From Deltaproteobacteria bacterium (GTDB lineage: Bacteria; Myxococcota_A; JAADFL01), in NCBI GenBank assembly GCA_013152945.1, contig JAADFL010000201.1, positions 1-42,479 on the forward strand: a DNA stretch of 42,479 nucleotides, given 5' to 3'. The position numbers and the translations under genes were made by a program. Shown here piece by piece: positions 1 through 42,479 of this stretch (within the stretch, counting starts at the first letter, position 1; every line of letters begins with the position of its first letter). Under the pieces are notes generated by a model. The model did no database searches. It saw nothing but the letters and a program-made list of their open reading frames with translations, and was not told the DNA's origin.

Positions 1-2
1 CC

Positions 3-24
3 CACCCCCACCAGGGGTGATTTT
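3..24 (+). terminator. Rho-independent terminator of an off-window upstream gene
   Basis: A six-base stem CACCCC/GGGGTG (bases 3-8 with 14-19) encloses a five-base loop and is followed by ATTTT. No gene in the window ends before it, so it probably terminates a + strand gene cut off by the left edge. Confidence 0.5.
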
Positions 25-281
25 CAAGGCAACCAAAATATGCCGTCATTTCATAAAGTTTCGCGTCAGCAAAAAGCCCATTGAGGCGCAGATGCCGGTC
101 AATCGCACCATGCTGGAGCCAAAAAAAGCAACGATCTGCACGTTGGACTACCGGACCAGGGCGGATCTTTCACATGAAATGATTTTTTTAATAAACGCGG
201 CCGCCCCTGCGCACACTGCCCAACCCCGCGCTCCACCATGGTCACGTTCCTTATTGCGGAGTTCAGGGTGCGGACCAGGGC
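25..281. other. Non-coding upstream region of the PEGA operon
   Basis: No convincing gene is present. Open frames here are short, lack ribosome sites and have no recognisable protein character. A weak imperfect hairpin (about 165-182: ATC-TTTC, loop, GAAA-T-GAT) runs into seven Ts at 183-189 and could be a second terminator. The ten-base string GGACCAGGGC occurs twice (about 154 and 272). Confidence 0.4.
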
Positions 282-309
282 TTGCACACACATATATATA
301 TGCTATAAA
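282..309 (+). promoter_or_regulatory. Sigma-70-type promoter with extended -10, PEGA operon
   Basis: The -35 is TTGCAC (282-287), the spacer is 16 bases, and the -10 is TATAAA (304-309) preceded by TGC, an extended -10. Predicted transcription start is near 316, giving a leader of about 35 bases that carries the GGGAGG ribosome site ahead of the GTG at 351. The same TGCTATA core recurs at two other promoters in the window. Confidence 0.6.
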
Positions 310-350
310 TATCTTTCGATTGACGGAAAGAAAGATAAAGGGAGGTTCAT

Positions 351-1745
351 GTGGGAAAAAGATTTTCAATATCTGTTGGTCTCGTTGTAATGCTGACCCT
401 TGCTGTATTTATTCTCCTGCCAAGTATAACCATCGCTGATGATGGAAACAAGGTTGGCGGCGGCGGCACGGAAGGTCAGAAACAGGAGCAGAAAACTGAA
501 AAGAAAGCACAAACTGCGCCGTCCACCAATGCATCGCAGCAACAGCAGGTATCAATCGCAGTGCTTGACCTGACGGGTAACGGCGTTTCAAAAGAAATAG
601 CCGCAACCATCACAGAGGCGGTCCTTGCAGAGATCAGCAAGGAAAAAAACATCAAGGCAGTGGGCATGGCGGATATCAGGGCCATGCTAAGCCTCGAGCA
701 GGAAAAACAGCTCCTTGGCTGTGATGATGCAAGTTGTATTGCCGAAATAGGCGGGGCACTCGGAGTGGATCGCATCGTCTCCGGGAACATCGGCAAGGTA
801 GGCGGGACCTTCGTGATGCAGCTCAAGCTTATTAACATTAAAACAGCAGAGGTTATCAGGAGAGTTGACAGGACAGTGAGCGGCAGCGAGGAAAGGTTGT
901 TGTCGGTTGCACGGGCCTTGGCCGTGGAACTGGTAACCGGCAAGCAGACCAATAGGGTAGGCACCCTTGCAATCACCGTAAAACCAAAGGGCGCACTGGT
1001 GTACGTAGATGGCAAGGCTGTCGGCATCACGCCCCTTGCAGGGCCTCTTACACTGGAGGAAGGAGCCCACGACATCAAGATAACAAAGGACGGGTTCAAG
1101 CAATCGGCCAAGCAGGTGAGAATAACAAACAACACACAGGCCACGCTGGAAGTCGCGCTTCAGGCCGTGAAAAAAGTGGTGCCCAAGGGATACGTGGTCC
1201 TGGCGCTCAACAATCCCGGGGCGGTTGTAACTGTCGACGGAAAGCCCGCCGGAGTGACTCCCCTGTCAAAGCCGATAGTCATGACACAGGGCGACCATGT
1301 TCTGCGCGTGGAAAAGACAGGTATGCAACCCTGGCAGAAAATCCTGAAGATAAAGGCCAAGGACACGATAAAAATCAGTGCCGAACTTAAGCCCTTGGCC
1401 GTGGAGGAGGGCCCGCCATGGGATATTATCGGCTATTCTCTTCTTGCATTGTCCCTGGCGGCGGGGGGCGGAGCAGGCTATGCCGGGTATACCGCGTTCC
1501 AGGCTCATGACGATTACAAGGGGGCAGTGACAAAGGCTGATGCAGACAAGTACAGGAAGCAGACCGAGGATCGCGCTCTTTATACTGACATACTGATAGG
1601 CACGGCATCTGTAACAGGTGCGGCCGCGATCCTTTTCCTGATACTCGATTGGACATCAGGCCCTGGTGACTCGGATGAAAAGCCTTCCGCTTTTATTGCG
1701 CCGATACAGGGTGGCGCCGCCGCAGGCGTTGGTTGGAGGTACTAG
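351..1745 (+). CDS. PEGA-domain protein with TolB/CsgG-like N-terminal domain
   Basis: A 464-residue exported or membrane-anchored protein. Residues about 1-29 form a signal peptide, followed by a Q/K/T-rich linker. Residues about 67-196 (starting VSIAVLDLTGNG, with LGCDDASC and DRIVSGNI) resemble the TolB/CsgG-type domain often joined to PEGA repeats. Two PEGA repeats follow at about 203-270 and 277-345, each with the V-x-VDG-K-x-x-G-x-TPL signature. Two hydrophobic segments lie near 357-380 and 408-430. The GTG start is chosen because GGAGG lies five bases upstream; the ATG two bases earlier is out of frame. It is three bases from the lipoprotein gene, so the two are probably one operon. 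PEGA domains are surface β-domains linked to envelope functions; the exact role is unknown. Confidence 0.85.
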   Translation: MGKRFSISVGLVVMLTLAVFILLPSITIADDGNKVGGGGTEGQKQEQKTEKKAQTAPSTNASQQQQVSIAVLDLTGNGVSKEIAATITEAVLAEISKEKNIKAVGMADIRAMLSLEQEKQLLGCDDASCIAEIGGALGVDRIVSGNIGKVGGTFVMQLKLINIKTAEVIRRVDRTVSGSEERLLSVARALAVELVTGKQTNRVGTLAITVKPKGALVYVDGKAVGITPLAGPLTLEEGAHDIKITKDGFKQSAKQVRITNNTQATLEVALQAVKKVVPKGYVVLALNNPGAVVTVDGKPAGVTPLSKPIVMTQGDHVLRVEKTGMQPWQKILKIKAKDTIKISAELKPLAVEEGPPWDIIGYSLLALSLAAGGGAGYAGYTAFQAHDDYKGAVTKADADKYRKQTEDRALYTDILIGTASVTGAAAILFLILDWTSGPGDSDEKPSAFIAPIQGGAAAGVGWRY

Positions 1746-1748
1746 TCA

Positions 1749-4589
1749 ATGTTTATTAGAAGACTGTTCTACCTAATCTCCGCAGTCCTTGTAAGCGGCT
1801 GCTCGTTTTGGTTCGATTTCAACAATCCTGTTGAAGACTTGCCTGCCAATTCCATAGGCGGAAGGGCTGTTATTGAATCCGGCGGAACAGGAAAACTGGT
1901 GCCCATTACCACTTGCAGGGCTGCAGTCCGGTTAACACCGCTATCGGCACCGACCGATGAAAAGGGCAGGTTCCTGATTAAGAACGTTCCGCCCGGTGAA
2001 CATGAAATACTCATAGTATGTGCTTCGGACAGCAACCAGAATCCTGACCTGAAGGTCAGGAGGCCCGGTGTGATGCTGACCAAGGGAGATTCCATCGAAC
2101 TGGGCGACATGGTTGTCATGAAGACGGGCTCCATTCAAGGTACTGTGCTTCTCGGTGCATCTCCGGTCGAAGCAGGAGTAAAGGTGGTGCTCGAAGACAA
2201 TGAAACAGGGGTGACCACCGGCCTTTCCACCGAGACCAACAAGCATGGTAAATACAGGATAGACTTTGTCACACCCGGCAAGTACACGGTATTTGCAGCC
2301 GTTACCAATGCCGTGGGTGTCAAGCTGCCTGTCGATGTTAATTCAGCAAAAGTTGTAAAGGCGGATGTGAAGCTGGAAGAGACTACGGCCACGGGCTCAC
2401 TAAAGGGCAGGGCCATGTTCTGGGGCGTGACCAGTAATGACGGCCACCAGGGAATAACAATCAGACTGCTTCAAAACCAAGAATTGGTTGACACGACCAG
2501 TACCGGTTCGGACGGCAGTTATTATTTCCAAGGAATAACTCCAGGTGTGTACACGGTGGAAGCCAGTGCTCCACTGTACATGACCAATACGGCCGAAGTG
2601 GCTGTACGCCAAGCCGAGAGTGATGATGCCGAGCCTGACAAGGCGCCGGACCTTTATTTGATTTCCAAAGAAGTGGGCGATTGCGACAGCGACGGGATCA
2701 AGGACACAATAGATGAAGACGACGACAACGATGGAGTCCCCGATGGTCAGGATGCTTTTGAATGCAATCCCAACGAATGGATCGATACGGATCAGGACGG
2801 CATCGGTGACAACAGTGATCCTGACGACGACAATGACGGACTCCTCGACTGGGAGGACCGTTGCCCCAAGGTTTTTGCAAAGACCAGTGACGGTTGTCCG
2901 GCCGAGGGAGCAGAGCCTGATGCAGAGGCTGAGCCTGAAACCATGGCTGATGGAGAAAGTATTACTGAGGAGATAAAGGAAAAAGAGCCTGAACTCTTTG
3001 TGGAAGAAGAAATTGCAGCCGAGTCTGAATCGAAACAGGAGCCTGACGCCGAAGAAGAGACGATTCCCGAATCATTTGATGAGTCAAAGATGGAAATGGA
3101 ACCCGAGGCAGAACCCGAGGCAGAACCCGAGGCAGAACATGAAGTAGAGTTGCCTGCAACATGCAGTAATGGAGTGCAAGATGGTGATGAAACCGATGTT
3201 GATTGTGGCGGCTCAATATGCTCTTCATGTCCGTACGGCGCATCATGTAATGTGGGTAATGACTGCCTGAGCATGGATTGCTCGGGTAGTCCCCCGGTTT
3301 GCCAGCCTGCATCTACTTGCATGAACCAGATGCAGGACCCGGGTGAAACCTACATTGACTGCGGCGGCCCTGTTTGCCCGCCTTGCATGGACGGGCAGAC
3401 TTGTTCTCTTAATCGTGACTGTGTAAGCAAGATATGTTCCGGAAATCCCCTGATATGCCAAAAGGCGACTTGTGACGACGGCGTGCAAAACGGCGCCGAG
3501 ACAGGAGTGGACTGTGGCGGCAGTGAATGTTACCAGCAGGAAAAACAATGCCCGGTCGGACAGGGTTGTAAAACGGACGATGACTGCCAGACTTTTATCT
3601 GTGACAACCAGGTTTGTCAGCCTGCGAACGACACCATGTACATTGTCACCCAAATTCTTGGCATGTCGGACGGTTTCTCTTCCATGTTCAATTTCTGCAT
3701 GTCCGGACCTGACCGCTTCATTGATGGAAATGCGTCATTCACCCTTACATGCGGTACAGGTAACAAGGTGGAATTCCAGGTCGACCCGTCAGTTTCCTCG
3801 GGTTCCCTGACCGGCATGACCATTGACAACATTGCTGCCACAGGTGGGTCGATTCCATTAAGCCTGATCTTTTCCGAGGGGCTGCCGGATTCAGGTCCCC
3901 AGCATTACATTTCCTGGGAGTATTGGGACCAAACCAATTCAGAAGACACGATGAGGGTAACATATCAAACAAACCCGCTCGATGTAAAAGTGGGACCGAT
4001 TAGTAGAGTCATGGGTAATAGGGATGAAGGCCCAATCGATCTTGCCAACATCGCAGGCGATTACATTGGTCAGGCTGAAATGTTCAGGGAATTCTTCAAC
4101 GGCCCCCAGTCTGCGCCGGGTTACCTGTCCTGCACAATAGACGAGTCGGGCAATATCTCGGATTTCACCCTCATGGCATCCTTCAGTCAATACGATGTTG
4201 CGTACTTCGATATCGGCATGGGCCAGGTTTCCGCTGCTGATTCAACCTTCTCAATCAGTGCCTTCGAAACCACGCAGTTGCCCGATAGCTCACCGGCCAA
4301 GAATATAATGGTCGTGGGAAGCGTATTCCACAATGGATGGCTCGGCGGTGTAATCGGCGCGGACGAAGGCGCATCCGGTCCATCCGACATGATCACGGGT
4401 TCTTTCAGGCTTATTCGGGATCATTGCAGCAACAGTGTTCAGGATGGTGACGAGACGGCAACCGACTGCGGCGGTTTGTGTGCCCGCGTCAAGGGTAAGC
4501 AATGCAATGATGGCCAGGCATGCCGGGATGATTCCGATTGTTATTCTAATTATTGCGGAACCAGTATGACTTGCGAGGCCGCCCCATAG
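1749..4589 (+). CDS. Large lipoprotein with TSP3 and DCGG cysteine repeats
   Basis: A 946-residue protein with a lipoprotein signal ending in the lipobox VSGC (Cys18). Order of parts: three carboxypeptidase-regulatory-like β-domains (about 35-300); a thrombospondin type-3 calcium-binding stretch (about 310-378) rich in DxDxDG-type loops; an acidic Glu/Pro linker of about 90 residues ending in EPEA tetrapeptide repeats; three Cys-rich repeats with a shared core 'NGVQDGDE..DCGG..C'; a β-rich insert of about 215 residues without Cys clusters; then a fourth Cys repeat at the C-terminus. This architecture is typical of surface proteins in myxobacteria-like lineages. A GGAGG nine bases upstream supports the ATG. 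Likely anchored to the outer membrane and displayed. The binding partner is unknown; adhesion or calcium-stabilised structure is inference. Confidence 0.85.
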   Translation: MFIRRLFYLISAVLVSGCSFWFDFNNPVEDLPANSIGGRAVIESGGTGKLVPITTCRAAVRLTPLSAPTDEKGRFLIKNVPPGEHEILIVCASDSNQNPDLKVRRPGVMLTKGDSIELGDMVVMKTGSIQGTVLLGASPVEAGVKVVLEDNETGVTTGLSTETNKHGKYRIDFVTPGKYTVFAAVTNAVGVKLPVDVNSAKVVKADVKLEETTATGSLKGRAMFWGVTSNDGHQGITIRLLQNQELVDTTSTGSDGSYYFQGITPGVYTVEASAPLYMTNTAEVAVRQAESDDAEPDKAPDLYLISKEVGDCDSDGIKDTIDEDDDNDGVPDGQDAFECNPNEWIDTDQDGIGDNSDPDDDNDGLLDWEDRCPKVFAKTSDGCPAEGAEPDAEAEPETMADGESITEEIKEKEPELFVEEEIAAESESKQEPDAEEETIPESFDESKMEMEPEAEPEAEPEAEHEVELPATCSNGVQDGDETDVDCGGSICSSCPYGASCNVGNDCLSMDCSGSPPVCQPASTCMNQMQDPGETYIDCGGPVCPPCMDGQTCSLNRDCVSKICSGNPLICQKATCDDGVQNGAETGVDCGGSECYQQEKQCPVGQGCKTDDDCQTFICDNQVCQPANDTMYIVTQILGMSDGFSSMFNFCMSGPDRFIDGNASFTLTCGTGNKVEFQVDPSVSSGSLTGMTIDNIAATGGSIPLSLIFSEGLPDSGPQHYISWEYWDQTNSEDTMRVTYQTNPLDVKVGPISRVMGNRDEGPIDLANIAGDYIGQAEMFREFFNGPQSAPGYLSCTIDESGNISDFTLMASFSQYDVAYFDIGMGQVSAADSTFSISAFETTQLPDSSPAKNIMVVGSVFHNGWLGGVIGADEGASGPSDMITGSFRLIRDHCSNSVQDGDETATDCGGLCARVKGKQCNDGQACRDDSDCYSNYCGTSMTCEAAP
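3099..3146 (+). repeat. In-frame 12-bp tandem repeat (EPEA tetrapeptides)
   Basis: Three perfect copies of GAACCCGAGGCA (3099-3110, 3111-3122, 3123-3134) are followed by a degenerate copy. It is in frame in the lipoprotein gene, so copy-number change would lengthen the acidic linker without a frameshift. Confidence 0.9.
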
Positions 4590-4686
4590 GCTTGAAACGG
4601 CGTGAACCTGTGCATACCGGTCCGGAACAGCCTTGCATGGTGGAAACCAGTGCCTTTGCTGATTGAATAGAGGTCCAGATAGAGAC

Positions 4687-6276
4687 ATGGAGAAAAAAAA
4701 CAAGGGATGTATACTTGCAATCGACCTCGGAACTTCCGGTCCAAAGGTGGTGGTGGCTGACCTTGCCGGCGGATTTTTGGCGCAGACCCTTGAGAAGACA
4801 CCGGTCAAGTTTCTGCCCGGCGGCGGCGCAGAGCAAGATCCCGAGGATTGGTGGAAGGCTATCGTAAGAGCGAGCCGCAGGGCGATTTCCGAATCCGGGC
4901 AAAAAGACAACATCCTTGCAGTGTCCTGCTCCACACAGTGGTCTGGAACAGTTCCGCTTGATCGAAATGGTAATGTATTGGCCGATGCCATAATCTGGAT
5001 GGACTCAAGGGGAGCGAAGTATGTACGCAAACTGGTGGGTGGTCCGATTTCAATCGACGGGTACAGCGTGGTCTCCCTTCCCGTCTGGATTCGCCTGACC
5101 GCAGGCATTCCGGCCAAGTCGGGAAAGGATTCCATTGCCCACATTTTGCTGATCAAGAACGAGATGCCCGAACTCTATGAGCAGACCGACATGTTCATAG
5201 AGCCCAAGGACTATATCAATTACAGGCTCACAGGCGAGAAGGCCGCATCCTTTGATTCCATTACTCTTCATTGGGTTACGGACAACCGTAATATTTCTAA
5301 TGTCAAATACAGCCCGTTGCTTCTGAAGATGGCGGGAATCGACCGGGACAAACTGCCTCCGCTTAGGGGAGTGAGTGAAATCCTGGCACCTCTTTCGAAA
5401 AAGGCTGCATCCGAACTGGGTCTCAAGCCCGGCTTGCCCGTCATAACGGGGTCGCCGGATCTGCAGGCGGCAGCCATCGGATCGGGAGCCGTCAAGGATT
5501 ATGCTTCTCACCTGTGTGTCGGAACTTCTTCGTGGCTCACCTGTCACGTACCCTTTAAGAAAACCAGCCTTCTTCACAACATGGCTACACTACCGTCAGG
5601 TATACCGGGAAGGTACTTTGTCGCCAACGAACAGGAGACGGCGGGGGCGTGCTTGCTGTTTTTCAGGGACAAGATTGTGTACTTTGACGACAGGTTTGGC
5701 GTTAAGGGAGAAAGGCCTGATTTCTTCGAGTCCTTTTTCTCGGATGCGGCATCCGTGCCTCCGGGTTCGGGCAAGGTGATTTTCGCTCCATGGTTGTACG
5801 GGGAGAGGACGCCTGTGGACGACCATTTCGTAAGAGGAGCCTTCTTCAATCTCTCGATGGACACGAATCGTTCTGACATGGCACGTGCCGTGTTGGAAGG
5901 TGTTGCGTACAACACCAGGTGGTTGTTCGAACATTTCATGAAATTCATTGGAAGAAATGTCGATACCATCAATTTCATCGGCGGGGGAGCAAGGTCGGAC
6001 CTGTGGTGCCAGATTTTCGCCGATGTCCTTGACAGGCCCATACAAAGGATGAAGGACCCCTTGCATGCCAATGCCCGCGGAGCAAGTGTTCAAGCTGCGG
6101 TAGCGCTTGGGGAAATGTCCTTCGACGAATCAGCGCGCATGGTGCCGATGGATAGAATGTTCGAACCCATGCCTGCCAACAGGCAGGTCTACGACGATCT
6201 CTTCGGCGTTTACCTGGGGTTGTACAAGGCCAACAAGGGTCTGTATGCCAGGTTGAACCGTTCCGACGGGGTTTAG
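4687..6276 (+). CDS. FGGY-family carbohydrate kinase
   Basis: A cytoplasmic kinase of about 529 residues that would transfer phosphate from ATP to a sugar or polyol. The N-terminal actin-like ATPase fold opens with ILAIDLGTSGPK. The second half has the FGGY signature regions: GSPDLQAAAIGSG (catalytic Asp in SPD), LYGERTPV, and FIGGGARSDLWCQ before the C-terminal helices. Length and layout match xylulokinase-type members, but the substrate cannot be read from sequence. The ATG at 4687 is preferred over an in-frame TTG at 4663, because the family motif begins a few residues later; an AGAGGT lies upstream with a long gap. Only 21 bases separate it from the PLP lyase gene, so the two are very likely co-transcribed. 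Confidence 0.85.
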   Translation: MEKKNKGCILAIDLGTSGPKVVVADLAGGFLAQTLEKTPVKFLPGGGAEQDPEDWWKAIVRASRRAISESGQKDNILAVSCSTQWSGTVPLDRNGNVLADAIIWMDSRGAKYVRKLVGGPISIDGYSVVSLPVWIRLTAGIPAKSGKDSIAHILLIKNEMPELYEQTDMFIEPKDYINYRLTGEKAASFDSITLHWVTDNRNISNVKYSPLLLKMAGIDRDKLPPLRGVSEILAPLSKKAASELGLKPGLPVITGSPDLQAAAIGSGAVKDYASHLCVGTSSWLTCHVPFKKTSLLHNMATLPSGIPGRYFVANEQETAGACLLFFRDKIVYFDDRFGVKGERPDFFESFFSDAASVPPGSGKVIFAPWLYGERTPVDDHFVRGAFFNLSMDTNRSDMARAVLEGVAYNTRWLFEHFMKFIGRNVDTINFIGGGARSDLWCQIFADVLDRPIQRMKDPLHANARGASVQAAVALGEMSFDESARMVPMDRMFEPMPANRQVYDDLFGVYLGLYKANKGLYARLNRSDGV

Positions 6277-6297
6277 TGAAATCAGGAGGACGGCTTA

Positions 6298-7803
6298 ATG
6301 GACTTGCTGGAAATGGTTAACAAGTACGGTGATAAGATTGATCCGAGATTGGCCGATGCCACGTTCAGGGTGCTGAAAAAGGTCCCGTACGTGAGGAGCC
6401 TGGTGGAGAAGGAGTTCGAATCCATAACCGCCGACCTCGAGAAAATGGCAAAGCCTTACAGGGGGAAAACACGGTCTTTCGAGAGGTTGCCCGAAGAGGG
6501 AGTGGACAGGAAAGAAGTGCTGCAGGAGATGACCGGGATCACCAGGGAAGAGGAAAAAAAGTGGAAGAACGGGTACGCCTCGGGTGCGGTTTATAATGGC
6601 GACAATACTCACATCGACTTTTTAAACAAGGTATATGCATTGAACTCTCAGACAAATCCCTTGCACTCGGATCTCTGGCCCAGCGCGTCCAAGTACGAAG
6701 CGGAAATAGCATCAATGACTGCTGCCATGCTGGGCCGTGATCATGCACCCGGAGTTTGCGGTACGGTCACGTCGGGCGGAACCGAGAGTATTCTGCTGGC
6801 AATGAAGACATACAGGGACAAGGCTCGTGTGGAGAGAAAAATAACCAAACCCGAGATTGTAATTCCGGTGACGGCTCACGCTGCTTTCGACAAGGCGGGC
6901 CAGTACTTTGGAATAAAGGTCGTTAAGGTTCCGGTGGATCAAAACTCAAGGGCCGATGTAAAGATGGTCAAGAAGGCCATAACCAGGCGGACCATCGCCG
7001 TAGTAGGTTCGGCCCCCTCGTTTCCTCACGGCGCAATCGACCCGATTTCAGAGATGTCCGAACTGGCGAGAAAGAGGGGTATAGGATTTCATACGGATGC
7101 CTGCCTGGGTGGTTTTGTGCTGCCATGGGCGGAGAGGCTCGGCTATCCGGTCCCTGTTTTCGACTTCAGGTTGCCCGGTGTAACCTCCATGTCTGCAGAT
7201 ACTCACAAGTACGGGTATGCTGCGAAGGGGACGTCGGTCGTTCTGTACAGGGATTCGTACCTCCGGCGATACCAGTATTTTACTACTACTGACTGGCCGG
7301 GCGGGCTTTACTTTTCACCTACTTTTGCAGGCAGCAGGCCCGGGGCATTGAGCGCTGTCTGTTGGGCCACCATGGTGAGCATGGGAGAGAAAGGTTACCT
7401 CGAGGCGACACGGAAGATAATGACCGTGGCGGACAAGATCAAGGAAGGGATAGCCTCAATACCGGAACTCCAAATAGTGGGAGAACCCCTGTGGGTTATT
7501 GCCTTCAAATCAGACTTGCTTGACATCTACCAGGTGTTGGACTTCATGTCCAAGAAAGGGTGGAGCCTGAACGGCCTGCATAGGCCGCCATGTGTCCATT
7601 TTTGTGTAACCCTAAGGCATACGGGCAAGGGTGTTGCAGAGCGTTTTCTCCTGGACCTCCGCCAGGTAGTCGAGGAAGTCAAGACAATGCCTGCCTCCAA
7701 AAGTGGACTTGCCCCGGTTTATGGAATGGCGGCAACCATGCCAATAAGGAGTTTGGTCGGCGAACTCCTTAAGAAGTATATAGATATACTCTACAGGGTT
7801 TGA
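6298..7803 (+). CDS. Sphingosine-1-phosphate-lyase-like PLP enzyme
   Basis: A 501-residue group-II PLP-dependent decarboxylase-fold enzyme closest in pattern to sphingosine-1-phosphate lyase, which cleaves phosphorylated long-chain bases into an aldehyde and phosphoethanolamine. Seen: [12 protein letters not shown] (cofactor phosphate binding), THAAFDKAG, the HTDACLGGF segment, and [19 protein letters not shown], where Lys304 should form the PLP Schiff base. No N-terminal membrane anchor is visible, unlike eukaryotic forms, so it should be soluble. AGGAGG nine bases upstream fixes the ATG start. Its neighbour is an FGGY kinase, which suggests a phosphorylate-then-cleave pair. The real substrate may be a sphingoid base or another phosphorylated amino alcohol; glutamate decarboxylase-like activity is less likely. 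Confidence 0.8.
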
Positions 7804-7835
7804 TATCCGTGTGGAACCGGGTGAGGTGACTTTCA

Positions 7836-8663
7836 ATGAGATGTCGGTTTATTACGATGGTATTGTTGGTTTTTGCAGCCGGGTGCTCGCAAAGCGGAGG
7901 CAGCACCATAATCCACAAGGTAAAGGAACGCCGGTCTTTCCCAAGGGGTGCTTCACTATCGGTTACGAACACGAATGGCAGGTTGTCTGTAACCGGCCTG
8001 AAGAACAGCAATGCACTTGAGTTGAAACATGAAAAAAGATCCACTGCCAAGACGTATGTCGAAGCCGCGGATTTGAGAGATACATCCAAACTGGCGGTAA
8101 ATGTCGCGGACAAGGCCGTTACTCTCGAGGTCAAGGATCCGGTTTTGGGACCCGGGCAGTCATTGGAGCACAATATAGATTTGACCATACCCGAGGAGAC
8201 TCCTGTCGAAATACGCCAGGCCAATGGGCCTGTATCGATAAAACATATACATGGCGACATTTCCATTGATTCATCAAACGGCCGAATTGTTGTGGATGAT
8301 GTCGGCGGCATGGTGAAAGTGCATTCTTCGAACGGAAGTATTGCGGTAACAGGGCTGTCAGGAGGAGTATCGCTGGATTTATCGAACGGATCGGTCAAGG
8401 TCGATGTCGAAAAACTGGCATGTCCGAAAGAAGGTTGCCGTATAAAAACTCTCAACGGATCTGTAAAAGTTGCCTTGCCTGCCGACGCCGGGGTCCACAT
8501 TGATGCAAAAACGAGGAATGGAGGCGTGCAAAGCGAACTTGCCCTCGAGAATATGCACAAGGGACCGGGTTCGCTTTCAGGCGACTTGTCCGGTGGAGGC
8601 AATTCCTTCAAAATAGAAGTCCAAAACGGAAAGATAAAACTCGTAAAGCGGTATACCGAGTAG
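7836..8663 (+). CDS. DUF4097-like β-helix lipoprotein
   Basis: A 275-residue protein with a short lipoprotein signal and lipobox AAGC (Cys17). From about residue 95 it shows repeated SNG/NG turns with alternating β-strands (for example IDSSNGRIVVDDV and VHSSNGSIAVTG), the pattern of the DUF4097 putative-adhesin family, a right-handed β-helix-like fold. GAGGTG ends seven bases before the ATG. It lies 32 bases after the PLP lyase gene and 54 bases before the next secreted-protein gene, and may share their transcript. Function in this family is not established. The product is probably anchored in the envelope. Confidence 0.75.
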   Translation: MRCRFITMVLLVFAAGCSQSGGSTIIHKVKERRSFPRGASLSVTNTNGRLSVTGLKNSNALELKHEKRSTAKTYVEAADLRDTSKLAVNVADKAVTLEVKDPVLGPGQSLEHNIDLTIPEETPVEIRQANGPVSIKHIHGDISIDSSNGRIVVDDVGGMVKVHSSNGSIAVTGLSGGVSLDLSNGSVKVDVEKLACPKEGCRIKTLNGSVKVALPADAGVHIDAKTRNGGVQSELALENMHKGPGSLSGDLSGGGNSFKIEVQNGKIKLVKRYTE

Positions 8664-8717
8664 ATCGGTAACAAGTCCTGGCCGGGATGAAAGCCGGCGG
8701 GGAAAGGAGTGATAACC

Positions 8718-10727
8718 ATGATCGACAAGAGAGTTCTAGCGGCAACCTTGTTGGTGGCAGCCGGGTCTCTGTATTGCGGCTCCTCGACCGAGCCGAGGTA
8801 CACCTTCCAGGGAGATGAGGGCGACCAGAAAAGCGAGAACAACACTTTCAACGGTAATGACACCACCATAAACAACGTAGGCACGGAAACCACCAACCCC
8901 ACCGGCACTGTACAAGGATTGGTATTGGACGATGAAACAGGTTCACCCCTCGAAAACGTGGCGGTTATTGCCCTGGCGGGAGGCAAGGTGCTCCAAACGA
9001 CAACCGATGCAAACGGGGCGTACGCCTTTACAGAGGTCCCGTCATCCAGCAGCCAGTTGTCAATGACCTTCAATATTGACGGGTACACCAGGGTTACCGC
9101 GGAAGTGGTGGTGGGCACCAAGGACGGACAGGACCAATACGAGTTGAACAACTTTACCGAAAATGTCAACATCAGGCTCTTTCCGCTCACGGCGGCGTTA
9201 AAAGGCACAGTGCTCACGGCTTCAAGGGATGCTGCCCCGGCAAAAAATGCCGACGTGGTTATTACCACCACGGGCAATGCCCTTGTGCAGGGACCTAGTT
9301 CATCGGCCGCGGCAGTCGCTACTTTCAAGTTCACAGCCAAGGTACAGACAACGGATACAGGTGATTTTCTTGCGCAGAATCTTCCGGGCGGCAGCGTTGT
9401 CAAGGGGAGTTGCGTGATACTTCCGTACGACGAGGATAATGATGGAGTAACAGACTATGACTCGGTTGCAGTCAAACTCGATTCCGGTCTGGTAGGCGGT
9501 GAAACACAGGAAGGCCGGCCCGGTGACGGCAGTGTTCCTCTTTTCCCCGGGGTTACCACGGATGTCGGGCCAATCCACCTGGTAGCGACCAATGGGGACG
9601 ACGTGCACGTCGTTTACACGAACATCGACAGAAACGGGTCTATTCAAATCGGCCAGAGCATCATCGTGGTTTTCAGTGATGACCTTCGGCAGGACACGCT
9701 ACTGGTTTTCGTGGAAACGGATGATGGGAACGTGTACCCGGAGTGGACATTGGACCACAACGCCCTTACCATACCGACCGAGGGGCTAAAGGCCGGAAAC
9801 TTGATATTGCATCTCCAGAGCTACGAGTCAAAGGATGGCTCGGTCGGCGGCCCGACTCTGATCGATTTCAAGGCAACAGGCGGAGCATTGCCTGCACCGG
9901 CCAACCTGACCATATCTTCACCGGACGCAGACAGGGATGGTACGCCCGAGGTGGATTACAATACAACGGGCATAACATTGTCCTTCGACCCGGTCCCGGG
10001 TGCGGCCGGGTACTTGGTCTTTGGAGCCGTGACCAGCCCATCGAAGTTCGATGCCCAGGGAGCGGGGAAGGAGATTCCCCAGTCCTTTATTCTTCTCACC
10101 ATGGCCCCGGTACAGGACACCTTGTTCCCCAAGATTGGAGTCAACCTTTCGGACAAGTTCGATGTCTTCGAGAATTTACCTCAAGGACATCCTTTCCTGG
10201 GCGGCCAGAAGATAACACTCCTTGTCAGGGCTGTTGATGCAACATTCGATTACCAGGCTTTGCCGAAACCGGGGGAGGGCATCGAGGGGTCGGTGACATT
10301 GGCGGACAATGTTGCGCCGAAGATAACCGCCATTCGCCAGTTCGGCTCGGCAAACAACATGGCAGGCACGGATCCGGCGGAGTTCAGGCTCGAGTTTACA
10401 TTCAGTGAACCCATGGATCCTTCCTCGGGCATCAATATTACATGGAGTGACGCAGGCCAGCCTGCGCCTACTCATTTCATCGGATCAACTACTCCTTACA
10501 GTACCGAGGTCAGCCAGGACGGCATGAAATGGACCTTGAGATACAAGGTGCCGGGCGGTGCGGACTGGTCGGGAGATGGAATCGCAAACATGACATCCCT
10601 GCTTGATACGAGTTCGAATCCGGCAGATCTTCCGGCGGCAACCGACCTTTGCGGGTTGAACCCAGTGGATGATGGCCCAAACAACGGAGTAAATCTCTAT
10701 CCCAAACCCTTGATGTGTCGCTGGTAA
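8718..10727 (+). CDS. Large secreted protein with Ig-like and CarboxypepD_reg-like domains
   Basis: A protein of about 669 residues with an N-terminal hydrophobic signal (VLAATLLVAAGSLYC). The position resembles a lipobox, but Tyr before Cys is non-canonical, so lipidation is uncertain. Two carboxypeptidase-regulatory-like β-domains follow (TGTVQGLVLDDETGSPL, then AALKGTVLTASRDAAP). Next is an Ig-like segment with the SbsA/Big_5 look (SIIVVFSDDLRQDTLLVFV), a fibronectin-like stretch, and a second Big_5-like unit (RLEFTFSEPMDPSSGINI). The ATG at 8718 is chosen over the GTG at 8709, because GGAG sits eight bases before the ATG and overlaps the GTG. Probably displayed on the surface; no enzymatic motif is visible. 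A branched terminator follows the gene. Confidence 0.75.
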   Translation: MIDKRVLAATLLVAAGSLYCGSSTEPRYTFQGDEGDQKSENNTFNGNDTTINNVGTETTNPTGTVQGLVLDDETGSPLENVAVIALAGGKVLQTTTDANGAYAFTEVPSSSSQLSMTFNIDGYTRVTAEVVVGTKDGQDQYELNNFTENVNIRLFPLTAALKGTVLTASRDAAPAKNADVVITTTGNALVQGPSSSAAAVATFKFTAKVQTTDTGDFLAQNLPGGSVVKGSCVILPYDEDNDGVTDYDSVAVKLDSGLVGGETQEGRPGDGSVPLFPGVTTDVGPIHLVATNGDDVHVVYTNIDRNGSIQIGQSIIVVFSDDLRQDTLLVFVETDDGNVYPEWTLDHNALTIPTEGLKAGNLILHLQSYESKDGSVGGPTLIDFKATGGALPAPANLTISSPDADRDGTPEVDYNTTGITLSFDPVPGAAGYLVFGAVTSPSKFDAQGAGKEIPQSFILLTMAPVQDTLFPKIGVNLSDKFDVFENLPQGHPFLGGQKITLLVRAVDATFDYQALPKPGEGIEGSVTLADNVAPKITAIRQFGSANNMAGTDPAEFRLEFTFSEPMDPSSGINITWSDAGQPAPTHFIGSTTPYSTEVSQDGMKWTLRYKVPGGADWSGDGIANMTSLLDTSSNPADLPAATDLCGLNPVDDGPNNGVNLYPKPLMCRW

Positions 10728-10791
10728 AGAATGTTCGAAAGCGCAGGGCATAGTCTAAGCGGTGAAAGCGAACAAAGGCCGGACTCCCCAT

Positions 10792-10850
10792 GTTCGGCGG
10801 ATGCACGTGCGGTTACCGTAAATCCGATATTGAACCGAACTGACTTTTTT
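10792..10850 (+). terminator. Branched terminator-like hairpin after the secreted-protein gene
   Basis: Outer stem GTTCGG/CCGAAC (10792-10797 with 10835-10840) and inner stem CGGAT/ATCCG (10798-10802 with 10822-10826) enclose the small palindrome GCACGTGC. Six Ts follow at 10845-10850. It lies at the junction of converging genes. A separate six-base hairpin GGACAA/TTGTCC (10919-10940) sits just past the selB stop on the other strand but has no T-run. Confidence 0.5.
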
Positions 10851-10943
10851 GGCGGGACTGCAGGCTGAAGTTTTTCCGGTTGGGTCGTTTGCTTTTCCCC
10901 CGATTGTTTTCAGTTACAGGACAAAGGCCGCAGCTTGTCCGCT

Positions 10944-12833
10944 TTACTTGTTTTTCCCCCTTAGGACCCGTTTGTCACCGATTCTCATGGTTATACGGAT
11001 CCTGTCGAAGTATTCCAACAACGGTATTGCATGTTTTCTTGTGATCTTTGCCAGGTTTTTGAATTCCGATGGTGTAATCGACTCCTGGTTTGCAAGGTAT
11101 TCCCTGACCTCGTTGATTATTGAATCCAGTGCTTGCTTGGAAAAGGACATGTCCTGTTTGACCCTGACGAGCCGGCCATCTTCGTGCAAATTGAAGAGAG
11201 CCAGGTTCAGGTTCTTTTCATCCGCCTCGATCAGGGTCTTCAACTCCTTGTATTTTGGCGGGGCGAGCCCTGCTGATGCATATATTACGGCCAGCTTGTC
11301 CTCCAGATCTTTCGTCTTGTTGTCATGTTCTCCTGCAGGCCTGATGTTGCCGTGTACCGATATAATGTCCCCCTGGCCTAGAGCCTCTTTGACAGCGAAC
11401 TCCAGTGCTTCCATGCACTTTGAAGCACCGGTCTTCCCGGCCAGGATGGTTGTTGAAAGTTTGCCTCTTTCTTGCCAGTCTATGGCAATCTTTTTTATGT
11501 CCTCCCTGAGTGCTTCGAGCGTTTTCCTGGTAACGATTTTTCCGCCCAGGTCTATTGCGAGGCCGTTTTCATTTTCCAGCTTGGATGCAATGGCCTTGAC
11601 CTTATCCATGTTTAGGCCCAGCATTGCACGCGCTTCCGGGAATGTGAGGCATCTTTTGCCCTGTTCATCTGCGAATGCCAGCAGGGCATCCTCTTGGGAG
11701 CATTCACAGAGCCTGGCGAGGAGGGTAGCCAACCTTGCATTCCTTAGACGGGGCGGTCTAGGGTGGAGCACTGCGCCGCCTCCCATAGTATAACCAAATT
11801 TTATACTCCTCCTCGATCCACGGATTACGAAGTGTTCGCCGAATATCACTGAAACAGGTGCATTCAATTTCAATCTTGCGAGGTGCCTGGAGTTGGATGT
11901 CTTGCCGAGGATCGTGATCCTTGCATTTATTCGACCGGTGCCGAAGTGCACTGTGTATACCGATTTTCCTCCTCCGGGCAATGCCCGGTCATCCATTACC
12001 TGCAAGACAACCCCGACCTCGCGTGTTATACCGAGGACACCCTTGGCGGCAACAAGCGAGCCCCGCGGAACCATGTCACTTGTAACACCGGACAGGTTCA
12101 ATGCAGTTCTGCTGCCTGCCTCGATGCTTTCAGCATTTTGGCCGTGTACCTGGATACCCCTTACCCTGGCAATGGTCCTTGAGGGAAAGATCTCCAGACC
12201 CTGATTTACTTCGATGCGTCCACTTAGCAATGTGCCTGTGACTACGGTTCCAAATCCCCTGATATTGAAAGAACGGTCTACGTACAGCCTGGTGATGGTA
12301 GAGTATGCGTCTATGGGATCCAGGTTTTTGGAAACATCGGACACTGCCTTCGCAAGTTCGTCCAGGCCGCTTCCATTTACGGCTGATACAGGTACCACAT
12401 CGGCACCTTTGTACCCGGTTTCATCCAGGAACTCCCGTACATCTTCCCCGGCCAAGTGCAGTTCCTCTGGATCCACGAGATCAATTTTTGTAACAGCCGC
12501 TACAATCTTTTCGATACCGAGAAGCCTGCAAATCCTTAGATGCTCCCTTGTCTGAGGCATGACTCCCTCGTCGGCAGCCACTACCAGTATTACGATCCTG
12601 GCGCCGAAGACGCCGGCAACCATGTTTTTTACAAAGTCCTCGTGGCCCGGCACATCGACTACGCCTGCTGTGAGGCCGCTTGGAAGTTTCCAACTCGTAT
12701 ATCCTGACTCTATGGTTATTCCCCGTCTCTTCTCCTCGTCCAGCCTGTCGCAGTCCACGCCTGTCAGGGCCTTGACCAAGGCTGTCTTGCCGTGATCGAC
12801 ATGACCTGCAAATGCGACAACAAGTCTCTTCAA
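10944..12833 (-). CDS. selB: Selenocysteine-specific elongation factor SelB
   Basis: SelB is a GTPase that delivers Sec-tRNA to ribosomes at UGA codons marked by a SECIS hairpin. The protein of about 629 residues has GHVDHGKT (G1, residues 10-17), DVPGHE (G3) and TKID (G4). EF-Tu-like β-barrels follow, then C-terminal winged-helix repeats ending in the SelB hallmark RKHAIPLLEYFDR...GDKRVL. A TTG start at 12833 is preferred, giving MKRLVVAFAGHVDHG, because GGAG lies six bases upstream. The GTG at 12860 would add nine residues and has GGA abutting it. No selA, selC, selD or selenoprotein gene is visible here, so they should lie elsewhere. It diverges from the DUF362 gene. The leader holds a large stem-loop. 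Confidence 0.95.
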   Translation of the reverse strand: MKRLVVAFAGHVDHGKTALVKALTGVDCDRLDEEKRRGITIESGYTSWKLPSGLTAGVVDVPGHEDFVKNMVAGVFGARIVILVVAADEGVMPQTREHLRICRLLGIEKIVAAVTKIDLVDPEELHLAGEDVREFLDETGYKGADVVPVSAVNGSGLDELAKAVSDVSKNLDPIDAYSTITRLYVDRSFNIRGFGTVVTGTLLSGRIEVNQGLEIFPSRTIARVRGIQVHGQNAESIEAGSRTALNLSGVTSDMVPRGSLVAAKGVLGITREVGVVLQVMDDRALPGGGKSVYTVHFGTGRINARITILGKTSNSRHLARLKLNAPVSVIFGEHFVIRGSRRSIKFGYTMGGGAVLHPRPPRLRNARLATLLARLCECSQEDALLAFADEQGKRCLTFPEARAMLGLNMDKVKAIASKLENENGLAIDLGGKIVTRKTLEALREDIKKIAIDWQERGKLSTTILAGKTGASKCMEALEFAVKEALGQGDIISVHGNIRPAGEHDNKTKDLEDKLAVIYASAGLAPPKYKELKTLIEADEKNLNLALFNLHEDGRLVRVKQDMSFSKQALDSIINEVREYLANQESITPSEFKNLAKITRKHAIPLLEYFDRIRITMRIGDKRVLRGKNK

Positions 12834-12890
12834 TATTCGCTCCAAGGGGCGTCCGGTCACTCCAAGTGACGGCCTGCAAGCATGACCGTG

Positions 12891-12943
12891 TCTTCAAGCC
12901 GGGTTTGCGGCAGGCCGGCCTTACATGCTGCCCGCCTTGAAGA
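12891..12943 (-). promoter_or_regulatory. Large stem-loop in the selB leader
   Basis: Arms TCTTCAAG and CTTGAAGA (12891-12898, 12936-12943) pair perfectly. Inside, GCGGCAG (12907-12913) pairs with CTGCCCGC (12928-12935) with one bulged C; the two stems stack on one side and leave an eight-base bulge on the other. The apical region contains the palindrome GGCCGGCC. It lies 58 bases before the selB start. SelB is known to bind a SECIS-like element in the selAB leader of E. coli; a similar role here is inference only. Confidence 0.45.
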
Positions 12944-12997
12944 TAGCATACCGGCTGGGGCGGGCGCCATTGGTTATTAGATTGCCTTGGGCGGTAT

Positions 12998-13027
12998 TTG
13001 CCCCAAATCATAATCCGGGTATATATT
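12998..13027 (+). promoter_or_regulatory. Possible promoter of the DUF362 gene
   Basis: TTGCCC (12998-13003), an 18-base spacer and TATATT (13022-13027) lie about 40 bases before the preferred start. TATATT fits well and the -35 is only moderate. A short imperfect dyad TTGGGC/GCCCCAA overlaps the -35 region. Confidence 0.35.
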
Positions 13028-13065
13028 AATCGTGTCGTATAAAAGGAATGGAAAGGGGATTCGCC

Positions 13066-14955
13066 TTGACAGCGCAAATCAGTAAAAAAAACCTTATCCT
13101 GGCCGGGCGCTTGTTGAAAGAGGCAGAGAATTTAAGAGGAGACTTGAACCTTGGGATCGGCGGTAAGCAGGATGCGGCCCTAAGACTGGCCGCCGGGCTT
13201 GCCGCCAACCGCATAACCAGCGGGAACATTCCTGTTGATCCGGAACTGAGGGCCGTGTGGACGGCCTCGCGTCTTTTGGCCGAGGAGCTGAATTTTTCAG
13301 CAGGCATGGAATTGAATGATACCAACTTGTTGCCCGAGGTAACAAGGTGCTGCATGCCGGACATGATTTCTTATCTCCCCGTGCCTTCCGGCCCGCTGGC
13401 TTCACTGAGGAAGGCCTTGAGGAAAAGGCCCGGCTTGGCGGCCGACTTGCTGGGCCAGGCCTCCAGGTTGAAATCGGTTGAATCCGGAAAGACAAAAGTT
13501 GTAACTGCCACGTCAAAGGGCAAGGACAAGATAGAGCTGATATCGCAAGTTCTGGAAAGGCTTCCGCTCGAATCCATGGTACAGGCTGCTTCCGATCGTT
13601 CAGGCAAGTTCAAGGAAGATTGTCTCGCTGTAATCAGGGTATACACAGGGCCTGCACAATTGCCGGTAGATGACGGCTTGTACCCGGACCCTACACTGGT
13701 GTTGAAAATAATTTCTTCCTTGCTCGAGGCTGGTATCGGCAGGGTGATTATCGGAACCGATGGCGGTGAGGCCGGGGCTGTTCCTTCCTGTAGTGAGCCG
13801 GCCAGGCTTTTTGCAAGGCTCGGATTTCTCGACGAGGGTCTTAATCCCATCGAAGATATCAATCCTGCCTCGCCTCCGCCTGCAAAGGTCCTGGTTGCAG
13901 GAGAAGAAAGAGACATTCCGATAATCGATCTCGGGTCTGACGGCGGCAGGCATACATGGTCGTCTGCGGACTTGAGGGTACTTGTGGCATCCCCCAGGGT
14001 ACATGGCGCTGATCGCTTGGCCTTGACATTGCACGGCCTGGTTGACCACAAGAGGAGCAAGGGTGATCCAAGCCTGGCAAGGGAAACCGCAGTTGAACTC
14101 GCTGCGAGTCATCCTGTCCACATGGCCGTTCTTGAAGCAACCACCGGGTCGGACGGCCCCGGAGGTGAATATTCATGTCCCAGGTCCAAGTTGCTTCGGA
14201 CAATAGTGGCGTCGTCCAATCCCCTGGCGGTCGATATTTTGTCGGCGCAGATTTTGGGAGTGAATCCCTTCAAATCCAAAATGATCGATCTTGCAGTAAA
14301 AGAACTCGGCTTGACTCCTTACTTTGTTGATGGCGAGGTCTATAGAATCGAGCAATGGAGAAACAAGCGATTGGCTCCATTGCTTACTACAAGGCATGGA
14401 ATAACCAGGAAAATATTGTTTGATGTTCCTAAAACCGGAGGGAATCCGGGTAAAAGGGCACTGGACATTGTGTTGCTTCGTCCGTTTTGGGCAGGGGGAG
14501 CGCGACCTGCAGCGATAAGTGCCAGATTGATTGAAACGAAATTGCTGAAAAAAGAGCTTGAAAAGAAAGGTCCCAGGGCAAAACTCTCCAACTCGGATCC
14601 AGCCTTTTTTCTCCTGGCACGGGAACTGCCGAGAAGGGACATTGGTTTGCTTTTATCTTTCTTAAAGAGCGAGAGCGAGACAATCGAGGCAGGTACGGGC
14701 AACCCAAGGCGGCTGGGACATATCCTGCGCCTGGGAGATGGTATGCTTCAAATGAGATCCTTTTCTGCAAGGCCGGTAATCGCAGCAACCGAGATAGTTA
14801 GAGGAGTCGCTTATGGCAGGTGGAATTTCCAGACAGTTCTCGAAGACTTGAGGGTCTGGGAAGAGATACATTCACTTTCTCTGGGCACCAGGCTGTCCAT
14901 CAACCGCTTCAATGCTCCGAGGAGGAGGGTCGTTCCGGGTTTCAGGGATAATTAA
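13066..14955 (+). CDS. Oversized DUF362-domain protein
   Basis: A protein of about 629 residues. The centre (about 160-420) matches the DUF362 pattern: PDPTLVLKIISSLLEAG, a Gly/Asp-rich 'glycan-like' stretch, ASPRVHGADRLALTLHG, then DGPGG and IVASSNPLAVDILSAQILG before a helical end. DUF362 proteins are often tied to iron-sulfur chemistry, but no Cys cluster typical of a ferredoxin is seen here. The N-terminal 150 and C-terminal 200 residues match nothing I recognise. The family is usually shorter. The TTG at 13066 follows AAAGGGG by seven bases; the ATG at 13048 (six residues longer) has AAAAGG only two bases away. No signal peptide. It is divergent from selB. Function unknown. Confidence 0.7.
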   Translation: MTAQISKKNLILAGRLLKEAENLRGDLNLGIGGKQDAALRLAAGLAANRITSGNIPVDPELRAVWTASRLLAEELNFSAGMELNDTNLLPEVTRCCMPDMISYLPVPSGPLASLRKALRKRPGLAADLLGQASRLKSVESGKTKVVTATSKGKDKIELISQVLERLPLESMVQAASDRSGKFKEDCLAVIRVYTGPAQLPVDDGLYPDPTLVLKIISSLLEAGIGRVIIGTDGGEAGAVPSCSEPARLFARLGFLDEGLNPIEDINPASPPPAKVLVAGEERDIPIIDLGSDGGRHTWSSADLRVLVASPRVHGADRLALTLHGLVDHKRSKGDPSLARETAVELAASHPVHMAVLEATTGSDGPGGEYSCPRSKLLRTIVASSNPLAVDILSAQILGVNPFKSKMIDLAVKELGLTPYFVDGEVYRIEQWRNKRLAPLLTTRHGITRKILFDVPKTGGNPGKRALDIVLLRPFWAGGARPAAISARLIETKLLKKELEKKGPRAKLSNSDPAFFLLARELPRRDIGLLLSFLKSESETIEAGTGNPRRLGHILRLGDGMLQMRSFSARPVIAATEIVRGVAYGRWNFQTVLEDLRVWEEIHSLSLGTRLSINRFNAPRRRVVPGFRDN

Positions 14956-14968
14956 CCCTGTGGTTTTT
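14943..14968 (+). terminator. Weak terminator at the end of the DUF362 gene
   Basis: CAGGG (14943-14947) and CCCTG (14956-14960) form a five-base stem straddling the TAA stop, followed by TGG and five Ts. A second small hairpin, TCCCG/CGGGA (14975-14990), follows in the convergent gap before the next minus-strand gene. Confidence 0.35.
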
Positions 14969-15086
14969 GCCACATCCCGGCGGATCGGGAAGTGCTTGGT
15001 TGCACTGGTCCTCCTCGAAATTGTTACCCGCTGCTATGCCGAATTTCAAAATATTTCTGTCCCTGGTCGCTCCCGGGCAATGACAC

Positions 15087-15566
15087 CTAACCCGGTTTGT
15101 TTCTGTTGTCGTTGGAATCGTGGGAAGTGTCGACAAAGTCTGAAAGACCAGGCAAGTCTTCAGATGCTCTAAGCTTGTATGCCTTTCTGGGCTTTACCAT
15201 GAATCCGGCAGCCTCCCTTTTTTCCCTGTATCTCTGTTGGGCATAGTGATTCTTGCAAAGCCCCCTGGCAACAGCAGGGTTGTTGCACCCCTGAACAGAA
15301 CAAGTTCCCTTTTCCCGCGGCTTCCTGCCCCGGCCAGAGCCGGGCGGCCTGCCCCTTTTCCGGTTGGTAACCTGGTCGAGTGCCTCCTGTCTCTTTCTGG
15401 CCAGGTCTTCCAGTGTTTTGATTCGTTCCTGGAGTGCTCCGAGTTCTTCAATCAACCTCGACGAGTTTTCTTTGAGAGCCTCTTCGACCCGCTGTTGGAG
15501 TTCCGAAAGCTTGGACTCTACCAGGGCTTTTATTACGCTCAGGAGATCAGAACCGCTCTCGGCCAT
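15087..15566 (-). CDS. Coiled-coil, AT-hook-like, Zn-motif protein
   Basis: A 159-residue hydrophilic protein. Residues about 5-65 form a charged coiled coil (LSVIKALVESKLSELQQRVEE onward, heptad-like). A basic segment KRGRPPGSGRGRKP follows, which contains the GRP core of AT-hooks that bind the DNA minor groove. Residues about 89-110 hold CSVQGCNNPAVARGLCKNH, a C-x4-C-x8-C-x2-H arrangement likely to bind zinc. The tail is basic, then polar. This suggests an oligomeric DNA- or RNA-binding protein; no family name can be given. It converges with the DUF362 gene and lies about 280 bases downstream of the Fe-S gene on the same strand. Between them is a GC-rich repeat. Confidence 0.75.
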   Translation of the reverse strand: MAESGSDLLSVIKALVESKLSELQQRVEEALKENSSRLIEELGALQERIKTLEDLARKRQEALDQVTNRKRGRPPGSGRGRKPREKGTCSVQGCNNPAVARGLCKNHYAQQRYREKREAAGFMVKPRKAYKLRASEDLPGLSDFVDTSHDSNDNRNKPG

Positions 15567-15729
15567 GTATCCTCCACGAAATCAGGTATTCTTCTCGATT
15601 AACATCATCAATTTTTTCAACTACAGGCAAAGCAGTGTGACTGTCAAGGGGTTGAATACATGATTGTCATTGGTACGTCAAATATCAGAAGGAATTAACT
15701 ACAGAGGCAAACCTGGGGGAGGCATCCAT

Positions 15730-15785
15730 GGACGGGCACCCCGCTGCCCGTCCCGCTGCCCGTCCCCGCTGCCCGTCCCGCTGCC
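15730..15785. repeat. GC-rich 12-bp tandem repeat with hairpin
   Basis: The unit CCCGCTGCCCGT occurs at 15740-15751, 15752-15763 and 15765-15776, plus a partial copy to 15785; one extra C interrupts it. A single left arm GGACGGGCA (15730-15738) pairs perfectly over nine bases with TGCCCGTCC (15745-15753) and could pair with the later copies too. It lies in the non-coding gap between two minus-strand genes (15567-15847), where nothing else is apparent. Confidence 0.85.
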
Positions 15786-15847
15786 TATCACCCCTGCTGC
15801 CTCCCTGCTGTTCCCTTTTTTTAGCATCAGTAACGACTCTGGTTGCT

Positions 15848-16369
15848 CTATCGCCCCAGTAGTTCACGAATTTTTTCAAGCTTTTCTTCACCGTCCGGTT
15901 GGCCTGCAAGAACAGTACAGGCCTCGGGTTCGGCCTCGCCCTGTCTCAATGCCGTGGCAAAGGCCATGCAGGCAGGGTATCCGCATTCTTTGCATGGGGC
16001 TTTTCTCGGCAAGAGCTTGAGCAACTCTATCACCGAAGGCGGATCGAAGGTGGTATAGTCCGGCTCGATAGAGCCTTTCCTGGACCGAATGTCATCGAGA
16101 AACAGGAGCAACTCACTTGAAAATTTCTCAGCCTCGTCATTGTCCGTGAACTTTGCGATGGACACGGTGTTCTGGTTTAATACTACCTTGTGCCCATTGT
16201 GCATGAACTTGATGAACGAGCCCTTTGCGTTGTACTTGGCGTTGTCGATCTCCCTGTTGATGTAAGGCAGGAGGTCAGTCAAGTCTTCATCTATTGTCAG
16301 ATTGTAGTTCACCTCTTCGGACGATGACTCACAGGCCGGGCGGAATATCTTGGACTCTTTTATGTTCAT
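15848..16369 (-). CDS. Fe-S cluster domain protein (CxxC-G-x-x-x-C type)
   Basis: A protein of about 173 residues. The C-terminal third carries PCKECGYPACMAFATALRQGE then EACTVL: four cysteines in the layout of the PF04060-type [4Fe-4S] domain found in corrinoid/acetyl-CoA-pathway proteins and in RnfB. The first 100 residues are a separate domain beginning VNYNLTIDEDLTDLLPYI, which I do not recognise. No membrane segment or signal, so it is cytoplasmic. The ATG at 16369 is preferred because GGAG lies seven bases upstream; the ATG at 16402 (11 residues longer) has GGAG directly abutting it. It is divergent from the membrane ferredoxin gene, which suggests shared redox work and shared control. 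Its electron partner is unknown. Confidence 0.8.
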   Translation of the reverse strand: MNIKESKIFRPACESSSEEVNYNLTIDEDLTDLLPYINREIDNAKYNAKGSFIKFMHNGHKVVLNQNTVSIAKFTDNDEAEKFSSELLLFLDDIRSRKGSIEPDYTTFDPPSVIELLKLLPRKAPCKECGYPACMAFATALRQGEAEPEACTVLAGQPDGEEKLEKIRELLGR

Positions 16370-16435
16370 TTTACATCTCCCGTTTCCTCTCTCATTTCGC
16401 ATCTCCTTTCCCTCGACAAAACCACTAAGGGATTT

Positions 16436-16474
16436 TTACCGGGCATATTTTGCACCAGGATAAAAACCCGGTAA
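16436..16474. promoter_or_regulatory. Inverted repeat upstream of the Fe-S gene
   Basis: Perfect eight-base arms TTACCGGG (16436-16443) and CCCGGTAA (16467-16474) are separated by 23 bases, so their centres are 31 bp apart, close to three helical turns. This could be a paired operator or an RNA hairpin in the Fe-S gene leader (minus strand). No T-run follows. Confidence 0.5.
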
Positions 16475-16497
16475 CCAAACCTGGAATTCAAGATAAC

Positions 16498-16509
16498 TTG
16501 TACATACAA
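16498..16509. promoter_or_regulatory. Short palindrome in divergent region
   Basis: TTGTACATACAA: TTGTA and TACAA are perfectly inverted around CA. It resembles a short operator half-site pair. Its regulator is unknown. Confidence 0.35.
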
Positions 16510-16529
16510 ATTTACAATAGAAAAAATCG

Positions 16530-16553
16530 CATGCAAAAAAACATGCAAAAAAG
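16530..16553. repeat. 12-bp direct repeat, CATGCAAAAAAA
   Basis: Two adjacent copies of CATGCAAAAAA(A/G) lie at 16530-16541 and 16542-16553. On the minus strand each copy presents TTGCAT after a T-run, a possible -35-like element for the Fe-S gene; TAAATT lies 16 bases downstream of the nearer one. Confidence 0.7.
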
Positions 16554-16629
16554 TTGTCGCTCTTCTGGTTCAAAAACCACTGCCCGGCCATACCCAGCAT
16601 GTAAGTTGCTGTGTCCCGGTTGCGATTGC

Positions 16630-16657
16630 TTGGCTTTCCTTGTGGTTGTGCTATATA
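16630..16657 (+). promoter_or_regulatory. Promoter of the NapH-like gene
   Basis: TTGGCT (16630-16635), a 16-base spacer and TATATA (16652-16657) with TGC directly before the -10. Predicted start near 16664. That leaves only about ten bases before the GTG at 16674 but a normal leader for the TTG at 16701, which helps decide the start codon. Confidence 0.55.
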
Positions 16658-16700
16658 GGGCATGGCTGAGTAGGTGACAGCCTCTTGGAGGAGGACCGCG

Positions 16701-17294
16701 TTGAAGACAAACCTCAAAGTAAAGTCGAGCCAAAAAAAATGTTTGCTGAAAAAAATGATCTCATGGCGAAGAATTTTCCAGGTGGCGTTTGGAGTCGGCC
16801 TGTTTCTGGTCATTCAATATGGATACCTGGGCCTTGGTACTGTGGTGGTTGCTGGTTCTGTGCTCGGAATATTTCTCGGTAAATTTTTTTGCCGGTGGAT
16901 GTGCCCGATGGGTCTTGTCATGGATCTCATGGTCGGAGCGGATCAGCCCGATGCAGGCGGCCGTTCCGGGGCCAGCCTGTACATGTACTACAAACTGGGA
17001 TGTCCCATAGCCTGGATTTCAGGATTGTTGAATGGTTTAAGTCTTTTTCGGGTCAGAAAGAGCCAGGATGACTGCGTGAATTGCGGAAAGTGTGACAGTG
17101 CATGCTACGTGACCGCCAACAACCATGCCACATCTTTTTTCGAGGAGGGGAAGATAAACCCCTCCGAAACCTATACATGTTCCAGATGCCTTGCATGTAT
17201 AGACGCTTGTCCTACAGGGGCCTTGAGTTTTGGTGTGCTTGGATGCAAGATAACCCGGGCTGAAACCATCTCTACCATGCAGGATAAATCTTGA
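16701..17294 (+). CDS. NapH-like membrane 4Fe-4S protein
   Basis: A protein of about 197 residues. After a Lys-rich start come two hydrophobic segments (IFQVAFGVGLFLVIQYGYLG and VVVAGSVLGIFLG). Then comes FFCRWMCPMG, the Cx3CP motif of the NapH/CcoG family. Two ferredoxin motifs follow in the C-terminal half: CVNCGKCDSAC and CSRCLACIDACPTGAL, for two [4Fe-4S] clusters. It probably passes electrons between the quinone pool or membrane partners and a soluble acceptor. It is shorter than NapH (about 290), with fewer membrane spans. The TTG at 16701 has GGAGG six bases upstream and suits the promoter; the GTG at 16674 and ATG at 16755 are alternatives. It is divergent from the cytoplasmic Fe-S gene; a β-barrel gene follows 146 bases later. 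Confidence 0.8.
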   Translation: MKTNLKVKSSQKKCLLKKMISWRRIFQVAFGVGLFLVIQYGYLGLGTVVVAGSVLGIFLGKFFCRWMCPMGLVMDLMVGADQPDAGGRSGASLYMYYKLGCPIAWISGLLNGLSLFRVRKSQDDCVNCGKCDSACYVTANNHATSFFEEGKINPSETYTCSRCLACIDACPTGALSFGVLGCKITRAETISTMQDKS

Positions 17295-17440
17295 TTTTTG
17301 GGGAGGTAGCTATTGGGAAATAAGGAGTGGAGGTTGGAAATATCCATGATTTCCATGGGGTAAATCAGAGGAGAACAGAGAGACGTAATAATAATAGAAA
17401 CCTGGAGCCTGAAAAGCCGCCAAGGAGGTTGCCGAGCATC

Positions 17441-18712
17441 ATGACTGTGCGTATCGACCATGAACACTTGAGACCAGGTATGTCGAACATGATTATGGTC
17501 TCGATAACCTTTATACTGTTGTTTCTGCTCTGCCCTGGCGAGGCGTTTTCCAGGAATTGTCCTTCCAGGCTTCCGAGTCACCAGTACGAGGCCACGGACT
17601 GGCTGTCCATGGGACTCGAGCTTAGGAGCTTCTATTTCGGAGCAGACGTGGGAGACGGGCTTCCGAGTTCCAATATAGACCGTGTGGACAAGGCGTACCA
17701 ACACAATATAATGGAGGGAGTGCGGGCCGGGGTTTCTTTTTTCCCCCTGGATGATCTGACTATTTCCCTTGAAGGAGAGTTAAGGTACAGGTGGCCGGGT
17801 TGGACCGGAAAACGTATCAAAGGGCTCGATTTAAGGCTCACCCAAGCCCTGATAGAATATGATGCAGACCCGATCGATTTGACCGGAGGCGTTCAGATAC
17901 TGACGTTCGGATCCGGTGCAGTCCTCGACCAGAGATTCATAGCCCTTACAGGCACCTATAAAACCGCTTGGTTCAATGTCACGGCATTTGGAGGTTTGAC
18001 CCAAAGAAACATGATGAAGAGCGCTGCCAACTGCATGTGGATGCGTTACATGTCCGACACAAACGGATGGAAGTTTCTTTCACAAAGGCTTTTCGACAAC
18101 CTGGTCGCGGGTCTGACTTTCAGTTTGAAGATATTGAGGCCCCACCGGATAAAATTGTTGTATCTTTTTTCGCGTCCGAGCGTGTACGAGCTGGGCGGCC
18201 ACAGCCTGGCCCTGTCTTTCAGCGGTCCTGCGGTAAGCAGGTACCTTTCATACCTTGTGGAGCCGCTGGCCTTGTTGGACAATGGGCGCCGGTTGATTGC
18301 AGGCAGTGTGTTCGAGGTTCGTCTGCGGGCAGGCAAGGGCAGGCATTCTTTGCGGTTCAGGGTGGGCGCGGCGCTTGCTTTCAATGCATCGAAGAAACAC
18401 AGGATGGATTATGTTTACGAAAATTTGTCTTGGGGAATGATCAGGAGATTTAATCTTCATGGGGGAAATATTTTTGCATTCCGAACCGCCTGGCCACTGG
18501 CCGACTGGGCAAAGCCTTTTGCAAAGTACTACGTACAAACTTGGAAGTATTCGTCCAAGAGCCTCCAGGACGAACTCGACCTGGGCGTTGAGTTCAGGCT
18601 CAGAGAACTGTACAGCCTGGTTCTGGCCTATACCGGGATGAACCTTGCTTCGCCTGATTTATATGCGAGCCATGGTGTCTATCTGGAGGCCAGAGTGGTT
18701 TTTGGGGAATGA
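17441..18712 (+). CDS. Predicted outer-membrane β-barrel protein
   Basis: A protein of about 423 residues with a signal peptide (SNMIMVSITFILLFLLCPGEAFS) and alternating hydrophobic/polar strands typical of a barrel, for example WLSMGLELRSFYFGADVG, GVRAGVSFFPLDDLTISLEG and FRVGAALAFNA. Many Tyr/Trp/Arg residues flank the strands, and the protein ends in a strand finishing VVFGE. I recognise no family. The ATG at 17441 follows AGGAGG by 12 bases, a long gap; an upstream GTG or ATG start would add a hydrophilic stretch before the signal and is unlikely. It is downstream of the NapH-like gene and may be co-transcribed. It could be a porin or outer-membrane scaffold for an extracellular electron path, which is inference. 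Confidence 0.65.
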   Translation: MTVRIDHEHLRPGMSNMIMVSITFILLFLLCPGEAFSRNCPSRLPSHQYEATDWLSMGLELRSFYFGADVGDGLPSSNIDRVDKAYQHNIMEGVRAGVSFFPLDDLTISLEGELRYRWPGWTGKRIKGLDLRLTQALIEYDADPIDLTGGVQILTFGSGAVLDQRFIALTGTYKTAWFNVTAFGGLTQRNMMKSAANCMWMRYMSDTNGWKFLSQRLFDNLVAGLTFSLKILRPHRIKLLYLFSRPSVYELGGHSLALSFSGPAVSRYLSYLVEPLALLDNGRRLIAGSVFEVRLRAGKGRHSLRFRVGAALAFNASKKHRMDYVYENLSWGMIRRFNLHGGNIFAFRTAWPLADWAKPFAKYYVQTWKYSSKSLQDELDLGVEFRLRELYSLVLAYTGMNLASPDLYASHGVYLEARVVFGE

Positions 18713-18874
18713 ACCTGCTTGGAATTCGAGACAGGTGGAAATTTTCAAATTCAAAGTCTTTAGTATTTAATCTTGACACATACATCGTCTTCGGGATACA
18801 AGGCTAGGCGATTTTTCGACTTCTTGGTTTCCTGTGCTTGGTGTGCAGGTCGGATTGAGAAAAGGAGCTTTCTA

Positions 18875-19990
18875 ATGGTGGCATATACGCGGGGCGTTGC
18901 CAGTAGTTGTCTCGCTGCGTTGCTCATTCTGCCGGCTGTTGCCGGCGCCAGCGTTGTCAAGGGTGAGCACGGGGAGACCTTTGTGGATCCCATATTCGTT
19001 GAAGAGGCCACGGCAAAGAGTGAGTTCTCGTTGAAAATCGACATGGATCGCTTTGCCACATCCTATTACGAGGCAAAGCTTTACCTGGTCAAGGGCGTAC
19101 CCACGACCTATGTCGATAGCGCGGGAGTGAAGAGATTCGACTGGTATGAAAGCCAGGTCAAGCGCGCCATGGAGATTCGGCTGGAGGCTGCTGCGGAATA
19201 TGCCTTTAGCGAAAACTTCTCACTTGAGATACGTGCACCCTTCATAATGTCGGGTGACAGGCCGTTTCTGGGTTCACCCAGCGAACAACCCGCAGTCATC
19301 TCGAGGTACGACAACGTTGCCCAGAAGCCTCCGCAACTCAAGGGAGACAAGGCGACTATCCTGGCGATACAACAGAATGAGTATACTACCGGATTGCAGT
19401 CCGAACCTATCTGGCTGACCGGCAAATATACCATATATGCCGCTAGGGGGCCGGAGTATTCAAATGCCCTTTCTGTTGGATTCGGAGCTGGTTTTCTCAC
19501 ATGGGGACAGATGGAGCCCAGGCATTACTATGCCAAGTACACGGATAATATTACTGACGCCAACGGTCAGAAGGTGGAACTGAAATGGTACGACTTCAAA
19601 GATACGAGTGTTTTGTTATTGAGGCCGTTCCTCGCCTTCCAGAGGAGCTATGGAACCTGGCAGGTTGGCGGGCAAGTTGGAGCCCAGGTGAACATCATGC
19701 TTAAAGATTCCGATCTCACATACGTAGATGTTTTCATGGGGCTTACAGGGTCGTACCTGCTGACCGACTACCTTGCCGGTGTACTTGAGTTCGTGGGCTC
19801 CATGAACCTCTATGGTGAGCCGGCACTCTGGGGATTCGCCCCGGGCCTAAGATTAATACTGCCCTTTGGTGACGAGTCCACGGGCTTGAGATTGAATGCC
19901 GGACTCGGTGTTTTACTGCCGTTCTACGACGATGGTCAGACAGATCCGTATAACCCGGCTGTACGACTGACCATGGGCCTGGAGTTCTAG
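18875..19990 (+). CDS. Predicted outer-membrane protein, porin-like
   Basis: A 371-residue protein with a signal peptide (SSCLAALLILPAVAGASVVKG) and about ten predicted β-strands with aromatic girdles. It ends LTMGLEF, with the terminal Phe expected by the BAM assembly machine. Segments such as GKYTIYAARGPEYSNALSVG and FQRSYGTWQVGGQVGAQVN resemble transporters of the 'phenol-degradation MetA-pathway' barrel type, but assignment is weak. The ATG at 18875 is fixed by AAAGGAG seven bases upstream; a longer frame from 18773 has no ribosome site. The gap of 162 bases after the other barrel contains no clear promoter, so co-transcription is possible. Confidence 0.7.
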   Translation: MVAYTRGVASSCLAALLILPAVAGASVVKGEHGETFVDPIFVEEATAKSEFSLKIDMDRFATSYYEAKLYLVKGVPTTYVDSAGVKRFDWYESQVKRAMEIRLEAAAEYAFSENFSLEIRAPFIMSGDRPFLGSPSEQPAVISRYDNVAQKPPQLKGDKATILAIQQNEYTTGLQSEPIWLTGKYTIYAARGPEYSNALSVGFGAGFLTWGQMEPRHYYAKYTDNITDANGQKVELKWYDFKDTSVLLLRPFLAFQRSYGTWQVGGQVGAQVNIMLKDSDLTYVDVFMGLTGSYLLTDYLAGVLEFVGSMNLYGEPALWGFAPGLRLILPFGDESTGLRLNAGLGVLLPFYDDGQTDPYNPAVRLTMGLEF

Positions 19991-20198
19991 ATCCTTTCAA
20001 GGGTCAAGCTTGAACAACCCTGGTTAGGGTGGAAAGCAGTCAATCCCGGTCGTTCGCTTCAATTGGATTACATCAGGAGATGTCCCGGGAGATACAATAA
20101 ATATGCTTTGGGTACTTGGATGAATACTTTGAGGCCATTTTTTTGAGCCTGTCAGTTGAAATTTTTTTCTGCAAAGGTTACAGCCGGACCCGTGCCCA

Positions 20199-20228
20199 TT
20201 GAAGAGATGCACCGGTCTTGTTTATAGT
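20199..20228 (+). promoter_or_regulatory. Promoter of the M50-scpA operon
   Basis: TTGAAG (20199-20204), an 18-base spacer and TATAGT (20223-20228). Predicted start near 20235, 26 bases before the ATG. The gap 19991-20198 otherwise shows only two small mutually exclusive stems (AGGGT/ACCCT at 20000-20021 or 20017-20030) and the palindrome TCAAGCTTGA. Confidence 0.5.
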
Positions 20229-20260
20229 CCGGGAAGTATTGATAAGCAGGTGTAAACGGA

Positions 20261-20956
20261 ATGAACGGTAGTGTGAGCGACATTATTCAGAAGATAGCGC
20301 TGTTTGCGCCCGTGTTCATTTTTTCCCTCACGTTTCACGAGTACGGGCATGCATGGTCGGCAAGACGGTTGGGCGATGACACGGCGGCAAGGATGGGGCG
20401 TCTCACATTGAACCCAATGGCTCACATCGACCTGTTCGGAACCATCATATTTCCATTGGTGGGTTTGTTGTTTGGCTTTCCATTGATTGGCTGGGCCAAT
20501 CCCGTGCCCATCAACCCGTTGCGATTTCGCCGCAAGTACTCCATGAACAAGGGCATGGCCATAACCGCATCAGCAGGTCCCTTGGCAAACTTGCTCCTGG
20601 CCTTGGCTTCATCCCTGATATTGGCAGCGCTCGTGGTATTCATCTTTTCCACAGGAGGAAAACCCGGGTGGATTGAAAATTACCTTGTTCAGGTCTTGAG
20701 AATGGGGATCGAACTCAACGTGGTCCTCATGGTCTTCAACCTGATTCCGGTCCCTCCCTTGGACGGCAGCAGGATCTTGAGTTGGTTTCTCCCGGAAAAA
20801 TACAGGTACGGTTACGAAAGGCTCCAGCAATATGGAATGTTGATACTGTATGCGTTGCTTTTTACCGGAGCCATTGAGATATTCTTTATTCCCGCTGAAT
20901 GGATCATGGGCTTGTTCGACAGTCTCGTACAGGCTCTCGTGGGGATGGCATTGTAG
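20261..20956 (+). CDS. Site-2 protease family M50 metalloprotease
   Basis: A 231-residue integral-membrane zinc protease. HEYGH at residues 26-30 is the HExxH zinc motif inside the first membrane helix. NLIPVPPLDGSR in the C-terminal half provides the third zinc ligand (LDG motif). Four to six hydrophobic segments are seen and there is no PDZ domain, as in the small YwhC-like M50B subgroup. Its substrate is unknown. The gene starts the block M50-scpA-scpB-rluB. An identical order is common in many bacteria, which supports annotation although the link to ScpAB is not mechanistic. The ribosome site is modest (AGGTG, about eight bases). Confidence 0.9.
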   Translation: MNGSVSDIIQKIALFAPVFIFSLTFHEYGHAWSARRLGDDTAARMGRLTLNPMAHIDLFGTIIFPLVGLLFGFPLIGWANPVPINPLRFRRKYSMNKGMAITASAGPLANLLLALASSLILAALVVFIFSTGGKPGWIENYLVQVLRMGIELNVVLMVFNLIPVPPLDGSRILSWFLPEKYRYGYERLQQYGMLILYALLFTGAIEIFFIPAEWIMGLFDSLVQALVGMAL

Positions 20957-21005
20957 ATAGTGCTGTAGATGATGCCGTAGTTTATCGAATTGGGAAATTA
21001 ATGGC

Positions 21006-21917
21006 GTGACAGGCGAGCAAAACAAGAAACAGGACGATAAAGAACCCACGGCCGGCGGTGATATGGGCGGCAGTGATTTAGCCGTCGATGATATTGATAT
21101 CGATTCGGACGGTCTTGAACAGGGACATGACGGGGAAGGCAATGACTCGGGGCTGCCGGGTATACGCAAGGAACTGGAATACAAACTAAAGATAGGTGAT
21201 GTATTCGAAGGCCCTCTGGATCTGCTTCTATTCCTAATACGGCGGCACGAACTCGATATATTCGATATCCCGGTTGCATTTATAGCCGAGCGTTACCTTG
21301 AGTACCTGGATGTAATGAGAGCGGTCAATATAGACATAGCCAGCGAGTACCTCGTAATGGCCGCCACCCTGGCATATATCAAGTCGAGAATGCTCTTGCC
21401 CAAGGGGGAATCGGACGACGAGGGCGAGGAAGAAGACCCGCGAAAAGAATTGGTAAGGCGCCTTCTTGAGAGGAAGCGATACCTGGACGCATCCGAGCAA
21501 CTCGATTCCATGGAGGTACTGGGCAGGGACACCTTCGAGAGATCGAGTGAGGGCAGGAGCATCGAGGCATCCAAGGGAGACGTTCCGCTGGCACCTGTAG
21601 CCTTGTTTGCTTTGGTAGATGCGTTTTCAGTGATCTTGAAAAGGGCCAGAGTTGATATCAAGCACGAGGTGTACCTTGACAGGATATCCGTTTCACAGAG
21701 AATCCAGGAGCTTGTAGAATTGATGAGGAAAAGACGAACGGTTACGTTTTTCTCTCTTTTTGACGGTCGAGGCGGCAGGATGGATTTGGTGGTGACTTTT
21801 CTGGCCTTGCTCGAGATGGTAAGGCTGCACCTGGCCGTGGTGAAACAGGAAATAGAAGGCGGGGATATTCTAATCGAGGCCATGGAGGGAATCGATAGCC
21901 ATGGAGAGTTTCTTTAG
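21006..21917 (+). CDS. scpA: Segregation and condensation protein A
   Basis: A 303-residue kleisin subunit of the SMC-ScpAB condensin, which bridges SMC heads and compacts the chromosome. The hallmark is FEGPLDLLLFLIRRHELDIFDIP near residue 67, followed by AERYLEYLD. The C-terminal winged helix (ISQRIQELVELMRKR... FLALLEMVRLH) binds SMC. An acidic, low-complexity N-terminal extension of about 60 residues precedes the domain and is unusually long. GTG start: the ATG at 21001 leads at once to a stop. A GGGA lies upstream. scpB follows after three bases. Confidence 0.92.
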   Translation: MTGEQNKKQDDKEPTAGGDMGGSDLAVDDIDIDSDGLEQGHDGEGNDSGLPGIRKELEYKLKIGDVFEGPLDLLLFLIRRHELDIFDIPVAFIAERYLEYLDVMRAVNIDIASEYLVMAATLAYIKSRMLLPKGESDDEGEEEDPRKELVRRLLERKRYLDASEQLDSMEVLGRDTFERSSEGRSIEASKGDVPLAPVALFALVDAFSVILKRARVDIKHEVYLDRISVSQRIQELVELMRKRRTVTFFSLFDGRGGRMDLVVTFLALLEMVRLHLAVVKQEIEGGDILIEAMEGIDSHGEFL

Positions 21918-21920
21918 ACA

Positions 21921-22706
21921 ATGGAGATGCCCATGACTGAAGATAAGATTGAACAAGGTGATATCGCGGACGGCGACGATATAGAGGCCGAACATAGGGA
22001 ACATGGCGAAATCAATGTCATTTCAGTAATCGAGAGCTTGTTGTTCGTTGCAGACAGGCCTCTTGGTATAAAAGAGTTGAAGAAGGCCCTGGGAGGTGAT
22101 GTGCCTTCCGAGGAAATACGGGATGCAATCGACACGATTACGGGAGACTATTCCCATGGTGACAGGGGAATAATCCTAAAGGAAGTGGCAGGTGGATGGC
22201 GGTTCAGGACCAATCCGGCCAACAAGGAATGGGTACGGAAATTTTTATCCGCGAGACCGCAGAGGCTTTCAAGGGCCGCACTCGAGACACTATCCATAAT
22301 TGCATACAGACAACCCGTGATACGCGCAGAGATAGAGGAGATTCGGGGCGTGGACTCGAGTGGGGCCATAAAGACCTTGCTCGAAAGGGGACTGTTAAGG
22401 ATACTGGGCAGGAAGGATGAGGTGGGGCGGCCGTTGATCTACGGCACTTCCCGGGAGTTTCTCGAGTTTTTCGGCCTGAAAGACCTCAAGGGCCTTCCCA
22501 CGCTCAAGGACCTGGAAGAGCTTGAGCAAGAACATGGTCAGGGGTTTGAGGAAGACGGATCTCGAGAGGACGCGGGGCAGACGGATGAAATGGAGCAGGG
22601 TCAGGGTGAAACTGAAGGATCGCAATCGGCGGAAGAAGATGGGCACTCATCAGGAGGAGAAGCCGGCTCCGGAGACAACGAACAACAAGAAGGCTCAAAA
22701 TCCTGA
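21921..22706 (+). CDS. scpB: Segregation and condensation protein B
   Basis: A 261-residue partner of ScpA. Seen: NVISVIESLLFVADRPLGIKEL, then VAGGWRFRTNP, and the tandem winged-helix core PQRLSRAALETLSIIAYRQP / EIEEIRGVDSSGAIKTLLERGLL / GRPLIYGTSREFLEFFGL. The core ends near residue 190, and the last 70 residues are a very acidic Glu/Gly/Gln-rich tail. Start may be ATG 21921 or ATG 21933; the second has GGAG six bases ahead. Its tail coding sequence overlaps the longer form of rluB in another frame. Confidence 0.92.
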   Translation: MEMPMTEDKIEQGDIADGDDIEAEHREHGEINVISVIESLLFVADRPLGIKELKKALGGDVPSEEIRDAIDTITGDYSHGDRGIILKEVAGGWRFRTNPANKEWVRKFLSARPQRLSRAALETLSIIAYRQPVIRAEIEEIRGVDSSGAIKTLLERGLLRILGRKDEVGRPLIYGTSREFLEFFGLKDLKGLPTLKDLEELEQEHGQGFEEDGSREDAGQTDEMEQGQGETEGSQSAEEDGHSSGGEAGSGDNEQQEGSKS

Positions 22707-23529
22707 AAGAGCCGTGGACCACGATTCAGCGAGACTTCAGGTCGTAATCGCACGCCATGGGATAGCCAGCAGGCGCAAGGTGGAGGACTTAATCAGGCAG
22801 GGCAGGGTAACGGTAAACGGCCGCGTAGTTACGCGCATGGGTACAAAGGTCAATCCGGGACATGATTCAATAAAAGTGGACGGCAAGTTGCTCGTGAACA
22901 TGCAGCCGAATCTCTATGCAGCTTTTTACAAACCGGCCGGAGTAGTTACGACAATGGATCGCCAAGATGACAGACCGACTGTAGCAGGTCTCATCGAGTC
23001 CAGGGTCAAGGGAAGGTTGTTTCCGGTCGGAAGACTGGATTTCGATGCAGAAGGGCTGCTCATATTGACCAATGACGGGATCATGGCTCACAAGCTGATG
23101 CATCCTTCTTTCATGGTTCCGCGGATTTATCTGGCCAAGGTCAAGGGCACCCCTTCGACAAGCGCCGTAAAGAAACTCGAGTCAGGGATCAGGTTGAAAG
23201 ACGGTATTGCGCGGGCCGAGAAGGTGACGGTGAAACCGACCGGCAAGGGTAATGCATGGGTGCGGCTGGTAGTCAGGGAAGGCAGGGGACACCTGGTCAA
23301 GAGGCTTCTCGATGCACTGGGATTTCCTGTGTTGAGATTGAAGAGGACCGGTTACGGAGGCATCAGACTCAAGGGCCTGAAGCCGGGAGAATTGCGTTTC
23401 CTCGATGATTCGGAGGTCATGACCATGGCTCTGAATTTCGGGAAGCAAAACGATTTGAGGGGTGGGAAAAGAGTAGGTCGCAGGCAAACAGGAAAAGCGG
23501 GGAAAAGTGGGCTGGCAAAGAAAGGGTAA
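22639..23529 (+). CDS. rluB: 23S rRNA pseudouridine synthase RluB-type
   Basis: A protein of about 296 residues that isomerises a uridine of 23S rRNA. The S4 RNA-binding domain is LQVVIARHGIASRRKVEDLIRQGRVTVNG. The catalytic motif GRLDFDAEGLLILTNDG holds the active-site Asp; FYKPAGVVTT and RIYLAKVKG are also family-typical. The C-terminal 40 residues are Lys/Arg/Gly-rich. Start is uncertain: ATG 22639 overlaps scpB by 68 bases and adds a polar leader; GTG 22714 begins seven bases after the scpB stop and gives the usual short lead into the S4 domain. Both have weak ribosome sites (GGAAG, GAAAGAG). RluB, RluE and RluF are hard to separate by eye; synteny with scpB favours RluB. Confidence 0.88.
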   Translation: MGTHQEEKPAPETTNNKKAQNPERAVDHDSARLQVVIARHGIASRRKVEDLIRQGRVTVNGRVVTRMGTKVNPGHDSIKVDGKLLVNMQPNLYAAFYKPAGVVTTMDRQDDRPTVAGLIESRVKGRLFPVGRLDFDAEGLLILTNDGIMAHKLMHPSFMVPRIYLAKVKGTPSTSAVKKLESGIRLKDGIARAEKVTVKPTGKGNAWVRLVVREGRGHLVKRLLDALGFPVLRLKRTGYGGIRLKGLKPGELRFLDDSEVMTMALNFGKQNDLRGGKRVGRRQTGKAGKSGLAKKG

Positions 23530-23556
23530 TGGGACCGGGAAAAGGAGGCTGTTCAG

Positions 23557-25644
23557 ATGCGTGGTTTTTTTGAGCCGAGAAGTGTGGCGGTCGTCGGTGT
23601 ATCCGATAATCCGGATAATCTGGGCAGGACCATAGTAAAAAATCTGCAGGAGTTCTCCTGCAGTGGGATAATATATCTGGTGGGTCCACGGGGTGGGATA
23701 CAGTTCGGAAGGCGTATATACAAGTCAGTGGCGGACATTCCGGACCAGGTGGACCTGGCGGTGATCCTGACCCCGGCCAGGACCGTGCCTGATGTGTTGG
23801 AAGAATGCGGCGCCAAGGGGATCAAGAGGGCGGTTATAGAAAGCGCAGGGTTCGGAGAGTACGGTGAGGAAGGGAAGAAACTCGAAACCAGGCTCAAGGA
23901 AATTGCCGCAAAATACGACATGAGGTTCATAGGTCCGAACTGTATAGGAGTTATAAACATGCATAACGGCCTGGTTGTGCCCTTTGCACCTTTCAAGGAT
24001 GTGTACAACCGCGGCGGTATTTCGCTCATCAGTCAAAGCGGCGGTGTGGGGATCAGTTACCTGTCACTGCTTGCAAGTGAGGCCCTTGGGGTATGCAAGT
24101 TCGCGAGTATTGGAAACAAGTTGGATGTGGACGAGAACGATCTGCTCGAGTACTTTCTTCAGGACGATGACACCGAGATAATTTGCATGTATCTCGAGGG
24201 GATATCAAATGGTAAACGGCTGATGCAACTAGCAAGGAGCTCGAAGAAACCTATACTCATACACAAGTCCAATATTGGCGGGCTTGCAAAAAACATAGCT
24301 TCCTCACATACGGCGGCTCTTACCGATGATGATTCGGTGGTGGACGCCGCCTTGAAGCAGGCAGGCATCGCGAGGTTCAGGGAGAGCGAAACTCTTTTGA
24401 ACTATCTGAAGATCTTGCCGATGCCCAGGCCGAAGGGCAACAAACTGGCCGTCATGTCGCGTTCCGGGGGCCATGCCGTCATGGCTGCGGACGCATGCGA
24501 CCTTGCGGGTTTTGACTTGGCACCGTTCCCGGACGAATTCGTCAGGGAAATAGAGAAGCATCTGCGGGCCAAAGTCATAAAGCTTACCAATCCCCTGGAC
24601 CTGGGAGATCTTTTCGACACCGAGATGTACATCAAGATAGCGGAAAGGACTCTTCGCCAGGAAAACGTTGACGCTCTCGTATTTTTACATACCTATGTGT
24701 CCGAAACAGAGGGCTCACAATCAAGGGATCTGTTCAATACCCTGGCTGCAATGTCCAGGAAATTCGAAAAGCCCGTGGTAATATGTGTCGCTACCGATGC
24801 AGAAGAGCAATCCAGGTTGCGCAGGTCCATCGAGTATCCTTTGTTCACCGAGCCACAGGATGCAATCAATGCATTAGCCCTGGCAAGAGACTTTGGCACT
24901 CATGCCAACAGGATCGAGGGCACATCGCTGGAACTCGACGCCGATAGTGAAAGAGTCCGAAAGATACTCGATGTATGCAAGGATGCGAAGAGGAGTCCGC
25001 AACTCATGGAGTGCCTGGAAATACTTGATGCGTACGGCATACCCGTGAGTAAGTCCATCATGGTCCACGATGTTGACGAAGCCGTGCAGAAGGCGAAAGA
25101 TTTGTCATTGCCCGTGGCTCTGAAGGTTGTATCCGAACAGGTCTCTCACAAGAGCGACATAGGCGGCGTTCAACTCAACCTTAGAAATCCGGAGGCCATA
25201 AGAAACGCATACAACGAAATAATGGACAGAGTGCGTGAACATGCGCCGGACGCAAATGTTTCGGGCGTGTTGCTTCAACCCATGGCTCCGCCCGGCAGGG
25301 AATTGATACTTGGAGGCAAGCAGGACAGGAATTTCGGTCCGGTGGTACTGGCCGGGTTGGGCGGAATCTTCGTAGAGATCTTTGCTGATGTCTCTATGCG
25401 TATTGCTCCTTTTCCGGGCGAGGCGGCCAGGGAAATGCTGCTCGACCTTGAAGGCAGTCCGATCCTTACAGGAGCAAGGGGGCAAAAGGCGGTCGACCTG
25501 GATATTGCAGCCGACGCTATAATGAGACTTGCAAAACTTCTCATGGATTTCAGCGACATCAGCGAGATCGATATCAATCCTTTCAGGATGCTGACCGTGG
25601 GAAAGGGAGCAGTGGCCCTGGATGCCAGGATCGTGATCAAATAA
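23557..25644 (+). CDS. ADP-forming acyl-CoA synthetase (acetate-CoA ligase family)
   Basis: A 695-residue fused αβ enzyme that would interconvert acyl-CoA + ADP + Pi with acid + CoA + ATP, or act as a relative. Order: CoA-binding Rossmann domain (FFEPRSVAVVGVSDNPDNLG), succinyl-CoA-ligase-like domains with LISQSGGVG and SIGNKLDVDENDLLEYF, then phospho-His251 in ASSHTAALT. The ATP-grasp domain (from about 470) has SKSIMVHDVDEAV, LPVALKVVSEQVSHKSDIGGV and the ELILGGKQDRNFGPVVLAGLGGIFVE region in the usual order. AGGAGG seven bases before ATG. It follows rluB after 27 bases. Without an acetyltransferase domain it is not a full Pat protein. The acyl substrate is unknown. Confidence 0.88.
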   Translation: MRGFFEPRSVAVVGVSDNPDNLGRTIVKNLQEFSCSGIIYLVGPRGGIQFGRRIYKSVADIPDQVDLAVILTPARTVPDVLEECGAKGIKRAVIESAGFGEYGEEGKKLETRLKEIAAKYDMRFIGPNCIGVINMHNGLVVPFAPFKDVYNRGGISLISQSGGVGISYLSLLASEALGVCKFASIGNKLDVDENDLLEYFLQDDDTEIICMYLEGISNGKRLMQLARSSKKPILIHKSNIGGLAKNIASSHTAALTDDDSVVDAALKQAGIARFRESETLLNYLKILPMPRPKGNKLAVMSRSGGHAVMAADACDLAGFDLAPFPDEFVREIEKHLRAKVIKLTNPLDLGDLFDTEMYIKIAERTLRQENVDALVFLHTYVSETEGSQSRDLFNTLAAMSRKFEKPVVICVATDAEEQSRLRRSIEYPLFTEPQDAINALALARDFGTHANRIEGTSLELDADSERVRKILDVCKDAKRSPQLMECLEILDAYGIPVSKSIMVHDVDEAVQKAKDLSLPVALKVVSEQVSHKSDIGGVQLNLRNPEAIRNAYNEIMDRVREHAPDANVSGVLLQPMAPPGRELILGGKQDRNFGPVVLAGLGGIFVEIFADVSMRIAPFPGEAAREMLLDLEGSPILTGARGQKAVDLDIAADAIMRLAKLLMDFSDISEIDINPFRMLTVGKGAVALDARIVIK

Positions 25645-25727
25645 ATGCCTGACTGGAAACCATCTTGTCGGTTGGACTATAAAAAGCGGTTGACCGAAAA
25701 ACAGGTGAAACGTATACCGTTGGTCCC

Positions 25728-28058
25728 ATGAACCGTGTATTAAGACTCACCGCAGACTTGTTTGTAATCGTCCTGTTGCTGTCAGGGCGTGCATCGTCCG
25801 GAAAAGGCGAGGCGGGTTGGTCCGGCGATGTTGGGTATAATAACTTGTTAAGGGCTATAGAGAAGAGATGCAAGGCCCGTGGCGAGTCGGTTGACGTCGT
25901 TATCGCAAAGGACAAGGCGATAGTAAGGCGGAAAAAGGGAGGAACAGACCTCAAGCCCGTAACAGTGCATTTTGATCATACAAAAGGGCTTCCAATGGAT
26001 TTGGGGGAATTGAACTATGTTATCGATCACTGGCGATCGGTTAGATTCGAACAGTCGATGAACCAGGTAAGGTTTTTCGACAACCGGGACGAGAGGATCG
26101 TGTACGGTTACGGCGATTGCCCTTGGACCATGGATGATTCGAGCAGGAGAAGGTGCAAGGAGAATCGACGTAAAGAATTGAACCAGGCGTTGGCAAAGAT
26201 CCGAAACAGGTTGAAACACTGGACGCGGGCTATAGAAAAGGGGACCTTCTTGAAAGATCTTTCAGGGGACGAAAAAAACATCGGCGAACAGGTCATAACC
26301 TGGTGCAACCGACGGGGTGGGTGTAACGGTCCGGGTAAGGCACTGAAATTTTTTTCCGGTTCCGAGAGGAACATGGCCGCCATTTCAGGCGCAAAGGAGA
26401 GAACGCTCGACGGTTTTCTCTGGGTACGGCCGTATCTTAAGAGAATGAAGGAGATATTCAGATTTCACGGTGTGCCCGTGGACATGGTGTTCCTATCTTC
26501 TACAGAGGCAAATTTCAGGCCGTTTCTGCGTTCCCATTCAGGAGCTGTCGGTCCCTGGCAGTTTCTCGCTGGATCGGCACGGGAAAGGGGCCTTGTAGTA
26601 AACAGCAGAGTCGATGAACGCAGGGATATTCTGAAGGCGACACAGGCTGCGGCAAGGTACCTGGCGGAGCAGCACATGAGATTGGGTGGATGGGGCCTTG
26701 CCGCCATCTCTTTCAATCAGGGCCCGGCAGGAACCCTTGAAGCAGTAATAAACGGGGGAACCAACAGGGTGGCCGAACTTATTGCCCTGGCCAGGGCCGG
26801 TGGCGGCAGACTCGGGGGCAAGCGGTTCAGAGTCGGTTCGCACTATTGGCCTGTTATGGTAGCCGAAATACAGGGCTTCAGAAAGCTGATTGCACGGCTC
26901 GGCGAAAAGGGTGAAAAGGTACGCAATATCGAATTGGTGCACCTTCCGATATTCGGTGACATCAGGCTTTCCAAGCTGGCGAAATTTGCCGGGATGGAAA
27001 CTTCAAAGTTGTTTTCGTACAACTTGGCCTTGGGACCAATCGAGGAAAGGAGACGCCAGGTTTTCAGCGGACTTTTCAGGGGCAGGGACTTGCGCGGGGT
27101 ATTGACTTCCCTATCTGCATCCAGGGTGATGGTGCCGGGCGGGTACTTCCTGAACCTTCCAGCGGAACACCTCGAGCATTTCCTCGATGGGTACAGGCAT
27201 GAATATTGTTTTCGAAAAAATGGCGGGAAAACAATTAAGGATATCAACAGGACTCTACGAAAAATTTGTGAGCAACGGAACTGGATAAGTATTTTCGACC
27301 TGGCTGACAGGTCGCAGGCGGCTGAATTGGACGGTAACGGGCTGGAAGCCGTTAGGCTGCTCTCCAGGTTGGCGAGGGAACAAGGGGGTAGCGGGATTGG
27401 GAAAATCGCGGCCTCAAGGTTCCGTAGATTGGCATCGAGACTGTCCAGGGCATTTAGGTTCGGGTTGGACGGAAAGCCGAGGGAGCCTCTTGAGGCGGCC
27501 TCTTTTCTGGCCGACCTACTACTGAAGGTCAATGAACGGGACTTAAGAATCTTGGACCCTGACGGTAAACTGTTGCTGGAGTTGGCAAGGGCGCTTAGGG
27601 ACTCGTCGGATCCATGGCGTGCGCGAGCTGTGTTGCAAGACCTCTTGGACAATGGCAAGCAAAGATGGGCTGCGCGGGCCTTGCTCAGGGATTTGAATCC
27701 GCAAGTATTGCCCTTGAGGACAAAGGCCTTGTTCGACATGAATGATGTAAGTTTCACGGAATTGGTTCAGGCCCTGAATCCCGACCCCGGACGTTTTCAA
27801 GTCGATGTGTACTCTATTAAGGATCTTATGGTATGCGTGGAGACCGGATCCAAGGTCTTCTTCGAACAAGAAACCCGGAAAAGCGCCACCTGGACGGCCG
27901 AGCCATGGTGTGGCACCTTGCAGGACCTCGAAAAAAAGCTGGTCGAGTCCACGGGAAAGAATGGTAGGGTTTCATTACTGAAAAGCCGGGATCTCATATA
28001 TCATGTCCCCAAGGGGGCCGATGTTGGCCTGATTTATGCCAAGAGCCCCGAGGGTTGA
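25728..28058 (+). CDS. MltD-like lytic transglycosylase
   Basis: A 776-residue periplasmic protein. The N-terminus has a hydrophobic signal (LTADLFVIVLLLSGRASSG). After a unique N-terminal domain of about 200 residues, the SLT domain spans about 240-345: FHGVPVDMVFLSSTEANFRP places catalytic Glu260; GAVGPWQFLAGSARERGL and AAISFNQGPAGT complete the family. It cuts glycan strands of peptidoglycan to 1,6-anhydro ends. The 430-residue C-terminal part is not recognised; it has a LysM-like position (about 400-490) but no clear LysM. The ATG lacks a good ribosome site. A -10-like TATAAA (25678) lies upstream. Longer than typical MltD. The GT39 gene follows after 18 bases. Confidence 0.8.
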   Translation: MNRVLRLTADLFVIVLLLSGRASSGKGEAGWSGDVGYNNLLRAIEKRCKARGESVDVVIAKDKAIVRRKKGGTDLKPVTVHFDHTKGLPMDLGELNYVIDHWRSVRFEQSMNQVRFFDNRDERIVYGYGDCPWTMDDSSRRRCKENRRKELNQALAKIRNRLKHWTRAIEKGTFLKDLSGDEKNIGEQVITWCNRRGGCNGPGKALKFFSGSERNMAAISGAKERTLDGFLWVRPYLKRMKEIFRFHGVPVDMVFLSSTEANFRPFLRSHSGAVGPWQFLAGSARERGLVVNSRVDERRDILKATQAAARYLAEQHMRLGGWGLAAISFNQGPAGTLEAVINGGTNRVAELIALARAGGGRLGGKRFRVGSHYWPVMVAEIQGFRKLIARLGEKGEKVRNIELVHLPIFGDIRLSKLAKFAGMETSKLFSYNLALGPIEERRRQVFSGLFRGRDLRGVLTSLSASRVMVPGGYFLNLPAEHLEHFLDGYRHEYCFRKNGGKTIKDINRTLRKICEQRNWISIFDLADRSQAAELDGNGLEAVRLLSRLAREQGGSGIGKIAASRFRRLASRLSRAFRFGLDGKPREPLEAASFLADLLLKVNERDLRILDPDGKLLLELARALRDSSDPWRARAVLQDLLDNGKQRWAARALLRDLNPQVLPLRTKALFDMNDVSFTELVQALNPDPGRFQVDVYSIKDLMVCVETGSKVFFEQETRKSATWTAEPWCGTLQDLEKKLVESTGKNGRVSLLKSRDLIYHVPKGADVGLIYAKSPEG

Positions 28059-28076
28059 TCTTGATGGAGGCTCCAG

Positions 28077-29612
28077 ATGAGCGATGACCGCAAGTTCTGG
28101 AGCAAATACGATTATCTGCTCTTTTTTTGGCTGCTGCTCTTTTTTGTTACCCTGGCGAGGTTGCTTTTCATAGGCAGTCTCGGTCTGGGTGACAGCGAGG
28201 CATATTACTGGGTGTGGTCGAAGCACCCGGCACTTTCATATTATGACCATCCTCCAGTCGTGGCGTACATGATACGTTTGTTTACCGCCATCGGGCGGGA
28301 TTCGTCCTTTTTCGTAAGATTGGGGCCGGTGTTGCTTTTCCCTTTTACTGTTTTGATGACAGCCTTGATATACCGCGAGATCGGCCCTGAAAAAGATTAT
28401 CCGCGAAGTCTTTTTTATATTGCACTATTGTTGGTGCTTACACCGGCCATGGCGGTCGGCGGCGTTTCAGCATCGCCTGATACGCCGTTGGCGTTTTTCC
28501 TTTCCGGTTTCCTGTTGTTTCTGTTCAAGGCCGTAATGAAATTCAAAGGGCCTTATCTCCTTGTGGCAGGTGTCTTTCTCGGTCTGGCAGCGGCCTCAAA
28601 GTATTTTGCAGTGTTGTATTACCCGATCCTCCTCGCCTTTTTTTTGAGGAAAGACATGCGAAAGTGGTGGAAAGGCCCGTGGCTCTACCTGGCAGGCTTG
28701 GCCGCCCTCATCGGCATGTTGCCGGCATTGCTTTGGAATGCGGGAAACCACTGGGCATCTTTTGCTTTCCACCTCAAGGAACGCCACCACGGCGCCGGAC
28801 TTTCTTTGGAAAACTTTGGCAGGCTGGCCGGCGGACAACTGCTTTACATGTCCCCACTGATCCTGGCCGGGTTGTTCTGGGCTTTGAAGAAGGCATTCGA
28901 CAGGCATAAAAGGGGTGATGTGCGCGCGTCATTGGTGGTTTATACGACTTTGCCGTACATCGGTTTTTTTTATCTCGTGACTTTGATTACCCCTGAGGCC
29001 GAGCCACACTGGCCGCTCATGGGTTTTCTCCCATTGTATCCCATGCTGTTGGCGGCCTGGCAAGAGTCGGGGCCCGGCAGGCGAAAGAGAAGGCTTGCGG
29101 CATGGACTCTTGGAAGCAGTCTGGCAATGGTACTCCTTATACATGTTTACGTATTGACTCCCTGGATCAGCAAGGCTATGCCGAAACGAATATATGAAGC
29201 AAATGCCAAGTTCGACATCGCGAATGAATTGCGTGGGTGGCCCGAGTTGGGGAAGGCCGTGAAGCAGGAGTTGAAAAAACGGGGAGGAACTTTCGCCTTC
29301 AGCTACCACTATACAGTGTGCAGCCAGTTGACCTTTGCCCTGTACCCGGACTACAAGGTATATTGTCCTAACACGAGGAACGATGAGTTCGACTTTCTGG
29401 GCCTGTCATCTCCTCCTATCGGCGGATCAGGAATTTTTGTAGGTGATTGGCGTTACCATGTAAATCCTGCTAAGATCTATTCGTGTGGATACATGGATAA
29501 GAAACCACGATTCGTGGTGGTGTACGCCCACGGATTGAAGGCAAGGGAGTTCATGCTGTTCTGGTGCAAAGATTATAATGGGTTGAAACCCGATGCGCCG
29601 GCAGGGCTTTAG
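28077..29612 (+). CDS. GT39-family polyprenyl-phosphate-sugar transferase
   Basis: A 511-residue polytopic membrane enzyme of the PMT/ArnT superfamily. The first periplasmic loop has GLGDSEAYYWVWSKHPALSYYDHPP, with the acidic residues that act in catalysis in this family. About ten hydrophobic segments follow to residue 370, then a soluble C-terminal domain of about 140 residues. It transfers a sugar from a polyprenyl-phosphate donor to a protein, lipid A or another acceptor. GGAGG seven bases before the ATG. The neighbouring mannosyltransferase of the DPM1 class could make its donor, so the pair probably forms one pathway. The acceptor is unknown. Confidence 0.85.
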   Translation: MSDDRKFWSKYDYLLFFWLLLFFVTLARLLFIGSLGLGDSEAYYWVWSKHPALSYYDHPPVVAYMIRLFTAIGRDSSFFVRLGPVLLFPFTVLMTALIYREIGPEKDYPRSLFYIALLLVLTPAMAVGGVSASPDTPLAFFLSGFLLFLFKAVMKFKGPYLLVAGVFLGLAAASKYFAVLYYPILLAFFLRKDMRKWWKGPWLYLAGLAALIGMLPALLWNAGNHWASFAFHLKERHHGAGLSLENFGRLAGGQLLYMSPLILAGLFWALKKAFDRHKRGDVRASLVVYTTLPYIGFFYLVTLITPEAEPHWPLMGFLPLYPMLLAAWQESGPGRRKRRLAAWTLGSSLAMVLLIHVYVLTPWISKAMPKRIYEANAKFDIANELRGWPELGKAVKQELKKRGGTFAFSYHYTVCSQLTFALYPDYKVYCPNTRNDEFDFLGLSSPPIGGSGIFVGDWRYHVNPAKIYSCGYMDKKPRFVVVYAHGLKAREFMLFWCKDYNGLKPDAPAGL

Positions 29613-29693
29613 ATGGCGCTTGGAAAGGGCCCAAGAAAAGAGAGAAGTCAAGAGAGAAGTCAAGAGAGAAGTCAAGAGAGAAGTCAAGAATGA
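29613..29693 (+). CDS. Tiny ORF made of ERSQ repeats
   Basis: A 26-codon frame starts at an ATG directly after the GT39 stop and encodes MALGKGPRK, then four ERSQ repeats and E. It ends in TGA, overlapping the ATG of the mannosyltransferase as ATGA. AGGG lies seven bases before its start. It may be a coupled leader peptide, or simply a coincidental frame through the repeat. No known relative. Confidence 0.4.
   Translation: MALGKGPRKERSQERSQERSQERSQE
29640..29687 (+). repeat. Four perfect 12-bp repeats, GAGAGAAGTCAA
   Basis: Copies lie at 29640-29651, 29652-29663, 29664-29675 and 29676-29687 without mismatch. The purine-rich strand abuts the mannosyltransferase start (ATG 29690) and supplies its only ribosome-site-like GAGA. 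A copy-number change of any kind keeps frame. Confidence 0.95.
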
Positions 29694-30457
29694 AAGAAAG
29701 AACGAAAGAAAGAAATATTACGAGGCTGGAGGGTGAGGGTGTACTGATAGTTATGCCTACGTACAACGAAGTGGTAAACATCGCGCCATTGCTGGAAGAC
29801 ATCCACAAGATTTTGCCGAAGGTTCATGTTTTGGTCGTGGATGACGCCTCACCCGACGGCACAGGCGAGGTCGTGGACAAGCTGGCGAGCAAGGACAGCA
29901 GAATATTCACTCTACACAGGTCGGACAAGCTTGGATTGGGAACTGCATACATCCAGGGTTTCAAGTGGGCGCTTGAAAGGGAATACAACTATATTTGTGA
30001 AATGGATGCGGATTTTTCCCACCAGCCGAAGTACCTGACTGCCTTGCTGGAGGCTGTGGGTGAAGCCGACCTGGTGCTTGGATCCCGGTACGTCAAGCAG
30101 GGCGGGGTGGAGAATTGGACCCCGTTTAGAAAACTGTTAAGCAAGGGAGGCTCCATATATGCCAGAACCATACTTGGCGTTTCCATAATGGATCTTACCG
30201 GTGGGTTCAAAGTATTCAGGCGCCGCGTACTGGAGGAGGTTGATCTCAACTCGGTGAGGAGTAACGGCTATGCATTTCAGATTGAGATGACATACCGTTC
30301 TATTGTTCAGGGTTTCAGGGTCAAGGAAGTGCCCATAAGATTCGTGGACAGGCTGGGAGGTTCCTCCAAGATGTCGTGGAAAGTTTTTTTGGAAGGCGTT
30401 GCAATGGTTTGGTGGTTGAAATTATCAGTGCGCCCGGATACGGCATCACGGGAATAA
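29690..30457 (+). CDS. Polyprenyl-phosphate mannosyltransferase (DPM1-like, GT2)
   Basis: A 255-residue soluble GT-A enzyme. Seen: VLIVMPTYNEVVNIAPLLE, VLVVDDASPDGTGEVVDKL, the metal-binding DADFSHQPKYLTALLE, GSRYVKQGGVENW, and DLTGGFKVFRR in the order of dolichol-phosphate mannose synthases. It transfers mannose or a similar sugar from a nucleotide sugar to polyprenyl phosphate. It has no C-terminal membrane domain, unlike GtrB types. The start overlaps the preceding small ORF, and its ribosome site is poor; no in-frame alternative keeps the first strand. It is co-oriented with the GT39 gene. Confidence 0.88.
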   Translation: MKERTKERNITRLEGEGVLIVMPTYNEVVNIAPLLEDIHKILPKVHVLVVDDASPDGTGEVVDKLASKDSRIFTLHRSDKLGLGTAYIQGFKWALEREYNYICEMDADFSHQPKYLTALLEAVGEADLVLGSRYVKQGGVENWTPFRKLLSKGGSIYARTILGVSIMDLTGGFKVFRRRVLEEVDLNSVRSNGYAFQIEMTYRSIVQGFRVKEVPIRFVDRLGGSSKMSWKVFLEGVAMVWWLKLSVRPDTASRE

Positions 30458-30632
30458 CAAGAGGAGATGAGCTGATGCATAACCGATGCAGGGCTTGTTT
30501 CAAGGGAATATTTTTGATTACAAAGTAGGATGTTCATCGCATAAGTGGGTGATTGTGCCGGAGAGTATTCGTCGTACGGAACCAAAATCGAGAAAAAACC
30601 ACAAGATCATTATGACGGATCATGGTTTTCCA
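30458..30632. other. Non-coding gap after the mannosyltransferase
   Basis: A gap without a convincing gene. It has one weak CTTG/CAAG stem near 30500, followed after a few bases by ATATTTTT, that might be a poor terminator, and otherwise nothing I can support. It separates the GT block from the khpA promoter. Confidence 0.4.
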
Positions 30633-30662
30633 TTGACATAGCCATGGAGTGCCACGTACACT
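30633..30662 (+). promoter_or_regulatory. Promoter upstream of khpA
   Basis: A perfect -35 TTGACA (30633-30638), an 18-base spacer and TACACT (30657-30662). Predicted start near 30669 leaves a leader of about 100 bases before khpA, long enough to hold the small ORF at 30722. Confidence 0.55.
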
Positions 30663-30721
30663 TTTAATAAGAGAGTAGAAAAAGGGAGTAGGACCGTGGT
30701 ACGGGCGGGCGGTGGATAGTC

Positions 30722-30766
30722 ATGAGGTTTCTCGGATCGGCGGTTCAGTTTGATGGGTGGGTGTAG
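30722..30766 (+). CDS. Possible 14-aa leader peptide ahead of khpA
   Basis: The ATG at 30722, with GGTGGA just upstream, encodes MRFLGSAVQFDGWV and stops two bases before the khpA ATG. It would couple translation of the two. It is very short and may be chance. Confidence 0.25.
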   Translation: MRFLGSAVQFDGWV

Positions 30767-30768
30767 TT

Positions 30769-31014
30769 ATGCAGGAACTGGTAGAAAAGATAGTATCCGC
30801 ATTGGTGGAAAGACCTGAGGATGTTATTGTAAGAAAGATTCAGGGTAAGGTGGGCGTCCTCATCGAGATAGAGGTACACCCCAGTGACAGGCGTTTCGTT
30901 ATCGGTAAACAGGGACGTAACATTGAGGCAATCAGGCATATCCTGTCATGTGTGGGTGTTGCAAAGAACATGAAGGTAAGAGTCCACCTGGTTGGAGATG
31001 AGCCGGGTAGCTGA
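30769..31014 (+). CDS. khpA: KH-domain RNA-binding protein KhpA
   Basis: An 81-residue small type-II KH protein. The core is VIGKQGRN (the GxxG RNA-binding loop) preceded by VLIEIEVHPSDRRF and followed by IEAIRHILSCVG. KhpA works with KhpB in many bacteria to bind RNA and influence cell elongation and division. The start at ATG 30769 (MQELVEKIVSALVERP) matches the family's start; the GTG at 30757 would add four residues. In most genomes it sits between rpsP and rimM; here it stands alone before hpt, which is a different context. A TTGACA promoter lies about 130 bases upstream. Confidence 0.9.
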   Translation: MQELVEKIVSALVERPEDVIVRKIQGKVGVLIEIEVHPSDRRFVIGKQGRNIEAIRHILSCVGVAKNMKVRVHLVGDEPGS

Positions 31015-31174
31015 CCAGGCCGTATGGTTTGTTTTTCTATTCCCTGTTATGCCTTTCCGGTTTCGAGGTGTCCGATGAAACATCTATGGATTTGCCGGTA
31101 GTTCGGCGAAAAACCGTTTTGATCCTTCATTAAAGCTATTGCCGATGTACTTTCCCAGCCTTCTCAACCTTGAG

Positions 31175-31204
31175 GTGACAAGGTCTTGGTCATTGTGCTA
31201 TAGG
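31175..31204 (+). promoter_or_regulatory. Promoter of the hpt operon
   Basis: GTGACA (31175-31180), an 18-base spacer and TATAGG (31199-31204) with TGC immediately ahead, as in the promoters at 304 and 16652. Predicted start near 31211, 17 bases before the ATG, with AAAGGAG between. Confidence 0.5.
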
Positions 31205-31227
31205 AGCGACATCAAAGGAGTGTCGGC

Positions 31228-31776
31228 ATGGTCCCGGAAATCAGTGTACTCATCCCGCAGGAAGAAATACAAAAGAGAGTCGAAGAACTTGGTTCCAAGA
31301 TAACCCGGGATTATTCGGGCAAGAGCCTGACTCTACTGGCGGTGTTGAAGGGCGCTTTCGTTTTCATGTCGGACCTGGCAAGGTGTATAGACTTGCCGCT
31401 TACCATGGATTTCCTGGGCCTTAGCAGCTATGGGGACAAGACCGAAACATCGGGCGTTGTTCGCATTACGAGTGATCTAACACAACCGGTAAAAGACAGG
31501 GACCTGTTAATCGTGGAGGACATAGTGGATTCAGGCCTGACCATGAATTTCCTGTACGAAAACATCAAGACCCGGTTGCCCAGGAGTATCAAAGTTTGTT
31601 CCTTCCTGGACAAACCTGGAAGGCGTCGGGTTTCTATTGATGTGGACTATGTGGGATTTAGGATAGAAGATCGTTTCGTTGTCGGTTATGGTATGGATTA
31701 CAAGGGCTTGTACAGGAATCTTCCATACCTGGGAGCCTTGGATATTGATAGCTTGAGCGGCGAGGTGGAAAAATGA
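31228..31776 (+). CDS. hpt: Hypoxanthine phosphoribosyltransferase
   Basis: A 182-residue purine salvage enzyme that joins hypoxanthine or guanine to PRPP. The PRPP loop is LLIVEDIVDSGLTMNF; VLKGAFVFMSDLARCI and FLGLSSYGDKTETSGVV are the usual flanking segments, and VGYGMDYKGLYRNLPYLGAL ends the fold. AAAGGAG with seven bases to the ATG. Its stop overlaps the next gene's start (ATGA). In many bacteria hpt sits next to tilS and ftsH; here the same set is kept, but with a cytochrome module inserted between. Confidence 0.93.
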   Translation: MVPEISVLIPQEEIQKRVEELGSKITRDYSGKSLTLLAVLKGAFVFMSDLARCIDLPLTMDFLGLSSYGDKTETSGVVRITSDLTQPVKDRDLLIVEDIVDSGLTMNFLYENIKTRLPRSIKVCSFLDKPGRRRVSIDVDYVGFRIEDRFVVGYGMDYKGLYRNLPYLGALDIDSLSGEVEK

Positions 31777-32165
31777 AGGTAAACTTTCTGATGATGGCGA
31801 TGATGGGTGTCGCGGTTTTTGCGGTTTCTTGCGGAAATGAACCGGCATCACCCAGGATTGGTGTAAAAACCAAGCTCTGTGTGCCGGAACAGCAATGTGA
31901 TTCTGCAGACTCATATTTCCTGACCTTTTATTCCTCTCTGGCAGGTGATTACAAGGTAAGCGTACACGATTCGGCCGGAAAACGATGGGCCACCGTGTCC
32001 TCCGGTTCTGTTGCATCGGGCGAGGAAAAGGACGTTACCGTTCACTCGGATGATATTCCAGGTGACGGTTCTATTATAAGGATAACAGTGGTGACCGGTA
32101 ATGGCGGCATCGGAAGGGTCGATTGTCCGGTAGGGCCTGATTGGGAGACGAAACCATGCAGGTAG
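31773..32165 (+). CDS. Small putative lipoprotein
   Basis: A 130-residue protein with a signal peptide rich in Met/Val/Ala and a lipobox AVSC (Cys21), followed by GNEP. The mature part holds four further Cys (EQQCDSADS, and two near the end in RVDCPVGPDWETKPC) and a β-rich middle such as KVSVHDSAGKRWATVSSG. No family recognised. It overlaps hpt by four bases (ATGA) and the next cytochrome gene by ten, so it should be translated with both. Its position suggests a periplasmic accessory to the cytochrome, as inference only. Confidence 0.6.
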   Translation: MKVNFLMMAMMGVAVFAVSCGNEPASPRIGVKTKLCVPEQQCDSADSYFLTFYSSLAGDYKVSVHDSAGKRWATVSSGSVASGEEKDVTVHSDDIPGDGSIIRITVVTGNGGIGRVDCPVGPDWETKPCR

Positions 32166-32689
32166 GCAGCCGCTCATTTTACTTGAACATTGTTATAATC
32201 GTGCCTGTGCTCGTTCTTGGGGTCATGTTGGCCGAAGTTGCGTCAGGCTCCGCAATCAGAGGGGGCGAATCCAGGCTCATTGGGGCGGAGAGGTGCGGTT
32301 CTTGTCACAGGGATCAATACGAGGCATGGAAACATTCCCATCATTTCAGGGCGTATTCGGCCCTGGATGAACACGAAAGACACGATCCCAGATGTTATGG
32401 ATGCCATACGTTGAGCCTGGAAGATGGATACCGGAATGTACAATGCGAAACATGCCATGGTCCGGGAAGGTACTATGCAAAAACTATGGTAATGAGGGAC
32501 AAGGAGCTTCGGAAGGTTGTAGGACTTGTAATACCTGACAAGAAAATTTGCAACAGATGTCATACCGAGGACGCGCCCAATATCATACCATTCGATCCAA
32601 GGGAAAAGATGGAAATCATCAAGCATTGGAACATAGAGGCCAAGGAAGGTGAAGGTCGGGATGCTGTTTCGGAAGGCCATAAGAAATAG
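32156..32689 (+). CDS. Tetraheme cytochrome c (c554-like)
   Basis: A protein of about 177 residues with an uncleaved or cleaved N-terminal hydrophobic segment (LNIVIIVPVLVLGVMLAEVA) and four CxxCH haem sites: CGSCH, CYGCH, CETCH and CNRCH. The stretch ERCGSCHRDQYEAWKHSHHFRAYSAL resembles cytochrome c554 family domains. It carries electrons in the periplasm. ATG 32156 follows GGAG by eight bases; an in-frame TTG at 32141 would add five residues. It is directly upstream of resB/ccsA, the system that attaches its haem. Its redox partner is unknown. Confidence 0.88.
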   Translation: MQVGSRSFYLNIVIIVPVLVLGVMLAEVASGSAIRGGESRLIGAERCGSCHRDQYEAWKHSHHFRAYSALDEHERHDPRCYGCHTLSLEDGYRNVQCETCHGPGRYYAKTMVMRDKELRKVVGLVIPDKKICNRCHTEDAPNIIPFDPREKMEIIKHWNIEAKEGEGRDAVSEGHKK

Positions 32690-32710
32690 GAATATGGAGA
32701 TCCCGCAGGC

Positions 32711-33829
32711 GTGACCGTACAATCGCAGCAAGGCTTTTCAAAAGGCATCTGGGATTTTTTTCGTTCAGTAAGGACGACAGTCTTCCTCTTGCCTTCCATT
32801 GTCTTGATGGCTGTCGTGGGAACCCTGGTTCCACAGGGAGCGCCGTACGAAGTCTACAAATCGGTGTATGGAGCCTGGCTGGCGAAATTTTTTCTGGGAA
32901 TAGGCCTGGACGATACCTTCCATTCCGGTTTGTTCATGATTTTGTTGACATGCTTGGCCTTGAACATAACGGCTTGTACCTGGAACCGTTTGCCATTGAT
33001 ATTGGATCGCTTTGCCAGGCCCGTGCCCGCCGGCCGAAAGGAATCGTTGGTCGAGAGCGTTTCTTTTGGGGTCGGCCGAGACGGGAAGCCGGGTGCATTG
33101 GACCTGGATGATTTCATTCCAAGGGGCTGGAAGCCCTTGGCAGATGAAAAGGAAATAGGGAACCCGGATCGAATTATTTTATTGAAGGGAAGGGCGGGCT
33201 TGTTGGCCTTTCCCGTAATACATTTCTCTCTGCTGATAATTTTGTTTGGAGGATTGGTAAGCAGCTTGTTTGCCGTGGAGGGTGATTTGCAGTTGGCAGA
33301 GGGTGAGTCCCACAGCTCATTCTTCGCCAGGACCGGTACCGGCCGCTTGGCCCGAAGGCGGTTGGGTTTTACATTGCGTTGCGACAGTGTAAAGGCCGAA
33401 AGGGACAAAGCAAATGAGCACATAGTGCAATATGTCACTCATCTTTCCATACTGGAGAACGGCCGGTTGGTTAAAAAGGCGGTTTTGTCGGTCAATACCC
33501 CGTTGGATTTCGGACAATGGAGATTCTACCAGTCGGAGTACAACGAGTTTCCCGGTTCATCCGGCCGTACCACCAGGGTCACGGGATTACGGGTGGCCAG
33601 GGATCCCGGCGCGGACATAGTCTGGACAGGGTGTGGATTGTTGATTGCAGGTCTGTTGTTGGTGTTTATCAGGAGGAAGGCTCTCGAATTGACCTTGGAA
33701 AAAGGTGTGATCACGGCCAGGGTATGGGGAAAGGCACCTGAATGGAACCTGGAAAAAGAAATGAAGAGCGTCACGATGAGCCTCGAAAGAAGCCTGGGAA
33801 GGAAAAAGACTGGAAATCCGGATGGCTGA
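32711..33829 (+). CDS. resB: Cytochrome c biogenesis protein ResB
   Basis: A 372-residue membrane protein of system II cytochrome c maturation. Hydrophobic segments: [58 protein letters not shown] and a last span [17 protein letters not shown] long periplasmic domain lies between spans three and four, as in ResB/Ccs1. It channels haem together with CcsA. The GTG start has GGAG about ten bases upstream. It overlaps ccsA by eight bases. ResB proteins can be longer; this one is compact. Confidence 0.9.
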
Positions 33830-35336
33830 AAAAATAAGCAGTATCGGCGCTATGGTCCTGGATGCAACAGCGGTTTTGTACCTTGTTGCGCTCGCAATAA
33901 GATTGGCGGCTCTTTCACGCCCCGGTCTGAAGAAGGTTGCAAAGTGGAGCCTAATCGTCGCACTTGCAGTGCACACATTGGGATTGCTCCTGCGTTGGAC
34001 CGAAGGAGGCCTTGTCGAAGTGGCTGCCGTTCAATCCGCAACAGGAACAACTCTCGAAGGCGCGAAATTGCTCTATGTCTTCTTGTCCCACCCTCCTTTC
34101 ACCAACCTGTATGAAACATTGGTGTTCTTTGCCTGGGGTATCGGTGTTGCAACCGCTTTCGCCGAAAGGAGAAGGGAACCCGGATTGTCCGGCGTATTTG
34201 CACTCGTTCTCTTGTGGGTGTCGATGGGACTTGCATCACTTTCGACGGACCGCCAGGTGGAGCCGCTGGTGCCGGCATTGAGATCTTTTTGGCTCCATGC
34301 CCATGTGGCATTCGCCTCCTTTGCTTACGCCTCCTTTGCCTTGGCTGCGGTTCATTCCGTGCTTTACCTCCTCAAGGAAGGCGTAAGGCCTGCATGGTTC
34401 GGAACCGTGGCTGCGTCGAGCGGATTGCTGACCACTCTGGCATTGGGCCGGGGAGGTCTGCTTTCAGGTAAATATGGTGCTGCTGCGGTCGGCCTTGGAG
34501 CCGATGATAAAGTAACCAGGTTACTCGTACTCGTTAGACTGAAAGGCGTTGCCGGCAATGAGGTGGTGATTCCCAGGTTCGATATGCCGATAGCCGGTTG
34601 GCTGCTTGTGGCCGGTCTGGTCTTTTTTTGTATTTCATTGCTGTTTTACATCATCTCGATTAAGAGGGATGATCCCAAGATTGAGCGAAAGGCTGCCTGG
34701 TCTTTACTTGGGGGAACAGGGGCGCTGGCCTTGGTTGGAATAGTGGCGGTTGTCTTCTGCTTGTCATCGAAACCGCTTTCCATGAATATGCGGCAGGCTA
34801 TCGATTCTGCGGTAGGACAGGTGGTTTCGGGTGCTGGAACCGGAATCGGCAGAGAGGATGTCGCCGGTATGGTTACCGCCGCTCATGCACTCGCAAAGCC
34901 GCCATACAGGCTTTCTCCAAGAGCCTTTCCGTACGATTTTTCATTGATGGTACTCGTGATCTGCTGTTCACTTTTGGCCTTTGCAGCAAGGTCCGGGAAA
35001 TTGAACCTGGTCGCCAAGTTACCGGCGGCCGGTATTCTGGAATCCCGTGCACACAATGCCACGCTTGTGGGATTTCCTTTGATGACATTGGTGATAGTGA
35101 CCGGGGCGATTTGGGCAAACTATGCCTGGGGCAGGTACTGGGGATGGGACCCGAAGGAGACCTGGTCTCTTATCACCTGGTTTGTCTATGCAATATACCT
35201 GCATGCCAGGTTTACAAAAGGCTGGTCCGGGAGGAGGGCCGCCTTGATTTCCGTGCTGGGATTTTTCAGTGTCGTTTTTACGTTCCTTGGCGTGAATCTG
35301 TTACTTGCAGGGTTGCATTCGTATGCAACAGGGTGA
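33822..35336 (+). CDS. ccsA: Cytochrome c assembly protein CcsA/ResC
   Basis: A 504-residue haem-handling membrane protein, partner of ResB. It has about eight hydrophobic helices; the hallmark tryptophan-rich loop is [20 protein letters not shown], the CcmC/CcsA WWD-type motif that binds haem. Histidines flank the loop in nearby helices ([17 protein letters not shown]). It joins haem to CxxCH cysteines. It overlaps resB by eight bases and is followed after three bases by tilS, so the whole block is likely one transcript. Confidence 0.92.
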
Positions 35337-35339
35337 AAC

Positions 35340-36824
35340 GTGAATCCTGGACCTGCCGATTCCGAGAAAAGAAACAAAAATGCGCGCCCGGACATTGTGG
35401 AGAGGGTGCTGGTTTTCATTGAGGAAAATGGGCTGGTCAGGCCCGGGGAAAGGATTCTGGCGGCACTTTCGGGCGGTGGTGATTCGGTTGCAATGACTGT
35501 AATCCTTAAAAAATTGGAAGATAGACTGGATGTTGAAATATGGGCGGCCCATGCTGATCACGGATTGAGAGCGTCATCAAAAGAGGATGCAAGGTTCAGC
35601 GCCGGCCTGGCCGAAAAACTGGGTATTCCTTTCAAAGCAGGGAAATTGAGCATAGCACAAAGAGGCGCCGAATCCCTGGAAGAATCGGCAAGGAAGGAGA
35701 GATATGCCTTTCTTTCCAGGATAGCCAGGGAAGTCGGTGCGGGGCGCATTGCAACAGGGCATACCCTTAACGATCGAGTAGAGACTTTCCTGTTGAACCT
35801 GTTGCGGGGGAGTGGGACAAGGGGCCTGTCTTCATTGAGGCCTTTACGGCAGGATGGTGTAATTCGACCGTTGCTGGGCGAAACAAGGCTGGATGTGAGG
35901 GAGTTCCTGGCAAAAAACGGGATCGAGTATCGTGAAGATCCGACCAACCTGGACAAGAGGTTTCAAAGAAACAAGTTACGCATTGATGTCCTGCCTGAAT
36001 TGGCACGGCATTTCGGTCCCAAAGTCGAAAGAAATATTGCCAGGGCGGCATTCATACTGGAGGGGGAAGAGGGTATATTAGAGAAAATATCACATGAAAA
36101 ATTGGAATCTCTCTCGTTTGTATCGGATCAGGAGATTTGGCTGGACTTGTCTTTGCTCTCCAATCTGGAAAGACCCATGACAAGCAGAGTTATCATCAGT
36201 GCGTTCGAAAAATTGACCGGAAGTGTCCTGGGACTCGAAGAAAAACATATATCAGTCCTGAACATGATGGTGAGGAGAAAACAGCCCAGGAGGTTGTATT
36301 TGTCCGGAAACGTGCATGCCGAGCTTTGTGCAGGCTTCCTGGTCTTAAGAGATGCTGCGGGCGAGGTCGGCGGATTGGCCGCACAAAAATTGGATGAGTG
36401 GAAACCGGGAATAAACAAGATGGATGGAGACTTTACATTTTCCCTGGGATTTGATGATACGAAAATTGACGGCGATAAGGCATCACGCCGCACGCTGCTG
36501 AATGTTTTTCCGGCAAAGGATAAATTGGGTTCCCTCCAGATGAGAAGTTGGCGGCATGGTGACAGGATGCACTTCAATCTGGGAGGTACCTCACGAACCA
36601 AGAAGATATCCGACTTGTTCACGGATTACAAAATCCCCAGGTGGAGAAGGAGAGCGATTCCTATCCTGGCATCAATCAAGGAACCGGGACTTGTATTTTG
36701 GGTGCCTGGGGTCAGACAGGGAAATGGGCCATGGGTCCGACCGGGAGAAGGCGCGGTCAGGGTGAGCCTGGAAGGCTTTCCGGGGTGGTTTGGTATTATC
36801 GGAAAATTACGTTTTTCAACGTGA
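35340..36824 (+). CDS. tilS: tRNA(Ile)-lysidine synthase
   Basis: A 494-residue PP-loop ATPase that adds lysine to C34 of tRNA-Ile(CAU), changing its identity to isoleucine. SGGGDS at residues 44-49 is the PP-loop. WAAHADHGLRASSKEDA, ATGHTLNDRVETFLLNLLRGSG and YREDPTNLDKRFQRNKLR are family features. The C-terminal domain (RSWRHGDRMHFN, then TKKISDLFTDYKIPRWRR) matches long-form TilS. GTG start, three bases after ccsA; the ribosome site is short (AGGGTG). It is followed after 79 bases by ftsH. Confidence 0.93.
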   Translation: MNPGPADSEKRNKNARPDIVERVLVFIEENGLVRPGERILAALSGGGDSVAMTVILKKLEDRLDVEIWAAHADHGLRASSKEDARFSAGLAEKLGIPFKAGKLSIAQRGAESLEESARKERYAFLSRIAREVGAGRIATGHTLNDRVETFLLNLLRGSGTRGLSSLRPLRQDGVIRPLLGETRLDVREFLAKNGIEYREDPTNLDKRFQRNKLRIDVLPELARHFGPKVERNIARAAFILEGEEGILEKISHEKLESLSFVSDQEIWLDLSLLSNLERPMTSRVIISAFEKLTGSVLGLEEKHISVLNMMVRRKQPRRLYLSGNVHAELCAGFLVLRDAAGEVGGLAAQKLDEWKPGINKMDGDFTFSLGFDDTKIDGDKASRRTLLNVFPAKDKLGSLQMRSWRHGDRMHFNLGGTSRTKKISDLFTDYKIPRWRRRAIPILASIKEPGLVFWVPGVRQGNGPWVRPGEGAVRVSLEGFPGWFGIIGKLRFST

Positions 36825-36828
36825 ATGC

Positions 36829-36858
36829 TTGCGGTGTTCCGGCTATCATGTATGATAG
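36829..36858 (+). promoter_or_regulatory. ftsH promoter overlapping a 16-base palindrome
   Basis: TTGCGG (36829-36834), a 16-base spacer and TATGAT (36851-36856). CTATCAT-GT-ATGATAG (36843-36858) is a perfect inverted repeat that covers the -10. This is a plausible operator for a repressor of ftsH; the regulator is not visible here. Confidence 0.4.
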
Positions 36859-36903
36859 TGCATGGCCGGAATCCGGTAACAGGCCGGTTCGAAGAGGTGA
36901 TAA

Positions 36904-38883
36904 TTGAGACAGACGTACCGTACAATATTATTGTGGGCTTTTTTGATTCTGGCATTCGTGTTCATGTATAAAATGTTTGAAACTGCCGAGCCGGGCGTTC
37001 AGAAGATTGCATTCTCTGATTTCAGGACCAAGGTGAAAAACGGGGAAGTCAAGGATGTCAAGATAAAGGGCAATGAATATACAGGACACTTGCGGAACGG
37101 TTCTGTTTTTCGGACCTATGGTATCGTAGGCGAGGGAATAGACGACCAGCTTTGGAACAACGGCAAGAGCCCGATAAAGGTGGAGTACGAAGAAGTAGAG
37201 CAGAATACTTTCTGGCAGTCGTTGCTGATTTCTTGGCTCCCGATGTTGTTGCTTTTTGGTTTTTTCATATTTTTCATGCGCCAGTTCCAGAGTGGAAGCG
37301 GCAAGGCCATGTCTTTTGGAAAGAGCAAGGCCAGGCTTTTAAACGATTCGGGCAAGACCGTTACTTTCGAAGATGTGGCCGGGGTCGAAGAGGCGAAAGA
37401 AGAGCTTGAAGAGATCATAGCCTTTTTACGTGAACCGAAGAAATTTACCAGGCTGGGAGGAAGGATTCCAAAGGGCGTCCTGTTGGTCGGACCTCCGGGC
37501 ACGGGCAAAACCTTGCTTGCCAGGGCCGTGGCAGGGGAAGCCGGTGTCCCGTTTTTTTCGATCTCCGGGTCTGACTTTGTGGAGATGTTCGTGGGCGTCG
37601 GCGCATCAAGGGTAAGGGACCTCTTCGAGCAAGGCAAGAAGCACGCGCCTTGTATCATTTTCATAGATGAGCTGGATGCAGTGGGAAGGCACAGGGGCGC
37701 CGGCCTGGGCGGGGGCCATGACGAGAGGGAACAGACCCTAAACCAGTTGTTGGTGGAAATGGATGGGTTCGAGAGCAACGAGGGCGTGATACTGATGGCT
37801 GCCACCAATAGGCCGGATGTGCTCGATCCTGCATTATTGAGGCCCGGGCGCTTCGACCGCAGGGTCATTGTGCCTCGGCCCGACGTCAGGGGCAGGCAGG
37901 CGATTTTGCATGTTCATACAAGGAACATGCCCCTTTCAGATGACGTGGATGTGGGCATCATTGCAAGGGGGACGCCCGGTTTTTCCGGTGCCGACCTGGA
38001 GAACCTCGTAAACGAGGCGGCATTGGTTGCAGCAAGAAAGGATCGAAACAAGGTCGCAATGTCCGATTTCGATTTTGCCAAGGACAAGGTGCTTATGGGC
38101 GTGGAACGAAAGAGCATGGTGCTCTCGAACGAGGAGCGGCGAATAACCGCGTACCATGAGTCAGGTCATGCCCTGGTGGCAAAGAGCATGGAATTGGCGG
38201 ACCCGGTTCACAAGGTATCTGTTATTCCCCGTGGAATGGCCCTTGGTCTGACGCAGCAACTGCCGACCGAAGATAGGTACACCATAAGTAAGGAGAAGGC
38301 ATTCGCCGATCTGGCGGTACTCATGGGAGGAAGAGCTGCAGAGGAAGCGGCCCTCCGGATGAAAACATCCGGGGCGGGTAATGATTTGGAACGGGCTACA
38401 GAACTTGCGAGGAAGATGGTTTGCGAGTGGGGAATGAGTGAAAAGATGGGACCTTTGACATTCGGAAAAGTGGAGGAACAGATCTTTCTCGGCAGGGAAA
38501 TAGCAAGGCATAAGGATTACAGCGAACAGACAGCAAAGGAAATAGACTCTGAGATTCAAGCCTTGGTGACGAGTGCCTTCCGGAAGGCGAGAGATATCAT
38601 GGAGGACAAGAGGGAGGTACTCGAAAAATTGGCAGAGGCGCTCTTGGAGCGCGAGGTTCTGGATGAAAAGGAGCTGGAGCTCATTGTCAGTGGAAAAGAA
38701 CTGCCCGATATTGAGCAGGAGGAGCCTTCCGGGGATGAAGGAAATATTACAGGTGAAAATGATGATGGGTTGTTGAAGAAGGGGCTTGCGCGGGCCAAGG
38801 AGGTCTTCGGGGGAACGGAACCTGTTCCAGGCCCGAGACCGGTGACTGATCCGGATGTTCCGGACGACAATGACAAGATTTGA
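36904..38883 (+). CDS. ftsH: ATP-dependent zinc metalloprotease FtsH
   Basis: A 659-residue membrane-anchored AAA+ protease that degrades misfolded membrane proteins and unstable regulators. Two membrane spans at the N-terminus (about 7-22 and 107-123), Walker A GPPGTGKT at 196-203, Walker [12 protein letters not shown], second region of homology [20 protein letters not shown], and zinc motif HESGH at 418-422. [24 protein letters not shown] follows. The last 50 residues are acidic and unstructured. The start is TTG at 36904 with AGAGG six bases upstream; no nearby ATG fits. It lies between tilS and folP, a common order. Confidence 0.96.
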
Positions 38884-38945
38884 ATCCGATTACCGGGGCT
38901 TCGCTTGTGTAAGTGTGCTTACGGGGCTGTAGAAAGAAAGACGGT

Positions 38946-39788
38946 ATGATATTTCCAACAGGCAAGAAACTTGATTTTACAAAACCCCTTGTAATGGGAG
39001 TGGTGAACGTTACTCCCGATTCTTTTTCCGATGGCGGTTTATACCTGGACCAAGACAAGGCGGTCGAGCATGGATTGAAGCTTGCTGGAGATGGTGCGGA
39101 TATTCTCGACATTGGCGGAGAGTCGAGCAGGCCTGGCTCTGATCCGGTATCCCTTGAACAGGAACTGGAGAGGGTCGTACCGGTCGTGGAACGGTTGGCA
39201 CGCGGGACTGAAATACCAATCTCTGTTGATACGACCAAGTCGGTGGTTGCAGATAAAACCTTGAAGGCCGGTGCAGACATAATAAACGATATCAGCGCGT
39301 TTCGGTTCGATGAAAAAATGGCCGGAATTGCTGCGAAAAGCGGAAGCGGCGTTATTCTGATGCACATGAAAGGCCGGCCAAAAGATATGCAGAGGGGAAA
39401 AATCGAGTACGATGACGTGGTACGAGATATATGTTCTTTTTTTCTGGAAAGATGCAAGTTTGCCATGGATGCAGGAGTCGGCCGGTCCATGTTGATGATT
39501 GATCCGGGAATCGGTTTTGGAAAAACACTTTTCCATAACCTGGAAATAATGAAAAGATTACCGGAAATCGTGGACCTCGGCTTTCCCGTGGTAGTCGGTA
39601 CTTCCAGGAAATCCTTCCTTGGAAAGATACTGGATTCGCCGGTCCGAGAGAGGCTGGAGGGTACCTTGGCGACAGTAGCGCTCTCTGTTTTTCTCGGTGC
39701 CGGGATAGTGAGGGTTCATGATGTTGCACATGCCAAGAAAGCCGCATTGGCGGCTTTCGCCATAGCCAAACCGGAGCTATATGGCTGA
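38946..39788 (+). CDS. folP: Dihydropteroate synthase
   Basis: An enzyme of about 280 residues for folate synthesis that joins p-aminobenzoate to hydroxymethyl-dihydropterin pyrophosphate. Signature regions: MGVVNVTPDSFSDGGLYLD, DIGGESSRPGSDPVSLEQE, PISVDTTKSVVADKTLKAG, IINDISAF, VILMHMKGRPKDM and DPGIGFGKT. The C-terminal GTSRKSFLGKIL and RVHDV complete the TIM barrel. ATG 38946 is preferred; a GTG at 38913 would add eleven residues without a ribosome site. It is 62 bases after ftsH and six before cdaA. Confidence 0.95.
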   Translation: MIFPTGKKLDFTKPLVMGVVNVTPDSFSDGGLYLDQDKAVEHGLKLAGDGADILDIGGESSRPGSDPVSLEQELERVVPVVERLARGTEIPISVDTTKSVVADKTLKAGADIINDISAFRFDEKMAGIAAKSGSGVILMHMKGRPKDMQRGKIEYDDVVRDICSFFLERCKFAMDAGVGRSMLMIDPGIGFGKTLFHNLEIMKRLPEIVDLGFPVVVGTSRKSFLGKILDSPVRERLEGTLATVALSVFLGAGIVRVHDVAHAKKAALAAFAIAKPELYG

Positions 39789-39794
39789 CGATTT

Positions 39795-40604
39795 GTGAAG
39801 GAAGGCCTGTTGGAAGAATTCCTCCAAATGGTGAAAATAGCTCCCTTTGCCGAAGGGACAACCGGAATCGTTCTGGCAGCGCTCGATCTGCTCATAGTAT
39901 GGTATCTCGTGTACAGGGTGTTGTTATTGCTCAAGGGCACGCGGGCCATGCCCATGCTGGCGGGTTTGGCACTGCTCGTCGTGGGATACGTGGTTTCGAG
40001 ATATATGCAATTGATGACGCTTAACTGGATTCTGGAGAACTTCTTTTCCTCGTTTCTGATATTGATAATCATCATTTTCCAACACGATATCAGGCGTGGC
40101 CTCGCCAGGGTCGGCAGGCGCAGCCTTTTCTGGGGGCAAAGTTCGAGGGAGGACGCTGCAGTCATCGAGGAGGTCATGAAAGCCGCGGTAAATCTCGCGC
40201 AAAAGAAGATAGGCGCATTGATAGTCCTGGAGAGGGAAGGTGACTTGACCGACTATTGTGGTGAAGGCGTAATAGTGGATGCAAAGGTCACGAAGGAAGT
40301 GCTTGCCAGCATTTTTTTGCCTTATTCGCCGATTCATGATGGCGCGGTCATGATTCAAAAGGGCAGGATCACCACCGCCGGTGCCCTGTTGCCGCTTACC
40401 AACAATCCCAGGATCGCGAAAGACCTCGGCACTCGCCATCGAGCCGGTATTGGCTTGTCCGAGGAGACAGATGCTGCAATTGTGATAGTGTCGGAGGAAA
40501 GGGGCCAAATCTCCCTGGCTTTGGACGGGAAGATAACAAGGGATCTTGACGGCGCAACGTTGCGCAAGGTGTTGCAGAGCCTTTTCAGGAAAAGGAGACT
40601 ATGA
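39795..40604 (+). CDS. cdaA: Diadenylate cyclase CdaA
   Basis: A 269-residue membrane-bound enzyme that makes cyclic di-AMP from two ATP. Three N-terminal membrane spans to about residue 95, a coiled linker, then the DAC domain: the DGA motif at 182-184 (PIHDGAVMI) and the RHR motif at 214-216 (GTRHRAGIG) bind ATP. Downstream cdaR (overlapping by ATGA) encodes its usual regulator. The GTG start has a poor ribosome site; a TTG at 39810 (AAGGAAGG four bases ahead) is an alternative. c-di-AMP normally governs potassium and wall homeostasis; targets in this organism are unknown. Confidence 0.93.
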   Translation: MKEGLLEEFLQMVKIAPFAEGTTGIVLAALDLLIVWYLVYRVLLLLKGTRAMPMLAGLALLVVGYVVSRYMQLMTLNWILENFFSSFLILIIIIFQHDIRRGLARVGRRSLFWGQSSREDAAVIEEVMKAAVNLAQKKIGALIVLEREGDLTDYCGEGVIVDAKVTKEVLASIFLPYSPIHDGAVMIQKGRITTAGALLPLTNNPRIAKDLGTRHRAGIGLSEETDAAIVIVSEERGQISLALDGKITRDLDGATLRKVLQSLFRKRRL

Positions 40605-41674
40605 AAAAGTCCCGGGAAAGGACAATTCGCAGGTTGCTGCCGGAAAGTCCGGTGCTGTGGCTGCTGTCTTTGGTGATTAGTGTCGCCTTGTGGGCCGCGG
40701 TGCACCTGGAACAGAATACAGCCATAACCATTGATGTGCCTCTGGCCCTGAGCCTTCCCCAGGACAAGGTGTTGGTGACGGATCTTCCAGACAAGATAAA
40801 GGTCACGGTCACCGGACCGTGGACACAACTTAAGAATCTCGAATCAAAGAACCTGACCCACGAGGTGGATCTTACGGGTTTCGACTTGGGCACCTCCATG
40901 TACTACCTCGATCCGAATGATTTCAACCTTCCTCCCAGGACCCGGGCGGTAAGGGTCAGCCCTTCACAGTTACGCATATCTTTTGCCCGTAAGATAAGTA
41001 AGGTGATTCCGGTTACGCCGAACATCGTCGGTCAACCTGCTGTTGGATACGAAGTCAGGGGCTTTACCTGTCAGCCTGCAGAGATCGCGATCGAGGGAGC
41101 CGAAAGCGAAGTGAGCCTGCTCGAGGAGGCGGTCACCGAAGAGGTTGACATTAGTGATCGAAAGTCCGGTTTAACGGATGAGGTCGGACTCTTTCTCCTT
41201 TCCAGGAATGTTTGGCCCAAGAGCAAGACTAAGTTCAGGGTAACGGTCGATATTGAGCCTATCCAGAGCAGCCGGGATTTCAGAAACATAAGGGTTCGAT
41301 TGGCGGCTCCTGCCAAACTTGGAAAACTCGTTGCCGTGCCTCCGGCGGTAATGGTGACTCTTGTTGCTCCTACCAAGGTCCTATCATCGGTGGATCCGGA
41401 GAAATTATATGCTTCGGTAGACTTGAGTGGTGTGTCAACAGTAACTGCGTCCGGATTGGCGAAGGAACTCGAGGTGGAGGGAGTACCCAAAGGCGCTACT
41501 GTAAAAAATGTAGTGCCGGGCACAGTGAAGATAATGCCGGTTACACGTCAGGCAGTGCAAAAAAACAAGAAGGTATCGCCTATGGAGGACAGCTTGAAAC
41601 AAGATCGAAAAGAAAAGAAAATGAAACAAAGAGATAATAAAGGTGAAATAAAAAATCTGAAAAAGGAGAAATAG
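40601..41674 (+). CDS. cdaR: YbbR-domain protein CdaR
   Basis: A 357-residue protein with one N-terminal membrane span ([19 protein letters not shown]) and an extracytoplasmic part of about three YbbR β-repeats. These are seen as recurring KVTVTGP-, [10 protein letters not shown]- and VMVTLVAP-type strands. The last 35 residues are highly charged (K/E/D/R). CdaR regulates CdaA through the membrane in several phyla. Start overlaps cdaA's stop by four bases, which indicates coupled translation. In many genomes glmM follows; here pdxJ follows. Confidence 0.88.
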
Positions 41675-41676
41675 TC

Positions 41677-42456
41677 GTGGTGAAAAGATCCTCTAGACTT
41701 TCGGTTTCAGGATCGGATGAAGGGCTTCCTCTGCTGGGAGTGAATATCGATCATATCGCCACCTTGAGACAGGCCAGGGGAACGGCCTACCCTGATCCGG
41801 TTCATGCTGCGGCCTTGTGTGAGCTTGCAGGAGCAGACCAGATAACCATTCATCTACGGGAAGACAGGCGTCACATCCAGGATAGGGATCTGAAGATCTT
41901 GAGTGAAACCGTTAAAACCAGATTAAACCTGGAAATGGCGGCTACCGAGGAATTGGTGAGGATCGCCCTGGAGGCAAGGCCTGATACAGTATGCATGGTT
42001 CCGGAGAGAAGAGAAGAGTTGACCACGGAAGGCGGATTGGATGTCGCCTCGGACAGGGGCGGTGCGATCTCCAGGGCTGTAAGGATGCTCCAAGAGGCTG
42101 AGATAAATGTAAGTCTTTTCGTGGATCCGGACGTAGACCAGTTGAGGGCTGCAAAGAAGGTGGGCTCGGATGCGGTAGAGCTTCACACGGGAGCTTACAG
42201 TGACGCCAAGGGACAGGCAGCAAGGCATGCGGAATTGGCCAAGTTGGTGGATGCTGCAAAGGCTGCGAGGAAATTCGGACTCCAGGTGAATGCAGGCCAT
42301 GGGTTGAACTACACCAATGTCATTCCCGTGGCAAAGATTGGTGAGATCGTTGAGTTTAATATCGGTCATTCCATTATTTCCAGGGCCGTACTTGTAGGCA
42401 TGATGGAGGCCGTGGCAGAGATGAAGCGCCTAATCTTTCAGGCCAGGAGCCTTTGA
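41677..42456 (+). CDS. pdxJ: Pyridoxine 5'-phosphate synthase
   Basis: A 259-residue enzyme of vitamin B6 synthesis that condenses 3-amino-2-oxopropyl phosphate with deoxyxylulose 5-phosphate. Seen: [94 protein letters not shown] and [12 protein letters not shown], the full family series. GTG start with AAAGGAG eight bases upstream (a second GTG three bases on is possible). It is three bases downstream of cdaR, so the operon runs on. The window ends 23 bases after its stop. Confidence 0.95.
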
Positions 42457-42479
42457 TTTCCGCTTGCCTCTCAGCATGC

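Follow-up and report, generated by a model that had tools for sequence, protein, structure and literature searches.

What does a kinase of the FGGY family do directly in front of a gene for a sphingosine-1-phosphate (S1P) lyase homologue? This question is raised by a contig from a deltaproteobacterium, all 42,479 nucleotides of which were analysed here (the window). The two genes, referred to as KIN and SPL, are on the same strand with KIN first, and are separated by only 21 bases (6277-6297). An earlier note on this DNA had described this arrangement and proposed a route in which a substrate is first phosphorylated and then cleaved. The arrangement was confirmed, both by the two FGGY domains of KIN and by the 655-bit match of SPL to a bacterial S1P lyase structure (Table 1). 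As described below, KIN and SPL are a real, widespread and compact two-enzyme module, and this module probably serves the two-step catabolism of sphingoid bases, with the FGGY kinase acting as a sphingosine kinase. KIN would use ATP to phosphorylate a free sphingoid base, whether sphingosine, sphinganine or a bacterial analogue, at its C1 hydroxyl, and SPL, with its pyridoxal phosphate (PLP), would cleave the resulting 1-phosphate by a retro-aldol reaction to phosphoethanolamine and a long-chain aldehyde. In the window's organism, the base entering the module would be scavenged.

Table 1. Positions of the KIN and SPL genes and of features within and between them
Feature	Position in window	Strand	Basis
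KIN, FGGY-family kinase, 529 aa	4687..6276	+	Pfam domains; AlphaFold2 fold
Trp85-Ser86 codons of KIN	4939..4944	+	Aligned with Met-His of E. coli xylulokinase (2itm)
Asp258 codon of KIN, presumed catalytic base	5458..5460	+	Aligned with Asp of XylB (2itm)
AGGAGG before SPL, resembling a ribosome-binding site	6284..6289	+	Sequence in the KIN-SPL gap
SPL, S1P lyase homologue, 501 aa	6298..7803	+	Match to 3mad; identity to StSPL
Lys304 codon of SPL, PLP lysine, in THKYGY	7207..7209	+	Corresponds to K311 of StSPL

Results

The lyase and the kinase

Residues 45-501 of SPL align to the S1P lyase of Symbiobacterium thermophilum (StSPL; 3mad) with 655 bits (E 4.9e-196), and SPL is 62% identical to the lyase encoded at the S. 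thermophilum locus. The human (4q6r; 445 bits, E 3.6e-132) and yeast (3mc6; 392 bits, E 2.9e-116) S1P lyases followed, while the best decarboxylase scored only 101 bits, placing SPL in the S1P lyase family. The PLP lysine in its HK motif, Lys304, is invariant in 20 of 20 SPLs. By analogy with StSPL, SPL of the window is predicted to cleave S1P.

KIN begins at an ATG (4687) and its stop ends at 6276, although a TTG at 4663 is in the same open frame. A Pfam scan at E ≤ 0.001 gave FGGY_N (135 bits; cut-off 28.8) and FGGY_C (102 bits; cut-off 27) alone, with no catalytic domain of the diacylglycerol-kinase type. By domain content, KIN is thus not a canonical sphingosine kinase. In an AlphaFold2 model from 38 sequences (mean pLDDT 92), KIN adopts the FGGY fold, and this, together with the two FGGY domains, assigns KIN to the FGGY carbohydrate kinase superfamily. 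When the model was compared with known structures using VIA-align, the 50 matches listed were sugar, glycerol and related FGGY kinases, the nearest folds being xylulose, gluconate and glycerol kinases, with 17-27% identity to the listed structures. These predicted fold neighbours say nothing about the substrate of KIN.

The FGGY models matching KIN are all for polar substrates. The best of the NCBIfam models is that of xylulokinase (TIGR01312), with 262 bits against a cut-off of 380, and KIN falls under the cut-offs of all 12 models listed; the same 12 sugar-kinase models also match all 38 aligned KIN members. In the alignment with E. coli xylulokinase, Gln-Met-His-Gly of the latter, with a Met-His pair that we take to be a sugar contact, corresponds to Gln-Trp-Ser-Gly in KIN. 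All 62 close KINs have Trp85, and the next position is Ser-like. Asp258, at the position presumed to be the catalytic base in FGGY kinases, is invariant in 38 of 38. We also considered a KIN-specific insert (approximately residues 120-145) as a membrane-binding amphipathic helix and rejected it: its hydrophobic moment was unexceptional in 61 close KINs, a median of 22% of the windows in the same protein reaching an equal value.

Conservation of the gene pair

A scan of species-representative genomes for SPL yielded 170 confirmed relatives, and the best 80 of the 170 were kept as loci, picked by SPL similarity regardless of the presence of KIN. In 67 of the 80 loci, SPL has a KIN homologue on its own strand within 600 bases (median distance 58 bases, measured, as throughout, between aligned segments), and in 4 further loci at 794-3260 bases. 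The 67 loci span nine named phyla, assigned from record titles: Chloroflexota (28/33), Myxococcota (17/18), Spirochaetota (5/5), Actinomycetota (4/4), Thermodesulfobacteriota (3/5), Bacteroidota (2/6), and Zixiibacteriota, Pseudomonadota and Bacillota (1/1 each), with 5 of 6 unplaced loci also linked. As FGGY_N matches at E ≤ 0.001 number only two in the entire genome of the window's organism, this adjacency is beyond chance. The pair, the conservation of which had been named in the earlier note as a point to check, is clearly kept. The order is mostly KIN-SPL, but it is reversed in L072 and L079, in 12 of 13 loci of the S. thermophilum type and in one Bacteroidota group. An apparent fusion of SPL to KIN in a single ORF of L079 was rejected, since the two matches are in different frames.

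No KIN was in reach in nine of the 80 loci. In four of these (L035, L042, L058 and L064), less than 1 kb of contig is present upstream of SPL. In the other five (L047, L048, L067, L074 and L075), KIN is absent beside SPL, and an unlinked KIN (46-50% identity) was found in four of the five genomes (G084, G097, G102 and G103, but not G085). In the window's phylum, 57 genomes were compared: KIN (E < 1e-150) occurs in five and SPL (at least 60% identity) in four, all within those five; the fifth, G029, carries a KIN of 49% identity and, approximately 170 kb distant on that contig, an SPL of only 45%. Distances among KINs and among SPLs are also correlated, with r = 0.96 over 73 full-length pairs and r = 0.86 over 62 close pairs, the maximum in 2000 label permutations of the latter being 0.22.

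A FastTree tree was built from 142 SPL rows, which remained once duplicate loci and matches that were short or interrupted had been removed. In this quick, midpoint-rooted tree, in which long branches meet in places, a clade of 29 rows (local support 100) lacks kinase neighbours. Among the remaining 113 rows, a KIN on the same strand and within 4 kb accompanies SPL in 102. The 11 exceptions are the nine loci mentioned above; the short locus L084 of G006, a genome in which KIN and SPL are 1.7 kb apart with an opposite-strand ORF in between; and L174 (G145), with KIN on a separate contig.

When 824 ORFs neighbouring the 80 loci were clustered (with crude ORF calling), no third cluster was present in more than seven of the 80 loci, and no transporter or isomerase recurred across them. 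The lack of a constant third gene suggests that the two enzymes are self-sufficient. The other scanned neighbours in the window encode PEGA, CarboxypepD_reg and DUF4097 proteins and SelB, and none of the window's neighbours belonged to a recurrent cluster in the related loci.

The Symbiobacterium thermophilum locus

In vitro, StSPL (STH1274) splits S1P and releases phosphoethanolamine, and its K311A mutant is inactive (PMC3148216). Its natural function was called unknown by the authors in 2011, with sphingolipid catabolism considered most likely, and no neighbouring kinase is mentioned in the parts of that report available to us. Among 151 genomes of one class, a CHARACTERISED relative, the lyase of G418, is 100% identical to 3mad over 457 residues, and G418 is therefore S. 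thermophilum or a near-identical relative. In G418, SPL is directly followed on its strand by a KIN 52% identical to that of the window, with the aligned segments 23 bases apart. When 20 regions from this class were fetched (a set that excludes the matches in G468, which are fragments at contig ends, and in G430), KIN was adjacent to 13 of 13 close SPLs and to none of seven divergent SPLs.

Ceramidase and the Bacteroidota loci

In two Bacteroidota loci (L051 and L056), a single directon encodes a TonB receptor, a homologue of neutral/alkaline ceramidase, a PHP-domain protein, KIN and SPL. The ceramidase homologue of L051 matches PF04734 at 3e-111 and the Pseudomonas aeruginosa ceramidase (2zws) at 5e-79. 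Both homologues carry CADIMPN, with Met in place of the Ser of the GDxSPN motif, which is presumably catalytic in ceramidases. A pattern check of 14 homologues gave GD(V/I)SPN in four, Thr for Ser in three, Met in two and no match to the pattern in five. In G066, the gene for a ceramidase homologue precedes a KIN-like gene (36%) by 3.6 kb, and a class III aminotransferase gene follows the latter. PF04734 was matched at E < 1e-50 in 15 of 50 genomes (that of the window plus 49 from the 80 loci), and in none of 14 control genomes. In the window's own genome the matches are weak, with a best E-value of 2.8e-8; this weakness, the missing motif Ser of the linked ceramidase homologues and the lack of a recognised serine palmitoyltransferase in the window's genome were counted against the module reading.

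Co-occurrence was followed in 296 genomes of L051's class, of which six have KIN (E up to 1e-120), 46 have SPL (E up to 1e-60) and 59 have ceramidase (E up to 1e-30). Ceramidase is present in 44 of the 46 genomes with SPL versus 15 of the 250 without it, the significance of this difference being inflated by shared ancestry. KIN is present in five of the six genomes with the closest SPLs versus one of the 290 others. All 14 SPL genomes with a verified FGGY partner have ceramidase, but so do 30 of the 32 without one. It is thus SPL, and not KIN, that ceramidase connects with sphingolipids, which was likewise counted against the module reading. Beside SPLs of the 41-44% type in this class, a divergent FGGY kinase (31-33%) was found in eight of eight fetched loci, and likewise in one locus of G237; beside SPLs of a shorter type, an FGGY kinase was found in none of seven.

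Source of the sphingoid base

No serine palmitoyltransferase was recognised in the window's genome, the search for which the earlier note had proposed. Three matches of the aminoacyl-CoA-synthase type were rejected as KBL (the gene adjoins a threonine-dehydrogenase-like gene), BioF (the gene adjoins a BioB-like gene) and a degenerate relative. The window's organism therefore probably scavenges the base. Among 50 genomes (the window's and 49 locus genomes), five have a match with at least 49% identity to the serine palmitoyltransferase 3a2b, one of them partial. When 30 loci were classified, six more were nearer to 3a2b than to KBL, BioF or the cysteate enzyme (38-40%), and two were marginal. 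Spt-like genes have been assigned to Chloroflexota and Desulfobacterota, among others (PMC11334938), so that home-made sphingolipids are possible in some carriers; in the accessible text of that paper, neither a kinase nor a lyase is mentioned.

Discussion

Comparison with known systems

The proposed order of steps, C1 phosphorylation followed by PLP-dependent retro-aldol cleavage, is that of eukaryotic sphingosine kinase and S1P lyase (Dpl1/SGPL1), and the human and yeast lyases are homologous to SPL. However, the sphingosine kinases covered in the available part of PMC6148460 are placed in the unrelated diacylglycerol-kinase family, while KIN has the FGGY sugar-kinase fold. The StSPL locus encodes a lyase of the same clade and a homologous FGGY kinase, but has the lyase gene first. 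KIN shares its domains, its fold and the Asp258 position with XylB, gluconokinase, glycerol kinase and autoinducer-2 kinase; it differs from these kinases by its low identity to the listed structures (17-27%), its scores below curated cut-offs and Trp-Ser in place of the Met-His of XylB. The S1P lyases of Burkholderia pseudomallei and Legionella are, like SPL, bacterial members of the family, but PMC5234717 treats them in connection with host infection, and the word kinase does not occur in it. Another FGGY kinase, PA3024, is encoded in an operon proposed to function in glycerolipid metabolism, with no enzyme assay described in the available part of the report (PMC8151288). No description of the KIN-SPL pairing was found in the titles and opening lines of abstracts among the matches listed, a set in which the subscription literature is thinly covered.

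Structures of bacterial S1P lyases have been solved and activity has been shown, with the natural function of StSPL being described as above (PMC3148216, in part). If KIN acts as we propose: it would be an unrecognised bacterial counterpart of human sphingosine kinase, and the missing bacterial kinase could be named; phosphorylation of a lipid would be placed within the sugar-kinase fold, and the xylulokinase-like annotation of such genes would be corrected; and the pair would provide a genomic marker for sphingolipid-eating bacteria.

Substrate of the kinase and alternative readings

The phosphorylate-then-cleave route is well supported by the conservation of the pair across phyla, by the KIN gene downstream of that for StSPL and by the linkage to ceramidase. 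From the linkage of KIN to S1P lyase and ceramidase, we infer that it is a kinase of long-chain (sphingoid) bases; this substrate is the part of the route that the gene neighbourhoods suggest rather than fix. The possibility raised in the earlier note, of a substrate with no relation to sphingolipids, has become the less likely one in view of the StSPL neighbour and the ceramidase linkage.

Some neighbours fit less neatly. A class III aminotransferase gene and two genes of the class II aldolase family are located between KIN and SPL in L062 and L065; class II aldolase neighbours also occur in L032 and L049, and a class III aminotransferase gene is beside a KIN in L013 and L215. In some Myxococcota loci, genes for DctP-type binding proteins precede KIN and one for a DUF1295 protein follows SPL, labels that come from Pfam for one of each and from clustering for the rest. 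Unlinked KINs are beside an MFS transporter gene in L218 and a glutamine-synthetase-family gene in L177. All of these neighbours could reflect either a hydrophilic substrate or extra steps acting on a sphingoid phosphate. The aldolase, aminotransferase and DctP neighbours, the polar-substrate FGGY models and G029 with its distant, 45% identical SPL were also counted against the module reading.

A hydrophilic substrate is the basis of the best surviving alternative, which we consider unlikely: the substrate of the pair would be a small, polar amino-polyol such as a 2-amino-2-deoxy-alditol, with the kinase giving the 1-phosphate and SPL releasing phosphoethanolamine and a short sugar aldehyde. 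This would be consistent with the polar substrates of the FGGY models matched by KIN, the class II aldolases in the four loci, the DctP-type proteins of some Myxococcota and the MFS transporter adjoining the KIN of L218. However, a homologous kinase is directly downstream of StSPL, a proven S1P lyase; ceramidase is both linked to and co-occurs with these genes; the loci share no recurrent transporter or isomerase; and an invariant Trp and a Ser-like position replace the Met-His of xylulokinase.

The aminotransferase and aldolase neighbours may also be accommodated by a rather unlikely extension of the lipid reading, in which KIN represents a new lipid-kinase family and some hosts have two exits from the long-chain-base phosphate. 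SPL would provide one exit, to phosphoethanolamine and the aldehyde. In the other, the linked class III aminotransferase (L062 and L065) would convert the amine to a ketone, and the class II aldolases would then yield dihydroxyacetone phosphate and the same aldehyde as SPL. An aldolase of the fuculose-phosphate type would be chemically suited to cleaving such a 1-phospho-2-keto-3-hydroxy intermediate.

It is improbable that KIN is merely co-regulated with SPL and phosphorylates a different substrate, such as a pentulose or glycerol, the sphingoid phosphate for SPL being either taken up or made by another kinase. Although the best model for KIN is that of xylulokinase (262 bits) and the 29-row clade of SPL-type enzymes has no FGGY neighbour, the linkage in both gene orders across phyla, the co-occurrence of unlinked genes and the correlated distances argue against this, and KIN is under every NCBIfam cut-off listed, including that of xylulokinase (380 bits). 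Finally, a meaningless, accidental neighbourhood in this one genome, with which the non-recurrence of the other window neighbours in the clustered loci would agree, is refuted, as nearly as can be, by the linkage seen in nine named phyla and in 67 of the 80 loci, and by the mere two FGGY_N matches in the genome.

Genes accompanying the kinase and lyase homologues

A gene for a DUF1295 membrane protein lies directly 3' of SPL, the S1P lyase homologue, in six loci (L019, L026, L040, L043, L049 and L055); the assignment was made by Pfam on L049, by clustering for four other loci and by eye for L055. DUF1295 proteins are related to steroid/enoyl reductases, so a possible role here is reduction of the enal formed from S1P. 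In the two Bacteroidota loci with a ceramidase homologue in the KIN-SPL directon (L051 and L056), that homologue has an altered motif (see table) at the site where the canonical GDxSPN has Ser.

Other genes were seen near SPL or near KIN, the FGGY-family kinase. The gene set around the KIN-like gene of L140 resembles that for aminoethylphosphonate synthesis, and the glutamine-synthetase-family genes of L074 and L177 are perhaps involved in gamma-glutamylation of an amine. By eye, the opposite-strand pair in L023 resembles a toxin-antitoxin pair. The kinase-free SPL-like genes of L168 and L170 have, about 3 kb away, a gene that on visual inspection looks like one of the cysteate fatty-acyltransferase type, a hint of sulfonolipid metabolism.

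The aminoacyl-CoA-synthase-like protein encoded elsewhere in the window's own genome (L119) lacks the PLP-lysine motif on inspection by eye and could be a non-catalytic subunit. An elongation-factor-G-like gene is close to it.

Coordinates of features in the window and in the fetched loci
Location	Strand	Feature	Detail
L051:2425-4215		Ceramidase homologue	Reads CADIMPN
L056:3618-5360		Ceramidase homologue	Reads CADIMPN
L140:7012-14075		Region with a KIN-like gene (35-36%)	Amid PEP phosphomutase/nucleotidyltransferase and TPP-enzyme genes
L074:1855-5603		Glutamine-synthetase-family and peptidase C26 genes	Adjoining SPL
L177:4513-7458		Glutamine-synthetase-family gene	Adjoining a KIN
L023:2566-4202		Two opposite-strand genes	Between KIN and SPL
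L168:1664-7716		Region with a short SPL-like gene	No kinase
L170:1443-7395		Region with a short SPL-like gene	No kinase
Window 13048-14955	+	635-aa ORF	Matches neither Pfam nor NCBIfam models at E <= 0.001
Window 10944-12860	-	SelB, selenocysteine elongation factor	Scores 347 bits with TIGR00475, whose cut-off is 242
L119:1480-2613 (contig C80)		Aminoacyl-CoA-synthase-like protein, 377 aa	PF00155, 1.8e-7
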